Source: Sedimenticola selenatireducens
GTDB lineage: Bacteria; Pseudomonadota; Gammaproteobacteria; Chromatiales; Chromatiaceae
Direction: 5' to 3'
Assembly (NCBI RefSeq): GCF_007625115.1
Contig: NZ_VMNH01000005.1
Coordinates: forward strand, 1 to 64,000
Length of the DNA: 64,000 bases
In this document: in pieces, positions 1 to 64,000 of the stretch
Layout of the letters: every line of letters starts with the position of its first letter
How positions within the stretch are numbered: position 1 is the first letter of the stretch
Notes under the pieces: model-generated
Databases searched by the model: none
Seen by the model: only the letters and a program-made list of their open reading frames with translations
Told to the model about the DNA's origin: nothing
Position numbers and translations under genes: made by a program

Positions 1-147
<147 letters not shown>

Positions 148-197
148 TTAACTATTTAGAAAAATTAGCCTGCTCATCTTGAGCTAGACTCGATTAA

Positions 198-273
198 TGG
201 AGCCCATGAGCAGATTTGAACTGCTGACCTCACCCTTACCAAGGGTGTGCTCTACCAACTGAGCTACATGGGC
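198..273 (-). tRNA. tRNA-Thr (anticodon GGT)
   Basis: A 76-base cloverleaf reads on the minus strand. It has a 7-bp acceptor stem (GCCCATG with CATGGGC), anticodon GGT between CCCTT and AAGGG, a T-loop GTTCAAAT and an encoded CCA end. It sits 77 bases ahead of tuf, as thrT does ahead of tufB in E. coli. Confidence 0.97.
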
Positions 274-302
274 CTTACTACTTACTCGAAATTATCGAAT
301 AA

Positions 303-376
303 TGGAGCGGGTGATGGGAATCGAACCCACGTATTCAGCTTGGAAGGCTGAAGTTCTACCATTGAACTACACCCGC
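303..376 (-). tRNA. tRNA-Gly (anticodon TCC)
   Basis: A 74-base cloverleaf on the minus strand has acceptor GCGGGTG with CACCCGC, anticodon TCC in the loop of CAGCC/GGCTG, T-loop GTTCGATTC and an encoded CCA. It is the middle tRNA of the tRNA-tuf operon and corresponds to glyT of E. coli. Confidence 0.97.
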
Positions 377-430
377 GCAACCAAGCGACGGATCGCTCAC
401 CAAAACCACATCAAAACAAAATAATATGAT

Positions 431-546
431 GGAGAGGGGAGGATTACTCAGGCCTGCGGCCTTTGCCCTCCGGGCCGTCGCGCTACGCGCAACGTTCGGG
501 TCGCTACGCTCCCCGTCGAACCTCTTATCGGCTCGCCTCCTCCCCC
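431..546 (-). repeat. Multi-hairpin element with a copy of the tRNA-Tyr 3' end (element A)
   Basis: This lies between tRNA-Tyr and tRNA-Gly, 60 bases 3' of tRNA-Tyr in the direction of transcription. Bases 431-445 match the tRNA-Tyr 3' end at 610-624 at 14 of 15 positions. An outer stem joins 436-443 (GGGGAGGA) to 538-545 (TCCTCCCC). Inside are short hairpins with 3-base loops: 451-454/458-461, 465-468/472-475, 477-483/487-493, plus 494-498/517-521. On the transcript the copy is preceded by GAGTAAT, as in element B at 4861-4984. The fold is seen in the sequence; the function is unknown. Confidence 0.7.
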
Positions 547-605
547 ACAATCAATGCAGGAGAGCCTTCCACTCACCACGCCACAGAGCGCGGTACAAAT
601 TAAGT

Positions 606-690
606 TGGTGGAGGGGGGAGGATTCGAACCTCCGAAGGCGGAGCCGTCAGATTTACAGTCTGATCCCTTTGGCCACTCGGGAACCCCTCC
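606..690 (-). tRNA. tRNA-Tyr (anticodon GTA)
   Basis: An 85-base class II tRNA with a long variable arm reads on the minus strand. The acceptor GGAGGGG pairs with CCCCTCC, the anticodon is GTA in ACTGTAAAT, the T-loop is GGTTCGAATCC, and the CCA end is encoded. It is the first gene of the tRNA-tuf unit. No second tRNA-Thr (thrU position in E. coli) is present upstream. Confidence 0.97.
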
Positions 691-702
691 ACGAAGCCCG
701 GC

Positions 703-731
703 ATTCTGCAAGATTGGCAGATTGCTGTCAA
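703..731 (-). promoter_or_regulatory. Promoter of the tRNA-tuf operon
   Basis: On the minus strand a perfect -35 TTGACA (731-726) is followed after 17 bases by CAGAAT (708-703) and then a GC-rich stretch (GCCGGGC) before the tRNA-Tyr gene. A GC-rich discriminator is typical of stable-RNA promoters under stringent control. The expected start of transcription is near 696. Confidence 0.7.
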
Positions 732-1070
732 CTAATTTTCTGGGGATTTACTCAACTTTATTCATCCACTTTCACTGCAAGCGAGGCAATCATAAACCAC
801 ATCTCAATTGCCGCGCCTACCCGACAATGGCAACAACGCATTGTGGTAAACCATTAGACGCATAACCAAATACCAGCAAAATCTCATATAAATACAATAA
901 GTACATAATATTCTAATATTTTTTCTAGTTGACATGGGCGCAATCCATACGCAATATTGCGATCACTGATCCCCATTAATAGAAATAAAGCAAATATTTA
1001 TTCACAAAAAAATATTTATGCACAAGCGCATTTAATAGCGTCAGGCATATTTTCCGGAGGAATACAAAAG
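732..1070. other. Intergenic region between the tRNA operon and fadL
   Basis: This gap of about 340 bases holds no convincing gene. Its right half is AT-rich. A perfect TTGACA at 929-934 is preceded by an A/T-rich tract that could act as an UP element, and is followed after 17 bases by CAATAT (952-957), a poor -10. This is the likely promoter region of the FadL-type gene. The leader to the ATG would be about 110 bases. Confidence 0.5.
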
Positions 1071-2324
1071 ATGCATTTTAAAAAACAGTTGCTTGCCGCA
1101 GCAATCACAACACTCGCTAGCTCAGCCGTTTGGGCTACCAACGGTTATGCACCACATGGTATTGGGCAAAAGGCAAAGGGCATGGGCGGTGCTGGCGTTG
1201 CATTTACCCAAGACACACTCGCCGGTGGCATTAATCCCGCCGGGATGGTTCATCAAGGCAACAGCATGGATCTCGGCATTGAGCTGTTTCGCCCCATACG
1301 CAAAACAACCCTTAGTGGCACACCTGGCGGCTTCTCCGATGGGACATTCGACAGCGACGGAAAAAGACATTTCCTGATCCCTGAGTTTGGCTATAACCGC
1401 ATGATCAATAGCAACATGTCATTCGGCGTATCCGTATTTGGAACGGGTGGAATGAACACCACCTACAAAGGAGGAATCCCTCTATTCAACGGAACTGGCA
1501 CCAATGTCGGAATTGATCTTGCCCAGCTTTTTGTTGTTCCGACACTCTCTTACAAAATCAATGAAGACCACTCAGTAGGCGTCGGCCTCAATCTTGCCGC
1601 CCAGAGATTTATGGCGACCGGACTGGCGAATTTCGCGGGATCATCATCAGATGCAGCCCATCTGACTGACAAAGGAAAAGACTACTCCTACGGCGTAGGT
1701 CTCCGACTAGGCTGGATGGGGAAGGTTAGCGATGCAGTAACACTGGGTGCAACTTATCAGACTAAAACCCGCATGTCTGAATTCGATGAATACGCAGGTC
1801 TTTTTGCTGAGCAAGGTGATTTCGACATACCTGAAAACTATGCTCTCGGTATCGCGGTGCAAGCAACACCAAAGCTAACCATCGCTTTTGACGTAATGCG
1901 CATCAACTACAGCAGCGTAAACTCCGTCGGCAATCCACTTGCCAACCTGCTTTCAGGAAACCCTCTTGGCTCAAGCATGGGGCCTGGTTTCGGCTGGGAA
2001 GATCAGACCACATATAAGCTTGGCTTCGCCTATGATTACAGTGACAAACTAACGCTTCGCGCCGGCTGGAACCATGGTGACGCACCAATCCCTAGCTCCC
2101 AGACAATGTTCAATATCCTTGCCCCTGCAACTGTCGAAGATCATATTACTCTAGGCGCAAGCTGGGATCTTGGCGATGGAATGGAGGTCACTGCTACCTA
2201 TATGCACGCACTGGAAAATAAAATTACCGGCCCCGGATCTATACCTGCCGGCTTTGGTGGCGGGAACGCAGACATAGAAATGTATCAAGATTCCTTTGGA
2301 CTCGGGTTTTCCTGGGACATGTAA
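1071..2324 (+). CDS. FadL/OmpP1 family outer-membrane transporter
   Basis: A predicted 417-residue outer-membrane beta-barrel of the FadL family, which takes up long-chain fatty acids or other hydrophobic compounds. A signal peptide (residues 1-22, ending VWA) is followed by the NGY motif at the mature N-terminus and the family's glycine-rich KAKGMGGAGVAF segment, where the FadL hatch begins. The protein ends in FSWDM, close to the aromatic C-terminus usual for barrels. The ATG at 1071 was chosen because GGAGG stands 10 bases upstream; the open frame continues to 957 without a ribosome site. The substrate is unknown. It is a single-gene unit with its own terminator. Confidence 0.88.
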   Translation: MHFKKQLLAAAITTLASSAVWATNGYAPHGIGQKAKGMGGAGVAFTQDTLAGGINPAGMVHQGNSMDLGIELFRPIRKTTLSGTPGGFSDGTFDSDGKRHFLIPEFGYNRMINSNMSFGVSVFGTGGMNTTYKGGIPLFNGTGTNVGIDLAQLFVVPTLSYKINEDHSVGVGLNLAAQRFMATGLANFAGSSSDAAHLTDKGKDYSYGVGLRLGWMGKVSDAVTLGATYQTKTRMSEFDEYAGLFAEQGDFDIPENYALGIAVQATPKLTIAFDVMRINYSSVNSVGNPLANLLSGNPLGSSMGPGFGWEDQTTYKLGFAYDYSDKLTLRAGWNHGDAPIPSSQTMFNILAPATVEDHITLGASWDLGDGMEVTATYMHALENKITGPGSIPAGFGGGNADIEMYQDSFGLGFSWDM

Positions 2325-2340
2325 TACAAATATTGCGCAA

Positions 2341-2374
2341 AACAATAAGGCGGTCATTTGACCGCCTTATTGTT
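2341..2374. terminator. Bidirectional terminator between fadL and pth
   Basis: A perfect 16-bp inverted repeat (2341-2356 with 2359-2374) around a TT loop lies between the convergent fadL-type gene and pth. GC pairs sit near the loop and A/T pairs at the base, so both strands read an A-rich then U-rich stem, as in two-way intrinsic terminators. Confidence 0.85.
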
Positions 2375-2405
2375 AAGCCTCAATAGCATCATGGCTTGGG
2401 CTCAT

Positions 2406-2999
2406 TTAGCTCACAACATGCAATCGATTCATTGCCCGCTGAAATTCTCCCTTTAGCAACTCTGGCAAGACCCGCTTACAATCATCGAGTAATCGCTCAA
2501 TAGCCTCAGCCTCCTGCTTTGACGGCCTTCCTAAAACATAATTAACTACTTGAGCGGCGCTTCCTGGGTGATCGATACCTATCCTGAGACGCCAAAAATC
2601 CTTACTGCCCATGGCGCTTACGATATCCCGAAGGCCGTTATGCCCCGCATGGCCACCCCCAAATTTCAGTCGCGCAATGCCTGGAGCCATATCCAGCTCA
2701 TCGTGCGCAACCAGAATTTGATCAAGGGGAATCTTGTAATACTTCGCAATACTTGAAACAGACTGGCCACTGCGATTCATAAAGGTTGAAGGCTTTAGTA
2801 GCCAACATTCGCGCCCCCCGACCAGGATACGCGCCACCTGTCCATGGAATTTTGAATCCACCTTAAACGTCACGCCATACTTTTCGGCCAAATGATCCAG
2901 AAACCAGAAACCCGCGTTATGACGAGTAGCGGCATAATCGGCACCAGGATTCCCCAGGCCGACGATCAGACGTATAGGCTGTGTTGGGTGCGTACTCAT
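2406..2999 (-). CDS. pth: Peptidyl-tRNA hydrolase
   Basis: Cleaves peptidyl-tRNA that drops off the ribosome, freeing the tRNA. The N-terminal IVGLGNPG, the catalytic His in TRHNAGF, FMNRSGQSV and the catalytic Asp in AHDELDMAPG are all present, and GGGHAGHNGLRDI follows. Length is 197 residues from the ATG at 2999; a TTG three codons upstream (3008) is an alternative start, and neither has a good ribosome site. It is the last gene of the ispE-tRNA-Gln-prs-rplY-pth unit, an order common in gammaproteobacteria, and ends just before the shared terminator. Confidence 0.96.
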   Translation of the reverse strand: MSTHPTQPIRLIVGLGNPGADYAATRHNAGFWFLDHLAEKYGVTFKVDSKFHGQVARILVGGRECWLLKPSTFMNRSGQSVSSIAKYYKIPLDQILVAHDELDMAPGIARLKFGGGHAGHNGLRDIVSAMGSKDFWRLRIGIDHPGSAAQVVNYVLGRPSKQEAEAIERLLDDCKRVLPELLKGEFQRAMNRLHVVS

Positions 3000-3048
3000 A
3001 TCAGGCAATAATTTGCTATATGCACGACGCTAGCGAAAGGTAACAGCA

Positions 3049-3071
3049 GGGTCGGGCAGAGCGCCCGACCC
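3049..3071 (-). promoter_or_regulatory. Stem-loop between rplY and pth
   Basis: A 9-bp GC-rich stem (3049-3057 with 3063-3071) with an AGAGC loop lies 21 bases after the rplY stop codon. No T-run follows on the minus strand, so it is more likely an mRNA stabiliser or processing site than a full terminator. Confidence 0.5.
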
Positions 3072-3092
3072 AATTTAGGAATGCGGACCAAA

Positions 3093-3722
3093 TTACTCCT
3101 CAGCCGCACCCTCATCTTCTTCATCAGCCACTTCTTCAGACTCCACATGCGGAGCATGAATTGAAACAACCTGCACGTCATTGACCTCATCCTGCATAAG
3201 TGCAGGCAGCTCAACACCTTTAGGTAGTGTAACTTCAGATAGCATGATCGCGTCACCCACGCCAAGGCCCGAAATATCAACGGAAATATATTCAGGCAGG
3301 TCGCCCGGTAGACAGCTGACCTCAACATCAGTCAGAAGATGTGAAACCACACCCCCTTCTTTAACACCTTTTGCCGCTTCTTCACCCACGAAGTGTAACG
3401 GGACATTGGTCTTCAACTTCTCTTTGGCGCTGACCCTGAGGAAATCTGCATGCATGATAATGGGCCGTGAGGGATGGCGCTGCAGATCTTTCAAGATCAC
3501 CTGCTCTGACTTCCCATCAACCTTAAGTGTAAGGATGTGTGAATAAAATGCCTCATGCTCTAAGCGCTGAATCAGTTGATTCTGAACCATTGAGATCATG
3601 GCTGGATCCTTATGGGCACCATAAACAACACCCGGAACCAGGTTCGCATGACGCAGGCGGCGGCTCGCACCTTTCCCCGTGTCAGTGCGCTTCTGCGCTT
3701 CTACTGTAAAGATATCTTTCAT
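3093..3722 (-). CDS. rplY: 50S ribosomal protein L25, long CTC-type
   Basis: Binds 5S rRNA in the large subunit. Residues 1-90 match the L25 domain (the KGASRRLRHANLVPGVVYG segment) and residues 95-190 form the CTC extension. The last 20 or so residues are very acidic (EEVADEEDEGAAEE). The 209-residue length fits the long form, unlike the 94-residue E. coli protein. The start is the ATG at 3722, which has GGAG 6 bases upstream; the frame extends 4 codons further to a TTG. It lies between prs and pth as usual. Confidence 0.95.
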   Translation of the reverse strand: MKDIFTVEAQKRTDTGKGASRRLRHANLVPGVVYGAHKDPAMISMVQNQLIQRLEHEAFYSHILTLKVDGKSEQVILKDLQRHPSRPIIMHADFLRVSAKEKLKTNVPLHFVGEEAAKGVKEGGVVSHLLTDVEVSCLPGDLPEYISVDISGLGVGDAIMLSEVTLPKGVELPALMQDEVNDVQVVSIHAPHVESEEVADEEDEGAAEE

Positions 3723-3793
3723 GATTTTCTCCAAATCATCTGTTTAAATAATCACCACCACTCCGCGACCAGAAGGGTAGTGAAGGAATAAAA

Positions 3794-4747
3794 TCACTCC
3801 ATAAAGAGTGAAGTAACCGACTCATCCAGCGCAATCCTGCGCAAGGTTTCTGCCAATAATTCAGCGATGCAGATTTGTCGTATACGACTACACTGCCGCG
3901 CCTCTTCGTGCAGTTGGATCGTATTGGATACCACCAACTGATCCAGCACAGAATTCTCAATATTACTGATCGCCGGCCCAGACAGGACTGGGTGTGTACA
4001 GTATGCAATCACCTGCTCGGCACCACGTTCTTTGAGCGCCTGCGCCGCCTTACACAGGGTACCGGCTGTATCAACCATGTCATCAATCAAAACACAGGTA
4101 CGGCCTTCGACATCACCAATGATATTCATCACCTGGGCGTCATTTGCCTTAGGACGACGTTTATCGATAATCGCCAAGTCAGCATCATCAAGCTGCTTGG
4201 CAAGTGCCCTGGCGCGTACCACGCCACCCACATCGGGAGATACCACCATCAGGTTTGGGTATTCCTGTCGCCAAACATCGCCCAGCAATACGGGTAGGGC
4301 ATAGATGTTATCCACCGGTATATCAAAAAAGCCCTGAATCTGATCGGCATGCAGATCGACCGTCACCACTCTATTAGCACCGGCAGCCGCAATCTGCTTC
4401 GCCACCAGCCGCGCAGTAATGGGCACGCGAGCTGAACGCGGACGACGATCCTGCCGCGCATAGCCAAAATAGGGAATTACTGCCGTAATCCGCTCAGCGG
4501 ACGCCCAGCGTAGCGCATCAATCAGGACAAGCAATTCCATGAGATTGTCATTCGTCGGCTGCGAAGTACTTTGAATGACGTAAACATCTCGCCCTCGAAC
4601 ACTCTCCTGGATTTCAGCCATGGCTTCACCATCACTGAAACAACCCACAATCGCCTTACCCATTCGCACATTGAGTCGGGAGACAATCTCGCTAACGAGG
4701 CCAGGATTGGAATTCCCGGAAAATACCATTACGCCACTATCTGGCAT
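3794..4747 (-). CDS. prs: Ribose-phosphate pyrophosphokinase
   Basis: Makes PRPP from ribose 5-phosphate and ATP for purine, pyrimidine, His, Trp and NAD synthesis. Characteristic segments are the start [10 protein letters not shown], the flexible-loop region [20 protein letters not shown], the metal-binding [14 protein letters not shown], and the PRPP-binding loop [12 protein letters not shown]. Length (317 residues) is normal. The ATG at 4747 has GAGG 7-10 bases upstream. It is cotranscribed with the upstream tRNA-Gln and ispE by position; element B (4861-4984) lies in its leader. Confidence 0.97.
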
Positions 4748-4860
4748 TGCGAGCCCTCTTTACCTTTAAATCAATGGGAACCAGCATGACTGCCCTGAAG
4801 ATTCTGGCCTTTGCTGAGCAATACGTCCAAGCACTGCCCTGCGAAATATTCATAAATACA

Positions 4861-4984
4861 GCTCGGGCGGTAGAATTACTCCGGGCTTACGCCCTTCGCC
4901 CCTTCGGGGTCAGCGGCAAAGCCGCTGTTGGACTCGCTTTCGCTCATCACTCGAACCTGTAGGTTCTCACCCTTCCGCCCCGGC
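4861..4984 (-). repeat. Multi-hairpin element with a copy of the tRNA-Gln 3' end (element B)
   Basis: This lies 3' of tRNA-Gln in the direction of transcription and ahead of prs. Bases 4861-4878 match the tRNA-Gln 3' end at 5015-5032 at 15 of 18 positions. The outer stem is 4865-4870 with 4975-4980, extendable to 10 positions with two mismatches. Inner hairpins are 4883-4886/4891-4894, 4899-4902/4906-4909, 4911-4917/4921-4927 and 4953-4957/4962-4966. The plan is the same as element A (431-546), but the terminal stem follows tRNA-Gln rather than tRNA-Tyr. Confidence 0.7.
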
Positions 4985-5012
4985 AAATGCCATGGGTATG
5001 CCTAAATTAATA

Positions 5013-5087
5013 TGGCTGGGGCGGTAGGATTCGAACCTACGTATGCCTGGATCAAAACCAGGTGCCTAGCCGCTTGGCGACGCCCCA
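5013..5087 (-). tRNA. tRNA-Gln (anticodon TTG)
   Basis: A 75-base cloverleaf on the minus strand has acceptor TGGGGCG with CGCCCCA, anticodon TTG in the loop of CCTGG/CCAGG, T-loop GGTTCGAATCC and an encoded CCA. It sits between ispE and prs, its usual place in many gammaproteobacteria. Its first 22 bases also encode the end of ispE. Confidence 0.97.
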
Positions 5088-5944
5088 ATATTCTGTTTAG
5101 AACTTAATAGCTGCATCAAAGGTGAATAATCCAACCCTTGAGCGACAAATGCCTGGAATTGTTCCGGCACTTGCATAAAAACATGGCGAGCAGCAATTTC
5201 ACTCTCAAACGCAGCAAATACACAACCGCCTGTGCCTGTTAACTGGGCTGAAGCAAATAATGCCAGCCAATCAAAGGCTTCTTTAACCTGCCGATAGTGC
5301 TTGAGCACCACAGGAAGACAATCGTTTCCCTGTCTGCCCGCAAGAAAGTCGCGTATTGTCGTTCGAGGAGCGTTCCGTGTCAATTGCGGATCGCGAAAAA
5401 CCTCAGCCGTTGAAACATGACAGTCCGGGACCAACACCACATACCATGCATCGGGCAATTGTATGGGTGTCAACTCCTCACCCACCCCCTCTGCCCAAGC
5501 GGCCTTGCCTTGTATAAAGACCGGAACGTCAGCACCCAACTCCAGACCCAGAGACACTAACTTATCAATGGGGTAATCGGCGCCCCAAAGATGATTAAGC
5601 GCCACCAGCACAGTCGCGGCATCAGAACTTCCCCCACCTAAACCACCACCCATGGGAATATTTTTCACTAGAGCGATATCGACGCCCTTCGCACACCCCG
5701 CTGCACGCTGAAGCAACTGAGCCGCACGAATGATGAGGTCATCTGATTCTACAATCGACTCATTGCCTGAGAGTCGCCGAATAATACCATCATGTCGGAG
5801 TTTAAAACCGAGCTGATCACTAAAATCTATAAAGCGAAATACTGTCTGTAGCAGATGGTATCCGTCCTGCCTACGACCGACGATCTTGAGCATCAGATTG
5901 AGCTTGGCCGGTGCCGGCCACCAATCAAAATCTTGGTGTTTCAT
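5066..5944 (-). CDS. ispE: 4-diphosphocytidyl-2-C-methyl-D-erythritol kinase
   Basis: The fourth enzyme of the MEP isoprenoid pathway; a GHMP-family kinase. The N-terminal PAPAKLNLMLKIVGRRQDGYH and the ATP loop PMGGGLGGGSSDAA are diagnostic, and TGTGGCVFAAF near the C-terminus is the third GHMP motif. Length is 292 residues. The last seven codons and the TAG stop (5068-5066) lie inside tRNA-Gln, so the two genes overlap by 22 bases on the same strand. The gene is followed 5' by a TPR lipoprotein rather than lolB. Confidence 0.96.
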   Translation of the reverse strand: MKHQDFDWWPAPAKLNLMLKIVGRRQDGYHLLQTVFRFIDFSDQLGFKLRHDGIIRRLSGNESIVESDDLIIRAAQLLQRAAGCAKGVDIALVKNIPMGGGLGGGSSDAATVLVALNHLWGADYPIDKLVSLGLELGADVPVFIQGKAAWAEGVGEELTPIQLPDAWYVVLVPDCHVSTAEVFRDPQLTRNAPRTTIRDFLAGRQGNDCLPVVLKHYRQVKEAFDWLALFASAQLTGTGGCVFAAFESEIAARHVFMQVPEQFQAFVAQGLDYSPLMQLLSSKQNIGASPSG

Positions 5945-6028
5945 AAAAACCGTGGTAGTTAGGATAGGAGTTCAAGGGCACTCGTAAGCCTTTGTTTATG
6001 TGGATATGCAGCAAAGAAGGCACAGCCA

Positions 6029-7783
6029 TTACATCTTAAGCCGCTGCATGACCTCTAGAACATGCTTACTATCGGGCGTCTTTTCCAGTACATCCTGCCA
6101 AACCTTTTCCGCCTGCAGTCGATCCCCTGACACCCAAAGCACTTCACCCAAATGTGCGGCTATCTCGGCATCCGGTAGCTTGGCGAACGCTTGTTGTAAA
6201 TACTTGATGGCCTCCTCATGACGCCCCATCCGGTAGAGCACCCACCCCATACTATCCATAATAGGAGCTGAGTCCGGCTTAAGTACCAGCGCTCGCTGGA
6301 TATATTCCAAGGCCTCTTTAAACCTGTCAGTCTGATCAGCCAGTGTGTAGCCAAGCGCATTAAGCGCATCTGCATGTTTGGGATCACTGGCGATCACTTT
6401 CAGCATATCCTGCTCCAGAATATCCACTCGATTCTGCGAGGCCGCATAAAGTCCCCGCGCATAGAGCAACTCATTACTCTCCGGCATCGCCCCCAAGGCT
6501 GTATCGAACAACATCATCACCTGCTCGACGGTTCCGTGTTCACGTAGCAGTTCTGCTTCGATGAGATAGTATCGCGCAGCGTCGGCAGGATTTTGAATTC
6601 GCATTCGCTGAAGCCAGTCTTGCGCCTGACTGATATCACCCTCTGCTACCATCAGTCGAACAATGCGCGCCTCGGCCTCATCACTGAACTCACCGCTCGT
6701 AACCCGTTGATACCATTTTATGGCGCTTTCCGGCTGAGCTTTATTCTCCTCAATTCGACCCAGATAATAGGCTGCGGTGTCTACCTGCTTTCCAATACTA
6801 ATCAACTGTAGAAAATGCTTTCTCGCCTCGTCATCCTTACCCAGTTCAAGGGCAATGAGTCCCAGCCAGTAGCCCGCCCCACCCATCTCTTTTTCGATTT
6901 CTTCGAGAAGGAGAAACTGCTCGTACGCCAGGGGCAATTCTTTATATTCAACCAACAAACGGGCATAGGCTGAAACAAGATGGGGATCTGACGGGAATTT
7001 TCTGACTGCATCAGCCAGGGTTTCTCTGGCCTTATCTCTCTTCTCCTCGGCGATATAGACCCGGCTTAAAACCAGATAACCCCGCGGCCATTCTGGATGC
7101 TCAGAAACCAGACCAGAGGCCTCCGCTTCAGCGTCGGCATACTTTTTATCAACCAAGGCTGCGATCGCCAGGGCGTAACGTCCCCGCGGATCCCCTGGAA
7201 ACTCGGCGACTAACCGACGCATCAAATCTACGGCTGACTCTCTTTTTAACTCACGATTTACAGCAGCCATGACATTCAGGAAGCCATTCTCATCGTTGTC
7301 TTCGCTAATCTGTACGATAGCCTTGAGATGATCAAAGACCATGGCATCCTGATTCTTACGCAACATCAGCACGACAACCAACTGCCTGGCCGTCATATCC
7401 TCGGGTGCCAACTTCACCCACAGATGGGCCGCTTTCAGCGCGCGATCATCATCCTCCACATGAAGCGCCAAACGGGTTGCGCGCTCAGCAGACTGCGTAT
7501 CACCCGACAACAACGCCGCTTGAAACTGGTATTCATAAGCATCTTTCAATGCCCCTCGTTGGGCGGCAACCTCGCCAGCCAACAGATTAAAGATGATATC
7601 TGAAGTCAACTCAGGAACTGTCGCCTGCCGGAAGGATGCTTGTGAGTGATCGCTGTTATTCGAAGAACCGGGTGTCACAGTCTGACTTTGAGACTCCAGA
7701 GGCTTCTTGACCCCAGAGGATTGGCAAGAAACAAGAAAACCGATAAGGGAGAACAGAAGCACCCGCTGTAACAACTGCCGCAT
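6029..7783 (-). CDS. TPR-repeat lipoprotein
   Basis: A 584-residue envelope protein with a lipoprotein signal (FLVSC lipobox, Cys at about residue 20) and tetratricopeptide repeats over nearly the whole chain; clear TPR units occur near the C-terminus (ALNALGYTLADQTDRFKEAL, MDSMGWVLYRMGRHEEAI). Homologues stand beside hemA in pseudomonads, between hemA and lolB, and are thought to be protein-interaction scaffolds; no specific function is assigned. The ATG at 7783 is used; one more upstream codon is TTG. An AGGTG lies 9 bases upstream. Divergent from hemA. Confidence 0.9.
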   Translation of the reverse strand: MRQLLQRVLLFSLIGFLVSCQSSGVKKPLESQSQTVTPGSSNNSDHSQASFRQATVPELTSDIIFNLLAGEVAAQRGALKDAYEYQFQAALLSGDTQSAERATRLALHVEDDDRALKAAHLWVKLAPEDMTARQLVVVLMLRKNQDAMVFDHLKAIVQISEDNDENGFLNVMAAVNRELKRESAVDLMRRLVAEFPGDPRGRYALAIAALVDKKYADAEAEASGLVSEHPEWPRGYLVLSRVYIAEEKRDKARETLADAVRKFPSDPHLVSAYARLLVEYKELPLAYEQFLLLEEIEKEMGGAGYWLGLIALELGKDDEARKHFLQLISIGKQVDTAAYYLGRIEENKAQPESAIKWYQRVTSGEFSDEAEARIVRLMVAEGDISQAQDWLQRMRIQNPADAARYYLIEAELLREHGTVEQVMMLFDTALGAMPESNELLYARGLYAASQNRVDILEQDMLKVIASDPKHADALNALGYTLADQTDRFKEALEYIQRALVLKPDSAPIMDSMGWVLYRMGRHEEAIKYLQQAFAKLPDAEIAAHLGEVLWVSGDRLQAEKVWQDVLEKTPDSKHVLEVMQRLKM

Positions 7784-8033
7784 CAATTTTACACCTAAAA
7801 ATGCGCCCTTTATTGGGCCTGATATGAGAATAGATAATAACTGAGTTTACAGCCAACAGGCTTATTTTCGCACTATGCAAAAGCGATGCGACTTGTATTT
7901 AACCTTTTGATAATACAAAATTTCACTTTCGTAAGTCCTCCGCTCTGTGGCTTGTGTGTAAAATCGACCCAAACAGGAATCGAATTCACACCCACCTCAC
8001 TAGTGGGACTACCCAATTACGCGATAAGTTCAC
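7784..8033. other. Divergent promoter region of the TPR lipoprotein and hemA
   Basis: The 250 bases between the two divergent genes should hold both promoters. It is AT-rich near 7895-7920. An imperfect hairpin can form at 7990-8006. No confident -35/-10 pair was found, and hemA lacks an obvious Shine-Dalgarno sequence. Confidence 0.4.
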
Positions 8034-9299
8034 ATGGCACTAATCACACTCGGCCTTAATCACAAGACAGCACCCCTTGATATTCGCGAGCGCCTCACTT
8101 TTGGCCCCGATATCATTGTGGCAGCACTGCGCAGCCTGTCGGAAAAAACCGCCGTAGAAGAAGCCGTCATCCTGTCGACATGCAACCGCACTGAACTCTA
8201 CTGCGCACACACCCATTCGGGTCGAGAGGAGATCTGTGCCTGGCTAGGGGAGTTTCATGGCCTTGAAGAAGAAACCATATCACCCTTCCTCTACAGCCAT
8301 ACCGATCAGGAGTGCGTGCGTCATCTTCTAAAGGTCGCCAGCGGCCTGGATTCAATGGTTCTCGGTGAACCGCAGATTCTTGGCCAGGTCAAGCAGTCGT
8401 TCCAAACGGCATCTGACGCCTCCACTACCGGCAAGTTTCTGGGGAAACTCTTCCAACACACATTCTCGGTCGCCAAACAGGTAAGAACCGATACGGCTAT
8501 TGGCCATAGCCCAGTTTCTGTCGCTTTTGCTGCGGTAAGCCTAGCCCGCCAAATTTTCAGTGACCTCTCACAACAGACGGCACTCCTCATCGGCGCCGGG
8601 GAAACCATCGAGCTCGCAGCACGGCATCTGCACCAGCATGGTGTAGGACGCATTATTGTCGCCAACCGGACACTTGAAAAGGCCCATACGTTAGCCAATC
8701 AGTTCAATGGCTATGCCATTAGCCTGACGGAGATACCGACCCATCTCCCCGAAGCTGACATCGTGATTTCATCAACTGCCAGCCCCCTGCCGGTTGTTGG
8801 CAAAGGAACGGTTGAAAGTGCGCTCAAAAAGCGCAAACACCAACCGATCTTCATGGTGGATATTGCAGTACCCAGAGACATAGAGGCCGAAGTAAGTGAA
8901 TTAAACGACGTCTACCTCTATACGGTCGATGACTTGCAAGAAGTCATACAAGAAAATCTACGCTCCCGGCAAGAAGCGGCGGAACAAGCTGTAGAGATCG
9001 TGGACCTGCATGTCGATGAATTCATGGGCTGGCTTCGCTCTCTGGATGCGGTGGGCATGATTCAGGATTACCGGAAGCAGGCAGAGCTCATGCGGGACGA
9101 AGTACTGGAACGCGCACTGAAGCAGATGCAGGCGGGTAAATCACCCGAGGAGAGCATGCGTTTTCTTGCCCACACATTGACCAACAAACTGCTTCATACC
9201 CCAAGCACACAGATACGACAGGCCGGTTTTGAAGGGCAGTCAGATCTATTGGAAGCAGCTAACACCCTTTTTCAGATCAACGAAAATAATTCTAAATGA
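8034..9299 (+). CDS. hemA: Glutamyl-tRNA reductase
   Basis: Reduces Glu-tRNA(Glu) to glutamate-1-semialdehyde, the first step of C5 haem and sirohaem synthesis. The N-terminal [15 protein letters not shown] and the catalytic Cys50 in [12 protein letters not shown] are present, followed by [12 protein letters not shown], the NADPH-binding [16 protein letters not shown] and the C-terminal dimerisation helices. Length (421 residues) is normal. It starts the hemA-prfA-prmC unit and overlaps prfA by 4 bases (ATGA), indicating translational coupling. Confidence 0.97.
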
Positions 9300-10381
9300 A
9301 GGCATCCATACGCGGTAGGCTGGAGCAAATTGCTGAACGGTTTGAAGAGATTACCGCCCTCCTTGCGGAGCCTGAAATCCAGAACAATCAGAATAAGTTT
9401 CGCGAACTAAGTCGGGAATACGCCCTGATTGAGCCCGTAGTTGCATGCTTTAATCATTATCGCGAACTTGAGCAGGATGTTGTTAGCACACGAGAGATGC
9501 TCAACGACCCTGAGATGGCCGACCTGGCCAAAGAGGAACTGGCATTAGCAGAAAACCGGGCGCAGGAACTGGAGCCCGAACTCCAGCTGCTACTAATCCC
9601 GGCGGACCCGAATGATCAACGCAATATCTTCCTTGAGGTTCGGGCAGGTACGGGCGGTGCCGAAGCGGCCCTGTTCGCCGGCGATCTTCTGCGCATGTAT
9701 CTTCGCTATGCTGAGCAGATGGGATGGCGCACTGAAACCATCAGTCAGACACTCGGCGAGCAGGGTGGGTACAAGGAGGTTGTTGTCCGTGTCTCAGGGC
9801 AGAACGTCTACTCTCGCCTCAAATTTGAATCAGGAACTCACCGCGTACAACGGGTACCCGAAACCGAGTCCCAGGGCAGGGTACACACCTCGGCCTGCAC
9901 CGTGGCCATCTTACCCGAAGCGGCAGAAATCGATCACATTGAGATCGGTGCGAATGATCTGCGCATTGATACCTTTCGGGCCTCTGGTGCCGGCGGACAG
10001 CACGTCAATAAAACCGACTCTGCGGTTCGCATCACCCACCTCCCTACCGGGATTGTGGTGGAGTGCCAGGATGAGCGGTCACAACATAAAAACAAGGCGC
10101 GAGCACTCTCACTGCTACAGGCAAAACTGCTCTCAGGCGTCCAACAGAAACAGGCCAGTGAACGCGCAGAGTCCCGTAAACTCCAAGTCGGCAGCGGTGA
10201 TCGCTCAGAGCGCATTCGCACCTACAACTTCCCACAAAATCGACTCACCGACCATCGAATCAATCTGACCCTGTATAAACTGGACGAAGTCATGACCGGG
10301 GCAATCGATCAGGTCGTTGATCCGCTAACACAAGAGCATCAGGCCGAGCAACTCTCTTCTCTAGCCAATAACGAAGGCTAA
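9296..10381 (+). CDS. prfA: Peptide chain release factor 1
   Basis: Recognises UAG and UAA stop codons and triggers release of the finished peptide. The tripeptide anticodon is at residues 188-190 (PET, in the family's P-x-T form) and the GGQ motif at 233-235, followed by [10 protein letters not shown]. Length (361) is normal. The Gln of GGQ is the target of PrmC, encoded next. The start ATG overlaps the hemA stop. Confidence 0.97.
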
Positions 10382-10407
10382 TTACAGCACTGAGTTAGGC
10401 AGGTGAC

Positions 10408-11271
10408 ATGATATCTGACGCATCACAGACCATTGCGATGGCCCTGAGCGAGGCCAGCCAGGAGGCCAGGGCTTCCCGGCTTGAGGCGGAGGTGCTACTG
10501 GCACACACGCTAAATTGCAGCCGTAGCCATCTCTACACTTGGCCAGAACAGCATCTGACAGAACAGCAGTCGCAGACCTTTTCCAGTCTGATTGGGAGGC
10601 GCCTCGCGGGTGAACCTATCGCCTATATCACTGGCACCCGAGAATTCTGGTCACTCACATTGAGTGTGACGCCCGACACGCTCATCCCCCGCCCTGAAAC
10701 CGAATTAATGGTGGAACGGTCCCTGGAGATCCTACAGACCAAACCCACCGCACGAATCGCAGACCTGGGGACGGGAAGTGGCGCAATTGCCGCCGCACTG
10801 GCCAGCGAGTTACCGGAAAGCCAGATCACGGCGACCGACAACTCAGTCAAAGCCCTTTCCGTTGCCCAGGCCAACTTTGAAGATCTGGGCCTGCAGAACA
10901 TTCAGACCAGTCTTGGTCACTGGCTTACGGCACTCCCGAACGCCGAGCCCTTTGACCTGATACTTTGCAACCCACCTTATGTGGCTGAATATGACCCCCA
11001 TCTTCAGGAAGACGGCTTACCCTGGGAACCGGCTTCAGCGCTCGTATCTGGAAAGGACGGCTTGGATGATATCAGACAGCTGATCAAGAACGCGCCACTG
11101 TGCCTCGCCCCGCAGGGCTGGCTGATTCTCGAACATGGATTTGACCAGGGAAGCGCCGTACGCCAGCTCTTTTCTGAGGCAGGATATCAAGAAGTTATCA
11201 CTCATCATGATCTGGAACAGCGAGAACGATTGACTGAGGGCAGAAGACCGATAGATGATGGAAACTGCTGA
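10408..11271 (+). CDS. prmC: Release factor glutamine N5-methyltransferase
   Basis: Methylates the Gln of the GGQ motif of RF1 and RF2. It has an N-terminal helical domain with PIAYITGTREFW, an SAM-binding loop DLGTGSGAIA (residues 119-128) and the catalytic NPPY (188-191). Length is 287 residues. It lies 26 bases after prfA, the usual hemA-prfA-prmC order. Confidence 0.96.
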   Translation: MISDASQTIAMALSEASQEARASRLEAEVLLAHTLNCSRSHLYTWPEQHLTEQQSQTFSSLIGRRLAGEPIAYITGTREFWSLTLSVTPDTLIPRPETELMVERSLEILQTKPTARIADLGTGSGAIAAALASELPESQITATDNSVKALSVAQANFEDLGLQNIQTSLGHWLTALPNAEPFDLILCNPPYVAEYDPHLQEDGLPWEPASALVSGKDGLDDIRQLIKNAPLCLAPQGWLILEHGFDQGSAVRQLFSEAGYQEVITHHDLEQRERLTEGRRPIDDGNC

Positions 11272-11351
11272 AGAAAATAATAACCTTTAGATTCGCATTG
11301 AAATATCTGAAGATCTCTTGATAATTTCTGTATACCGTTTAGGATCAAGTT

Positions 11352-11762
11352 ATGGAATCAGACGATAGCGATATCATAAAGCACCGTGAGATAGTCTTTA
11401 CGGAACTACACCCCGATCCGCAGCAGGCCCATACAGCGGCAAGTGTGCTTCAGGACATTGAGGGCGTTGTTGAGGTCTTTGTCGAAAACCATCTTCATCT
11501 TAAAATACGCTATCACGTACTGAAGATTTCCCTTGAGCAGATCGAAAACGCCTTGATCGAGTGCGGATTCCATCTTAGCAGTAAACTCATCTACAAGATT
11601 TCACGCGCGCTCTATTACTACACTGAAGAGATACAGCGGGTGAATAATGGTTGCAGTGATGAGGATCACAACAGTACGCGCAAAATTTTCATCAATCGCT
11701 ACGAAAATCGAACACATGGCTGCTCAGACACGCGACCTGAGCACTGGCGAAAATACCTGTAG
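11352..11762 (+). CDS. Small conserved-looking protein, HMA-like fold suspected
   Basis: A 136-residue protein that I do not recognise. Residues 20-85 read like a beta-alpha-beta-beta-alpha-beta unit: ILQDIEGVVEVFVE-type start, a second strand HLHLKIRYHVL and the helix SLEQIENALIECGF, as in heavy-metal-associated domains, but without the metal-binding CxxC. The C-terminal part is polar and basic and carries two Cys (in NNGCSDEDH and THGCSDTR). It sits between prmC and moeB on the same strand. No function is proposed. Confidence 0.65.
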   Translation: MESDDSDIIKHREIVFTELHPDPQQAHTAASVLQDIEGVVEVFVENHLHLKIRYHVLKISLEQIENALIECGFHLSSKLIYKISRALYYYTEEIQRVNNGCSDEDHNSTRKIFINRYENRTHGCSDTRPEHWRKYL

Positions 11763-11839
11763 CAGGATCCTACAGCAGATACTTCCCTTTCAGGGGGCAC
11801 ATTGGCAGGAGATGCCATTGCGGCCACGCCTGAGCAGAG

Positions 11840-12601
11840 ATGAATGACCTGCACTTTATGAACGACGAGCAACTACTTCGTTACAGCCGACAAATCATGC
11901 TCCCCTCGATTGGTATCGAAGGACAAGAGAAACTCCTCAACTCCAGAGTACTCCTCTTTGGACTGGGCGGGCTGGGATCACCCATTGCTATGTATTTAGC
12001 GGCCGCCGGGATTGGCGAATTGGTGCTGGTCGATTTTGATCGGGTAGATATCACTAATCTGCAACGACAAATCATCCACACCACGGGATCGGTTGGCCAA
12101 CTTAAAGTGGATTCAGCCAGACAAGCCCTGCGTGCAATCAACCCAGATTGCCGTATCGATACCGTCTCTTCCCGGCTTGAGGGCAGCGACCTCGAACGCG
12201 AAGTCAAGCGGGCTGACTTGGTCATTGATGGCACTGACAATTTCACCACCCGATTTGCCATCAATGATGCCTGCGTGGCTCACCAGAAACCCCTCGTATC
12301 CGGCGCTGCCATTCGCATGGAAGGACAGGTGTCTGTCTTCACAGGCCAACCAGACCAACCCTGTTACCGCTGCCTCTATGGCAGTGCTGCCGAACTGGAC
12401 GAGACCTGTTCTTCGAATGGGGTACTCTCACCGTTGGTGGGTATCATTGGAAGTGTACAAGCCGTCGAAGCCATCAAAATATTGGCCCAAGCCGGCACCC
12501 CATTGATAGGCCGTCTGCTGGTACTTGATGCGTTAGAGATGCAGTGGCGAACCCTTAAACTCAAAAAAGACCCCGCCTGCAAGACATGCGGCCAGAAATA
12601 G
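11840..12601 (+). CDS. moeB: MoeB/ThiF-family adenylyltransferase
   Basis: Activates the C-terminus of a ubiquitin-like sulfur carrier (MoaD for molybdopterin, or ThiS) by adenylation. The 253-residue chain starts with the family's LLRYSRQIMLPSIGIEGQ, has the nucleotide loop GLGGLG (41-46), the arginine-containing NLQRQIIH, four zinc cysteines (175, 178, 247, 250) and Cys190 in ETCSSNGVLSP. There is no C-terminal rhodanese domain, so it is of the short MoeB type. moeB follows hemA-prfA-prmC in pseudomonads as well. MoeB versus ThiF cannot be settled by sequence alone. Confidence 0.9.
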   Translation: MNDLHFMNDEQLLRYSRQIMLPSIGIEGQEKLLNSRVLLFGLGGLGSPIAMYLAAAGIGELVLVDFDRVDITNLQRQIIHTTGSVGQLKVDSARQALRAINPDCRIDTVSSRLEGSDLEREVKRADLVIDGTDNFTTRFAINDACVAHQKPLVSGAAIRMEGQVSVFTGQPDQPCYRCLYGSAAELDETCSSNGVLSPLVGIIGSVQAVEAIKILAQAGTPLIGRLLVLDALEMQWRTLKLKKDPACKTCGQK

Positions 12602-12607
12602 AGACTT

Positions 12608-13219
12608 ATGACAACACCTGCCATCTCTGCGGAAAAGGCCCGCTATCTAAACTCGCTTCGTCAGGACATCGCCTTCAGTGAGACCCTACGGGGAGAAATG
12701 CTACAGTTTCAGACCACTTGGGGACTCTTCTCGCCCAAATCCATCGACGAAGGGAGCCGGCTATTACTCGACTACATGGAAGTGGGGGAGAATGACGATA
12801 CACTGGATCTCGGATGTGGCTATGGGCCACTGGGCCTCACACTGGCCCGCCTGGCACCTAACGGCACCAGTGTGCTGGTGGACAAAGACTATGTGGCGGT
12901 TGAATACAGTCGGAAAAATGCTGAACTGAACGGCATCAGAAATACAGAAATCTTTCTCAGCAATGGATTTTCCGAGGTAGGCAACAGACAATTTGATCTG
13001 ATTGCCTCTAATTTACCCGCAAAAACCGGCAAAGAACTCTACTATCTCTACTTTTATGATGCCCTGATGCGCATGAAGCCTGGTGCCCGGTTTTATGTAG
13101 TGACGATCACAGGGCTGAGAAAATTTATCCAGAAGGCCTTCATCGAAGTTTTTGGAAACTACGAAAAACTTAAACAAGGCAAGACGTACACGGTTGCTGT
13201 GGCAACACTTGAAAAGTAG
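12608..13219 (+). CDS. Class I SAM methyltransferase, RsmC/MTS-like
   Basis: A 203-residue methyltransferase of the small MTS domain type, related to the catalytic half of RsmC, which methylates guanine in 16S rRNA. The SAM loop DLGCGYGPLG is at 67-76 and the acidic residue follows in VLVDKDYVAVEYSRKN. Motif IV, normally NPP(F/Y/I) in this family, reads NLPAK here (135-139). It follows moeB by 6 bases and is probably cotranscribed. The substrate is unknown. Confidence 0.8.
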   Translation: MTTPAISAEKARYLNSLRQDIAFSETLRGEMLQFQTTWGLFSPKSIDEGSRLLLDYMEVGENDDTLDLGCGYGPLGLTLARLAPNGTSVLVDKDYVAVEYSRKNAELNGIRNTEIFLSNGFSEVGNRQFDLIASNLPAKTGKELYYLYFYDALMRMKPGARFYVVTITGLRKFIQKAFIEVFGNYEKLKQGKTYTVAVATLEK

Positions 13220-13236
13220 AAAGCGCCACCTCTTTA

Positions 13237-13261
13237 GCCCAAACACACCCAAGGTTTGGGC
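13237..13261 (+). terminator. Terminator-like hairpin after the methyltransferase gene
   Basis: An 8-bp stem (13237-13244 with 13254-13261) lies 17 bases after the methyltransferase stop codon. There is no T-run, so it may be a weak or Rho-dependent end. Its right arm also overlaps the -35 region of the next gene. Confidence 0.45.
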
Positions 13262-13284
13262 ATTAAGCGAATATACTTTATAAT
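13256..13284 (+). promoter_or_regulatory. Probable promoter of the ANTAR response regulator
   Basis: A perfect -10 TATAAT (13279-13284) has TTGGGC (13256-13261) 17 bases upstream. Transcription from about 13291 would give a leader of roughly 105 bases before the ATG at 13396. Confidence 0.55.
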
Positions 13285-13395
13285 CCTTACATGGACTGGC
13301 GGCCGACCGGGGGGACGGTTAATACTCTTCTGATACTGAGCCTGGCACACAAACAGAGCACAGGCCATTTATCAAGGACATATCTGTATATCCCT

Positions 13396-14016
13396 ATGAA
13401 TCCCTACAAAATCCTGGTTGCCGACGACGACATCTTTACCCTCACCAGCATTACAAGTGGTCTAAAAAAAGCGGGCTATGAGATACTATCCGCCCCAGAT
13501 GGGGCGATTGCCGTGCAACTGGGCCTCCAGGAGCAACCAGATTTGGCTATCCTGGATATACGCATGCCAGGAATGAGTGGCATAGACGTCGCCCGAAAGC
13601 TACGGGCCGATGGTCGCATCAATACCCTGTTTTTAAGCGCCTATAGCGACAAAGATGTGGTTGAACTGGCCACCCAGGAGGGCGCGCTCGGCTATCTGGT
13701 CAAACCCATTAATATCCAACAGCTGGTCCCGGCCATAGAGGCCGCCCTGAAACGCTCTGCAGAACTTAATGAATTACAACAAAAAGAGGTAGACCTGACT
13801 GATGCTATTACTAGAAACCGGGAGATCAGTGTTGCCGTCGGTATTTATATGGAGCGTTTTTCGGTCAATGAACAGAGCGCCTTTGATGCCCTCCGCAACT
13901 ACGCTCGACATGAAAGAATGAAGCTCGCATCCCTGTCCAAAGAACTTATACAGGAATCCGATTCACGGGACACACTATTCAAAGCGATCCACTGTCATCA
14001 CCAAAAGGCTCACTAA
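13396..14016 (+). CDS. Response regulator with RNA-binding ANTAR output domain
   Basis: A 206-residue NasT/AmiR-type protein. The receiver domain (1-120) has the acidic pocket D10-D12, the phosphorylation site Asp54 in LAILDIRMPG, and Lys103 in LVKPI. The ANTAR domain (about 128-187) follows, with ITRNREISVAVGIYMERFSV matching its RNA-binding helices. ANTAR proteins block transcription terminators in leader RNAs. No histidine kinase or nitrogen-assimilation gene is adjacent, so the partner is unknown. The start is placed at the ATG giving MNPYKILVADDD; the frame is open to 13291. Confidence 0.88.
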   Translation: MNPYKILVADDDIFTLTSITSGLKKAGYEILSAPDGAIAVQLGLQEQPDLAILDIRMPGMSGIDVARKLRADGRINTLFLSAYSDKDVVELATQEGALGYLVKPINIQQLVPAIEAALKRSAELNELQQKEVDLTDAITRNREISVAVGIYMERFSVNEQSAFDALRNYARHERMKLASLSKELIQESDSRDTLFKAIHCHHQKAH

Positions 14017-14032
14017 CCCCATTGAAAATAAA

Positions 14033-14058
14033 CAAAAATGCCGGGGCATAGCCCGGCA
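14033..14058 (-). terminator. Terminator of the gatCAB operon
   Basis: On the minus strand a 7-bp GC stem (14058-14052 with 14045-14039) is followed by TTTTTGTTT, a typical intrinsic terminator 23 bases after the gatB stop codon. Confidence 0.85.
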
Positions 14059-14080
14059 CCTTGCATACATTTTTTGCCGT

Positions 14081-15523
14081 TTAAGCGGAGAGTTTTTTCA
14101 GCAGCAGTTCATTCACCTGCTGTGGATTGGCCTTACCCTTGGACTGTTTCATCACTTGGCCGACAAAGAAGCCTAGCATTTTTGGGCGCTTCTTCTCATC
14201 AGCATTGCGATAGTTCTCCACCTGATCGACATTGGCTGCCAATACCTCATCCACAACACGCTCTATGGCACCCGTATCAGTAATCTGCTTGAGGCCTTTG
14301 GCCTCAATAATCTGATCGGCACCACCTTCACCAGCCAACATGGCTTCAAACACCTGTTTGGCAATCTTTCCAGAAATGGTGTTATCCACAATACGCAACA
14401 ACATCTGCCCAAGCGCTTCAGCACTCACAGGACTCTCAGCAAGCCCGAGTCCCGCCTTATTCAGTGAACCCGACAGTTCACCCATCACCCAGTTGGCGGT
14501 CAGCTTCGCATCCCCCGCGACCTTTGCGGCCTGTTCAAAGTAATCTGCCAAATCCTTACCAGACGTCAGAAAGACAGCATCATACTCACTCAGACCGTAA
14601 GCTTCGGAGAATCTTTTCCGTTTCGCTTCTGGCAACTCTGGCATGGCCGCCCTGATTGATTCGATCAGATCCGCGTCCAGCTCCACGGGTAACAGATCCG
14701 GGTCTGGGAAATAACGATAATCATTGGCCTCCTCTTTGGAGCGCATGGAGCGGGTTTCATCCTTATCCGCATCATAGAGCCTCGTCTCCTGTACTACTTC
14801 ACCGCCTGCCTCTATAAGATCAATCTGACGCTCGACCTCTATATTTATGGCACGCTCCAGAAATCGAAACGAATTGAGATTCTTTAGCTCAGCTCTCGTC
14901 CCCAATGGCCCACCGAATGGACGGACCGAAACATTAGCATCACAGCGGAACGATCCCTCTTGCATATTGCCGTCGCAGATACCGAGATATTGCACAAGTT
15001 GATGAATCTTCTTGGCATAGGCCACGGCCTCCTTGGCTGAACGCATATCGGGTTCTGAAACGATCTCAAGTAAAGGCGTACCCGCCCGATTCAGATCAAC
15101 ACCGGTCATGCCGTGAAAATCCTCATGCAGCGATTTACCTGCATCCTCTTCCAAGTGTGCACGGGTAACACCGATCGTTCTGCGCACCCCGTCATCCAAC
15201 TCAATCTCAACTTCACCCTTACCAACGATTGGCAGCTCAAACTGACTGATTTGATAGCCTTTGGGGAGGTCAGGATAAAAATAGTTTTTACGCGCAAATA
15301 CAGATCGCTCACCAATTTCCGCATTAATAGCCACGCCAAAGGTGACGGCCATCCGAACCGCCTCTCTATTAAGCACCGGCAACACACCTGGCATGCCCAG
15401 ATCAACATTACAGGCCTGGGTATTCGGCGCAGAGCCAAAAGCGGTAGATGCCCCGGAAAAAATCTTCGACTTGGTGGCCAACTGGGCATGAATTTCAAGC
15501 CCGATCACTGTTTCCCATTGCAT
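14081..15523 (-). CDS. gatB: Asp/Glu-tRNA amidotransferase subunit B
   Basis: Phosphorylates the acyl group of Glu-tRNA(Gln) or Asp-tRNA(Asn) so that ammonia from GatA can convert it to the amide. The N-terminal [20 protein letters not shown] is diagnostic, as is [17 protein letters not shown]. The C-terminal helical YqeY-like tail binds tRNA. Length is 480 residues. Last gene of gatC-gatA-gatB; 25 bases after gatA. Confidence 0.97.
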
Positions 15524-15548
15524 AATCTGTCTCTACATTCCCAATCTG

Positions 15549-17003
15549 TTATTCAAACCCGGCAGGGCTCGCACTGTGCCAATCGGTCTCTTGCTGCAGG
15601 CGATGCGCCACATTCAGCAGCTTGGCCTCTTCAAAATAGTTGCCTATCAGCTGCAGTCCCACAGGCATGCCACCCACCGGCTGAACCGGAATGGACATAC
15701 CGGGCAAACCGGCTAGATTCACCGCAATGGTATAGATATCGGAGAGGTACATGGTAACGGGATCATCGGCCTTTTCACCAATCCCAAATGCAGTCGATGG
15801 TGCAGTCGGCCCCATGATCACATCCACCTGGTTGAAGGCGGCGCGGAAATCATCGGAAATGAGATGGCGAATCTTCTGCGCCTTGAGATAGTACGCGTCA
15901 TAATAGCCGGCTGAGAGGGCATAGGTCCCGATCATAATGCGCCGCTTGACCTCAGCCCCAAAACCTTCACCTCGTGAACGCTTGTATAGATCCTCCAGAT
16001 CCTTTGGCTCACTACAACGATGGCCAAAGCGAACACCATCGAAGCGTGACAAGTTGGAGGAGCACTCGGCAGGTGCTACCACATAATAGGTCGGCACACC
16101 CAGATGGGTATTCGGCAAGCTGATATCCACAAGCTCTGCACCCATGCTGACATATTCATTCAGAGCTAATTGAATGGAGGCCTCAATATTGGCGTCGAGC
16201 CCACCCCCGAAATACTCCTTAGGCACACCAATACGCAGCCCTCTCAGATCATCACCCAGCGTAGCTGAATAATCCGGAACAGCCGCTTCAGCACTGGTGG
16301 AATCCCGCCCATCAAAACCGGCCATCACCTGAAGCATGGCGGCGGCATCCTCCGCTGTTCGTGCCATGGGGCCGCCCTGATCCAATGACGATGCGAAGGC
16401 GATCATGCCATAACGCGAAACCCGACCATAAGTCGGCTTTAAGCCCGTGATACCACAGAATGAAGCCGGCTGACGAATGGACCCCCCGGTATCCGTACCC
16501 GTTGCAGCAACACACAATCTGGCCGCCACTGCAGCCGCCGAGCCACCCGATGAACCACCCGGCACGGCGCTTTCTTTCCAGGGGTTCCGGACCGGCCCAT
16601 AGAAGCTGTTCTCATTGGAAGAGCCCATGGCAAACTCATCCATATTGGTCTTCCCCAGCATCACCGCCCCAGCCTGCTTGAACTGAGAGACCACGTGAGC
16701 ATCGTAGGGCGCGACAAACTTATCCAGCATTTTCGAACCACAGCTGGTTTTAATCCCCTGGGTGCAGAAAATATCTTTGTGCGCTATTGGTATGCCTGCC
16801 AGCAACGACGTATGACCTCCTTTAAGCCGCTGATCAGCCAGTTCAGCCTCTTGCAGGGCCTGCTCTTCACAGACCGTAACGAAGCTATTAAGCCCTGAAT
16901 TAAAACTGGAAACCCGCTTCAAGTAGGTGCGTGTCAGCTCAACACTGGAGAAGTCACCCGCGCGCAAACCCCGCGCCAGCTCAGAAATCGTTTTGTTATA
17001 CAT
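15549..17003 (-). CDS. gatA: Asp/Glu-tRNA amidotransferase subunit A
   Basis: The glutaminase/amidase subunit that supplies ammonia to GatB. The amidase-signature triad is visible: Lys76 in IAHKDIF, cis-Ser151 in [14 protein letters not shown], and the nucleophile Ser175 in [13 protein letters not shown]. Length (484) is normal. It lies in the middle of the operon; no strong ribosome site precedes the ATG at 17003. Confidence 0.97.
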
Positions 17004-17056
17004 TCAATCAATCCATCAAAACAGGCAAATCAATTATCCCGAATTTATTCAGGCCA

Positions 17057-17344
17057 CTACTCAATCACCCGGGGAACCAGATAGAGGCCATCCTCAGTAA
17101 AGGGCGCGATCGATTGGAACAGCTCTCGCTGATCCTGCTCAGTCACCCTATCTTCTCTGAGTCGCTGAACCATATGCAGCGGATGCGCCATTGGCTCAAC
17201 ACCTTCCGTGTCCGCCTGATCCATCTGTTCAACCAGATTCAAAATATTCGACAAATCAGAAGCGACTGCATCCAGTTCGTCATTGCTCACTGACAAGCGG
17301 GCCAAATGAGCTATCTTCTCAACATCGGATCGTTCCAGAGACAT
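17057..17344 (-). CDS. gatC: Asp/Glu-tRNA amidotransferase subunit C
   Basis: A 95-residue belt protein that wraps around GatA and joins it to GatB. The start [16 protein letters not shown] and the tail [11 protein letters not shown] are typical. The ATG at 17344 is chosen because GAGGA precedes it at good spacing and because the family begins here; the open frame runs on to 17497. First gene of gatCAB, divergent from mreB. Confidence 0.95.
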
Positions 17345-18718
<1,374 letters not shown>

Positions 18719-18761
18719 TTGCCGTCAGGCGCTGATCAAGAGTCAAAGAGGCTGATCCCCC

Positions 18762-19670
18762 ATTAAGCCGATCTTTACACAAGGTCCGTCGATTACCTTC
18801 CGCGTCATCTTAGCCGTGGTGTTTTCGCTCGTCTTGATGATCATCGATCACCGCCAACACCACCTGGAATCGGTCAGGTCGGCGCTCTCAACGGTGATCT
18901 ACCCGCTGCAATATGTGGCCAATCTACCCCTCTCAATCGGTCACTGGGCCTCAGAAACATTTGCCACCCGCACCCGCCTCCAGGACGAGAACCGAAACCT
19001 TAAAAAAGAGAATCTTTTGCTCCAGGGGCGCCAGCAGAAGCTGGCCGCCCTGGAAGCTGAGAATATGCGCCTGCGGGATCTTTTGGACTCCTCATTCAAA
19101 ATCGGCGACCGGGTTCTAATTGCGGAGTTGATCGCCGTAGACATGGACCCCTATCGTCAACTCGTGCTGTTGAACAAGGGGTCGAGTTCCGGCATTTTCA
19201 AGGGGCAGCCCGTGCTGCATGCCAATGCGGTGATGGGACAGGTCGTCCATGTCAATCGCTTCACCTCCTCCGTACTGATGATTACGGATGCCAGCCACGC
19301 CCTACCCATCCAGGTCAATCGCAATGGGTTACGTACCGTGGCAATAGGAAGTGGGCGCATCAACGAGCTGGAATTACCCAATCTGCCCAACAATGCTGAC
19401 ATAGAGGTGGGCGACCTGCTGGTAACCTCTGGTCTGGGTGGACGCTTTCCCTCCGGCTATCCAGTGGCCGTAGTCACCTCCATTATTCGAGAACCCGGGG
19501 AACCCTTTGCACGAATAAAGGCCCAGCCCAGCGCCCATCTGGAGCGAGCACGTGAGGCACTATTAGTATGGACCCTGACCCCACCAGAGCAGACTGACAC
19601 CACTCCGCAACTGGAACCTGAAAAAGAGGTCGAATCCACAACTGAACCTGTGCCGAGGGATAACCCATGA
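18762..19670 (+). CDS. mreC: Rod-shape protein MreC, probable ATT start
   Basis: A single-pass inner-membrane protein linking MreB to PBP2/RodA. A membrane helix (about residues 12-30) is followed by a coiled coil (about 60-95) and the beta-domain with DPYRQLVLLNKG. An in-frame stop at 18753-18755 limits the start. The first ATG-like codons, GTG at 18816 or 18819, would cut into the membrane helix. The codon ATT at 18762 begins IKPIFTQGPSITFRVILAV, which aligns with the E. coli MreC start MKPIFSRGPSLQIRLILAV. AGAGG lies 11 bases upstream. Length is then 302 residues. It overlaps mreD by 4 bases. The conservative alternative is 18816-19670. Confidence 0.85.
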   Translation: MKPIFTQGPSITFRVILAVVFSLVLMIIDHRQHHLESVRSALSTVIYPLQYVANLPLSIGHWASETFATRTRLQDENRNLKKENLLLQGRQQKLAALEAENMRLRDLLDSSFKIGDRVLIAELIAVDMDPYRQLVLLNKGSSSGIFKGQPVLHANAVMGQVVHVNRFTSSVLMITDASHALPIQVNRNGLRTVAIGSGRINELELPNLPNNADIEVGDLLVTSGLGGRFPSGYPVAVVTSIIREPGEPFARIKAQPSAHLERAREALLVWTLTPPEQTDTTPQLEPEKEVESTTEPVPRDNP

Positions 19671-20155
19671 CGCTTTCCCCCAGACAAGGCACCATCGTCA
19701 TTGTCGGCAGTTTCTTTGTCGCCTTGCTGCTGGCCATTCTGCCGCTACCCGACTGGGCACAAATGCTGAGACCCCAGTGGTATACCCTTGTACTGATTTA
19801 TTGGGTGTTGGCCTTGCCACACCGAGTGGGTGTTGCTGTTGGTTGGGTGACCGGTATTACCGTGGATGTCCTGACAGGAACCCTACTGGGCCAACACGCC
19901 CTCTCACTGGCGCTGATTGCCTATATTGTCTTTGAGATGCACTTGCGCATTCGTCTTTTCCCTTTGTGGCAACAATCCTTGACCATCCTGGTACTGTTGC
20001 TATTGGAAAAACTGATCTCGCTGTGGGTAATCGGGGCCGTGGCACAACCCACGCCACCACTTACCTATTGGGCCCCGCCACTGGTCGGCATGCTTTTATG
20101 GCCCTGGATCTATATTATCCTGCGTGATTTACGACGCAAGTTCCAAGTAAGCTAA
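19667..20155 (+). CDS. mreD: Rod-shape protein MreD
   Basis: A 162-residue inner-membrane protein of about five to six hydrophobic helices, part of the MreBCD elongasome. Its position between mreC and mrdA, the length and the pattern of short helices identify it; the sequence is poorly conserved in the family generally. Start overlaps mreC stop (ATGA). Confidence 0.93.
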   Translation: MTLSPRQGTIVIVGSFFVALLLAILPLPDWAQMLRPQWYTLVLIYWVLALPHRVGVAVGWVTGITVDVLTGTLLGQHALSLALIAYIVFEMHLRIRLFPLWQQSLTILVLLLLEKLISLWVIGAVAQPTPPLTYWAPPLVGMLLWPWIYIILRDLRRKFQVS

Positions 20156-20159
20156 CAAG

Positions 20160-22004
20160 ATGTACCCGAGCACGCTTAAAGACTATCTGCGTGAAAGCCG
20201 GTTATTTCGATCGCGCGCCATTATTGCCGCACTGATTGTGCTCTTGCTACTGATACTGTTGGTTATGCACTTGGCAACGCTGCAGATAGTCGATCATACT
20301 CACTTCACCACCCTTTCGCGAGACAACCGGGTAAAGGTGGAACCACTCCCACCGACCCGCGGGCTGATCTATGATCGAAACGGCGTCATTTTGGCGCAAA
20401 ACCTGCCTACTCATAGCCTCGAAATCACCCCCGAGCGGGTAAAAGATCTGGACAAAACCCTGGAAGAGCTGGGCAAGCTGGTTCCCATCAGTGATAACGA
20501 CCTTAAACGCTTCAAACGACTTAAAAGTCATCAACGGCGCTTTGATAGCATTCCTATTCGGGTACAGCTAACCGACGAAGAGGTGGCACGCTTTGCGGTC
20601 AATCGTCACCTGTTTCCCGGGGTAGACATACAGGCCAAACTGCTACGGGACTACCCGCTGAAAGACATAACAGCCCATATCCTGGGTTATGTGGGCCGTA
20701 TCAATAAAAAAGAGCTTCAGGAAATCGATAACTCAAGCTACTCCGGTACAACACATATCGGCAAAAACGGGGTGGAAAAATATTATGAAGAAGCCCTGCA
20801 TGGAGAAGTCGGTTTACAGCAAGTAGAGGTCAATGCACTGGGGCGGGTCATTCGGGTGCTAGAGAATAAGCCTCCACAGCCCGGAAAGGACCTGCATCTT
20901 ACACTGGATGCCACATTGCAGCGTGTCGCAATGCAAGCATTCGGTGAGGATAATGGCGCAGCCGTGGCCATCAATCCGGAAAATGGCGACATCCTTGCCA
21001 TGGTGAGTAAGCCTGGCTTTGACCCCAATCTGTTTGTTGAGGGCATCTCCTCTGCTGACTATAACGCCCTACAGACATCAGAGGACAATCCACTGTTCAA
21101 TCGCGCCATTCGGGGACAATATCCACCAGGATCTACCATCAAACCCTTTATTGGACTCGCCGGCCTGGAGAGTGGCGTGATCAGTGCCACACAGAAAAAA
21201 TTCTGTCCCGGTTTTTTCCAACTGCCAAATCACAGCCATAAATACCGCGACTGGAAAAAGACCGGACATGGCGCTGTAGACCTGAATGACGCTATCACCC
21301 AATCCTGTGATGTGTACTATTACGATCTAGCGCTGCAACTAGGGATAGACAAACTTGCAGAATACCTTGCTCCTTTTGGGTTCGGTGAAAAAACCGGGGT
21401 CGACATTACCGGTGAGCTTGGCGGTTTATTGCCCTCGCGTGAATGGAAGAAGGCGGCAAAAAAGCAGCCGTGGTATCCAGGTGAAACGTTGATTACCGGG
21501 ATAGGTCAAGGCTATTTCCTGACCACCCCGCTGCAACTGGCAAGCGCCACAGCAACGCTTGCAGAACAGGGAATACGCTTGCAACCCAGAATCGTAAAAT
21601 CTATTGCACAAAGCAATGAGGCGACACCTACTGATCAGCCCGTAACCAGACATCCGCCCGTGACAAAACGCTCTGAATCCAATTGGGACGCCATGCTCTC
21701 CGCCATGTTGCAGGTCACGGAAGGACTGCGAGGAACGGCGAGAAACATTCGCAACGATCACTATCGAATTGCTGGCAAAACGGGAACTGCTCAAGTATTT
21801 ACGGTCAAACAGGAAGAGAAATACGACGAAGATAAGATCGATAAGAAGATGCGAGACCATGCCCTGTTTATGGCGTTTGCCCCGGCGGAGAATCCGAAGA
21901 TTGCAGTCGCAATCATTATTGAGAATGGCGGTCATGGTGGTTCCGTGGCCGCACCTATAGCGAAAGCCATCATGGACCACCATCTGCTACAGGGAAAGCA
22001 ATAA
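20160..22004 (+). CDS. mrdA: Peptidoglycan transpeptidase PBP2
   Basis: The elongation-specific transpeptidase partnered with RodA. A membrane anchor spans about residues 19-43, the pedestal domain begins near NRVKVEPLPPTRGLIYDRNG, and the catalytic serine is Ser325 in PPGSTIKPF (SxxK with Lys328). SCD acts as the SxN motif and AGKTGTAQ is the KTG motif. Length is 614 residues. It follows mreD by 4 bases and overlaps mrdB by one base. Confidence 0.97.
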   Translation: MYPSTLKDYLRESRLFRSRAIIAALIVLLLLILLVMHLATLQIVDHTHFTTLSRDNRVKVEPLPPTRGLIYDRNGVILAQNLPTHSLEITPERVKDLDKTLEELGKLVPISDNDLKRFKRLKSHQRRFDSIPIRVQLTDEEVARFAVNRHLFPGVDIQAKLLRDYPLKDITAHILGYVGRINKKELQEIDNSSYSGTTHIGKNGVEKYYEEALHGEVGLQQVEVNALGRVIRVLENKPPQPGKDLHLTLDATLQRVAMQAFGEDNGAAVAINPENGDILAMVSKPGFDPNLFVEGISSADYNALQTSEDNPLFNRAIRGQYPPGSTIKPFIGLAGLESGVISATQKKFCPGFFQLPNHSHKYRDWKKTGHGAVDLNDAITQSCDVYYYDLALQLGIDKLAEYLAPFGFGEKTGVDITGELGGLLPSREWKKAAKKQPWYPGETLITGIGQGYFLTTPLQLASATATLAEQGIRLQPRIVKSIAQSNEATPTDQPVTRHPPVTKRSESNWDAMLSAMLQVTEGLRGTARNIRNDHYRIAGKTGTAQVFTVKQEEKYDEDKIDKKMRDHALFMAFAPAENPKIAVAIIIENGGHGGSVAAPIAKAIMDHHLLQGKQ

Positions 22005-23140
22005 TGGCGCATTACAAACCGAGCGGCCTGCCAGAATCGAATCCTACCCGGGCCGAAGGCATTCTGGCCGATCTACATCTCGATCTTCCCCTGCTGACCG
22101 GACTGCTACTACTTTGCAGCTTTGGTCTGCTGGTGCTATACAGCGCTAGTGGTCAGGACATGGCGGTTATTGAACGCCAATTAATCCGCCTTGGCGTTGC
22201 CTTTGTTGTGATGATTGCCGTGGCCCAAGTCAGACCATCCACACTGAGACGCTGGGCGCCCTGGCTGTTCGCGGCAGGCATCTTAATGCTAATCGCCGTA
22301 CTGGTCGCAGGCCAGGTGGGCAAGGGCGCACAGCGCTGGCTCAATCTTGGATTCTTTAGATTCCAACCCTCAGAGATGGTCAAACTGGCCGTCCCTATGA
22401 TGATCGCCTGGTTTTTAGCGGAGAAATCACTGCCGCCCAAATGGAGTCGCCTCGCGATGGCCGGCGTGATGATTTTGATCCCGGTTATGTTGATTGCCCG
22501 ACAGCCAGATCTTGGCACCTCCCTTCTGGTGGCCAGTGCAGGCATCTTTGTGCTCTTTATGGCGGGCTTGAGTTGGCGTTTTATGGGCGGAATGATTATC
22601 ACGGCCATACCCGTTGCCTGGGTCCTCTGGGAGTGGGGCATGCGGGAATACCAGCGCAACCGGGTGCTGACCTTTCTGAATCCAGAACGTGACCCGCTGG
22701 GCACCGGCTATCACATCATTCAATCAAAAATCGCCATCGGCTCAGGCGGCCTTTATGGCAAGGGTTGGCTAAATGGCACGCAATCCTATCTTGAATTTCT
22801 TCCCGAAGGGACCACAGACTTCATCTTCGCCGTTTTGGCGGAAGAGTTCGGTTTCATAGGCATTTTGGCGCTGCTCGCCATCTACATATTCATCATCCTT
22901 CGCGGCCTCTATATCGCCGCCCAGGCCCAGGACACTTACAGCCGACTCCTGGGGGGTGCCATCACACTGGTGTTCTTTGTTTATCTCTTTGTAAACACCG
23001 GCATGGTTAGCGGAATCTTGCCAGTGGTCGGCGTGCCCCTCCCTCTGGTGAGTTATGGCGGCACCTCGTTGGTGACCATCATGGCCGGTTTCGGTATCCT
23101 GATGTCCATACACACACATCGGAAGCTACTACCGACATAG
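22004..23140 (+). CDS. mrdB: Peptidoglycan glycosyltransferase RodA
   Basis: A SEDS-family polymerase of lipid II that works with PBP2. About ten membrane helices; typical segments are GKGAQRWLNLGFFRFQPSE, the region around QSKIAIGSGGLYGKGW and FIFAVLAEEFGFIG, and the C-terminal LPLVSYGGTSL. Length is 378 residues. Its ATG overlaps the mrdA stop (TAATG). Confidence 0.97.
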   Translation: MAHYKPSGLPESNPTRAEGILADLHLDLPLLTGLLLLCSFGLLVLYSASGQDMAVIERQLIRLGVAFVVMIAVAQVRPSTLRRWAPWLFAAGILMLIAVLVAGQVGKGAQRWLNLGFFRFQPSEMVKLAVPMMIAWFLAEKSLPPKWSRLAMAGVMILIPVMLIARQPDLGTSLLVASAGIFVLFMAGLSWRFMGGMIITAIPVAWVLWEWGMREYQRNRVLTFLNPERDPLGTGYHIIQSKIAIGSGGLYGKGWLNGTQSYLEFLPEGTTDFIFAVLAEEFGFIGILALLAIYIFIILRGLYIAAQAQDTYSRLLGGAITLVFFVYLFVNTGMVSGILPVVGVPLPLVSYGGTSLVTIMAGFGILMSIHTHRKLLPT

Positions 23141-23190
23141 GATTCACACCGAACACCGGTTTGATTGCGAATAACATAAGGAAAGCAGGC

Positions 23191-24195
23191 ATGTTTCACA
23201 CCTTCTCAACCATCAGACTACTCATCGTCTTGCTTTTCATAAGCAGCGCCAGCCAGACTGCCAATGCCGGGAGTGAATACGATGAACTGATTCAGGAGCT
23301 GGTGGCCGAAAAAGGTTACGAGGCCGAAAATCTGAGAAAAATACTGGCTGATGCGAAACGCAGCCAACAGGTGATTGATAGCCTTAACCGACCGGCAGAA
23401 ACCATCCACACATGGAAAACTTATCGCCGCATTTTCCTGAAACCCAATCGGATTGAAGAGGGTGTTGCCTATTGGAAGAAACATCGAGTCCATTTGGATA
23501 AAGCCGAGGAAATCTACGGCGTTGCACCCGAGATCATTGTAGCCATCATTGGCGTAGAAACCCTATACGGAAAGCGACCAGGCACGACCAGCATTCTGGA
23601 TGCCCTATATACTCAAGCCTACCACTACCCCAAGCGCTACCAATTTGGCCGCGCGCAACTGAAGGCCTTTCTGCAAATTCTTATGGAAGAAGAGATGGAC
23701 CCCTCCATGGCACTCGGCTCCTATGCCGGCGCAATGGGTACACCACAATTTATCCCGACGAGCTTTCTCAGTTTCGCAGTGGATTTTAACGGTGACAAGA
23801 AACGGGATATCTGGGGTAATGATGCAGACGTCATAGGCAGTGTGGCCAACTATTTTAACAAGCACCAGTGGCGCAAGGGTGAAGCCGTTGCATTCAGAAC
23901 CGAAAGCATAGCGCCGACCCATCCACTCTACGTGGAATCAGCCCAAAGGGCCGCAAAACCGGATACACCACTCAGCACTATTAAAGAGGCCGGAATAGCA
24001 GCACCTGATCCTGCGGATGAGAGTACCCTGACAAAAATCATCCAGCTCAAAGGGGCAGAAGGTGATGAATTCTGGCTGGGCATGCACAATTTCTACGTCA
24101 TCACTCGATATAATCACAGCAATCTATACGCCATGGCGGTGTATCAGCTGAGTCAGGAGATCCTGGCGCTTAAACACAGCCTGGAAAAACAGTGA
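23191..24195 (+). CDS. mltB: Membrane-bound lytic murein transglycosylase B
   Basis: Cuts glycan strands to 1,6-anhydro products during wall turnover. A signal peptide (about 1-26, ending ANA) is not of the lipoprotein type, so the enzyme may be soluble in the periplasm. The catalytic Glu is Glu123 in VAIIGVETLYGKRPG, and SYAGAMGTPQFIPTSF is a family signature. The ATG at 23191 is chosen because AAGGA lies 8 bases upstream; an in-frame TTG exists at 23161. Length is 334. The stop overlaps the rlpA start. Confidence 0.94.
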   Translation: MFHTFSTIRLLIVLLFISSASQTANAGSEYDELIQELVAEKGYEAENLRKILADAKRSQQVIDSLNRPAETIHTWKTYRRIFLKPNRIEEGVAYWKKHRVHLDKAEEIYGVAPEIIVAIIGVETLYGKRPGTTSILDALYTQAYHYPKRYQFGRAQLKAFLQILMEEEMDPSMALGSYAGAMGTPQFIPTSFLSFAVDFNGDKKRDIWGNDADVIGSVANYFNKHQWRKGEAVAFRTESIAPTHPLYVESAQRAAKPDTPLSTIKEAGIAAPDPADESTLTKIIQLKGAEGDEFWLGMHNFYVITRYNHSNLYAMAVYQLSQEILALKHSLEKQ

Positions 24196-25037
24196 CACGA
24201 AATCAGTTCATCCATACGCTTTTACTCTGTCTGATCGGCGCCACGCTGATTACAGCCTGCTCAAGATCACCCATTATCCCGGGCTTTCCTGAGTCCGAAG
24301 ACAGCGCACCCAGCAGGCGGCTCAATCCCGACACCATTGCCGACGCCACACCTCGCACAGAACCGCGAAGTCGACGTGGCAACCCGCAATCCTATGTGGT
24401 CAGAGGCCAGCGGTATTATACACTGGAGCACAGCCAGGGTTATGTGGAAAAGGGGATTGCTTCCTGGTATGGCACCAAGTTCCATGGCCGTTCAACCAGC
24501 AGTGGCGAACCCTATGACATGTACGCCATGACGGCGGCGCATAAAAGTCTGCCTCTGCCGACTTACGTTCGGGTGACTAATTTGCGCAACGGCCGATCAG
24601 CCATCGTCAAGGTGAACGACCGCGGCCCCTTCCATGACAATCGGATTATCGATCTCTCTTATGCTGCAGCCACAAAACTTGGCATACTCGGTCAAGGCAC
24701 TGGCCTCGTTGAGGTTAAGGCGCTGGACCCCCGCCAACCACAGCAGCTCGCTTCATCGGCATCTCCCCATCCAGCCAGTATTCAGGCACAACGCACCAAA
24801 GAGCCTGATCTGTTTATTCAGGTGGGCGCATTCAGCAGCCGGCAAAATGCCAATCAGCTGAGCCATAGACTGACCAATTCTCTCGGAGAGCAGGTCCGTA
24901 TCCAGGAGATTGAGAACCAGGGAAAGCGAATATTCCGGGTTCAAATCGGCCCTTTAGCCAGTGTCGAACAAGTGGACAGCCTCAGCCTCAATCTCCCCAA
25001 GCTGGGGATTGCAGAGACCCAGGTCATTATCGACTGA
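24192..25037 (+). CDS. rlpA: Septal-ring lytic transglycosylase RlpA
   Basis: A 281-residue lipoprotein that cleaves naked glycan strands. It has a lipobox ITAC (Cys23), a double-psi beta-barrel domain (from about residue 88: GIASWYGTKFHGRSTSSGE, then VKVNDRGPFHDNRIIDLS) and a C-terminal SPOR domain (about 205-281: LFIQVGAFSSRQNA). The start is GTG, overlapping the mltB stop as GTGA. It belongs to the elongation/PG block. Confidence 0.95.
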   Translation: MTRNQFIHTLLLCLIGATLITACSRSPIIPGFPESEDSAPSRRLNPDTIADATPRTEPRSRRGNPQSYVVRGQRYYTLEHSQGYVEKGIASWYGTKFHGRSTSSGEPYDMYAMTAAHKSLPLPTYVRVTNLRNGRSAIVKVNDRGPFHDNRIIDLSYAAATKLGILGQGTGLVEVKALDPRQPQQLASSASPHPASIQAQRTKEPDLFIQVGAFSSRQNANQLSHRLTNSLGEQVRIQEIENQGKRIFRVQIGPLASVEQVDSLSLNLPKLGIAETQVIID

Positions 25038-25204
25038 GTAGAGTTTAGGCTATACGACAACTGATTTGAGGTTCAATCTTGTAACAGTGTGGCAAAGACA
25101 GTTTTAGGGCATTTTTCAGGTTAGAATAAGCCGCTTTCGATAGAACTCTGCCTGTTGAGTGCTGTCTCTAGATACCTCAGGCTCAAGTAACCAAAAGGAT
25201 TAAA

Positions 25205-26359
25205 ATGTTCCAAAGCCCCATCAGAAAAAAGACCACCCCCCTCCTCACCCTCATCTGGTTCTGCCTGTTCGCCACTGCTGCGTCAGGGGCCCCCGTACCT
25301 GCACCGCCTACCGTTGCGGGCACAGGGCATCTGCTGATTGATTATGACAGTGGCCGCATTCTCTCTTCCAAGAACGCTGATCAACCCCTGGAACCCGCCA
25401 GTCTGACCAAAATCATGACGGCCTATGTGGTACTCAGGGAGATTCAGGGTGGACACGTTACGTTGCAAGACCAGGTTCTGGTAAGTAAAAAGGCCTGGCG
25501 CACACCAGGCTCCAGAATGTTTATTGAAGTAGGCAAGAAAGTGGCGCTGGAAACGCTATTAAAGGGGATGATCATTCAGTCGGGCAATGATGCAAGTGTG
25601 GCCTTGGCAGAACATGTCGCGGGCAGCGAAGAGACCTTCGCCAATTTAATGAATGAGCATGCCCAACGACTCGGCATGATAAACACCCATTTCGTTAATA
25701 GCACCGGTTTGCCGGCTGACAATCACCACACCACGGCACAGGATATTGCCCTCGTGACTGCTGCGACCATTAGAGAATACCCTGATTTTTATCAATGGTA
25801 TGCGACCAAGGATTTTACCTTTAATGACATCACGCAGAAAAATCGCAACCGCCTGCTGTGGCGTGATGACGCGGTTGATGGCGTAAAAACCGGACATACT
25901 GATGCAGCAGGTTACTGCCTGGTCGCCTCAGGAAAGAAAGATGGCATGCGCCTTATCTCAGTTGTCATGGGCACCCAGAGTGAAGATGCCCGAGCCAAGG
26001 AGAGCCAGGCCCTACTCAATTATGGCTTCCGTTTTTTTGAAACCCATCGCCTATATGGCGCCGGCGACAAACTGACCACCACCCGTGTTTGGAAGGGCAG
26101 TCAGGAGCGATTAAGTCTAGGGGTTGAAAAAGATCTCTATATCACCATACCCAGACGACAATACAAAAACCTGGATGCCAGCATGACGATCAATCCAAAG
26201 CTGATAGCTCCTGTGGTCATGGGTGCTGCGTTTGGCAAGGTCAATATAGCTTTGGAAGGCGAAACTGTGCTGGAGGCTAATTTGGTAGCCCTGGAATCAA
26301 TCCCAGAAGGGGGGATTCTGCAAAATATCAAAGACACTGTGCTGCTTTGGATGGAATAG
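25205..26359 (+). CDS. dacA: D-alanyl-D-alanine carboxypeptidase (PBP5/6 type)
   Basis: Trims the terminal D-Ala from pentapeptides in the wall. A signal peptide ends around residue 29. The motifs are Ser66-x-x-Lys69 (ASLTK), SGN at 126-128 and KTG at 228-230. The C-terminal beta domain ends with the amphipathic helix ILQNIKDTVLLWME that anchors the protein in the membrane. Length is 384. AAGGA precedes the ATG, and the 167-base gap after rlpA may hold its own promoter. Confidence 0.96.
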   Translation: MFQSPIRKKTTPLLTLIWFCLFATAASGAPVPAPPTVAGTGHLLIDYDSGRILSSKNADQPLEPASLTKIMTAYVVLREIQGGHVTLQDQVLVSKKAWRTPGSRMFIEVGKKVALETLLKGMIIQSGNDASVALAEHVAGSEETFANLMNEHAQRLGMINTHFVNSTGLPADNHHTTAQDIALVTAATIREYPDFYQWYATKDFTFNDITQKNRNRLLWRDDAVDGVKTGHTDAAGYCLVASGKKDGMRLISVVMGTQSEDARAKESQALLNYGFRFFETHRLYGAGDKLTTTRVWKGSQERLSLGVEKDLYITIPRRQYKNLDASMTINPKLIAPVVMGAAFGKVNIALEGETVLEANLVALESIPEGGILQNIKDTVLLWME

Positions 26360-26378
26360 AGAACCCAGAGAACATGTT

Positions 26379-27254
26379 ATGAATGAAGCACAGCCTGACA
26401 TCTACCTCAACGGCCAGTTTCTGAGACCAGAAGAGGGAAAAATTTCGGTCATGGACCGGGGATTTCTGTTCGGCGACGGTGTCTATGAGGTAATTCCTTG
26501 CTATGCGGGCCGGCTTTTCCGACTAGAACACCACCTGCAACGCCTGGATAGTAGCCTGCACGCTATTCACATGACCAACCCCTTGAGCACGGCGGAGTGG
26601 CAAGCGATTCTGCAACGATTGATCCAGCAGTTACCCGGCACCGATCAATCGGTCTATCTACAGATCACGCGCGGCTCCACAGGAAAGCGCGATCATGCGA
26701 TCCCAAAAGAGATTCAGCCTACGCTGTTTGCCATGACGCAACCCGCCATCTACCCGGATGAAGCCAGCCTGACCAATGGCGTGAAGGCTATTACGCTCCA
26801 AGACAATCGCTGGCATCGATGCAACATAAAGGCCATCACACTCCTGGCGAACGTCTTACTTCGCAGTGAGGCCATGGATCATGGGGCCTCCGAAGCGATC
26901 CTGATCCGCGATGGGCAGGCCGTGGAGGGTGCTACGAGCAATATTTTCATTGTGAAAAAACAACGGATCATCACACCACCCAAGAGTGAACATTTACTCC
27001 CGGGAATTACTCGCGACCTGGTCCTTGAGCTTGCTGGACAACAGGGGATGCCATTTGAGGAGTCAGCGATCAGTGAGCAAGCGCTCAACGAAGCCGATGA
27101 GATCTGGCTTACCAGCTCAAGCAAGGAGGTGATGGCCGTCGTTGAACTGAACGGACAAAGGGTTGGAAATGGTAAACCTGGCCCCATTTATAGTCAGATA
27201 GCCAATCATTATCAGGCCTACAAAAACCTTCTACGAAAAGGCAGCACCCTTTAG
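26379..27254 (+). CDS. dat: D-amino-acid transaminase, fold-type IV
   Basis: A PLP enzyme interconverting D-amino acids and 2-oxo acids; 291 residues. The catalytic Lys is Lys151 in CNIKAITLLANVL, and GATSNIFIVK plus the C-terminal LTSSSKEVMAV contact PLP. Class IV members also include branched-chain aminotransferase and ADC lyase; the sequence RGFLFGDGVYEVI and the neighbours favour Dat. It lies between dacA and ybeD-lipBA, so it may recycle the D-Ala released by DacA into D-Glu (inference). Confidence 0.87.
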   Translation: MNEAQPDIYLNGQFLRPEEGKISVMDRGFLFGDGVYEVIPCYAGRLFRLEHHLQRLDSSLHAIHMTNPLSTAEWQAILQRLIQQLPGTDQSVYLQITRGSTGKRDHAIPKEIQPTLFAMTQPAIYPDEASLTNGVKAITLQDNRWHRCNIKAITLLANVLLRSEAMDHGASEAILIRDGQAVEGATSNIFIVKKQRIITPPKSEHLLPGITRDLVLELAGQQGMPFEESAISEQALNEADEIWLTSSSKEVMAVVELNGQRVGNGKPGPIYSQIANHYQAYKNLLRKGSTL

Positions 27255-27258
27255 AGCC

Positions 27259-27531
27259 ATGAATCAAGAGAACCAGACACTACTTGAGTTCCCCTGTGAA
27301 TTTTCCGTAAAGGCCATGGGGCTCTCCAGTCACCCCGATTTCGAGACACTAATCCTGGAGATTGTTTCGCTCCATGTACCAGATCTGACCGCGCAGAACT
27401 GCCGAACCAGGCAAAGCAAGAACGGGAAATACCTTTCTGTCTCCGTTACTTTCCAGGCCACCAGCAAGACCCAGTTGGATGCTATCTACTACGCCCTCAC
27501 GGATCACACCGATGTCGTCATGAGCCTCTGA
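27259..27531 (+). CDS. ybeD: YbeD family protein (DUF493)
   Basis: A 90-residue ACT-like small protein. The family starts with LLEFPCEF-type sequence and ends with a strand such as VVMSL; homologues stand between dacA and lipB in E. coli too. A regulatory role in lipoate or D-amino-acid metabolism has been suggested from its fold, but its activity is not established. It is coupled to both neighbours: 4 bases after dat, one base overlap with lipB. Confidence 0.93.
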
Positions 27532-28190
27532 TGGTTTACAGCCCCTCTCCACCCCTGATTAAACAGTTGGGCCTGCAGCCCTACGAACCAGTCTGGCAAC
27601 AGATGCAGGCGTTCACCAATGAACGCAATGAAGACACCCCGGATGAGATCTGGCTAGTAGAACATCACCCTGTGTTTACCCTGGGACAAGCCGGCAAGCC
27701 AGAACATCTGCTCGACCCCGGTACTATTCCAGTAGTGCAAACCGATCGAGGAGGCCAGGTTACCTATCACGGGCCGGGCCAACTGGTCTGCTATTTAATG
27801 CTTAACCTGCGCAGACACAAACTGGGCGTACGTCAACTGGTCACACTGATTGAACAGAGCATCATCGACCTGTTGCAGGATTACAATATCAACTCCGCTG
27901 CTCGCCCAGACGCCCCCGGTGTCTATGTGAAACAAGAAAAGATTGCCGCCCTCGGCTTACGGGTCAGACACGGCTGTAGTTTTCATGGTCTGAGCCTTAA
28001 TATCGACATGGATCTAGAGCCCTTCAGTCGCATCAATCCCTGTGGTTATCCCGACATGAAGGTGACCCAAATGCGTGATTTAACAGCCGGGGCAACCATT
28101 GCAACCGTCTCTGACGGGCTGCTCAAACATATTTTTCTGAGACTCGGTTACAATAACACTGATCTCACCACAGCCAGAGCCCCCTTATGA
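27531..28190 (+). CDS. lipB: Octanoyl-ACP:protein octanoyltransferase
   Basis: Moves octanoate from ACP to the lipoyl domains of 2-oxo-acid dehydrogenases and GcvH. The catalytic Lys137 ([13 protein letters not shown]) and Cys171 (INPCGYPDM) are both present, with [15 protein letters not shown] before them. Length is 219. It overlaps lipA by 4 bases. Confidence 0.97.
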
Positions 28191-29167
28191 GCAACCCAAA
28201 GGATCACAACGCCCCGTCCCGCGCTACCCCGGAAACCCACCAGCGTGGCGAAGATAAGCTGGCGAGAATACCTATCAAGGTAGAGCAGACCAAGACCATG
28301 CCACGCAAGCCCTCCTGGATCAGGGTAAAAATGCCGAGCGGTGAGCGGGTCAATGAGATCAAGAAAATCCTTCGACAGAGCAAACTCAGTTCTGTCTGCG
28401 AAGAGGCCGCCTGCCCTAACTTGGGGGAATGCTTTAGTCACGGCACGGCTACTTTCATGATTATGGGAGACATCTGTACCCGGCGCTGCCCCTTCTGCGA
28501 TGTGGCACACGGAAAGCCACTGCCACTGGATCCAGCTGAACCGACCGAACTGGCAGAAGCCGTTAAAGCAATGAAACTACGCTATGTAGTCATCACCTCA
28601 GTTGACCGGGATGACCTGCGAGACGGCGGTGCCGCACATTTTGTAAACTGCATCAGGGCACTGCGCGATACGAATCCGGAGACACAAGTCGAAATACTGG
28701 TTCCAGACTTCAGGGGACGCATCGGCGTTGCACTGGATGCGTTTGATGCCATCTTGCCAGACGTGTTCAATCACAATCTGGAGACCATCCCTCGACTCTA
28801 CCGGCAGGCCAGACCGGGTGCCGATTACCAGGGCTCACTCGACCTACTGGCGCAATTCAAAGAGCGACATCCGAATGTCCAAACTAAATCTGGCCTGATG
28901 CTGGGATTGGGCGAAACCAATGACGAGGTACTTGCCGTTATGCAAGACCTGCGCAACCATAACGTCAACATGTTAACCTTGGGTCAGTACCTGCAACCCA
29001 GCAGGGATCATCTGGCGGTTGAGCGGTTCGTAACACCTGAAGAATTTGATCAGCTGCGCCAACAGGGGGAGGCTATGGGTTTTGCAAATGTCGCCAGTGG
29101 GCCCATGGTACGCTCGTCTTATCATGCTGACCTACAGGCCAATCCATTACTGAATACCCATAACTAG
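28187..29167 (+). CDS. lipA: Lipoyl synthase
   Basis: A radical-SAM enzyme that inserts two sulfurs into the octanoyl group. It has the auxiliary cluster motif Cys71-x4-Cys76-x5-Cys82 and the radical-SAM cluster Cys97-x3-Cys101-x2-Cys104 (CTRRCPFC). The C-terminal SSYHAD region supplies the conserved Ser ligand (RSSYHA). Length is 326. Coupled to lipB. Confidence 0.97.
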
Positions 29168-29176
29168 GAGTAACCA

Positions 29177-29935
29177 ATGAATCAGGAGATCGTCTGGACC
29201 CTTAAAACCCTGATATTGCCACCAGGCATTCTGGTTATAATCGGTCTCCTTGGTTTCATTCTAGCCAGGCGTTTCATTGGCAAGCTGCTCCTGCTGATCA
29301 CGCTCGCCGCACTCTATCTTTTCTCCACTCCCTACCTGTCAAAGCAGTTAATGGGCAGCCTGGAGATCGTCGCTGCGTTGACGGACGCACAGATACAAAG
29401 CAGCAAGGCACAAGCCATTGTGGTGCTCGGCGCGGGACGCCGGGAAGCCGCACCAGAATATGGCGGTGCCGATACGGTCAACTCCCTGCACCTTGAAAGA
29501 CTTCGTTATGCCGCGTGGCTCTCAAAGAAGAGTCGGCTACCGCTGATTACCAGTGGAGGGACGCCAAGGAGTAACGGACCCAGCGAGGCCACAATGGCCC
29601 GTGATGTACTGGAAAAAGAGTTTGGCGCAACCGTACTGTTTGCAGAGGAGCAGAGTCGGACGACACGGGATCAAGCACTGATACTGAAAGACCTGCTGGA
29701 AAAACGAGGCATCCGTAAGATCCTTCTGGTCACCCACGCCTGGCATATGCTCCGTTCACTCGATGTGTTTGAAGCGGCCGGTATTGAGGTTACACCTGCA
29801 CCCACCGCCTTTGCCCATACCCGATCGAGTAACGACACCTACTTCGACTGGCTCCCGACTGCCAAAGCATTCTACGACAGTTATTTCGCACTCCATGAAC
29901 ATCTGGGGCGGGTATGGTATCGGTTACTGGAATAA
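29177..29935 (+). CDS. DUF218 (YdcF/SanA/ElyC family) membrane protein
   Basis: A 252-residue inner-membrane protein with two N-terminal helices (about 12-30 and 34-52) and a soluble DUF218 domain. Landmarks are AIVVLGAGRREAAPEYGG, TSGGTPRSNGPSEATMA and the C-terminal VTHAWHMLRS. The two-helix form resembles ElyC of E. coli, which affects envelope and lipid-carrier homeostasis. It is 9 bases after lipA and probably cotranscribed. The exact role is unknown. Confidence 0.85.
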   Translation: MNQEIVWTLKTLILPPGILVIIGLLGFILARRFIGKLLLLITLAALYLFSTPYLSKQLMGSLEIVAALTDAQIQSSKAQAIVVLGAGRREAAPEYGGADTVNSLHLERLRYAAWLSKKSRLPLITSGGTPRSNGPSEATMARDVLEKEFGATVLFAEEQSRTTRDQALILKDLLEKRGIRKILLVTHAWHMLRSLDVFEAAGIEVTPAPTAFAHTRSSNDTYFDWLPTAKAFYDSYFALHEHLGRVWYRLLE

Positions 29936-29960
29936 GGTGAGAGACCGACCAACACCCGGA

Positions 29961-30776
29961 TCAACAGAAGCCCTCCGGCAACCGATCTACCGAAAGAGGC
30001 TGCGGCCATAGACGCCCAACCTGTGTGACCATCTGCGAGGGATCGCCGCTACTCCAGAAACGTATCGTACCTGAATTGTCTGCATCGCCCAGCAGTGACA
30101 ACCTCTGTAAACGTCGCTGCAACTCTAACGCGATGGCCTGGCCGGTATCCACCAGTACGATCCCAGGACCCGTCACCTCACGGATGATGGGCGCCAAAAA
30201 AGGATAATGCGTACAACCCAACACCAAGGTATCTGCACCCTGCCGGAGCAGCGGCTCCACTGCGGCGCCGACCAGGGTGCGCGTCTGATCGGAAAACAAA
30301 TCACCCTGCTCGATCTGCTCTACCCAGCCATGGCAGGGCTGTACAATAACCTGCTGTGATGCGCCGTGCTCGACCACTAACCGCTTGAACTTCTCACTCC
30401 CCAGCGTGCCTTCTGTGGCCAAGACCCCCACAATGCCGCTTCGACTCTGGCTGATCGCCGGCTTTACCCCGGGCTCAACACCAATCACAGGCAAGCTAAA
30501 CTCATCTCTAAGCGCAACGATGGCCGCTGCAGTTGCAGTATTACAGGCAACGACTATAGCCTTGACGCCCTGATCAACCAAAAAACGGGCAATTATTCGC
30601 GCACGCTCGATAACATAGCTTGACGATCTTGGGCCATAGGGCAGATGACCGGTATCGGCGACATAAATGAGCGATTCAGACGGCAAATGCTGATGGATAT
30701 GCCTCAGGACCGAGAGTCCTCCAATACCGGAGTCGAATACACCGATTGGCGTCGCACACGCCTGATCAATCATCAT
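29961..30776 (-). CDS. murI: Glutamate racemase
   Basis: Makes D-glutamate for peptidoglycan. The catalytic cysteines are in VVACNTATAAA and VLGCTHYPFL, and the N-terminal IGVFDSGIGGLSVLRHI is diagnostic. Length is 271 from the ATG at 30776; a second ATG follows directly, and the frame is open upstream to 30797. The start overlaps the fxsA stop, so the two genes are coupled. Confidence 0.96.
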   Translation of the reverse strand: MMIDQACATPIGVFDSGIGGLSVLRHIHQHLPSESLIYVADTGHLPYGPRSSSYVIERARIIARFLVDQGVKAIVVACNTATAAAIVALRDEFSLPVIGVEPGVKPAISQSRSGIVGVLATEGTLGSEKFKRLVVEHGASQQVIVQPCHGWVEQIEQGDLFSDQTRTLVGAAVEPLLRQGADTLVLGCTHYPFLAPIIREVTGPGIVLVDTGQAIALELQRRLQRLSLLGDADNSGTIRFWSSGDPSQMVTQVGRLWPQPLSVDRLPEGFC

Positions 30777-31209
30777 CCCGGTGATACTCACCCTCAATCA
30801 CCCTATGTTCAGCGGATTTAGGTGGCACAGCACCTTCCGCAGGATGCAGGGCACCCGAACGCTTAAGAAAGCCGACAATCATCGCCCGCCTGATCGGTGG
30901 CACAAGGGCCAGGAAACCGAATAAATCTGTAAAAAATCCCGGTAAGAGCAGCAAAATACCACTTAACAACAGCACTACCCCCTCCAGCATCTCAACGGCG
31001 GGCACCTCACCCCGATCCATGCCCGCCCGTACCCGCATCGCGGTTGAAAAACCCTGAATACGCACGAGCAGCCCCCCCAGCACGGCGGTAAAGATGGTCA
31101 GGGTGATGGTGGGGAGCGCCCCGATCTGGGAACCCACCTCAATGAGGAAATAGAGTTCAACCAGCGGGATACCGACAAACAGGAGTAGAATAAGAGCAAG
31201 CGGATTCAT
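30766..31209 (-). CDS. fxsA: FxsA family membrane protein
   Basis: A 147-residue protein with two to three membrane segments: PLALILLLFVGIPLVELYFLIEV, then TLTIFTAVLGGLLV, then EGVVLLLSGILLLLPGFFTDLFG. The ending PPIRRAM plus a polar tail is typical. FxsA of E. coli suppresses phage-T7 exclusion by the F plasmid; its normal function is unknown. The ATG at 31209 begins the conserved part. Confidence 0.92.
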   Translation of the reverse strand: MNPLALILLLFVGIPLVELYFLIEVGSQIGALPTITLTIFTAVLGGLLVRIQGFSTAMRVRAGMDRGEVPAVEMLEGVVLLLSGILLLLPGFFTDLFGFLALVPPIRRAMIVGFLKRSGALHPAEGAVPPKSAEHRVIEGEYHRDDD

Positions 31210-31306
31210 GGACGCAGAGCTTACGCTCAGCAACCCTACGATTCAAGGGAGCATCCAGGCAACATTAGCTTTTGCGCGTTAACTAACATTGCTGTATCTT
31301 CCGCAA

Positions 31307-31636
31307 ATGTCTGTGGACAAGCTTCTGATTTACTGTACCTGCCCAGACCGGGCAAGCGCCGACAGGATCGCCGGCCACCTGGTCACGAAACGACTTGCCG
31401 CATGCGTCAGCATCACGGCTCCGGTCACTTCGATTTATACATGGCAGGATAAGCTTGAGACGGCGGAAGAGCACCTGTTACTGATCAAGACAAGCCAATC
31501 GCGCTATGCTGAGCTGGAACAGGCCATCCTATCCGTCCATCCCTATGAACTTCCGGAGATCATCGCAGTCCCTATAGAACGGGGGCTACCGTCCTATCTC
31601 CACTGGATTGATGAATGTATAGAACAACAAGACTAA
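31307..31636 (+). CDS. cutA: Divalent-cation tolerance protein CutA
   Basis: A 109-residue trimeric ferredoxin-like protein linked to copper tolerance and, in some bacteria, signalling. RLAACVSITAPVTSIYTWQDKLETAEEHLLLIKT is the conserved core in parts, and the end HPYELPEIIAVPI is typical. The ATG at 31307 has no clear ribosome site; a TTG lies six codons upstream. It overlaps dsbD by 22 bases. cutA-dsbD adjacency is also found in E. coli. Confidence 0.94.
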   Translation: MSVDKLLIYCTCPDRASADRIAGHLVTKRLAACVSITAPVTSIYTWQDKLETAEEHLLLIKTSQSRYAELEQAILSVHPYELPEIIAVPIERGLPSYLHWIDECIEQQD

Positions 31637-33933
31637 CTCTAATTCGCCTCCTGCTACTCCTACTCCTGATCCCCGGTCTAGCGGCATCCCAATCTGAAAA
31701 TGATTACCTGCTCCCACAAGAGGCCTTCCGACTTACAGCACAGGCCGAAGGCCCTGAGTTCGTTCAGATCACCTGGCAAATAGCCGAGGGATACTACCTT
31801 TATCGCAGCAAGATCAAACTCAGCAGCGAATCAGCCGATATCACACTGGGCGAAGCGACGTTCCCCAAAGGAAAAATAAAACAGGATCCATACTTTGGTG
31901 ATATGGAGGTCTATCGAAACAGTGTTTCGATAAGGGTTCCTGTTCAGCGCAGTAACAGCGCTGCGAATGTCCTACCCCTGATGACAGTCTCCCAAGGCTG
32001 TGCAGATGCCGGTCTCTGCTATCCACCACAGAAGGAAAAGGTATCCATTCAACTCCCCCCTCTTACTGCTCAGCCACTGACACCCGCCCTGTCATCCCTG
32101 AGCAATCTGGGTCAATCACTAGGACTAGAACAAGAGGATGAGATCCTGACACCGGATCAGGCCTATCAATTCTCAGCCCAGGTAGAGGGGCCTGATCGCA
32201 TCAGGCTACTGTGGCAGATTGCTGATGGCACCTACCTCTATCAGGACAAATTGAACATCGCTTTGGAAAACGCTGAGGGCGTTCAGCTCGGAGCCTACCA
32301 ACTCCCTGAAGCAGAGATAAAGCAGGATGCCCTGAGGCCCGACGGCACCTATGGTGACTTACCGGTCTATCACAACGAAATCAATCTCCCGCTCACACTG
32401 CTGCGCACTCAATCTGCGGCTACCGGGATCACACTAAAAGTAGGTTATCAAGGCTGTGCTGAGGCCGGCGTCTGCTATCCGCCAATCCGCAAAACCGTCG
32501 CACTGCAGCTCCCAGCCACGGCAAGCAATTCGACAGGCAGCAGTGCTTTAAAGCAGGCCCAGCAACAGCTGATCGCCAGCCAATCGGCAGCACCCCTAGC
32601 ACTGACAGCAGCCCCCGAGGCACCGCTCTCTGAACTGGATGAGATTGCCTCAACCCTGGCAGGAGGAAGTACCTGGTTAGTCATACTGGTCTTCTTCGGC
32701 CTTGGGCTCGCGCTCTCGCTCACGCCCTGTGTATTCCCGATGATCCCGATCCTTTCGGGTATCATTGCCGGCCAAGGCAGCAACATGACCACCAAAAAAG
32801 CCTTTGTGCTTTCACTGGTTTATGTGCTGGCCATGTCTCTCACCTACACCGCTGCTGGCGTACTGGCGGGCATGTTTGGGCAGAATCTGCAGGCCGCTTT
32901 CCAAAACCCCTGGATACTCAGCTTCTTTGCCCTGGTATTTGTGCTACTGGCGCTCTCCATGTTCGGCTTCTATGAACTTCAGCTACCCAGCCGCTGGCAG
33001 AGCAAATTGGCCGAGACCAGTAACAAACAATCAGGGGGGAGTTTAACCGGCGTGGCCATCATGGGCTTCTTGTCCGCCCTAATAGTAGGCCCCTGTGTGG
33101 CGCCGCCATTGGCCGGGGCTCTGATCTATATCGGACAGACGGGGGATGCCCTGCTAGGTGGTCTGGCGCTCTTCGCTCTGGCAATGGGCATGGGAGCCCC
33201 GCTGATCATCATTGGCACCTCTGCAGGAAAGTATCTACCAAGGGCCGGCAGCTGGATGGATCGGGTTAAGGCCGTATTTGGCGTAGGGATGCTGGCCGTC
33301 GCAATTATCATGCTTGAGCGCATTCTACCTGCCGCAGTCTCGCTGTTGCTTTGGGGCATGCTGATGGTTGTCAGCGCCATTTACCTCGGCGCATTGCGAG
33401 AGTTGGCCGTTGAGGCATCGGGATGGGACCGCCTCTGGAAAGGCCTGGGCGTGGTAATACTGATCTATGGCACACTCATGCTGGTCGGTGCAGCGGCCGG
33501 TGGCAAAGACACCCTACAGCCGCTTCGGGGATTGATTGCATCCAGTGGCGGCAGCGAGGCTGCGCACCTGCAATTCAAACGCATTAAAAGCGTCGCTGAT
33601 CTACAACGGGAAGTGAATGCGGCCAGCGCTGCAGGCCAACCGGTGATGCTGGACTTTTATGCAGACTGGTGTGTCTCCTGCAAAGAGATGGAGCGCTACA
33701 CCTTCAGTGACCCCAAGGTAATCTCTGCCCTTTCAGGCACGCGCCTATTGCAGGCCGATGTAACGGCCAATGATGAGCAAGACATCGCACTGCTGCAGGG
33801 TCACTTCGGGCTACCAGGTCCACCCAGCATCATGTTTTACGGGCGCGATGGGAAAGAACGGAAAGGCTTCCGCGTAGTGGGATTCAAAGGCCCAGAAGAG
33901 TTTGCCAAACACGTGAGTAACGCACTGCAATGA
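31615..33933 (+). CDS. dsbD: Thiol:disulfide interchange protein DsbD with two N-terminal alpha domains
   Basis: Carries electrons from cytoplasmic thioredoxin to periplasmic proteins. After a signal peptide (1-25) there are two DsbD-alpha domains: Cys129/Cys135 in QGCADAGLCYPP and Cys281/Cys287 in QGCAEAGVCYPP. The membrane part has Cys372 (SLTPCVFPM) and Cys494 (VGPCVAPPL), with the same 122-residue spacing as Cys163 and Cys285 of E. coli DsbD. The C-terminal thioredoxin-like domain has Cys686-x-x-Cys689. At 772 residues it is about 200 longer than the usual single-alpha form. It overlaps cutA and the following tlpA-like gene. Confidence 0.95.
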   Translation: MYRTTRLTLIRLLLLLLLIPGLAASQSENDYLLPQEAFRLTAQAEGPEFVQITWQIAEGYYLYRSKIKLSSESADITLGEATFPKGKIKQDPYFGDMEVYRNSVSIRVPVQRSNSAANVLPLMTVSQGCADAGLCYPPQKEKVSIQLPPLTAQPLTPALSSLSNLGQSLGLEQEDEILTPDQAYQFSAQVEGPDRIRLLWQIADGTYLYQDKLNIALENAEGVQLGAYQLPEAEIKQDALRPDGTYGDLPVYHNEINLPLTLLRTQSAATGITLKVGYQGCAEAGVCYPPIRKTVALQLPATASNSTGSSALKQAQQQLIASQSAAPLALTAAPEAPLSELDEIASTLAGGSTWLVILVFFGLGLALSLTPCVFPMIPILSGIIAGQGSNMTTKKAFVLSLVYVLAMSLTYTAAGVLAGMFGQNLQAAFQNPWILSFFALVFVLLALSMFGFYELQLPSRWQSKLAETSNKQSGGSLTGVAIMGFLSALIVGPCVAPPLAGALIYIGQTGDALLGGLALFALAMGMGAPLIIIGTSAGKYLPRAGSWMDRVKAVFGVGMLAVAIIMLERILPAAVSLLLWGMLMVVSAIYLGALRELAVEASGWDRLWKGLGVVILIYGTLMLVGAAAGGKDTLQPLRGLIASSGGSEAAHLQFKRIKSVADLQREVNAASAAGQPVMLDFYADWCVSCKEMERYTFSDPKVISALSGTRLLQADVTANDEQDIALLQGHFGLPGPPSIMFYGRDGKERKGFRVVGFKGPEEFAKHVSNALQ

Positions 33934-34451
33934 ACAACCGAGTGATCAATAACCTCCTCTTAATCCCCCTACTGCTGGCGCTACTTATCGGTTGTGAGCA
34001 GGAAAAACCCAAGCTGAATATGACAGGCAAGGCAGAAACACAGCTCCCTGAATTCAGCTTTGCTGACCTGGAGGGCGTTCAACATAGCAGCGCAGAATGG
34101 AAGGGGAAGATTCTTGTAGTGAATTACTGGGCAACCTGGTGTCCTCCCTGCCGCAAGGAGATGCCGCTGTTTATTGAAACCCAGAAAGCCTACGGTGATA
34201 AAGGGGTGCAATTTGTTGGGATTGCCATTGATGATCCCCATATGGTGCAGGATTTTGTGGATGTATTTGATATCAATTTCCCCATATTGATAGGCGACGC
34301 AGATGCCATCAGGCTTTCTAACAGAATGGGTAACCGATTCGACTCTCTACCTTTTACGGCTATCTTTGACCGGGAAGGCAAAACCCGCCACGTCCAAGCC
34401 GGAGAGATGAGCCAAGCGCACCTCGATAAACAACTTATTCCGCTGTTATAA
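33930..34451 (+). CDS. TlpA/ResA-like thioredoxin lipoprotein
   Basis: A 173-residue periplasmic thiol-disulfide protein. It has a lipobox LLIGC (Cys22) and the active site WCPPC (Cys71 and Cys74) in NYWATWCPPCRKEMP. TlpA/ResA proteins reduce apocytochrome c or metallochaperones. The overlap with dsbD (ATGA) makes DsbD the probable electron donor (inference from context). Confidence 0.92.
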   Translation: MNNRVINNLLLIPLLLALLIGCEQEKPKLNMTGKAETQLPEFSFADLEGVQHSSAEWKGKILVVNYWATWCPPCRKEMPLFIETQKAYGDKGVQFVGIAIDDPHMVQDFVDVFDINFPILIGDADAIRLSNRMGNRFDSLPFTAIFDREGKTRHVQAGEMSQAHLDKQLIPLL

Positions 34452-34660
34452 CGAGCGCACTTGGATAAAACAAAGTCTTTCACGTAGCTACACCCACAAC
34501 AATACATTAATTCCTGTTTTATTTTCGCCAAACGTGATGTGATCTTCGTTAAAATCTGGACAAACTGACTCAGCTCGGTCAAAATTCATCAAACTCTAGC
34601 GAAAAAAGCAGTAAACTCCGCGCACCCTTTTGGCGCACACCATCTGTCAGGTAGGCAACA

Positions 34661-35101
34661 ATGGCAACCATTCTTGTATTGAACGGACCCAACCTAAATC
34701 TTTTAGGGACCCGGGAGCCCGATCTATACGGCCACGAGACGCTTGCCGACATCGAAGAGCGGCTACACCATCTCACCCAGGGTGCCGGGCATGACCTGAC
34801 GTTCACACAAAGCAATGCAGAGCATGAACTGATTGATCGCATCCATCGCGCCCGCGATGAACAGATCGCCTTCATCATATTCAATCCCGCAGCCTTTACC
34901 CATACCAGTGTGGCACTTCGCGATGCCCTACTGGGAGTGAACATACCCTTTATAGAAGTGCACCTCTCAAACGTTCACGCCCGTGAATCGTTCAGAAAGC
35001 ACTCCTATTTTTCCGATATCGCAGAAGGTGTCATTAGCGGTCTTGGCGTGCAGAGCTATGAACTCGCACTTGCTACCGCACTGAAACGCCTCAGCACTTA
35101 A
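34661..35101 (+). CDS. aroQ: 3-Dehydroquinate dehydratase, type II
   Basis: Third step of the shikimate pathway. [17 protein letters not shown] contains the catalytic Tyr23, and [12 protein letters not shown]-type and [15 protein letters not shown] segments bind the substrate. Length (146) is normal for the dodecameric type II enzyme. aroQ-accB-accC order matches pseudomonads. Its 209-base upstream gap probably contains the promoter. Confidence 0.97.
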
Positions 35102-35129
35102 CCAAATAAAAACAGGATTGATAATCACA

Positions 35130-35579
35130 ATGGATATCCGCAAAGTTAAAAAATTGATCGAACTCATCGAAGAATCTGATGTTGCTGAGATCGAAATCCA
35201 TGAAGGCGAAGAGTCTGTACGTATCAGCCGTAACAGTTCAGCCGCTCCCATGATGGCCTATGCGGCACCACAAGCACCCGCTGTTGCCACCTCACCTGCA
35301 CCGGCGCATCATGAACCCGCAAAAGAAGTGGCTGCCAAAATCACAGGCCATCAGATCCTGTCACCCATGGTGGGCACGTTCTACCGCGCACCCACGCCGA
35401 CCTCCAAGAATTTTGTAGAAGTTGGACAACACGTGAGTGCTGGCGAGACCCTCTGTATTATTGAGGCGATGAAAATCCTTAACCAGATAGAGAGCGACAA
35501 ATCCGGCGTCATCACCCAGATCCTGGTGGACAACGGCCAACCTGTGGAATACAACGAGCCACTGTTCATCGTTGAGTAA
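35130..35579 (+). CDS. accB: Biotin carboxyl carrier protein of acetyl-CoA carboxylase
   Basis: Carries biotin between biotin carboxylase and carboxyltransferase. The start [17 protein letters not shown], an Ala/Pro-rich linker (residues 38-70) and the biotinyl domain with Lys115 in EAMKI identify it. Length is 149. The ATG at 35130 is preferred to the TTG at 35118. It overlaps nothing and precedes accC by 13 bases. Confidence 0.97.
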
Positions 35580-35592
35580 GGGCCCTGTTGCT

Positions 35593-36933
35593 ATGATCGA
35601 AAAAATCGTCATCGCCAATCGGGGCGAAATCGCACTCCGAATCCTGCGCGCCTGTCGTGAACTGGGCATAAAAACCGTTGCCGTTCACTCTGAAGCAGAT
35701 CGCGACCTGAAACATGTACGCCTGGCGGATGAAACCGTCTGCATCGGGCCCGCACCTTCTGCTGGCAGCTACCTGCAGATTCACTCTATTATCAGTGCTG
35801 CCGAAGTCACCGACGCCGTCGCGATCCACCCCGGCTACGGCTTTTTGTCCGAGAATGCCGACTTTGCCGAACGCGTAGAAGAGAGTGGGTTCATCTTCAT
35901 CGGCCCCAAGCCTGAAACCATTCGCATGATGGGTGACAAGATCACCGCCATTGAGGCAATGAAGGCCGCGGGTGTGCCCTGCGTTCCAGGATCAGATGGA
36001 CCACTGGACGGGAACGAGGCCAGAACACTGCAAATGGCCAAAGATATCGGCTATCCGGTCATCATCAAAGCGGCCGGCGGTGGCGGTGGTCGCGGCATGC
36101 GCGTCGTCCATTCCGAGGCCACGCTACTCAATGCCATCTCCCTGACTAAGGCCGAGGCGGGATCTGCTTTTGGCAATGACACCGTTTACATGGAAAAGTA
36201 CTTGGAAAATCCTCGCCATGTGGAGTTCCAGGTTCTGTCCGATACCCTAGGCAACGCTATACACCTTGGAGAGCGTGACTGCTCCATGCAGCGCCGCCAT
36301 CAGAAAGTGGTTGAAGAGGCTCCAGCCCCAGGCATTTCAGAAGAACTGCGTAATCGATTAGGCGAGCGCTGCGCTGAGGCCTGTCGTACCATCGGTTACC
36401 GCGGGGCAGGCACGTTCGAGTTCCTCTATGAAAATGGCGAGTTCTATTTCATTGAAATGAACACCCGAGTTCAGGTGGAACACCCCGTTACCGAGATGAT
36501 CACCGGTGTCGACATTGTCAAGGAACAACTACGGATCGCCGCTGGCGAGGCACTTGCATACAAACAATCTGACATCAAAATACGCGGCCATGCCATTGAA
36601 TGCCGTATCAACGCAGAAGACCCAGAGACCTTCATGCCTTGCCCGGGCAACATCACCCATCTGCATATACCGGGTGGGCCGGGGATTCGTGTCGATACCC
36701 ATATCTATGATGGATACCGTGTTCCTCCCTATTATGACTCGATGATTGGCAAACTGATTGCCCATGGAGAGACGCGCGAATCAGCACTCGCCCGTATGAA
36801 GACCGCCCTTTCGGAGATGGTCATCGACGGCATCAAGACCAACATCCCTCTACAACAGCGCATCATGCAGGATGAAGCCTTTGCCAGGGGCGGAGCCAAC
36901 ATTCATTACCTGGAAAAGAAACTGGGTATTTAG
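35593..36933 (+). CDS. accC: Biotin carboxylase of acetyl-CoA carboxylase
   Basis: ATP-dependent carboxylation of biotin on AccB. The start [19 protein letters not shown], the glycine-rich ATP loop [12 protein letters not shown] and the catalytic [14 protein letters not shown] are present. Length is 446. AAGG precedes the ATG at 35593. Confidence 0.97.
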
Positions 36934-36945
36934 TACGCAACAGTT

Positions 36946-36967
36946 CGGGACGGAGCTCTCCGTCCCG
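36946..36967 (+). promoter_or_regulatory. Strong stem-loop between accC and prmA
   Basis: A perfect 9-bp GC-rich stem (36946-36954 with 36959-36967) with loop GCTC lies 13 bases after the accC stop and 17 bases before prmA. No T-run follows. It could reduce read-through into prmA or protect the accBC mRNA. Confidence 0.55.
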
Positions 36968-36983
36968 TGAAGCGGAGTAGCAC

Positions 36984-37862
36984 ATGCCCTGGATTCAGGC
37001 TCACCTCACCACCAGCAAAGATCAGGCGCCGCTTATAGAGTTGCTGTTTGAAAGCCTGAACGCCTTCTCCACCACGCTGGAGGATGCTGAAGACGAACCC
37101 TTATTGGAGCCGAAACCAGGCGAAGCGCCCATCTGGAAAGTAACACGCGTTACAGGCCTGTTTGAGGGTGATATTGACTCTGACGACCTGCGCAACCGCA
37201 TTAATCATGCACTCAACAGTGACGTTACCCCGACACTGACGCTCGAAATCCTTGAGGACCAAGAGTGGGAACGCGTCTGGTTGGAAAATTTTCATGCCAT
37301 GTCCTTTGGCAGACGACTTTGGATCTGCCCTGAAGGCAAACAGACTGATCAGAAAGATGCCATTGTGGTCGAACTCGACCCCGGCCTTGCCTTTGGCACA
37401 GGGACCCATCCAACCACCGGACTCTGCCTACAGTGGTTGGATCGTACCCCACTGGAAGGCCTTGAACTGATCGATTTTGGCTGTGGTTCGGGAATTTTGG
37501 CAGTCGCGGCCCTAAAACTGGGGGCCGAACGGGTCTACGCGACAGACCATGATCCACAAGCCATCCAGGCGACGGAAGCGAATGCACAAAAGAATAAGGT
37601 AAGTGAGCGATTGCAACTCTGTAGCGACAGCCATCTGATTCCTCATCCCGTTGACATTGTTCTGGCCAACATCCTGGCAGGCACCCTGATTGAACTCCAG
37701 CAGCTCCTCGCCAGCCTGACTAAGCAGGGCGGCAAAATCGTGCTCTCCGGCATATTGAGCGAACAAGCCGAGAGAGTACGCAACTGCTACAATGATCACT
37801 TTGATATGGCCCCACCCATCCAACAGGAAGAGTGGGTTCTGTTGGAAGGTGTCAAACGCTGA
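36984..37862 (+). CDS. prmA: Ribosomal protein L11 methyltransferase
   Basis: Trimethylates ribosomal protein L11. The N-terminal substrate-binding domain begins MPWIQAHLTT; the catalytic domain has AFGTGTHPTTGLCL, the SAM loop DFGCGSGILAVAALKLGA and VLANILAGTLIEL. Length is 292. Same place as in pseudomonads, after accC. Confidence 0.96.
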   Translation: MPWIQAHLTTSKDQAPLIELLFESLNAFSTTLEDAEDEPLLEPKPGEAPIWKVTRVTGLFEGDIDSDDLRNRINHALNSDVTPTLTLEILEDQEWERVWLENFHAMSFGRRLWICPEGKQTDQKDAIVVELDPGLAFGTGTHPTTGLCLQWLDRTPLEGLELIDFGCGSGILAVAALKLGAERVYATDHDPQAIQATEANAQKNKVSERLQLCSDSHLIPHPVDIVLANILAGTLIELQQLLASLTKQGGKIVLSGILSEQAERVRNCYNDHFDMAPPIQQEEWVLLEGVKR

Positions 37863-37874
37863 GCGAGTCGCAAT

Positions 37875-39005
37875 TTGTATACACAATGCCCCCACTGTCA
37901 CACCCTGTTTCGCATCAGCGCTGATCAACTGAAGGCTGCCGCGGGCAAGGCACACTGCTGTCGCTGTGACCAGGTATTCAGCGCCCTGAACAACCTGCGG
38001 GAGCGAGAGCCTGAGCATGAAGATACCTGGCCAGAGTCCCGCTTTATCGACGACCTGCCTGAGGAGCAAAACCTCGAACTCCCCTTCGATGACCCGGTTG
38101 ACTCGCCACACCAGGAATTACACAGCGGACTCACAGATCTTCTACGGACTTTACAGATCAATCCCGAGCCAACCCCTTTCGAAGAGACAGAGACCGATGA
38201 CGCCGAGCACTTGGCCATTGATGATGATCGCGATCCATTCGAGCCCGCTTACGATCTGAATGACGGCGAGCTGGATAGCGTCCAGATTGGCCTGGATTCA
38301 CGTTTTTGCGGCCCGCTAATGGCGATGCCAACGGATGAGGACAATTCAGAGCAAGCCAATAGCGATACAGCTGAGCCTGATGTCATTGATGCCGACACTG
38401 AACCCAGCATCGAACCAACCACTGCGCTGACGGATGAGGATGAAGCACTCTTGCCATTCCCCGTTCCTGACAACCTTCCCGAGTTACAACCAACGGAACA
38501 ACAAGCCCTGTCAGTTGAAGATACCCTGGCGTCTCCAGGGCATAGCAGGGGTACTTTTGGCTGGTCCGTTGTCATAGTGATCTTATTACTGCTGGTGATA
38601 GGCCAACTCAGCTGGTTTGGCCGCAGCCAACTCTTGCAGTATCCGGCCGGCCGACAGGCCATGGAACAAGTCTGTGAAATGCTCTCCTGTCAACTACCCC
38701 CCCGGAGAGATCCTGCAAAAATCGCCGTAGTCTCACGTTCGATCAGCACGCACCCCGATTTTGAGGACACCCTGCTGGTCATGCTGACACTGCGCAACCA
38801 AGCTGCGTTCGAGCAACCTTTTCCAACACTTGAACTCAGCTTACTGGACAGCGCCGGCGCCTTGATCGCAAGACGAAGCTTCAGTCCAGAAGAGTACCAC
38901 AGATCATCCGACAGACTGATTCAACCCGGTGTACCCGAATCACTCAAGCTGGAATTACAAGACCCGGGAGCCGAAGTCGTCGGTTTCCAGTTTGACTTCT
39001 ACTAG
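37875..39005 (+). CDS. Zinc-ribbon DUF3426 membrane protein
   Basis: A 376-residue protein of unknown function, conserved between prmA and dusB in related bacteria. An N-terminal MJ0042-type zinc ribbon (CPHCHTLF and HCCRCDQVF, Cys5/Cys8 and a second pair near 29-32) is followed by an acidic, low-complexity cytoplasmic region (40-220), a membrane helix (about 234-252, VVIVILLLLVIGQLSWF) and a periplasmic DUF3426 domain. The start is TTG at 37875, since a stop lies five codons upstream in frame and no ATG precedes the zinc ribbon. Confidence 0.88.
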   Translation: MYTQCPHCHTLFRISADQLKAAAGKAHCCRCDQVFSALNNLREREPEHEDTWPESRFIDDLPEEQNLELPFDDPVDSPHQELHSGLTDLLRTLQINPEPTPFEETETDDAEHLAIDDDRDPFEPAYDLNDGELDSVQIGLDSRFCGPLMAMPTDEDNSEQANSDTAEPDVIDADTEPSIEPTTALTDEDEALLPFPVPDNLPELQPTEQQALSVEDTLASPGHSRGTFGWSVVIVILLLLVIGQLSWFGRSQLLQYPAGRQAMEQVCEMLSCQLPPRRDPAKIAVVSRSISTHPDFEDTLLVMLTLRNQAAFEQPFPTLELSLLDSAGALIARRSFSPEEYHRSSDRLIQPGVPESLKLELQDPGAEVVGFQFDFY

Positions 39006-39164
39006 GAGGCTGCTGGGTTTATCCGTTTGAAGCAAAAACGATTGAGGCGAAGCAAATCAGTTTATGGACGAAGCGAATAGTGGGCCTATTTAACGCGCTC
39101 CATAACTGAGCTGACTGTCACCCAGGGGGCTGCAGCCAAACAGCGTTAAATCCAACCGCCTCCT
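39004..39164. repeat. MITE-like hairpin element between the DUF3426 gene and dusB
   Basis: Imperfect terminal inverted repeats of 20 bases (39004-39023 with 39145-39164, 16 of 20 paired) enclose about 120 bases that also fold back: CAGTTTATGGA near 39058-39068 pairs with TCCATAACTG near 39099-39108 with one bulge, and GCGAATAG pairs with CTATT-AACGC inside. No open frame is present. The left end overlaps the TAG stop of the upstream gene. This could be a non-autonomous transposon remnant; no target duplication is evident. Confidence 0.5.
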
Positions 39165-39241
39165 TGTCCCAACCTGAAGATCGTCGTACCATACCGGCCC
39201 GTTCAGAGCGCGTACCAAGCAATAAAGACCCTGTTACAATA

Positions 39242-40228
39242 ATGCAAATCGGACCCTACCAACTGGATAACAATCTTTTGGTTGCCCCAATGGCAGGGGT
39301 CACTGATCGACCGTTTCGTCAGCTCTGCCGTAGCCTTGGCGCCGGCATGGCGGTCTCTGAGATGATCTCATCCAACTCGGCCCTACGAGGAACACCCAAG
39401 ACCGTCAGGCGACTTGATTTTGCGGGGGAGCCCGGCCCGATCTCTGTGCAAATCCTCGGTGCCGATCCCTATACCATGGCCGAAGCGGCCAAAATCAACG
39501 TCGGGCACGGCGCCCAAATCATTGACATTAATATGGGCTGTCCAGCCAAAAAAGTCTGCAAGGTAGCCGCTGGCTCTGCCCTGCTGATGAATCCACCTCT
39601 CGTAAGGCAAATTCTTGAAGCTGTTGTTCAAGCAGTAGAGGTCCCTGTCACACTGAAGATCAGAACAGGCTGGGATCAGGCGAACAGAAACGGCCTTGAG
39701 ATTGCTCAGATTGCCGAAGCCAGTGGAATTGCTGCCCTGGCCATCCACGGCAGAACCCGGGTCTGCGGTTACTCCGGGGAGGCGGAATATGAAACGATTC
39801 GCTCAATCAAACAGCACGTCAGGATTCCAATTATTGCCAACGGGGACATCGACTCGCCCGAAAAGGCAAAAAAGGTACTGGAACTGACCGGTGCCGATGC
39901 TATTATGATCGGCCGGGCCGCTCAAGGGCGACCCTGGATCTTTCGCGAAATAGCACATTACCTCGAATCAGGGGAAAAACATTCTGCTCCACAACCGGAG
40001 TGGATTCGCGATATCCTATTGGGACATCTGGAGAATCTGTACGCGTTTTACGGCGAATTTCAGGGGGTGCGAATAGCACGAAAGCATATCGCCTGGTACA
40101 GCAAGACCCAGCAGGGAGGGGCGCTTTTTAGACAGCGCATTAATACAACCGACTCAGCGGAAAAACAAATGGCCCTGATCACCGAGTTCTTCGATCAGTT
40201 GGTTAAAAATAAGGAGCGGGCAGCATGA
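39242..40228 (+). CDS. dusB: tRNA-dihydrouridine synthase B
   Basis: Reduces specific uridines in tRNA D-loops using FMN. MQIGPYQLDNNLLVAPMAGVTDRPFR matches the E. coli DusB start in parts, NMGCPAKKVCK contains the catalytic Cys, and ADAIMIGRAAQGRPWIF binds the phosphate of FMN. Length is 328 from the ATG at 39242; the frame is open back to 39164. It overlaps fis by 4 bases, the classic dusB-fis operon, so fis expression is expected to be tied to it. Confidence 0.96.
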   Translation: MQIGPYQLDNNLLVAPMAGVTDRPFRQLCRSLGAGMAVSEMISSNSALRGTPKTVRRLDFAGEPGPISVQILGADPYTMAEAAKINVGHGAQIIDINMGCPAKKVCKVAAGSALLMNPPLVRQILEAVVQAVEVPVTLKIRTGWDQANRNGLEIAQIAEASGIAALAIHGRTRVCGYSGEAEYETIRSIKQHVRIPIIANGDIDSPEKAKKVLELTGADAIMIGRAAQGRPWIFREIAHYLESGEKHSAPQPEWIRDILLGHLENLYAFYGEFQGVRIARKHIAWYSKTQQGGALFRQRINTTDSAEKQMALITEFFDQLVKNKERAA

Positions 40229-40521
40229 CCATGGAAGCCTTACTGGCACAAGACTCAAATAAACCACAATTTTCTGTGGCAAAAAACAAGGCGACTGAAC
40301 CACTGAGAGAATGTGTCCGCAACGCCCTGTCAGGCTATTTCAAACAGTTAGACGGCCACAGCACCGCCAATATCTATCAGATGGTGCTGGCCGAAGTTGA
40401 GCAGCCACTTTTGGAAACCGTCATGATGCATACTGAGGGCAATCAGACACGTGCCGCCGAAATACTGGGCATCAGTCGCAGCACGCTGAGAAAAAAATTG
40501 GCCCTCTACGATCTCGACTGA
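40225..40521 (+). CDS. fis: Nucleoid DNA-binding protein Fis
   Basis: A small dimeric nucleoid protein that bends DNA and activates stable-RNA promoters. The C-terminal helix-turn-helix (residues 73-92, [20 protein letters not shown]) is almost canonical. Length (98) matches E. coli Fis. The ATG overlaps the dusB stop. Confidence 0.97.
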
Positions 40522-40552
40522 AGCTATAGGCAGACAATTTACACAAACTTCT

Positions 40553-40576
40553 AAACGCGGCCCTGTGGCCGCGTTT
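40553..40576 (+). terminator. Terminator-like hairpin after fis
   Basis: A perfect 10-bp stem (40553-40562 with 40567-40576) with loop CTGT ends in TTT. It lies 31 bases after fis and 33 before purH, and probably separates dusB-fis from purH. Confidence 0.7.
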
Positions 40577-40609
40577 CCATTAACATCCAGCAAAAGCAGG
40601 ATCAGGACT

Positions 40610-42169
40610 ATGACAGCAATCACCCGAGCCCTCATCAGTGTTTCAGATAAAACCGGTATCATCGAGTTTGCTCAGGCACTCCAGCAACGCGGCATCGAGA
40701 TCCTCTCGACTGGCGGCACGGCGCGCCTTCTAAGCGAACAAAGTATTCCGGTCACCGAAGTCTCTGAGCACACCGGCTTCCCCGAAATGATGGACGGACG
40801 GGTCAAAACCCTGCATCCTAAAATTCACGGCGGTATTTTGGGGCGGCGCGGCATTGATGATGCCGTCATGCAATCTAATGACATTGCCCCAATCGACATG
40901 ATTGTTGTCAACCTCTATCCGTTTGAACAGACGGTTGCTAACCCAGATTGTGATCTGCCAACCGCCATTGAAAACATCGACATTGGCGGCCCTACTATGT
41001 TGCGTGCCGCGGCCAAGAACCATAAAGATGTCACGGTCATTGTCGATGCTGAGGACTACACCCGCGTACTGGAAGAGATGGATCAAAATAACGGTGCGGT
41101 AACCTCTGCAACGCGCTTTGATCTGGCGGTGAAGACCTTTGAGCATACCTCCAATTATGATGGTGCAATTGCCAACTACCTGGGCTGTCGACTGAGTACG
41201 GAAACAACCGATTTCCCACGTACCATTAATCTGCAATATCGCCAGGTCCAGACCATGCGCTATGGCGAGAACCCACACCAGAAAGCGGCATTCTTTGTTG
41301 AGCGCGACCAGAATGAAGCCTGCATCTCTACCGCCAGACAGCTACAGGGGAAAGAGCTCTCCTATAACAACATCGCCGACACCGATGCTGCACTGGAGTG
41401 TGTAAAACAGTTCCATGAGGCTCCCACCTGCGTCATTGTTAAACATGCCAATCCCTGTGGCGTCGCCTTTGGTAGCAATCTGACAGAGGCCTATGATCGT
41501 GCATTCAGCACCGATCCTGAATCCGCCTTTGGCGGCATTATTGCCGTCAATCAGGAATTGGATGGCGCGACCGCACAAGCCATTGTCGATCGGCAATTCG
41601 TCGAAGTGATCATCGCCCCTAGCGTCTCACAAGAAGCGATAGGCATCATCGCCGAAAAGAAAAACGTCAGACTGCTGACCTGTGGTGAATGGAACAAAGA
41701 GTCACTGCATCGATTCGATATGAAGCGGGTCAATGGTGGCCTATTGGTTCAGGACGCCGATCTTCAACTGCACAACGACCTGAAAGTCGTTACCAAGCGC
41801 GCCCCAACAGCCAAAGAGATGGAAGACCTGCTCTTCACTTGGCGGGTGGCTAAATATGTTAAATCCAATGCCATTGTTTATGGAAAAGATGGCATGACCG
41901 TTGGCGTTGGCGCGGGACAGATGAGCCGTGTTAACTCTGCACGCATCGCTGGGATCAAGGCAGAACATGCTGGACTGGTCGTACCCGGTTCTGTCATGGC
42001 CTCTGACGCCTTCTTCCCGTTCCGGGATGGCTTGGACAATGCCGCTGAAGCCGGTATTCGCGCCGTCATCCAACCCGGCGGCTCAATGCGTGATGACGAG
42101 GTGATTGCCGCCGCCGATGAACATGACATCGCCATGGTATTCACTGGCATGCGTCACTTCCGCCACTAA
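40610..42169 (+). CDS. purH: Bifunctional AICAR transformylase/IMP cyclohydrolase
   Basis: Last two steps of IMP synthesis. The N-terminal cyclohydrolase domain starts with [19 protein letters not shown] and has STGGTARLL and [17 protein letters not shown]; the C-terminal transformylase domain has KHANPCGVA with the catalytic Lys-His. Length is 519. The ATG at 40610 has AGGA just upstream. Confidence 0.97.
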
Positions 42170-42176
42170 CAGAGCT

Positions 42177-42215
42177 GGCTACGGGTGTACGCCCAACCAA
42201 GTAACACCCGTAGCC
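42177..42215 (+). promoter_or_regulatory. 12-bp hairpin between purH and the lpxA-like gene
   Basis: A perfect 12-bp stem (42177-42188 with 42204-42215) with a 15-base loop begins 8 bases after the purH stop and ends 13 bases before the next ATG. It lacks a T-run. It may act as a partial terminator or mRNA end protector, and could hide the ribosome site of the lpxA-like gene. Confidence 0.55.
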
Positions 42216-42228
42216 GCCAATAAGCCTC

Positions 42229-43005
42229 ATGAATATTCATCCGACCGCCCTTGTTGATCAACGCGCCCAACTTCACGACAGCGTCGAGGTAGGCCCTTAT
42301 TCGATCATCGAAGCCGATGTTGTAATTGGCCCTGGTTGCAAAATTGAGAGTAGTGTACGCATCTTCCAAGGCACACAGCTTGGCGAGAATAACAGGGTAT
42401 ACCACGGTGCAGTACTCGGCTGTGAACCTCAAGACCTGGGTTTCACGATAGAGAAAAGCCGACCCCTGATAGTTGGCAACAACAATCATTTCAAAGAAGG
42501 GGTCAACATCAGTCGTGGCGTTAAGACAGACGGCGGAACACAGGTCGGTGACAATAACTATTTCATGTGCGGTTTCCATGCCGGCCATGACTGTCATCTT
42601 GGCAATCACAATGTATTCGGCCCCAACAGCACCATTGCGGGCCATGTGGAACTGGGCGATCGAATCTTTATCTCCGGCCTGGTAGCGATACATCAATTCT
42701 GCTTTATTGGCGACTACGCCATGATTGCTGGTTGCACAAAAGTGGTGAAGGACATCCCACCTTATGTTACTTGCGATGGCAACCCCGCCCGCATCATTGG
42801 CCTCAACAGCATTGGCTTGCGACGCGCTGGAATTTCTGCAGAAAACAGGGCAGCGATCAAGCAGACATATAAGACGATCTATCACGACAATCTTAATATC
42901 AGCCAGGCATTGGCTGCATTGAAAGAGCGTGCCCCTACAACCGAGACTGAAGCTATCATCCGCTTTTTCGAACAGAGTGATCGTGGCGTCACTACTCATC
43001 GATGA
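42229..43005 (+). CDS. LpxA-like acyl-ACP:UDP-aminosugar acyltransferase
   Basis: A 258-residue left-handed beta-helix protein with hexapeptide repeats, homologous to LpxA, which puts the first acyl chain on UDP-GlcNAc in lipid A synthesis. The catalytic His pair is kept (His117 and His120 in GFHAGHDC), as is AIHQFCFIGDYAMIAGC and a C-terminal helical domain. The E. coli QDLKY loop, with substrate-binding Lys76, reads QDLGF here (Gly71). It stands between purH and purD, away from the usual lpxD-fabZ-lpxA-lpxB cluster, so it is either a relocated lpxA or a second, divergent copy with another substrate. Confidence 0.85.
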   Translation: MNIHPTALVDQRAQLHDSVEVGPYSIIEADVVIGPGCKIESSVRIFQGTQLGENNRVYHGAVLGCEPQDLGFTIEKSRPLIVGNNNHFKEGVNISRGVKTDGGTQVGDNNYFMCGFHAGHDCHLGNHNVFGPNSTIAGHVELGDRIFISGLVAIHQFCFIGDYAMIAGCTKVVKDIPPYVTCDGNPARIIGLNSIGLRRAGISAENRAAIKQTYKTIYHDNLNISQALAALKERAPTTETEAIIRFFEQSDRGVTTHR

Positions 43006-43051
43006 ACCAAGAGCTACACCATTTTTCAGACATGACCCAAGGCAATCCATC

Positions 43052-44344
43052 ATGAACATCCTGATTATCGGCGGCGGCGGACGTGAACACGCACTGGCCT
43101 GGAAGGCATCCCAATCCCCACTGGCGGAGAAGATTTTTCTGGCACCGGGTAACGCCGGCACTGCGCTTGAGCCCGGCATGGAAAATGTTCCGATCAGTGT
43201 TGAGGATATTGACGCGCTGGTAGCATTTGCCCAACGCCAGGATATTGGCCTGACAATCGTCGGCCCAGAAGCACCGCTGGTACTGGGCGTGGTCGATGCG
43301 TTCACTGCGGCTGGGCTGAAATGCTTCGGCCCTACACAAGGCGCGGCGCAACTGGAGGGTTCCAAGGCTTTCACCAAAGATTTTCTGGCGCGCCACAATA
43401 TTCCTACCGCCGCCTATGGCAACTTCACCGAAATCAATGATGCACTCGCCTACCTAAAGCAAGTGGGTGTACCCATCGTAATCAAGGCCGACGGCCTTGC
43501 TGCCGGTAAAGGCGTAATCATCGCTACCGATATGGCAACAGCAGAAGAGACCGTTCGCGACATGCTTTCGGGTAACAGTTTTGGTGATGCTGGCCACCGC
43601 GTGGTCATAGAGGAGTTTTTAACCGGCGAAGAGGCCAGCTTCATTGTAATGGTCGATGGTGAGCATATCCTGCCAATGGCCAGCTCACAGGACCATAAGG
43701 CCCGGGATAATGGCGACAAGGGCCCAAACACGGGCGGCATGGGTGCCTACTCCCCCGCACCGGTAGTCACCCCCGAGATGCATGATCGAATCATGCATGA
43801 GGTCATCATTCCAACAGTGCAAGGTATGGCCTCAGAAGGACTCCCCTACACCGGTTTCCTCTATGCCGGGGTGATGATTAACGCTGACGGCATACCGAAA
43901 GTGCTGGAGTACAACTGCCGGTTTGGCGACCCTGAGACGCAGCCCATTATGCTGCGCATGAAATCCGACATTGTCGCTCACTGCCTTGCTGCACTGGAGG
44001 GACAATTGGACCAAGAGCAAACAGAGTGGGATCCCCGCGCTTCACTAGGTGTTGTACTGGCGGCGGGAGGCTATCCTGAAGCCTATAATAAGGGCGACAT
44101 TATTAACGGCCTGCCAACCACTGCGACCGAAGGCGAAAAGGTTTTTCATGCCGGGACCAGCGAGCAGAACGGAGCCGTCGTCACAGCAGGTGGACGTGTA
44201 TTATGCGTAACCGCCTTAGGCGAAACTGTCGCCGTGGCCCAGCAGCGCGCCTACAAGCTTATCCAACAAATCAACTGGGACGGTGTCTACTACCGCACGG
44301 ATATTGGCTATCGCGCTATTGCACGCGAACAAGCCAAGGAATAA
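43052..44344 (+). CDS. purD: Phosphoribosylamine-glycine ligase (GAR synthetase)
   Basis: Second step of purine synthesis. The start MNILIIGGGGREHALAWK, the ATP-grasp segments VIKADGLAAGKGV and SSQDHKARDNGDKGPNTGGMG, and LEYNCRFGDPETQ are diagnostic. Length is 430. The ATG at 43052 fits the family start; the frame is open further upstream into lpxA. In pseudomonads purD follows purH directly. Confidence 0.97.
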   Translation: MNILIIGGGGREHALAWKASQSPLAEKIFLAPGNAGTALEPGMENVPISVEDIDALVAFAQRQDIGLTIVGPEAPLVLGVVDAFTAAGLKCFGPTQGAAQLEGSKAFTKDFLARHNIPTAAYGNFTEINDALAYLKQVGVPIVIKADGLAAGKGVIIATDMATAEETVRDMLSGNSFGDAGHRVVIEEFLTGEEASFIVMVDGEHILPMASSQDHKARDNGDKGPNTGGMGAYSPAPVVTPEMHDRIMHEVIIPTVQGMASEGLPYTGFLYAGVMINADGIPKVLEYNCRFGDPETQPIMLRMKSDIVAHCLAALEGQLDQEQTEWDPRASLGVVLAAGGYPEAYNKGDIINGLPTTATEGEKVFHAGTSEQNGAVVTAGGRVLCVTALGETVAVAQQRAYKLIQQINWDGVYYRTDIGYRAIAREQAKE

Positions 44345-44355
44345 CACCTCATAAC

Positions 44356-44374
44356 GCCCTCCCAAGTGGAGGGC
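44356..44374. terminator. Hairpin between convergent purD and amgK
   Basis: A 7-bp GC-rich stem (44356-44362 with 44368-44374) lies 11 bases after purD and directly before the amgK stop codon on the other strand. No long T-run on either side, so termination strength is uncertain. Confidence 0.5.
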
Positions 44375-45358
44375 TTACAATCCTGGCAACACACGTCGCT
44401 TGATGAACGCACCCAATCCTGCCATCTCTGGATAACGACTAGCCACTTCCACGATGTAATTCAGTGTCCGGGGAACATCCTTGAGATAGCCAGACTTACC
44501 ATCGCGATGATTTAATCGGGCAAAAATGCCACTGGCCTTTAGATGTCGCTGCACACCCATCAGATCAAACCAACGTAAAAACCGCCCTTCATCCTGCGGC
44601 CTGATTACGCCCGATTGCACGGCCAGTTGAAAATAACCCATTGCCCAATCTTGTACCCGCTCGACAGGCCAGGCGATATAACAATCCTTGAGCAAAGAAA
44701 CCAGATCGTAGGTTACAGGACCCACTACCGCATCCTGAAAATCCAGAATCCCCGGCGAGGGCGATGCACTCACCAGTAGATTTCTGCTGTGGTAATCCCG
44801 ATGTACACACACTTGTGGTTGCTCAAGTGCCGCACCTATCAGTTGATGAAAACTCTCATTGAGCATGGCATGTTCTTGAGCGGTCAACTGTAAACCCAGA
44901 TGGGTACCCACCAGCCAATCGGTAAACAGCATCATCTCACGCCCAAGCATCTCGGCATCATACCGAGGCAGTGTTTCTTGTGGGCCTATGGACTGGATAA
45001 CGATCAAGGCGGCCAGCGCATCCCCATAGAGGCGATCAGCACTTTCACTATTCAAAACATCCAAATAGTGGGTCGAGCCCAAATCTTCGAGCAGAATAAA
45101 ACCCTGTTCAAGATCAACCGCATAAATTTCCGGCACATGCAGTCCGAGTAAACCTAACTGCCTGGCCAACTCAACAAAGGCGCGACAATCCTCTTTATCC
45201 GGTGGCGCATCCATAGCAATACGCGACGCCTGACCATGCTCCGTTATCCGAAAGTAACGTCGAAAGCTCGCATCATCCGAGGCCGGCGCTATTTTGCTAA
45301 CCCCCAAACCCACTGTGTCGCTTAACCAGGCTCCGAGTAACTCTATTCTTTTTGGCAT
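44375..45358 (-). CDS. amgK: Anomeric N-acetylmuramate/N-acetylglucosamine kinase
   Basis: A 327-residue aminoglycoside-phosphotransferase-fold kinase. AmgK phosphorylates the anomeric carbon of MurNAc in the peptidoglycan-recycling route that bypasses MurA. The catalytic loop CVHRDYHSRNLL and the metal site GILDFQDAVVGPVTYDL are present. It is divergent from lptD, as in Pseudomonas putida and P. aeruginosa, where murU follows it. Here murU is not adjacent; purD is. The ATG at 45358 is preferred to the upstream TTG. Confidence 0.9.
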   Translation of the reverse strand: MPKRIELLGAWLSDTVGLGVSKIAPASDDASFRRYFRITEHGQASRIAMDAPPDKEDCRAFVELARQLGLLGLHVPEIYAVDLEQGFILLEDLGSTHYLDVLNSESADRLYGDALAALIVIQSIGPQETLPRYDAEMLGREMMLFTDWLVGTHLGLQLTAQEHAMLNESFHQLIGAALEQPQVCVHRDYHSRNLLVSASPSPGILDFQDAVVGPVTYDLVSLLKDCYIAWPVERVQDWAMGYFQLAVQSGVIRPQDEGRFLRWFDLMGVQRHLKASGIFARLNHRDGKSGYLKDVPRTLNYIVEVASRYPEMAGLGAFIKRRVLPGL

Positions 45359-45588
45359 TATCCCATCCAAACTGCAGCTCCGGGAGCGATGAAAGCACGC
45401 TACTCATCGATTTAAAGAGACCACGGCCATTGAAGAAAAGGTGATTCTATGCGATTTTATGCTGTTCTTGCCACGACCTCTCTGAATAAGAGGATACAGG
45501 GCAAGCCGCCAGGGGAGCGGCACAGGGTATGGCGGAGGAAACGAGGCCATACTGATTCCACAAAATAGAACAATCATAGAGACTTGCC

Positions 45589-48378
45589 GTGCCTGGAAAA
45601 AGAAGGATTCTGCCTCTTGCCATCAGTGGTTTACTGTTGGTTCCTACCGCTCAAGCCGCCCCGAAGTGGGATTGCCGCGCCACCAGCAACGGCGATTGGG
45701 AATGTTTTCAAGACGGTGTACCCGTTGCCCCCGAAACCACTCGCCTGGAACCCAGGCCAGCGCCCGTTGAGCCCGTAGCACCTGTACCCTCAGAACCTGA
45801 ATCTGTTACAACGCAGGAAGAAGCGGTCACCCAGGCAGTTGAAGAACCCAAAGCACCCGAAGGCGCACCGCTTGTAGCGCCTCAAGCCACCGAGGAATCG
45901 TCAAGTCAGACATCCTCTATCGCGGTTACTGAGGAACGCACAGAAACGCCATCCACTGAGGTGACCAAAGAGCAAGTGCCCGCCCAAACGGAAACACATA
46001 AGGCTGAGACCGAGCAAACGCCACCCGAGACCGATACGACTACCACGCCGCCAGAAACCGCCATAGCAGAAAAACCAGTAGAGCAGATCGAACCTGCCAC
46101 TGCCAGACAGGAAGCGCCCAAAGCGCCTGAGCCGGAACAGCCAGCAGATGTAGTAACTACCGATCCCGAACCACGGCCTGCACTGCCTATCGCATCAAGC
46201 ACCAGCCATCGGATTGATCGCGGGCTCGATTGGAATCAGTGTGGCATCAAGACTCCCAGGACAGTTCAGCAAACTACTTTGAGTCAAGATGACACGACTC
46301 ACATAGAAGCCGATGCGGCCGATCTCTATCGCACAGAAAACAGGGCTGTGTTTACTGGCAATGTAAAACTCGATCGCGGCAACGATAAGCTTGAAGCTGA
46401 TAATATCTCTTACTTAAAGGAGAGCAATATCCTGGACGCCGAAGGTAATGTCTACCTGGAACAACCGGGACTGCGTGTTACCAGCAATAAACTACACTAC
46501 GACCTGGAGAATCAGCAGGGCAACGCCGACCGGGCGGAATTCCGCCTGACCGACCCGGTTGCACGAGGTACGGCTACGACAGCGGAAATAATTAATGCAA
46601 ATCAGTCCCGCTATACCCAAGTTAACTATACCACCTGCCAACCAGGGAACAGTGACTGGCTGATTGAAGCCGAGGAAATGGAGATAGACCAGGCAACTGG
46701 CGTGGGTGTGGCGCGTAATACCAAGCTGCGTTTTAAGGGCGTACCGTTTATTTACCTCCCCTACGCGAGCTTCCCTATTGATGACCGCAGAAAATCGGGC
46801 TTTTTGCCGCCATCCATAGGCACATCGGAAAATACTGGGGCGGATATTTCAATCCCCTACTATTTCAACATTGCCCCCCAAATGGACGCCACATTCACAC
46901 CGCGCATCATGAGCAAGCGGGGCTTATTACTTGGTGGCGAATTCCGTTATCTGGCAGAAAAGAGCCAAGGGACAATAAAGGCTGAATTACTGCCCAGCGA
47001 CTCTGAGCAAGGACCGGGGGAAAACGACACCCGCGGCGCCTTAAACGTGGAGCTTAATGGTACGCCTGCTACTGCTTGGCGCTATGACATCGACCTTAAC
47101 TACGTTTCGGATAAGGATTACATCGATGACTTAGGGACCAGCCTGGCAGCCACCAGCGTCAAACATCAAGAGCGACGCGGCGACATTCAGTATCAAGGCG
47201 CAGGCTGGAGCTTTCTTGGTCGAGCGCAACAATACCAGACCATCGATCGATTGACGGCCATCAACGACCGTCCCTACAGTCGACTACCTCAGTTGCTTGT
47301 TAATCTTGAAAAGCCCGACCAATCGATGGGCCTAACCTACCACCTTCAATCTGAGTATGTGAATTTCGGCCACAGTTCAGACACCAAAGTTAAAGGATCA
47401 CGGCTTGACCTACAGCCCGGCATCAGTTTGCCAATGCGGCGTCCCTGGGGCTTTCTAACACCCAAGCTGAGTCTTCGACATACCCATTACAATTTAGAAA
47501 ATCAGACGACTGGCCTAAATGACAACCCCAGCCGCACACTCCCCACACTGAGTATCGATAGCGGACTCTACTTCGAACGCGACGCCAACTGGTTTGGGAA
47601 TGCCATAACCCAAACGCTGGAGCCTCGACTCTACTACCTCTATACCCCAAAAGAGGATCAGAGCGACATACCGGATTTTGACACGGCAACCCTTGACTTC
47701 AGTTTCGCCAACCTGTTTCGTGAAAACCGCTTCAGCGGATCAGACAAAGTGGGCGATGCCAATCAACTGACTACGGCATTGACCTCACGAAGCCTCAGCA
47801 GTGAGACAGGCGAGGAACTCTTTAGGGCCAGCATTGGTCAGATATCCTACTTCCGAGATCGGGATGTTCAGTTGCAATCGGGCGGCGCCGCGGTCAATGA
47901 TGACAGTTCATCTATTGTTGCCGAGGTGGCCACCACATTGAGTAGCAACTGGCGCATGCAGGCCGGGCTGCAGTGGAATCCACATTCAAGCAGCAATGCA
48001 ACAGAAAAGAGCGCCTTTGGCCTGCACTATCTCGATGAGAAACAGCGTATCCTGAACCTGACCTATCGGCATACCAATGGATCAATCGAGCAGACTGACC
48101 TCTCAGCACGCTGGCCAATCAACCATCAATTCCATGCTGTGGGCCGTTGGAATTACTCCTTGTTACACAATAAGACCATGGAAGCCTTCGCCGGAATTGA
48201 GTATGACAGCTGCTGCTGGGTCAGCCGATTTATTGTTAGGAATTACCGCTCAGACGCAAACTCAGAGGGAAACCTGGCGCTGTTCCTACAGCTTGAGCTG
48301 AAAGGACTCACCAGCCTGGGCGACAAAATTGATCAATTCCTTGAACGCGGAATCCTTGGCTACCGCACTGACAACTGA
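45589..48378 (+). CDS. lptD: LPS-assembly outer-membrane protein LptD
   Basis: Inserts LPS into the outer leaflet together with LptE. After a signal peptide (about 1-23) the chain has Cys29 and Cys39 in WDC and WEC, a Pro/Glu/Thr-rich stretch (about 45-205), Cys218, the OstA domain (about 230-340, IEADAADLYRTENRAVFTGN) and the 26-strand barrel. The Cys875-Cys876 pair matches the C-terminal CC pair of E. coli LptD that forms the functional disulfides. Length 929, longer than E. coli (784). The start is GTG at 45589 with a weak ribosome site. Confidence 0.95.
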   Translation: MPGKRRILPLAISGLLLVPTAQAAPKWDCRATSNGDWECFQDGVPVAPETTRLEPRPAPVEPVAPVPSEPESVTTQEEAVTQAVEEPKAPEGAPLVAPQATEESSSQTSSIAVTEERTETPSTEVTKEQVPAQTETHKAETEQTPPETDTTTTPPETAIAEKPVEQIEPATARQEAPKAPEPEQPADVVTTDPEPRPALPIASSTSHRIDRGLDWNQCGIKTPRTVQQTTLSQDDTTHIEADAADLYRTENRAVFTGNVKLDRGNDKLEADNISYLKESNILDAEGNVYLEQPGLRVTSNKLHYDLENQQGNADRAEFRLTDPVARGTATTAEIINANQSRYTQVNYTTCQPGNSDWLIEAEEMEIDQATGVGVARNTKLRFKGVPFIYLPYASFPIDDRRKSGFLPPSIGTSENTGADISIPYYFNIAPQMDATFTPRIMSKRGLLLGGEFRYLAEKSQGTIKAELLPSDSEQGPGENDTRGALNVELNGTPATAWRYDIDLNYVSDKDYIDDLGTSLAATSVKHQERRGDIQYQGAGWSFLGRAQQYQTIDRLTAINDRPYSRLPQLLVNLEKPDQSMGLTYHLQSEYVNFGHSSDTKVKGSRLDLQPGISLPMRRPWGFLTPKLSLRHTHYNLENQTTGLNDNPSRTLPTLSIDSGLYFERDANWFGNAITQTLEPRLYYLYTPKEDQSDIPDFDTATLDFSFANLFRENRFSGSDKVGDANQLTTALTSRSLSSETGEELFRASIGQISYFRDRDVQLQSGGAAVNDDSSSIVAEVATTLSSNWRMQAGLQWNPHSSSNATEKSAFGLHYLDEKQRILNLTYRHTNGSIEQTDLSARWPINHQFHAVGRWNYSLLHNKTMEAFAGIEYDSCCWVSRFIVRNYRSDANSEGNLALFLQLELKGLTSLGDKIDQFLERGILGYRTDN

Positions 48379-48389
48379 CAAACACATAC

Positions 48390-49709
48390 ATGATCACCAG
48401 ACAGTCTATATTTAAAGGCATGAGCGCTTTGCTCATGACGCTTATCATCCCTTTTGGCCTAATAAACCCGGCACATAGCGAGACCGTAAAACCGGTAGAT
48501 GAAATAATTGCCGTAGTGGATGATGACATCATCGTACGCAGTGAGTTAGAGAGCGAAATAATAAAGATCGTCACTCAATTGCGTCAGCAAGAACAACGCT
48601 TGCCACCCAGATCCGTTCTCGAAAAGCAGGTACTCGGCCGACTAATTTTAAAGAAACTGCAGCTCGCCGCCGCCGCACGCGCTGGTATTAATGTCAGTGA
48701 AGATATTGTTGCTCAGGCGATCAACAATATTGCCCAGAACAATAATCTAAGCTTGTCTGAATTTCGTCAAACCCTGGAGCAGGGCGGCATCAGCTTCCGC
48801 ACTTTTCGAAAAGGGATTCAGGAAGAGATCATCATGCAGCGGCTACAGGATCAGGAAGTACGCCGCCGCATTCGAATCACCGACCAGGAAGTTGACGCAT
48901 TCATTGCTCGGCAGGCCAGCAGCGTAGGAGAACGTTCCGCGTATGAGCTACAGCATATCCTCATAGCAACCCCAGAAGCCGCCTCACCCGAACAGATGAA
49001 GCGTGCCCGCGAACGCGCTGAATCAATCGTCACATCACTACGCAATGGTGCAGAATTTGCCGATATCGCCATCACGGAATCGGATGGCCGACAAGCACTA
49101 GAGGGCGGTGACCTTGGCTGGCGTAAAGCCAATCAATTGCCCACTCTATTTGTTGACCTCGTGATTAACATGGAGCGGGGAGAAATCAGTGACCCGATTC
49201 GTACCGCCAGCGGCTATCACATTATCCGCCTCAATGACTATAAGGGCGGTGACCGAAAGATCATCACCCAAAGCCAGGTCAGACACATTCTGATCAGCAC
49301 CAATGAAGTCACCTCTAACAGCGATGCCAAAACACGCCTGGAACAATTGCGTCAACGCATCATAGGTGGCGATGACTTCGCGGCACTGGCCCGCTCACAT
49401 TCTGATGACAAATCCTCTGCGATTAAGGGTGGCGACCTTGGCTGGATAACTCCTGGCGCACTCCTCCCCCGATTCGAAGAAGAGATTGAAAAACTTTCCC
49501 CTGGAGAGCTTACTGAACCGTTCCGTACCGAGTTTGGCTGGCACCTGGCTCAACTGATTGAGCGACGCCAGCACGACAGCACGGCGGAGATTCAGAAGGC
49601 CGAGGCCAGAAAGGCCATCAGCAATCGAAAGACAGCAGAAGAGGGGGAACTCTATTTACGGCGCCTTAAAGATGAGGCCTATATCGATATTCGGCTGGGC
49701 GATTCCTGA
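48390..49709 (+). CDS. surA: Periplasmic chaperone/prolyl isomerase SurA
   Basis: Helps fold outer-membrane proteins, including LptD encoded just upstream. Signal peptide 1-30; N-terminal chaperone domain ([19 protein letters not shown] onward); two parvulin domains (about 180-280, and 290-390 with [10 protein letters not shown] and [15 protein letters not shown]). Length is 439. It is 11 bases after lptD. Confidence 0.96.
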
Positions 49710-49723
49710 AAGGCCGTCATGAG

Positions 49724-50716
49724 ATGATTGACCAACAGGCCCCTTTGGCGTTCACTCCAGGCGATCCTGCCGGTGTCGGCCCTGATCTCTGTGTACAGCT
49801 GGCTCAACAAGAACGAGACTATCCGCTTGTCGCCGTCTGCTCAGCGGAAATGCTCTACGCGCGCGCCGAGCGGCTCACCTTACCGCTCTCAATCAATCAC
49901 TTTGACCCGTCCGCACCTGTTTCCCGAATGGCCGGATCACTGACAGTATTCCCTATGGATCTGCATGCCCCAGCAGAACCTGGGAGACTGAATAAATCGA
50001 ATGCCGCCTATGTACTTGAAACGCTTACCCAGGCCACGCAGTACTGTATGGATGGTCAATTCAGCGCACTGGTCACCGGCCCCATTCATAAAGGTATCAT
50101 TAACGATGCCGGGTTCAGCTTCTCAGGGCATACCGAGTTTTTAGCGGAATTGACTACAAGCTATCCGGTGATGATGCTCACCTGCCCTGGTCTCCGTGTC
50201 GCCTTGGCCACAACGCATTTGCCCTTGAAGGATGTCAGTGCCGCCATCACACAGACATCGCTGGGACAGGTAATAAACATCTTACATCGTGATCTGGTCG
50301 CTCGTTTCGGCATTCCCAATCCCCATATACTTGTCTGCGGACTAAATCCACACGCTGGAGAAGGGGGACATCTGGGGATGGAAGAGATTGATACCATTAT
50401 TCCCACGTTGAACCGATTGAGGGATAGGGGCATGCAGCTAGTGGGGCCCTTACCAGCGGACACACTGTTTACACCAAGCCACCTAGAACAGGCCGATGCC
50501 GTATTGGCGATGTATCACGACCAGGGACTTCCCGTCTTAAAGCATCTGGGGTTCGGTAATGCCGTCAATATCACATTGGGCTTACCCATCATCCGTACCT
50601 CCGTTGATCACGGGACTGCTTTAGATCTGGCCGGTACGGGAAAGGCCAATCCAGGTAGCTTGTACACGGCCATTGAAGCAGCCAACCAATTGGTACTGGC
50701 CACTCACCGCCCATAG
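49724..50716 (+). CDS. pdxA: 4-Hydroxythreonine-4-phosphate dehydrogenase
   Basis: Pyridoxal phosphate synthesis. The start [14 protein letters not shown], the metal-binding His in [10 protein letters not shown] and the C-terminal [15 protein letters not shown] and [15 protein letters not shown] are typical. Length is 330. It follows surA by 14 bases; ksgA, which comes next in E. coli and pseudomonads, is not here, and apaG/apaH lie 6 kb away. Confidence 0.96.
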
Positions 50717-50731
50717 CCCAAACCTCAGAGC

Positions 50732-50756
50732 AAAAAAAAGCCCGGACGAACCGGGC
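50732..50756 (-). terminator. Intrinsic terminator for the DsrC-like gene
   Basis: On the minus strand a 6-bp all-GC stem (50756-50751 with 50745-50740) with a 5-base loop is followed by eight T. It lies about 95 bases past the DsrC-like stop. On the plus strand it follows pdxA by 15 bases but lacks a T-run there. Confidence 0.85.
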
Positions 50757-50850
50757 AAAGGGAGGTATAACTCATTGAAAGGTAAACCTTAATTCAGCAC
50801 CGCCTTTCGGCACTCTGCACAGACTTGAATCTGTGTAGAAAAAATATGAC

Positions 50851-51204
50851 TCAGCCCATATAGGCCTTTGCCTCTTCGCCAGGATTCGGCAAGCCAGCAA
50901 TGCGCCAGACCTGCAAGCAGCCCCCAAAAAGATCCTTTACTTCCTCTTTTGAGAGTTCACTACTACGACATATCCGGCGCATTGGCGGTATGGCACCAAG
51001 CCTGAGAAAACGATCTCTAACAAAATGGATCACTCTCCAGTGCGCCGATTCCAAAGGGGCAACGCCTTCCAGCTCGGCCAAGGTTTCTGCCAATTGATCA
51101 TCCCAGATCGAATCGTTAAGCAGAAAACCATCCTCATCGAATCTGACGCCGGCCAACACAGAAGCAAAATTTGCGGACTCGCTAATACTCTGTACTACGC
51201 TCAT
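50851..51204 (-). CDS. DsrC/TusE family protein lacking both redox cysteines (RspA-like)
   Basis: A 117-residue member of the DsrC/TusE fold family. DsrC carries sulfur on a C-terminal arm with two Cys; TusE keeps only the penultimate one. Here the family segments FDEDGFLLNDSIWDDQLAE, ESAHWRVIHFVRDRF and WRIAGLPNPG are clear, but the residue at the CysB position is Trp and the arm ends in EEAKAYMG without CysA. One Cys lies four residues before the Trp (GGCLQVW). Members without both Cys have been called RspA and suggested to be regulatory. The ATG at 51204 has AGGA upstream. Divergent from cysB. Confidence 0.82.
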   Translation of the reverse strand: MSVVQSISESANFASVLAGVRFDEDGFLLNDSIWDDQLAETLAELEGVAPLESAHWRVIHFVRDRFLRLGAIPPMRRICRSSELSKEEVKDLFGGCLQVWRIAGLPNPGEEAKAYMG

Positions 51205-51386
51205 TACAATGTTTCCTACAATGTAAATAGTTCTGTTAAGGTTCGGCCCATTCCTTACCAAACAAAAACTGATTACTTGCACAAAACTATAGCGCGGCGT
51301 GACAATACATCAAAATAACTTTTACGTCTATAGAAATAGTTGATCGATCTAAAACAAATGAGAATTATTATACTTATGGAAACCCT
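51205..51386. promoter_or_regulatory. Divergent control region of the DsrC-like gene and cysB
   Basis: A 182-base AT-rich region separates the two genes. A short direct or inverted pattern (ACAATGT-TTCCT-ACAATGT) occurs at about 51206-51225 near the DsrC-like start. LysR-type regulators such as CysB commonly bind in such gaps and repress their own gene; no consensus site is claimed. Confidence 0.4.
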
Positions 51387-52361
51387 ATGAAACTTCAGCA
51401 GCTCCGCTTTCTTCTGGCAGTAGCCCAGAATGACTTGAATATCACAGCAGCAGCAGAGCGGCTTTTCACCTCACAACCCGGGGTTAGCAAGCAGATCCGG
51501 CTGCTTGAAGAGGAGCTGGGTGTCACTATTTTTGAACGCACAGGCCGTCAACTGACAGGCATTACCGATGCAGGAAAAGCCATAATTGCGCGCGCCGAGG
51601 CGGTTCTCAGGGAAGTGGACTCCATTCGAGACGTGGCAAGTGAGTTTAGTGATCCACACACAGGCAGCCTTTCCATTGCCACCACACATACGCAGGCACG
51701 TTATGTGCTCCCACCCATTATAAAGGCATTTCGTGCTCGTTATCCTTCGGTAGACCTCCAGATGCACCAGGGCAACCCCGAGCAAATCTCCGAAATGGCG
51801 GCCGGAGGGACTGTCGACTTTGCCATCGCCACAGAAGCAACCGTAGATTTTGGCAACCTGATTATGATGCCCTGTTATCACTGGAACAGAACCATTATTA
51901 CCCCCTGCGACCACCCCCTGCGGGATGTTGTCCCACTGACGCTTGAAGCTGTTGCCGAATACCCGATAGTGACTTATGTTTTTGGCTTTACCGGGCGGTC
52001 GCAACTCGACCAATCCTTCAGGAGGCTTGATCTGGAGCCCAATGTGGTCTTCACCGCAACCGATGCCGATGTCATTAAGACCTATGTTCGCCTTGGCGTA
52101 GGCATCGGCATTCTGGCCAAAATGGCCTATAACCCTGAACAGGATAAAGATCTCTGTTCACTTGACGCGACCCACCTGTTCCCCTCAAGTACAACGCGTC
52201 TGGGCTTCAGGCCCGGTTTATTCCTGCGTGCTTACCACTATGACTTCATCACCCTGTTTGCTTCCCACCTTACTAGAGATCTCGTGGAGCAAGCGGTGGA
52301 GGCTGCATCAGAACAAGAACGTAGCGCTTTGTTTAACGGATTAACACTGCAGGAGTACTAG
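51387..52361 (+). CDS. cysB: LysR-type regulator CysB
   Basis: Activator of cysteine and sulfate-assimilation genes, responding to N-acetylserine. The N-terminal winged helix (MKLQQLRFLLAVAQNDLNIT to about residue 60) and the ligand domain with the CysB-type TTHTQARYVLP and FGFTGRSQLD are characteristic. Length is 324. The related Cbl is the main alternative. Confidence 0.92.
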   Translation: MKLQQLRFLLAVAQNDLNITAAAERLFTSQPGVSKQIRLLEEELGVTIFERTGRQLTGITDAGKAIIARAEAVLREVDSIRDVASEFSDPHTGSLSIATTHTQARYVLPPIIKAFRARYPSVDLQMHQGNPEQISEMAAGGTVDFAIATEATVDFGNLIMMPCYHWNRTIITPCDHPLRDVVPLTLEAVAEYPIVTYVFGFTGRSQLDQSFRRLDLEPNVVFTATDADVIKTYVRLGVGIGILAKMAYNPEQDKDLCSLDATHLFPSSTTRLGFRPGLFLRAYHYDFITLFASHLTRDLVEQAVEAASEQERSALFNGLTLQEY

Positions 52362-52548
52362 ACACCCTGGCACGTGTTATCTGGCCGGCGACTCCTCCAC
52401 AAATCACGAGGTCTTAATGTGGGCAATCGACGCCTCTAAATGAGTGCCTGACAGTCGTATAGAAACTGTTGTCGAATTCATTTTTTTAAAATAAGATCAG
52501 GCCGTCTTTGGCCCTATCTGTACCTCGCTGACTATAGGTCCTGACAGC

Positions 52549-52554
52549 TATAAT
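52549..52554 (+). promoter_or_regulatory. Possible -10 box for the acidic-tail gene
   Basis: A perfect TATAAT stands 55 bases before the ATG of the acidic-tail gene. No good -35 at 16-18 bases was found. The rest of the 247-base gap (52362-52608) shows nothing clear. Confidence 0.4.
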
Positions 52555-52608
52555 CAGCAGCCACTGGATCTGCTACTCAAGTAATAAGTTGACTGATGTG
52601 GGGAAAGC

Positions 52609-52995
52609 ATGAGCAAAAAGAATTATTGGCACGGCTATCTTGAGGCTGGCGCAAAAAGCTCACCTGTATTACGCGATCTGACGCTTGAAACGGGAAATGA
52701 ATCTACCATTTACCTCTTCTCACTGAAGCGTAATAAGATTCTGGAGTTTCAGATCAACATTGTTGAACCTAAGTTACGCGAACTGACTGAAGATGAGGCA
52801 AGTCTGGTAAGCGTATTGAACTCAGGCTACAACAAAGCGAAAAAAGACTTCACACCACGCGGTTCGTTGCGTATGAAGCAGGTTGAAATAACCCCCCAGC
52901 CCAGCACAACAGCAGAGACAGAGTTCGATGATATTGATGTCGCAGATCTGGATGTGGACCTGGATATCGACGATATGGAAATAGACGACGATTAA
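52609..52995 (+). CDS. Unknown protein with acidic C-terminal tail
   Basis: A 128-residue protein that I do not recognise. Residues 1-75 look globular and mixed alpha/beta (KNYWHGYLEAGAKSSPVLRD, then LTLETGNESTIYLFSL). Residues 80-95 are basic (KAKKDFTPRGSLRMKQ), and the last 30 residues are an alternating Asp/hydrophobic tail (DVADLDVDLDIDDMEIDDD). No signal peptide. GGGAAA precedes the ATG. It stands alone between cysB and a convergent sugar-aminotransferase gene. Confidence 0.75.
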   Translation: MSKKNYWHGYLEAGAKSSPVLRDLTLETGNESTIYLFSLKRNKILEFQINIVEPKLRELTEDEASLVSVLNSGYNKAKKDFTPRGSLRMKQVEITPQPSTTAETEFDDIDVADLDVDLDIDDMEIDDD

Positions 52996-53051
52996 TCCGT
53001 CATATCATTAGATCAGATAAGACAGATTGATGCTGACGAAAACAGTACGCC

Positions 53052-53076
53052 GGCCACACCCTGATTGTGGTCGGCA
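53052..53076. terminator. Hairpin between convergent genes
   Basis: A near-perfect 10-bp GC-rich inverted repeat with loop of about 4 bases lies between the acidic-tail gene and the convergent aminotransferase gene. No strong T-run; a short GTTT follows on the plus strand. Confidence 0.45.
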
Positions 53077-53083
53077 CGTTTCA

Positions 53084-54199
53084 CTAGACAGCCGCCACCA
53101 AATCACATACCTGGTCGACCTGCGATTCCCGCATCGCTGGGAAGATAGGCAACGACAGTGTCTCTCCACATACCCGATCAACCACAGGCAGATCACCTGG
53201 CTGATAGCCCAACCCTGAATAAATCGTCTGCAGATGCAATCCTACTGGATAGCACTGGCTATTACCGATTTTATGATCATTTAGGTGAGCCCGCAGGGCA
53301 TCACGTCGGGGATGCTTAATGGTATATAAATTAAACGCATGACGTCCCTTTGCAGGGCGTACAGGTGTAATCAGGTCCATACCAGCAAGTCGTTCATCAT
53401 ACCAGGCGGCCACCTGGAGTCTCGCTGCGATGTCCTGCTCCAGCTTCTCTAGTTTCAACCGGAGCAGGGCCGCCTGAACCTCATCCAGGCGGCTGTTGTA
53501 GCCTAATTCATCATGGGTAAAGGGCGCCGTGGCCCCATGATTCCGCAATTTAAGTAGACGATCCCTGATCACCTCATCACTGGTGGTGATCAATCCACCA
53601 TCACCATAGCACCCCAACACTTTAGTTGGGTAAAAACTAAAGCAGCCCGCATCACCCATGCTCCCCACCACCGCATCACCATGCCGCGCGCCAAAGGCCT
53701 GGGCGGCATCTTCCAGCAAACGCAGTCCATGAGTATCCGCCAACGCCCCCAATCTACTCATATCCGCTGGATTACCAAAGATATGGACCGGCAATATCGC
53801 CTTGGTTTTGTCACCGATACGCGACGCCACACTCCCAGGATCAAGATTAAAGCTCGCCTCATCTATATCGGCAAATACAGGTATTGCTCCGACGATAGAG
53901 ATCGCCTCAGCCGTGGCGAAGAAGGTAAAGGGGGAGGTAATCACCTCATCACCTGGCCCAATATCCATCGCACGAAGCGACAACACCAAGGCATCCGTAC
54001 CATTCGCAACGGCTACTGCATACTGGCTACCCACATAAGCCGCCGCCTCCTGCTCAAAGGCCCGCACATTGGGACCCAGAATAAAGGCACCACCCGCACC
54101 TATCTCCTCTATCCGGCTGAACCAAGCTTGCTGTAACGACAGAAACTCATCCTGCAAACTGAGATAGGGCACACCCGGGGTTACAGATTTATCTGTCAT
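53084..54199 (-). CDS. DegT/DnrJ/EryC1 nucleotide-sugar aminotransferase, GnnB-like
   Basis: A 371-residue PLP enzyme that aminates a keto nucleotide sugar. Landmarks: GTDALVLSLRAMDIGPGDEVI, the PLP-binding DAAQAFGA, the catalytic Lys in FYPTKVLGCYGDGG and GYNSRLDEVQAALL. It is encoded after a Gfo/Idh/MocA oxidoreductase, the same pairing as GnnA/GnnB of Acidithiobacillus ferrooxidans, which make UDP-GlcNAc3N for lipid A. The WlbE/WbpE aminotransferases of O-antigen synthesis are the main alternative. The ATG at 54199 is preferred to the TTG at 54211. Confidence 0.83.
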   Translation of the reverse strand: MTDKSVTPGVPYLSLQDEFLSLQQAWFSRIEEIGAGGAFILGPNVRAFEQEAAAYVGSQYAVAVANGTDALVLSLRAMDIGPGDEVITSPFTFFATAEAISIVGAIPVFADIDEASFNLDPGSVASRIGDKTKAILPVHIFGNPADMSRLGALADTHGLRLLEDAAQAFGARHGDAVVGSMGDAGCFSFYPTKVLGCYGDGGLITTSDEVIRDRLLKLRNHGATAPFTHDELGYNSRLDEVQAALLRLKLEKLEQDIAARLQVAAWYDERLAGMDLITPVRPAKGRHAFNLYTIKHPRRDALRAHLNDHKIGNSQCYPVGLHLQTIYSGLGYQPGDLPVVDRVCGETLSLPIFPAMRESQVDQVCDLVAAV

Positions 54200-54297
54200 A
54201 ACATCATCCAAAGGTAAAAGGTGGTTTTTGCAGCCTCACCCCTGAATAGCCCAAAGAGGTGAGACTATGAATAATCCTGTGATAGAAAGTAAATCGA

Positions 54298-55245
54298 TCA
54301 GGAGGCGAGACGCTCGAGTATCTCAGCTTTAACACGCATGGCAACATCCAGCGCTTCCAGTCCTACCACACCATCCACAAGGGGCGGCGTCCCAGATTGA
54401 ACCGACTCAATAAAAGCCAAGAGCTCCGCATCCAGCGGTTTGACCGGATCAATGTCCAGACGCTCCATCACCACCTCCGGCCAAGCCTCTCCGGGTCGTG
54501 GTTTGGGGTAGGCAGTCTCAATTCGCTGGTCGATAAAGTCGAGTGACTCATAGCGATTCTCTTCGAACACACGGATGCGGCGCATCCTTTTCTCAGATAC
54601 TCGACTGGCAATCACATTCGCAACCGTGCCATTGGCAAATTCCAGACGGGCATTGGCAATATCGACATGCGATGTTAATACCGGCGTTCCAACCGCAGAG
54701 ATGGCGGTTATTTCCGACTTAACCAGTGAGAGTATGATATCGATATCATGGATCATGAGGTCAGACACAACATCCACATCAGTGGCCCGCTCAACAAAGC
54801 CCCCCATGCGATGCGCCTCAATAAATCGTGGCTTATGGATGCGATCAGCCAAGGCCATCACCCCTGCATTAAAACGCTCGAGGTGACCAATCTGCAGAAT
54901 CACCCCGGCCTCCTGAGCCAACCGAACGATCTCCTTACCCTGCTCTACAGTGGATGCGATGGGCTTTTCCAGCAACATATGGATGCCGGCCTGAAGAAAA
55001 GGACGCGCTTCATCAAGATGGGCCGAGGTCGGGACCACAATGCTGACCGCATCTACTTTACCCAGTAAATCAAGACCGTTTGAATAAGCCGTACAACCGC
55101 ACTCATCGGCCACTTTGGCAGCGGTTTCAGCATTCACATCTACCACGCCAACCAGCTCGACGTTATCCATGCGGGAATAGATCAGGGCGTGAAAACGCCC
55201 CAGATACCCGACACCAACCACACCCACTCGCAATTTATTACTCAT
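54298..55245 (-). CDS. Gfo/Idh/MocA oxidoreductase, GnnA-like
   Basis: A 315-residue NAD-dependent sugar dehydrogenase. The Rossmann motif is VGVVGVGYLGRFHA (N-terminus), and MLLEKPIAST contains the conserved EKP. The segment IGHLERFNAGV resembles the one in GnnA, UDP-GlcNAc 3-dehydrogenase. It is followed after 98 bases by the aminotransferase gene, so the pair could oxidise and aminate position 3 of UDP-GlcNAc. WlbA-type (UDP-GlcNAcA) enzymes are an alternative. Confidence 0.83.
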   Translation of the reverse strand: MSNKLRVGVVGVGYLGRFHALIYSRMDNVELVGVVDVNAETAAKVADECGCTAYSNGLDLLGKVDAVSIVVPTSAHLDEARPFLQAGIHMLLEKPIASTVEQGKEIVRLAQEAGVILQIGHLERFNAGVMALADRIHKPRFIEAHRMGGFVERATDVDVVSDLMIHDIDIILSLVKSEITAISAVGTPVLTSHVDIANARLEFANGTVANVIASRVSEKRMRRIRVFEENRYESLDFIDQRIETAYPKPRPGEAWPEVVMERLDIDPVKPLDAELLAFIESVQSGTPPLVDGVVGLEALDVAMRVKAEILERLAS

Positions 55246-55348
55246 TGATCACCCGAACTGGACACAATACTGTTCGTGTATGGTACTACGAACCTGAAAA
55301 CCGGGCGATTTTAAACCATTCAGACACTCGGGGGCAGCTTTTAGGCCT

Positions 55349-55513
55349 CTATCTGTAGCGTTGTTCGCTATAAGTCTGATCCTGATCAATTGATATAGTG
55401 TGATCCAGCAGATGAAAATGCACCGCCACTGTGGCTAAGAGGGCTGAACCGATGAGGGATAGCATAATGAGCAGGAAGTCAGGTTTGCGGCGATGGTGAT
55501 GGGATCTGAACAT
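55349..55513 (-). CDS. Small membrane protein, 54 residues
   Basis: A short gene with a full set of signals: a promoter at 55539-55567, GGAGG 5 bases before the ATG at 55513, and a 54-codon frame ending in TAG. The protein has a basic, His-rich N-terminus (MFRSHHHRRKPD), one hydrophobic helix (residues 13-34, FLLIMLSLIGSALLATVAVHF in part) and a polar tail (DQDQTYSEQRYR). By charge the N-terminus should stay in the cytoplasm. No family was recognised. Confidence 0.7.
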   Translation of the reverse strand: MFRSHHHRRKPDFLLIMLSLIGSALLATVAVHFHLLDHTISIDQDQTYSEQRYR

Positions 55514-55538
55514 GGACACCTCCCTCTTTGCCTAATCG

Positions 55539-55567
55539 TCTATAGATTGAATGTCAAAGAGAGTCAA
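55539..55567 (-). promoter_or_regulatory. Promoter of the 54-residue membrane protein
   Basis: On the minus strand TTGACT (55567-55562) and TATAGA (55544-55539) are separated by 17 bases. Transcription would start near 55532, giving a short leader with the strong ribosome site AGGGAGG. The remaining bases up to 55720 show nothing else clear. Confidence 0.6.
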
Positions 55568-55720
55568 ATAGACTGAATACGGAGGAATAATGGAATAATT
55601 ACATAGTGCAGGGATTGATCTACTTCACATCCTCAAGTGGCTGACTGCAGTGAAAATCAATAAATGCGACGCCTCGCACAGGCAAATCTGACCTGCGGCA
55701 CAACAGGACTGAAAATAGCG

Positions 55721-56176
55721 TCAATTGTCACCCCCTTCGGTGGCACCCGCCTCCTCCAGCAGTTTCACTACGGCCATGTACTTTCCCAGATTCGCCCGTT
55801 TCAACGCACCCGCCCCGGCCTTATTTTTTAAATTCACATCGGCCCCGGCCTGTATCAGTGTCATGACGGCAGCCTCATGGCCAAAAGCCGCCGCATCCAT
55901 CAACGCGCTGTTACCCGCCCCATCGACAGCATTTACATCGGCTCCAGACGCCAACAAGGCCTTGATTGTCCGCGCATTACCATTAAACGCCGCCAGCAAC
56001 AGAGCCGGACGCCCGGCGCCATTCTTGGCATTGGCATCAGCCCCTTGAGCCAGCAGAGTTTTGACCTGTTGCTCCTGCCCAAGACTGGCAGCAGCCAACA
56101 AAAACTGATTGGGATCCGCTGACCAGGCATTCAGCGAGACACCAAGGAGAAGAAGTAACAGTAGTCTCATGTACAT
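55721..56176 (-). CDS. Exported ankyrin-repeat protein
   Basis: A 151-residue protein with a signal peptide (ending NAWSA at about residue 20) and about four ankyrin repeats; the units ADVNAVDGAGNSALMDAAA and ADVNLKNKAGAGALKRA are regular. It is probably periplasmic and mediates protein contacts. The ATG at 56176 is chosen because AAGG lies 9 bases upstream; ATGs at 56185 and 56170 are alternatives. It is a single-gene unit; homologues next to catalase genes protect against peroxide in pseudomonads, but no such gene is here. Confidence 0.85.
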   Translation of the reverse strand: MYMRLLLLLLLGVSLNAWSADPNQFLLAAASLGQEQQVKTLLAQGADANAKNGAGRPALLLAAFNGNARTIKALLASGADVNAVDGAGNSALMDAAAFGHEAAVMTLIQAGADVNLKNKAGAGALKRANLGKYMAVVKLLEEAGATEGGDN

Positions 56177-56322
56177 CGGTAACATCCTTGAAAGACTTCA
56201 TCGGCTAAGACGATTACACTAGTGAGCGACCGAACAACAAAAATCTGAAGCCACCAGGTTACCCCTAAGCAGCAGATTTCAGATAAACTTTAGCGGCAGA
56301 ACAAGGCTAAGATCACGCCAAA

Positions 56323-56709
56323 ATGATGACAAAAGCACAACAAAATAGTATTCAAGTAGACGTCAGTACCCACTACATTGAAGGCCAGTCTAATCCGGCG
56401 GAAGATAACTATGTCTTCTCCTACACCATCACCATTCGCAACACAGGCAGTACGGGCGCGCAACTGATCAGCCGCCACTGGTTGATTACGGATGCGGACG
56501 GAGGCGTCCAGGAGGTATTTGGTGAAGGCGTAGTGGGGCAACAACCTTTCTTACAACCCGGCGAGGACTTCAGTTACACCAGCGGCACCAGCATCTCCAC
56601 GCCGGTAGGGACCATGCAAGGAAGCTATCAAATGCGTTCGGAAGCGGGCATTACTTTCGAGGCGCCTATATCGCCTTTCACGCTCGCGATGCCACATATT
56701 CTTCACTGA
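56323..56709 (+). CDS. apaG: ApaG domain protein
   Basis: A 128-residue beta-sandwich (fibronectin-III-like) protein. Segments NYVFSYTITIRNTG, QLISRHWLITDADG, EVFGEGVVGQQP and GTMQGSYQM are hallmarks. Its role is not settled; it accompanies apaH widely. Here a YjdF-like gene lies between apaG and apaH, 11 and 15 bases away, so the three probably form an operon. Confidence 0.95.
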   Translation: MMTKAQQNSIQVDVSTHYIEGQSNPAEDNYVFSYTITIRNTGSTGAQLISRHWLITDADGGVQEVFGEGVVGQQPFLQPGEDFSYTSGTSISTPVGTMQGSYQMRSEAGITFEAPISPFTLAMPHILH

Positions 56710-56720
56710 CCCCCCAAAAG

Positions 56721-57344
56721 ATGCGTATCAAGCAATCAGCTTCCCGTGAACCGGTAATCCTGCTTGTGGCTGTAGCCATCTGCCTGGCGGTGAGTGCAAT
56801 TGACCCGGTAGCTGACCGACTCACATGGTTCCTTGAAACGGTACCGGTGATGATAGGCATATTTCTGCTGCTATGGACAAGAAATACATTCCCGCTTACC
56901 CACCTACTTTACAGATTACTTGCGCTACATGCTCTCATCCTGATGGTGGGGGGTTACTATACATACGCGGAAGTGCCACTGTTCAACTGGCTCCGCGACA
57001 CGCTTGATCTGACTCGAAACCACTATGACCGCGTGGGCCATCTGGCCCAGGGGTTTATTCCGGCAATTCTCACCAGAGAGATCCTCCTGCGACGCTCGCC
57101 ATTACAACAGGATGGCTGGCTATTCCTTGTCGTAACAAGTATTTGCCTCGCCTTCTCGGCCTTTTATGAGATGATCGAATGGTGGACCGCATTGATTAGT
57201 GAGGAGGCGGCTGAAGCCTTCTTGGGTACCCAGGGCGATACATGGGATACTCAGTGGGATATGTTCCTGGCCCTGATTGGTGCATTGTCAGCTCAACGGC
57301 TACTTGGACGAACCCATGATCGACAACTTGCGAAAATGACATGA
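56721..57344 (+). CDS. DUF2238 (YjdF family) membrane protein
   Basis: A 207-residue inner-membrane protein with about six helices. HYDRVGHLAQGFIPAILTRE and AFSAFYEMIEWWTAL are the family's conserved acidic/aromatic stretches, and QGDTWDTQWDM follows. Function unknown. It is inserted between apaG and apaH, which are adjacent in most gammaproteobacteria. Confidence 0.88.
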   Translation: MRIKQSASREPVILLVAVAICLAVSAIDPVADRLTWFLETVPVMIGIFLLLWTRNTFPLTHLLYRLLALHALILMVGGYYTYAEVPLFNWLRDTLDLTRNHYDRVGHLAQGFIPAILTREILLRRSPLQQDGWLFLVVTSICLAFSAFYEMIEWWTALISEEAAEAFLGTQGDTWDTQWDMFLALIGALSAQRLLGRTHDRQLAKMT

Positions 57345-57359
57345 TAGATAGGCAATAAT

Positions 57360-58193
57360 ATGGCGCTGTATGCCATTGGAGATGTGCAGGGCTGTTACAA
57401 AGATCTGTTGCAGCTACTGAAGAAAATTGATTTCAAAGCCGACCGGGATACGCTCTGGTTCGCGGGTGATCTGGTAAACCGCGGCCCGGACTCACTCAAA
57501 ACACTGCGCTTTGTAAAAAATCTGGGCGATGGGGCCATAACTGTACTCGGCAACCACGACCTACACCTGCTCGCCATGTCACAGGGCAACTTGAAGCATG
57601 CCGAAAAAGATCACACCCTTAAGGAAATACTCAAGGCGAAAGACCGTGAAGAGCTGTTGGACTGGTTGCGCCATCGCCCCCTGATGCACCACTGTGAAGA
57701 ACGGGGCTACAGTCTGATTCACGCCGGCCTGCCACCACAATGGGATCTGCCCACGGCACTGAAATGCGCTCATGAAGTTGAAGCTACACTGCGCAGTGAT
57801 GCGGTGGCTGATTTTTGCCAGCAGATGTACGGCAACGAGCCCCACTGTTGGTCAGAAACACTGGAGGGAATTGACCGCTTGCGATTTATTACCAACTGTT
57901 TCACCCGACTGCGTTTTTGCGACAAAGAGGGAAATTTAGCCCTGCGTGAAAAGCGCGCACCGGGTCACCAGGCAGCGAACTACTTACCCTGGTATGAGGT
58001 ACCCAATCGTGCCACACAGGGCAAGCGCATCCTGTTTGGCCACTGGTCTACACTGGGCTATCAAACATGTAATGACACCTGGTGCCTGGATACCGGCTGT
58101 CTCTGGGGGGGTAAATTGACTGCCCTGCAGATTCGCAAGGAGAAGCCTCCACGCCCTCTGCAGGTCTCTTGCAGTGGCTATAGAAAGCCGTAA
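57360..58193 (+). CDS. apaH: Symmetrical bis(5'-nucleosyl)-tetraphosphatase
   Basis: Hydrolyses Ap4A to two ADP and also decaps NpnN-capped RNA. Metal-binding motifs GDVQGCY, GDLVNRGPDS and LGNHDLH near the N-terminus and HAGLPPQWD in the middle are intact. Length is 277. Confidence 0.96.
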   Translation: MALYAIGDVQGCYKDLLQLLKKIDFKADRDTLWFAGDLVNRGPDSLKTLRFVKNLGDGAITVLGNHDLHLLAMSQGNLKHAEKDHTLKEILKAKDREELLDWLRHRPLMHHCEERGYSLIHAGLPPQWDLPTALKCAHEVEATLRSDAVADFCQQMYGNEPHCWSETLEGIDRLRFITNCFTRLRFCDKEGNLALREKRAPGHQAANYLPWYEVPNRATQGKRILFGHWSTLGYQTCNDTWCLDTGCLWGGKLTALQIRKEKPPRPLQVSCSGYRKP

Positions 58194-58264
58194 ATTCAGT
58201 AAGAATTATTTGTTAGTAGTAGGGGTCTGACGCAACCTAACCCCACGAAAAAAACCTGGCTAGA

Positions 58265-58768
58265 TCAGCCGGCGGCACGCTCCAATTCAAGGAAGGTATA
58301 GTCGAATAGATTGCGCTCATCGGACTGATGGGTACTGCGCGCCACCTCCCGCCACTCTTCCTCCGGATAGCTTGGAAAAAAGGCATCCCCCTGCACTGCG
58401 GTATGCACCAGCGTCAGGTAGAGGCGATCAGCTGAAGCAAGCATCTGCCGATACAGATTGGCTCCACCCACTATCATTACTTCATCGACCGGGCCAGCCG
58501 CTGCAAGTGCTTGCTCAATACTGTGAACAACCTGGCAACCCTCAGCCCGATAATTCACATTACCAGTAATCACTATATGCGGCCGATCAGGCAACAGCCC
58601 AGGCAGCGACTCCCAAGTCTTGCGGCCCATAATAATCGGCTTACCTACCGTTAGTTTCTTGAAATGCTGAAGATCGGCCGGCAAACGCCATGGTAGTTGA
58701 TTATCGCATCCAATGACGCGACCCTCATCCATAGCCGCAATAAGCGAAATTTTTGGTGCTTTATTCAT
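58265..58768 (-). CDS. folA: Dihydrofolate reductase
   Basis: Reduces dihydrofolate with NADPH. Motifs ISLIAAMDEGRVIGCDNQLPWRLP, IMGRKTWESL and the GGANLY nucleotide loop are present. Length is 167. It is the last gene of lgt-thyA-folA on the minus strand; ThyA makes its substrate. Confidence 0.96.
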   Translation of the reverse strand: MNKAPKISLIAAMDEGRVIGCDNQLPWRLPADLQHFKKLTVGKPIIMGRKTWESLPGLLPDRPHIVITGNVNYRAEGCQVVHSIEQALAAAGPVDEVMIVGGANLYRQMLASADRLYLTLVHTAVQGDAFFPSYPEEEWREVARSTHQSDERNLFDYTFLELERAAG

Positions 58769-58806
58769 AGCCGATATTTCATCACGAAATGGGTAGTACT
58801 AGTATC

Positions 58807-59601
58807 TCAAACGGCCACCGGCGCTTTAATGTGTGGATGACACTCATAGTCACTCAAGGTGAAATCATCATAGACAAAATCAAACAATGAAGTAACAGCG
58901 GGATTTAGCTGCATCAGAGGTAACGCATACGGCGTCCGCGAAAGCTGAGCGCGCACTTGCTCGAGATGATTTGAATAGAGATGAGCATCCCCAAATGTAT
59001 GCACAAAATCACCCGGCTTAAGCCCTGTCACCTGGGCAATCATCATGGTCAGCAAGGCGTAAGAGGCAATGTTAAAGGGAACGCCTAGAAAGATATCCGC
59101 ACTGCGCTGGTAGAGCTGACAAGAGAGCCGACCCTCCGCCACATAAAACTGAAACAGGCAGTGGCAGGGAGGCAGGGCCATCCGCTCCACATCCGCAGGA
59201 TTCCAGGCGGTCACCATCAAACGGCGCGAATCCGGGTTGTTGCGGATCTGCTCCACCAATTGACTTACCTGATCAATAGAACCGCCATTAGGGGTTGGCC
59301 AGGAGCGCCACTGAGCCCCGTACACAGGCCCCAGATTACCGTCTTCATCCGCCCAATCATCCCAAATACTGACGCCATGTTCTTTCAGATAGCGGATATT
59401 AGTCTCTCCCTTTAGGAACCAGAGCAGTTCATGAATAATAGAACGAAGATGCAATTTTTTGGTTGTAACCATCGGAAATCCATCCGCAAGGTTAAACCGC
59501 ATCTGGTAGCCAAAAACACTCATCGTACCGGTGCCGGTTCTGTCCTCTTTACGAGTACCGTTCTCTAACACATGACGCATAAGGTCTAGATATTGGCGCA
59601 T
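58807..59601 (-). CDS. thyA: Thymidylate synthase
   Basis: Makes dTMP from dUMP and methylene-tetrahydrofolate. The nucleophile Cys is in [12 protein letters not shown], and [20 protein letters not shown] and GDAHLYSNH follow. Length (264) equals the E. coli enzyme. It starts 3 bases after lgt. Confidence 0.97.
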
Positions 59602-59604
59602 AAT

Positions 59605-60447
59605 TCAGCCTGTTTGTGTGCGATTTCGAAAAGCCAGCCCGATCAGGACAACCCCTGACAGCAGCATAGGTAATGTCAGAATCTGACCCATCGTGAGCCA
59701 GTCAAAGGCCAGATACCCCAGATGCGCATCTGGCATGCGGACAAACTCAATGGCAAAGCGGAACACCCCATAGCAGATCAGAAACAGCCCTGACACCGCC
59801 ATCGCCGGACGCGGTTTTGCCGAGTAAATCCAGAGAATAAGGAACATGACCACACCCTCCAGGAGGGCCTCGTAGAGCTGATTAGGGTGCAGCGGCGGCG
59901 ACATTAAGGTTCCGGTAGGGAGTTGCAGTTTATCTTGGCACAAAGCAACAAACCGCTCACAGGAGACCTGCATCGCCCAAGGGACAGACCCTGGGCCTCC
60001 CCACAATTCACCATTGATAAAATTTCCGATACGGCCAGCGCCCAGACCGATAGGAATTAGGGGAGCGATAAAGTCGGTTGCCTGAAAAAAGCCTTTTTGA
60101 TGGCGGCGCCCAAACAGCCACATGGCGATCAGCACCCCGATCAGACCACCGTGAAAAGACATGCCACCCTGCCAGATCCGGAGAATAGACAAGGGATCCC
60201 GCTGCAGATCCGCAAAACCGTAGAACAGCACATAGCCAAGCCGCCCACCCAAAACGACGCCCAGGGTGATATAAAACAACAGGTCATCTACTTGCTGAGG
60301 CGTCCAACCCGAGTCAGGCTTGGCTGCTCGTACCCTTCCAAGCCACCAGCCACCCACGAATCCCACGAGATACATGGCACCATACCAATGAACTGCGAGT
60401 GGGCCGATGGAAAACAGCACAGGATCAATTGATGGGTAGGTCAACAT
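59605..60447 (-). CDS. lgt: Prolipoprotein diacylglyceryl transferase
   Basis: First enzyme of lipoprotein maturation, in the inner membrane. About seven helices; the essential Arg lies in [16 protein letters not shown], and [11 protein letters not shown] is the second hallmark. Length is 280. It heads lgt-thyA-folA. Confidence 0.97.
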
Positions 60448-60570
60448 AGGGCGATATCTTAGGGGTAGGTTTTAAAAAATTCATCTCAAACTTTCATTTA
60501 TGGAAAGCGCTACTATTAACAGATCAATAGACCGCACTGTTCGACCGCCAACTTATCGGAGTGTTCACTC

Positions 60571-60924
60571 ATGAGATTTGCCATCATCTTATTGTTATTC
60601 TTTTCTTGCCCGCTCTTTGCCGGCAATGTGGAAGTCGTTTCAGCCCAGATCGATAAAACCGGCAACGGACATTACCATATCCAGGTTACTCTTCGCCACG
60701 CGGATACAGGATGGGAACACTATGCTAACGCCTGGCGCGTGCTGTCACCCGACGGAAGCATGCTTGGCGAGAGAGTGCTCTATCACCCGCATGTCAACGA
60801 ACAACCTTTTACCCGCACCCTCTCCGGCGTTTCAATTCCTGCAGGAACCGCCTACATTGAGATTGAGGGAGAGGACACAAAACACGGCCCAAGCAAGCAG
60901 CGGCTAAGAATTGAGTTGAAATGA
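60571..60924 (+). CDS. Small exported protein, unknown
   Basis: A 117-residue protein with a signal peptide (MRFAIILLLFFSCPLFA, cleaved near residue 17) and a beta-rich mature part: HYHIQVTLRHADTGWEHYAN, then GERVLYHPHVNEQPFTRTLS, and IEIEGEDTKHG. It reads like a one-domain Ig-like periplasmic protein. GGAG stands 9 bases before the ATG. Function unknown; not part of an obvious operon. Confidence 0.8.
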   Translation: MRFAIILLLFFSCPLFAGNVEVVSAQIDKTGNGHYHIQVTLRHADTGWEHYANAWRVLSPDGSMLGERVLYHPHVNEQPFTRTLSGVSIPAGTAYIEIEGEDTKHGPSKQRLRIELK

Positions 60925-61323
60925 CAAGCGAAAAAAACGACTTGGATCAATTGTTTTGCTTCTTTGTTAATAATTTTGACATGATTTTTTCTGACGGTAG
61001 GGACAGCTTTAGGAAAAAGGGTTATGCTTAGCGAAGGCTGATTATTGTCATAAGATGATAATTTCCTTGGTATTAGTAATTGAATTCACTAATACCCAAT
61101 TAAGTCAGTAATAACTTAATTGGCAGGGGGCTCCTAAACTGACAAAGCTGAAAGGCATTGAACCAAACTTAACCTGAGGTAACTATCTAAGGTCATCCAT
61201 ACCCAAAAAATTTGGCATGGATACGGGAATGTGACCAAGGCCTGAAAAAAAGACCTAAGAATGGTAATCAGTTTAAGAAACAGGAGCTATACTCGTAGTA
61301 GGCAAACAACAGGTTGAAGAAAA
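60925..61323 (+). ncRNA. Structured 400-base region, candidate regulatory RNA/leader of the XRE gene
   Basis: There is no convincing gene in this stretch. Two back-to-back AT-rich inverted repeats occur at 61069-61077/61088-61096 (9 bp) and 61096-61105/61114-61123 (10 bp). They are followed by a domain closed by 61135-61142 with 61268-61275 (8 bp perfect). Inside, 61191-61195 pairs with 61232-61236 around a hairpin (61196-61200/61217-61221 and 61203-61207/61211-61215). The bases 61190-61194 can instead pair with 61252-61256, giving two exclusive folds. This may be a riboswitch-like leader or an operator array; neither is shown. Confidence 0.4.
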
Positions 61324-61662
61324 ATGACTAATGAGAATCCCCAAAACCCCGGGAATCTGGGTCAGCGGATGCGCTTCAGACGCCAGGAAAAAGGATGGAC
61401 ACAGGAGCAACTCGCTGTTCGTGCCGGCACCAATCAGGCCGTTATACAGAAGATTGAGAATGGGAAGAGTCTACGCCCCAGAAAGATCGACCAAATAGCC
61501 GCCGTGTTGGATGTAAATCCCGCTTGGTTGATGTTTGGCGATGAACTGGCCGCATCAATTCCACCTGATGCTATGGCAATAGCCGAGGCATGGCATGCCA
61601 TGCCGGAACCGCACAAATCACGAATCCGCCAAGAGATCATGAATCTCTCATCGACCGATTAA
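61324..61662 (+). CDS. XRE-family helix-turn-helix regulator
   Basis: A 112-residue DNA-binding protein. The HTH domain (about residues 12-70) reads LGQRMRFRRQEKGWTQEQLA, then NQAVIQKIENGKSLRPRKI, then AAVLDVNPAWLMFG. The C-terminal 40 residues form a short helical region (AEAWHAMPEPHKSRIRQE), common in phage-type and stress regulators. No cognate toxin is adjacent, so it is not an obvious antitoxin. Its 400-base leader carries inverted repeats that it might bind. Confidence 0.9.
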   Translation: MTNENPQNPGNLGQRMRFRRQEKGWTQEQLAVRAGTNQAVIQKIENGKSLRPRKIDQIAAVLDVNPAWLMFGDELAASIPPDAMAIAEAWHAMPEPHKSRIRQEIMNLSSTD

Positions 61663-61669
61663 CACTCAC

Positions 61670-61699
61670 CTCCCTTGTGCTGTTATCAGCACAAGGGAG
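61670..61699. terminator. Terminator between XRE gene and rlmI
   Basis: A perfect 12-bp stem (61670-61681 with 61688-61699) with a 6-base loop lies 7 bases after the XRE stop and 6 bases from the rlmI stop on the other strand. The plus-strand tail is TCTTCGTT. It probably ends both convergent transcripts. Confidence 0.7.
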
Positions 61700-61705
61700 T
61701 CTTCG

Positions 61706-62902
61706 TTAAAATGTCGGTAACACCCGAAGATAGAAGCACTTCAGGTAGGCTGTCTCGGCAATGGCCGGGTGAACGGGATGATCTGGCGCCTGAAAACCAC
61801 GTTCCAGCAACTGCAGCGACCTATCAGTATGCCGGGCTGCCTGTTGAATCTCCTGTAACAGTGACGACTCACTCATGTGATGGGAACAGGAAGATGAAAT
61901 CAGCATCCCATCTTTATTCAGCAGTTGCAGTGCCAACTGATTAAGCCGGCGATAAGCCAAAGTTCCCTGTTTAGTGTCTTTTTTACGCTTGATAAAGGCT
62001 GGCGGATCTACCAGCACCACATCAAACCGTTCATTCGCCAACCGCAGTTCACGCAATGCATCGAAGGCATCGCCCTGAAGACCCGCCACACGCTCAGCCA
62101 CACCGTTAAGCTGCGCATTCCCATCGACTGCATCTAACGCACTGCTCGATGCATCGACACAGATCACTTCCGTAGCACCCTTCACCGCCGCCTGCACACC
62201 CCATGCGCCGATATAGCTACAAACATCCAGCACCCTTTTTCCCTGAATATAGGGAATCATACGCCCCCGATTGACCGCCTGATCAAAGAACCAGCCCGTC
62301 TTCTGTCCACCTTGAGATGGCACGTTAAACCGAACACCATGCTCCTCAACCGTCAAGACGTCCGGCCAACCACCCAACGCATCCTCTACATAAGGTGCCA
62401 AGCCCTCAAGCTCTCGAGAGGCGGTGTCGTTTCGAAAAAGCACACCTGCCGGCTTTAACACTTTTTCAACCGCCGCAAGAATATCCGACTTCATCCGCTC
62501 CATGCCGGCCGTGGTGATCTGAATGACCAAGTAATCACCAAAACGATCGATTACCAATCCAGGTAGACCATCACTCTCTCCAAACACCAGTCGGTAAAAC
62601 GGCTGTGTATAAAGCCGCTCCCGCAGACTCAAGGCCACTTTAAGCCGATGAACCATGAGTGAACCATTAACCGGATGCTTATGATCACGACTGACTATTC
62701 GCGCGCTAATCAGTGAGTGCGGATTCACATACCCAGTACCAAGCAACTTCCCTTTATCATTAAAAATCTCAACCAGCTGACCGGGCTCCATACCTTGCAA
62801 AGGTGTTACAGCCGTATCGATTTCATTACTGTAAATCCAGCAGTGACCCGCCCGTAAGCGTCGGTCTTCATTTTTCTTCAATCGTAAAGGCGCAAAAGTC
62901 AT
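61706..62902 (-). CDS. rlmI: 23S rRNA (cytosine-C5)-methyltransferase RlmI-like
   Basis: A 398-residue SAM methyltransferase of the RlmI/RlmK family. A PUA-type RNA-binding domain is at the N-terminus (RLKKNEDRRLRAGHCWIYSNEI), followed by FGESDGLPGLVIDRFGDYLV, the SAM loop VLDVCSYIGAWGV and the motif LVDPPAFIKRKKD. RlmI methylates C1962 in E. coli. Divergent from the PadR gene. Confidence 0.9.
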   Translation of the reverse strand: MTFAPLRLKKNEDRRLRAGHCWIYSNEIDTAVTPLQGMEPGQLVEIFNDKGKLLGTGYVNPHSLISARIVSRDHKHPVNGSLMVHRLKVALSLRERLYTQPFYRLVFGESDGLPGLVIDRFGDYLVIQITTAGMERMKSDILAAVEKVLKPAGVLFRNDTASRELEGLAPYVEDALGGWPDVLTVEEHGVRFNVPSQGGQKTGWFFDQAVNRGRMIPYIQGKRVLDVCSYIGAWGVQAAVKGATEVICVDASSSALDAVDGNAQLNGVAERVAGLQGDAFDALRELRLANERFDVVLVDPPAFIKRKKDTKQGTLAYRRLNQLALQLLNKDGMLISSSCSHHMSESSLLQEIQQAARHTDRSLQLLERGFQAPDHPVHPAIAETAYLKCFYLRVLPTF

Positions 62903-62959
62903 AGCAGGATTTCCAGGTGGTCATAGATGGGTAACAGAGCGAGCGCAAGACTAGCAGAT

Positions 62960-62989
62960 TTGACAAGCCAGCGCCTCATTATTTATATT
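62960..62989 (+). promoter_or_regulatory. Promoter of the PadR-efflux operon
   Basis: A perfect -35 TTGACA (62960-62965) is followed after 18 bases by TATATT (62984-62989). Transcription would start near 62996, 28 bases before the ATG at 63024. Confidence 0.75.
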
Positions 62990-62992
62990 GAG

Positions 62993-63018
62993 CCGACATA
63001 TAACGATCCGATATATAT
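62993..63018 (+). promoter_or_regulatory. Possible PadR operator overlapping the start of transcription
   Basis: Two near-identical units, CCGACATATA and CCGATATATA, occur head-to-tail at 62993-63002 and 63008-63017, with an AT-rich core that also reads as an imperfect palindrome. They overlap the expected +1, a position suited to autorepression. The match to a known PadR site was not established. Confidence 0.45.
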
Positions 63019-63023
63019 TAACA

Positions 63024-63569
63024 ATGAATACCAATCACCTCTGCCTCGGGATATTGAGTCTCGGCGATGCCAGTGGATACGAGATAAAAAAGGCCTTTGA
63101 AGAGACCTTCAGCCATTTTCAGGCAACCAGTTTTGGCTCTATCTACCCCGCTCTTGCAAAGTTAACCGAACAGGGATTGGTCAGCTTCCATGAAGAGACC
63201 CAGGAAAAACGCCCGACAAAAAAAGTGTTTACCATCACCCAAGAGGGTCAAGCCCATTTCTATCAGACGCTGTTGAAAGCGGAACCTACAGAGCAGTATC
63301 GCAGTGACTTCCTCTTCCTGATGATGTTTGCCCACCTGATGCCACGGGAGCATATTGAGGCACTACTGAACAAGCAGACTGACCACCTTAAAATGGAACT
63401 TGGCATCCTGGAAAGAATCATTACTGAATGCCAAACGCTAACACCTGGTATGCGCTTTACCCTGGAGTACGGAATCATCGGAAATCGGGCCTTGTTGGAA
63501 CTGATGCAACAACGCAGCATGCCATTAATCGAAGAGATCGACGCGGCAAGGAGCCCGCAAGCGCTATGA
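63024..63569 (+). CDS. PadR-family transcriptional regulator
   Basis: A 181-residue regulator. The winged helix (about residues 5-80) has LGILSLGDASGYEIKKAFEE and SFGSIYPALAKLTEQGLVSF, both typical of PadR, and the C-terminal half is the helical dimerisation domain (PadR-C4 type). Such regulators usually repress an adjacent efflux operon. The stop overlaps the start of the adaptor gene (ATGA). The ATG at 63024 is preferred to the upstream in-frame codon at 62988, which lies within the promoter. Confidence 0.9.
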   Translation: MNTNHLCLGILSLGDASGYEIKKAFEETFSHFQATSFGSIYPALAKLTEQGLVSFHEETQEKRPTKKVFTITQEGQAHFYQTLLKAEPTEQYRSDFLFLMMFAHLMPREHIEALLNKQTDHLKMELGILERIITECQTLTPGMRFTLEYGIIGNRALLELMQQRSMPLIEEIDAARSPQAL

Positions 63570-64000
63570 ACTACCCCCTCACACTGGCCAAACTACTCGG
63601 TGGCCTCCTACTGGTTGCATTTTCCCTAACCGGCCATGCAGAGAAAAAAGTAACCCAGGTCACCACCGCTAAACTGGCCGATATCACTTTTTTTCAGACC
63701 TATACCGCACCAGCCACGACCCTGAGTCTGAACGAGAGCCGCGTCAGTGCTGAAACCAGCGGCAAGATCCTCAAGATACCTGTTCGGGTAGGTGATTCCG
63801 TTGCTAAAGGTGAACTGCTGGCAGCCCTTGATTGCCAGGAAAACAGCTTTCGAGTAACACGTGCAGAGGCCGGACTGACCAGTATCGAAGCGCGTGTCAC
63901 TCTGGCAAATCAGCAAATCAAGCGCACGAAATCTTTGATTAAAACCAGCAGTGTCTCGGAAGAGCGGTTAAACCAGCAGCAGGCAGACCTTCAGGTAGCC
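63566..64000 (+). CDS. Efflux RND periplasmic adaptor, N-terminal fragment
   Basis: The first 145 codons of a membrane-fusion protein, cut by the window edge. A signal peptide (ending GHA at about residue 25) is followed by a barrel-sandwich half-motif (SAETSGKILKIPVRVGDSVA then GELLAALDCQE) and an alpha-hairpin start (FRVTRAEAGLTSIEARVTLA). Such adaptors join an inner-membrane RND pump to an outer-membrane channel; the pump gene probably follows beyond the window. Coupled to the PadR gene by a 4-base overlap. Confidence 0.9.
   Translation, partial: MNYPLTLAKLLGGLLLVAFSLTGHAEKKVTQVTTAKLADITFFQTYTAPATTLSLNESRVSAETSGKILKIPVRVGDSVAKGELLAALDCQENSFRVTRAEAGLTSIEARVTLANQQIKRTKSLIKTSSVSEERLNQQQADLQVA

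What the first reader, a model, noticed from the sequence alone, without database searches (positions are those of the whole stretch)
53084..55245. GnnA/GnnB-like pair: possible 2,3-diamino lipid A
An oxidoreductase with the HLERFN segment followed by a DegT-type aminotransferase matches the GnnA-GnnB pair that converts UDP-GlcNAc to UDP-GlcNAc3N. With an unusual LpxA-like protein in the same window, this suggests lipid A with amide-linked acyl chains at position 3, which is more stable to alkali and to esterases. No WbpA/WbpD-type or glycosyltransferase genes are nearby, which weighs against an O-antigen pathway.
Basis: partly seen in the sequence, partly recalled or inferred. Interest (0 to 1): 0.55.

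Follow-up and report, generated by a model that had tools for sequence, protein, structure and literature searches.

The report
Second LpxA plus GnnA/GnnB pair
This sulfur-bacterium relative appears to make a rare nitrogen-linked building block for the lipid anchor of its outer membrane and to carry a second, dedicated enzyme for it beside the normal one, so its endotoxin is probably a mixture of two chemical types.

Summary
The two genes are real, adjacent and same-strand: a Gfo/Idh/MocA dehydrogenase (54298-55245) and a DegT aminotransferase (53084-54211). The dehydrogenase is nearest to UDP-GlcNAc 3-dehydrogenase (219 bits) and far from WlbA (57 bits). The aminotransferase falls in a clade whose 11 members all sit beside gnnA, apart from the genome's own WbpE-type paralogue in a separate WlbA/B/E-like set. 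The "unusual LpxA" (42229-43005) is the key: the genome has a canonical LpxA elsewhere, and this second one groups with Leptospira interrogans LpxA (301 bits, next 199; starred clade). Across 146 genomes of the family (Chromatiaceae/Sedimenticolaceae by named relatives) GnnA, a DegT aminotransferase and a second LpxA are all present in 104 and all absent in 30. Best reading: UDP-GlcNAc3N is made and acylated by LpxA2 to give 3-amide lipid A, alongside ester precursors from LpxA1, i.e. a mixed or hybrid backbone. Two lpxA genes plus gnnA/gnnB with a hybrid backbone are published for Capnocytophaga canimorsus, so this is a variant of a known kind. The chemistry was not tested. Most of the family lacks an adjacent GnnB and probably uses an unlinked WbpE-clade enzyme.

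The parts
54298..55245 (-). gnnA-like: UDP-GlcNAc 3-dehydrogenase (Gfo/Idh/MocA), 315 aa
53084..54211 (-). gnnB-like: DegT/DnrJ PLP aminotransferase, 375 aa (start may be the ATG four codons in)
42229..43005 (+). lpxA2: second LpxA, Leptospira-type, between purH and purD
40565..42169 (+). purH, conserved upstream neighbour of lpxA2 (context only)
   Evidence: adjacent to lpxA2 in 38 of 38 loci examined; the gene name is recalled from its sequence
43052..44344 (+). purD, downstream neighbour of lpxA2 (context only)
   Evidence: beside lpxA2 in 27 of 38 loci examined, several of the rest being short loci; the gene name is recalled from its sequence
55721..56185 (-). ankyrin-repeat protein upstream of gnnA, a recurrent neighbour (context only)

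Best explanation
GnnA oxidises C3 of UDP-GlcNAc and GnnB aminates the 3-keto sugar to give UDP-GlcNAc3N. LpxA2, a Leptospira-type acyltransferase, puts the (R)-3-hydroxyacyl chain on the 3-amine as an amide. LpxC, LpxD, LpxH, LpxB and LpxK then carry this precursor on. In the same cell the canonical LpxA1 makes the usual 3-O-ester precursor from UDP-GlcNAc, so the lipid A is a mixture or a hybrid GlcN3N/GlcN backbone. Shown here: the genes, their family placement, the paralogy and the co-occurrence. Inferred: the activities, the substrate of LpxA2 and the lipid A structure.
For: GnnA is nearest to UDP-GlcNAc 3-dehydrogenase and far from WlbA, while the genome's own WlbA-like protein matches 3q2i/3q2k at 551/503 bits. 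GnnB lies in an 11-row clade (SH-aLRT 100) in which every row adjoins gnnA. Many GnnA homologues in other lineages sit beside lpxA or in lpxA clusters. LpxA2's best PDB match is 3hsq/3i3a/3i3x at 301 bits, next 199; LpxA1's best is 7oj6/5dem at 310 bits with 3hsq 13th of 17 at 186 bits. PMC7072397 states that 3HSQ is L. interrogans LpxA (passages). Leptospira LpxA nests among the LpxA2 rows (17-row clade, 96*). Co-occurrence in 146 family genomes: all three 104, none 30; GnnA-DegT 108/4/2/32 and GnnA-LpxA2 108/4/2/32. The whole set is present or absent together within genera g7 and g26. In g7 a different second LpxA lies next to gnnA-gnnB. K76 of E. coli LpxA, a GlcNAc-pocket residue, is lost in 33 of 34 LpxA2 and kept in 26 of 26 LpxA1. 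Precedent: C. canimorsus has gnnA, gnnB, two lpxA genes and a hybrid backbone (PMC3342949 passages).
Against: No chemistry. Only 24 of 112 GnnA+ genomes in the family have an adjacent GnnB (coordinates). Presence/absence across related genomes is not independent, and the LpxA2 score threshold was set after seeing the data; the three g7 genomes counted as LpxA2 carry a different paralogue. The K76-GnnA association phylum-wide rests on 3 independent pairs and is not significant. The g7 gnnAB-adjacent LpxA and many LpxAs beside gnnA in other lineages keep K76. NF040723 is matched below its cut-off. G039 has an LpxA2-type protein but no GnnA.
Confidence: 0.82

Rival explanations
1. The pair makes UDP-GlcNAc3N (or its acetylated form) for an O-antigen, capsule or exopolysaccharide sugar, not for lipid A.
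For: DegT and Gfo/Idh enzymes commonly serve surface polysaccharides; the aminotransferase also resembles QdtB and 2oga (284 bits each).
Against: Of the nine proteins scanned (the pair and seven neighbours) none is a glycosyltransferase or sugar acetyltransferase. Presence tracks a second LpxA across the family. The genome has its own WlbA/WlbB/WbpE-like set for such sugars on another contig.
Confidence: 0.08
2. GnnA/GnnB and LpxA2 are a full replacement route and lipid A is essentially all GlcN3N; LpxA1 is minor or silent.
For: In L. interrogans and some alphaproteobacteria the backbone is GlcN3N only (recalled for Leptospira; PMC9470727 passage for the others).
Against: A canonical LpxA (E <= 1e-90 to the window genome's LpxA1) is found in 134 of 146 family genomes, with or without GnnA (my count), and keeps the usual catalytic and pocket residues in 26 of 26 read. 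The hybrid backbone of C. canimorsus comes with two lpxA genes.
Confidence: 0.1
3. LpxA2 is an ordinary second LpxA for a different acyl chain length, unrelated to GnnA/GnnB.
For: LpxA1 and LpxA2 differ at the acyl ruler position (E. coli G173: M in 24 of 26 LpxA1, G in 34 of 34 LpxA2), so chain length probably differs as well. G039 has an LpxA2-type protein without GnnA.
Against: Co-occurrence with GnnA, 108/4/2/32; grouping with Leptospira LpxA; pocket changes at K76 and R205 as well as the ruler.
Confidence: 0.1

Closest known systems
GnnA/GnnB of Acidithiobacillus ferrooxidans
   Same: Dehydrogenase plus transaminase that convert UDP-GlcNAc to UDP-GlcNAc3N for lipid A (as described in PMC8036547 and PMC5644692 passages).
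   Different: Not compared directly with the A. ferrooxidans sequences (none was fetched). Here the lpxA partner is a separate second gene about 11 kb away, and a canonical LpxA is kept elsewhere.
Two-LpxA hybrid-backbone system of Capnocytophaga canimorsus (lpxA, lpxA', gnnA, gnnB)
   Same: GnnA, GnnB and two lpxA genes in one genome; published hybrid GlcN3N'-GlcN backbone (PMC3342949 passages).
   Different: A Bacteroidota species (recalled). There lpxA and lpxA' cluster with lpxC and lpxD; here LpxA2 lies between purH and purD and is Leptospira-type. Their sequences were not compared.
Leptospira interrogans LpxA (3HSQ, 3I3A, 3I3X)
   Same: LpxA2's nearest solved relative (301 bits over all 258 residues), in one clade, sharing loss of K76 and R205 and V/I at 200.
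   Different: The strict UDP-GlcNAc3N selectivity of the Leptospira enzyme is recalled (Robins et al. 2009, seen only as a reference entry) and was not tested for LpxA2.
WlbA/WlbB/WlbC and WbpB/WbpD/WbpE
   Same: Same superfamilies and the same kind of C3 oxidation and transamination.
   Different: A separate such set exists in this genome on contig C22 and matches WlbA and WbpE at 482-551 bits; the window pair does not (57 and 256 bits).

Membership tests
GnnA/GnnB UDP-GlcNAc3N pair | Gfo/Idh/MocA dehydrogenase nearer to UDP-GlcNAc 3-dehydrogenases than to WlbA | tested here: met
   NF040723 215 bits, 7bvj 219 bits against 3q2k 57 bits
GnnA/GnnB UDP-GlcNAc3N pair | Adjacent DegT aminotransferase outside the WbpE group | tested here: met
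   Adjacent; own clade of gnnA-adjacent rows, 39% identical to the WbpE-type paralogue
GnnA/GnnB UDP-GlcNAc3N pair | Conversion of UDP-GlcNAc to UDP-GlcNAc3N | not testable with these tools
   needs enzymology
LpxA | Full-length LpxA above the curated cut-off with the catalytic His | tested here: met
   307 bits against 231; H125 in 34 of 34 LpxA2
Leptospira-type (UDP-GlcNAc3N) LpxA | Groups with L. interrogans LpxA rather than canonical LpxA | tested here: met
Leptospira-type (UDP-GlcNAc3N) LpxA | Prefers the 3-amino sugar nucleotide | not testable with these tools
   needs enzymology
WlbA/WbpB, WlbC/WbpE pathway | Clusters with WlbA and WbpE and with a 3-N-acetyltransferase | tested here: not met
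   the separate C22 set meets it
Hybrid-backbone lipid A | GlcN3N and GlcN in one lipid A | not testable with these tools
   needs mass spectrometry or compositional analysis

The most novel reading that the evidence does not exclude
A whole bacterial family, including purple sulfur bacteria and animal symbionts, runs two parallel entrances to lipid A: a canonical LpxA1 on UDP-GlcNAc and a Leptospira-type LpxA2 on UDP-GlcNAc3N, with loss of the pocket lysine K76 marking the switch. In most members a WbpE-clade aminotransferase unlinked to gnnA has taken the place of GnnB. The cell could then set the ester/amide ratio of its outer membrane through GnnA supply.
Probability: 0.4. Interest if true: 0.65.

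Novelty: new variant of a known kind. Interest (0 to 1): 0.5.

Why it matters
This work gives a specific genetic prediction, GnnA plus a 3-aminotransferase plus a dedicated second LpxA, for a large family whose named relatives include Thiocystis violacea and symbionts of Solemya and Lamellibrachia. It would explain an old chemical report of small amounts of diaminoglucose beside glucosamine in Chromatiaceae lipid A (Meissner et al. 1988, recalled, not seen). It also offers LpxA paralogues in one cell as a natural comparison for finding what sets LpxA sugar selectivity.

Tried and rejected
E200 of E. coli LpxA as a marker of 3-amino use: in the family and in gnnA-adjacent loci it looked clean, but phylum-wide V/I also occurs in 24 of 36 LpxA from GnnA- genomes, so it is a lineage marker and was dropped.

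K76 as a general marker: 35 of 36 LpxA in GnnA- genomes keep K, and 36 of 42 GnnA+ genomes have an LpxA without it (exceptions G177, G184, G386, G408, G436, G339, and GnnA- G188). With single-LpxA genomes on a tree there are only 3 independent pairs, so it is reported as a correlation only. Seventeen of 26 gnnA-adjacent LpxA outside the LpxA2 group keep K.

That GnnA+ genomes without adjacent GnnB lack any aminotransferase: rejected. Of 112 GnnA+ genomes, 108 have a DegT at E <= 1e-60, and the other four (G014, G047, G079, G087) each have a DegT match by Pfam at E <= 1e-20, two of them partial and one with two in-frame stops.

That DegT presence merely reflects the Wlb pathway: WlbA at E <= 1e-90 is in 20 of 146 genomes. 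The two DegT+ GnnA- genomes (G002, G058) both have it, and by comparing by hand 90 GnnA+ genomes have DegT without WlbA.

Rows dropped: six long-branch or distant DegT rows of the 53 were left out of the tree; LpxA rows with stops, under 250 residues or duplicates were left out.

Papers: searches listed no paper on gnn genes or GlcN3N lipid A in Chromatiaceae or Sedimenticola in the held open-licence library; older subscription papers are not held. No structure was predicted.

Full report
WHAT IS THERE. The two ORFs are at the stated places on the minus strand, gnnA (54298-55245) upstream of gnnB (53084-54211), 86 bp apart. The window is part of a 4.03 Mb, 99.99% complete genome. GnnA has the Gfo/Idh/MocA domains; its best family is UDP-N-acetylglucosamine 3-dehydrogenase (215 bits, under that model's 450-bit cut-off) and its best solved relative 7bvj (219 bits); the WlbA-type chain 3q2k scores 57 bits. 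GnnB is a DegT aminotransferase with 7b0d, QdtB, 2oga and WbpE as best solved relatives (324, 285, 284 and 256 bits).

NOT THE WLB/WBP PATHWAY. The same genome has, on contig C22, a Gfo/Idh protein matching 3q2i and 3q2k at 551 and 503 bits (the WlbA/WbpB names for these chains are recalled), a small hexapeptide acyltransferase, and a DegT matching WbpE at 482 bits. So WlbA and WbpE equivalents exist, but they are other genes. In a 75-row tree the window GnnB falls in an 11-row clade (SH-aLRT 100) in which every row lies beside a gnnA; a second clade of 21 rows (97) is also wholly gnnA-adjacent; the C22 enzyme falls in a third, WbpE-like clade.

A SECOND, LEPTOSPIRA-TYPE LPXA. The LpxA-like protein at 42229-43005 passes the LpxA cut-off (307 against 231 bits), and a canonical LpxA lies at C24:36100-36861 with 333 bits, near a longer LpxD-like hit (the LpxD reading is mine). 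LpxA2's best solved relative is 3hsq at 301 bits, next 199; LpxA1's is 7oj6/5dem at 310 bits with 3hsq 13th of 17. PMC7072397 (passages) names 3HSQ as L. interrogans LpxA and lists Gly71 in its GlcNAc pocket where E. coli has Lys76; in the P. aeruginosa enzyme the matching Lys72 is said to bond the 6-OH of GlcNAc. In a 72-row tree L. interrogans LpxA lies inside the LpxA2 group (17 rows, 96*), while LpxA1 groups with gammaproteobacterial LpxA. LpxA2 keeps the catalytic His (34 of 34) but has lost K76 (33 of 34) and R205 (not R in any of the 33 counted residues listed); LpxA1 keeps both in 26 of 26. lpxA2 adjoins purH in 38 of 38 loci looked at, and purD too in 27 of 38, several loci being short.

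CO-OCCURRENCE. The same 146 genomes of the family were searched for each protein: GnnA in 112, a DegT at E <= 1e-60 in 110, LpxA in 142. Scoring LpxA2 as best E of about 1e-57 or better, a threshold set after seeing the data, all three are present in 104 and none in 30; GnnA-DegT and GnnA-LpxA2 are each 108/4/2/32. The genomes are related, so the Fisher values there overstate significance. Yet the set is present or absent together inside genera g7 (3 and 2 genomes) and g26 (4 and 1). The three g7 genomes counted as LpxA2 carry a different second LpxA, 54% to LpxA1 and 42-43% to LpxA2, directly beside gnnA-gnnB: an independent pairing of a second LpxA with gnnAB. Exceptions: G083, G086, G111 (62% complete) and G113 have GnnA without a clear LpxA2; G013 (40% complete) and G039 have LpxA2 without GnnA. 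G039's is the one LpxA2-type protein read that keeps K76. Four GnnA- genomes (G001, G010, G060, G134) also show two LpxA matches at E <= 1e-25, so a second LpxA of some kind is not exclusive to GnnA+ genomes.

THE AMINOTRANSFERASE PUZZLE. Only 24 of the 112 GnnA+ genomes have a GnnB beside GnnA (coordinates). In many of the others gnnA stands alone between pdxA and apaG/apaH-type neighbours (apaH named from recall), and the best DegT is usually an unlinked WbpE-clade enzyme, in some genomes beside msbA, lpxL or waaA relatives. WlbA (E <= 1e-90) is in only 20 of 146 genomes, including both DegT+ GnnA- genomes. By hand comparison GnnA+ genomes have such a DegT without WlbA and no GnnA- genome does. 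The simplest reading is that this enzyme partners GnnA there; not tested, and not every DegT counted need be the partner.

WHO CARRIES IT. Named genomes holding close GnnA homologues include a Sedimenticola MAG (91%, partial match), the Solemya velesiana symbiont (81%), a Lamellibrachia symbiont (77%), Thiocystis violacea DSM 207, Thiocapsa roseopersicina, Thiocapsa imhoffii and Halochromatium salexigens. G031 is Thiocystis violacea DSM 207: the 14,263 bases shared by L144 and L197 are identical. It has GnnA, LpxA2 and a DegT. From recall only, Meissner et al. 1988 found small amounts of 2,3-diamino-2,3-dideoxyglucose beside glucosamine in lipid A of Thiocystis violacea and two relatives; the paper is not held.

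OUTSIDE THE FAMILY. Many GnnA homologues in other proteobacteria lie in or near lpxA clusters. In 299 phylum-wide genomes 63 have GnnA. Of 80 chosen genomes (42 GnnA+, 38 GnnA-), two LpxA occur in 3 of 42 and 0 of 38; in all three one LpxA lies within about 5 kb of gnnA.

PRECEDENT AND NOVELTY. C. canimorsus has gnnA, gnnB, two lpxA genes and a hybrid GlcN3N'-GlcN backbone (PMC3342949 passages); Zunongwangia has a hybrid backbone in minor amount (PMC9470727 passages). The idea is therefore published. New here, as far as the searches named in Tried and rejected show, are the lineage, the Leptospira-type nature and purH-purD site of the second LpxA, the family-wide linkage of three mostly unlinked genes, and the apparent aminotransferase substitution.

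WHAT IS INFERRED. Enzyme activities, LpxA2's substrate and the final lipid A are inferences from family placement and co-occurrence; only chemistry can settle them.

Noticed in passing
L147:8638-11380 (G000:C22): A WlbA/WlbB/WbpE-like set on the same contig as msbA and lpxL relatives, with a waaA relative further along that contig; probably makes a UDP-GlcNAc3NAcA-type sugar.
   Followed up: partly
L126 (G039:C10): A genome with an LpxA2-type protein at the purH-purD site as its only detected LpxA and no GnnA; this protein keeps the lysine that other LpxA2 have lost.
   Followed up: partly
L125 (G007:C23): Genus g7 carries a compact gnnA-gnnB-lpxA group with a second LpxA that is not of the LpxA2 clade, and two of its five sampled genomes lack all of it.
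   Followed up: partly
52609-52995: A 128-aa ORF with an acidic tail next to gnnB and no family match in Pfam or NCBIfam.
   Followed up: no
50851-51282: A DsrC/TusE-like ORF just under its NCBIfam cut-off (52.0 against 53.5 bits), recurrent beside cysB near gnnA in relatives.
   Followed up: no
55721-56185: A small ankyrin-repeat protein with a leader-like start, conserved directly upstream of gnnA in several relatives.
   Followed up: no
L216, L217, L237, L239, L254, L255: lpxA loci of Desulfobacterota and other MAGs with gnnA downstream after a gap of about one gene and no adjacent gnnB; five of these six LpxA keep K76 and one has R. What GnnA does there is open.
   Followed up: no
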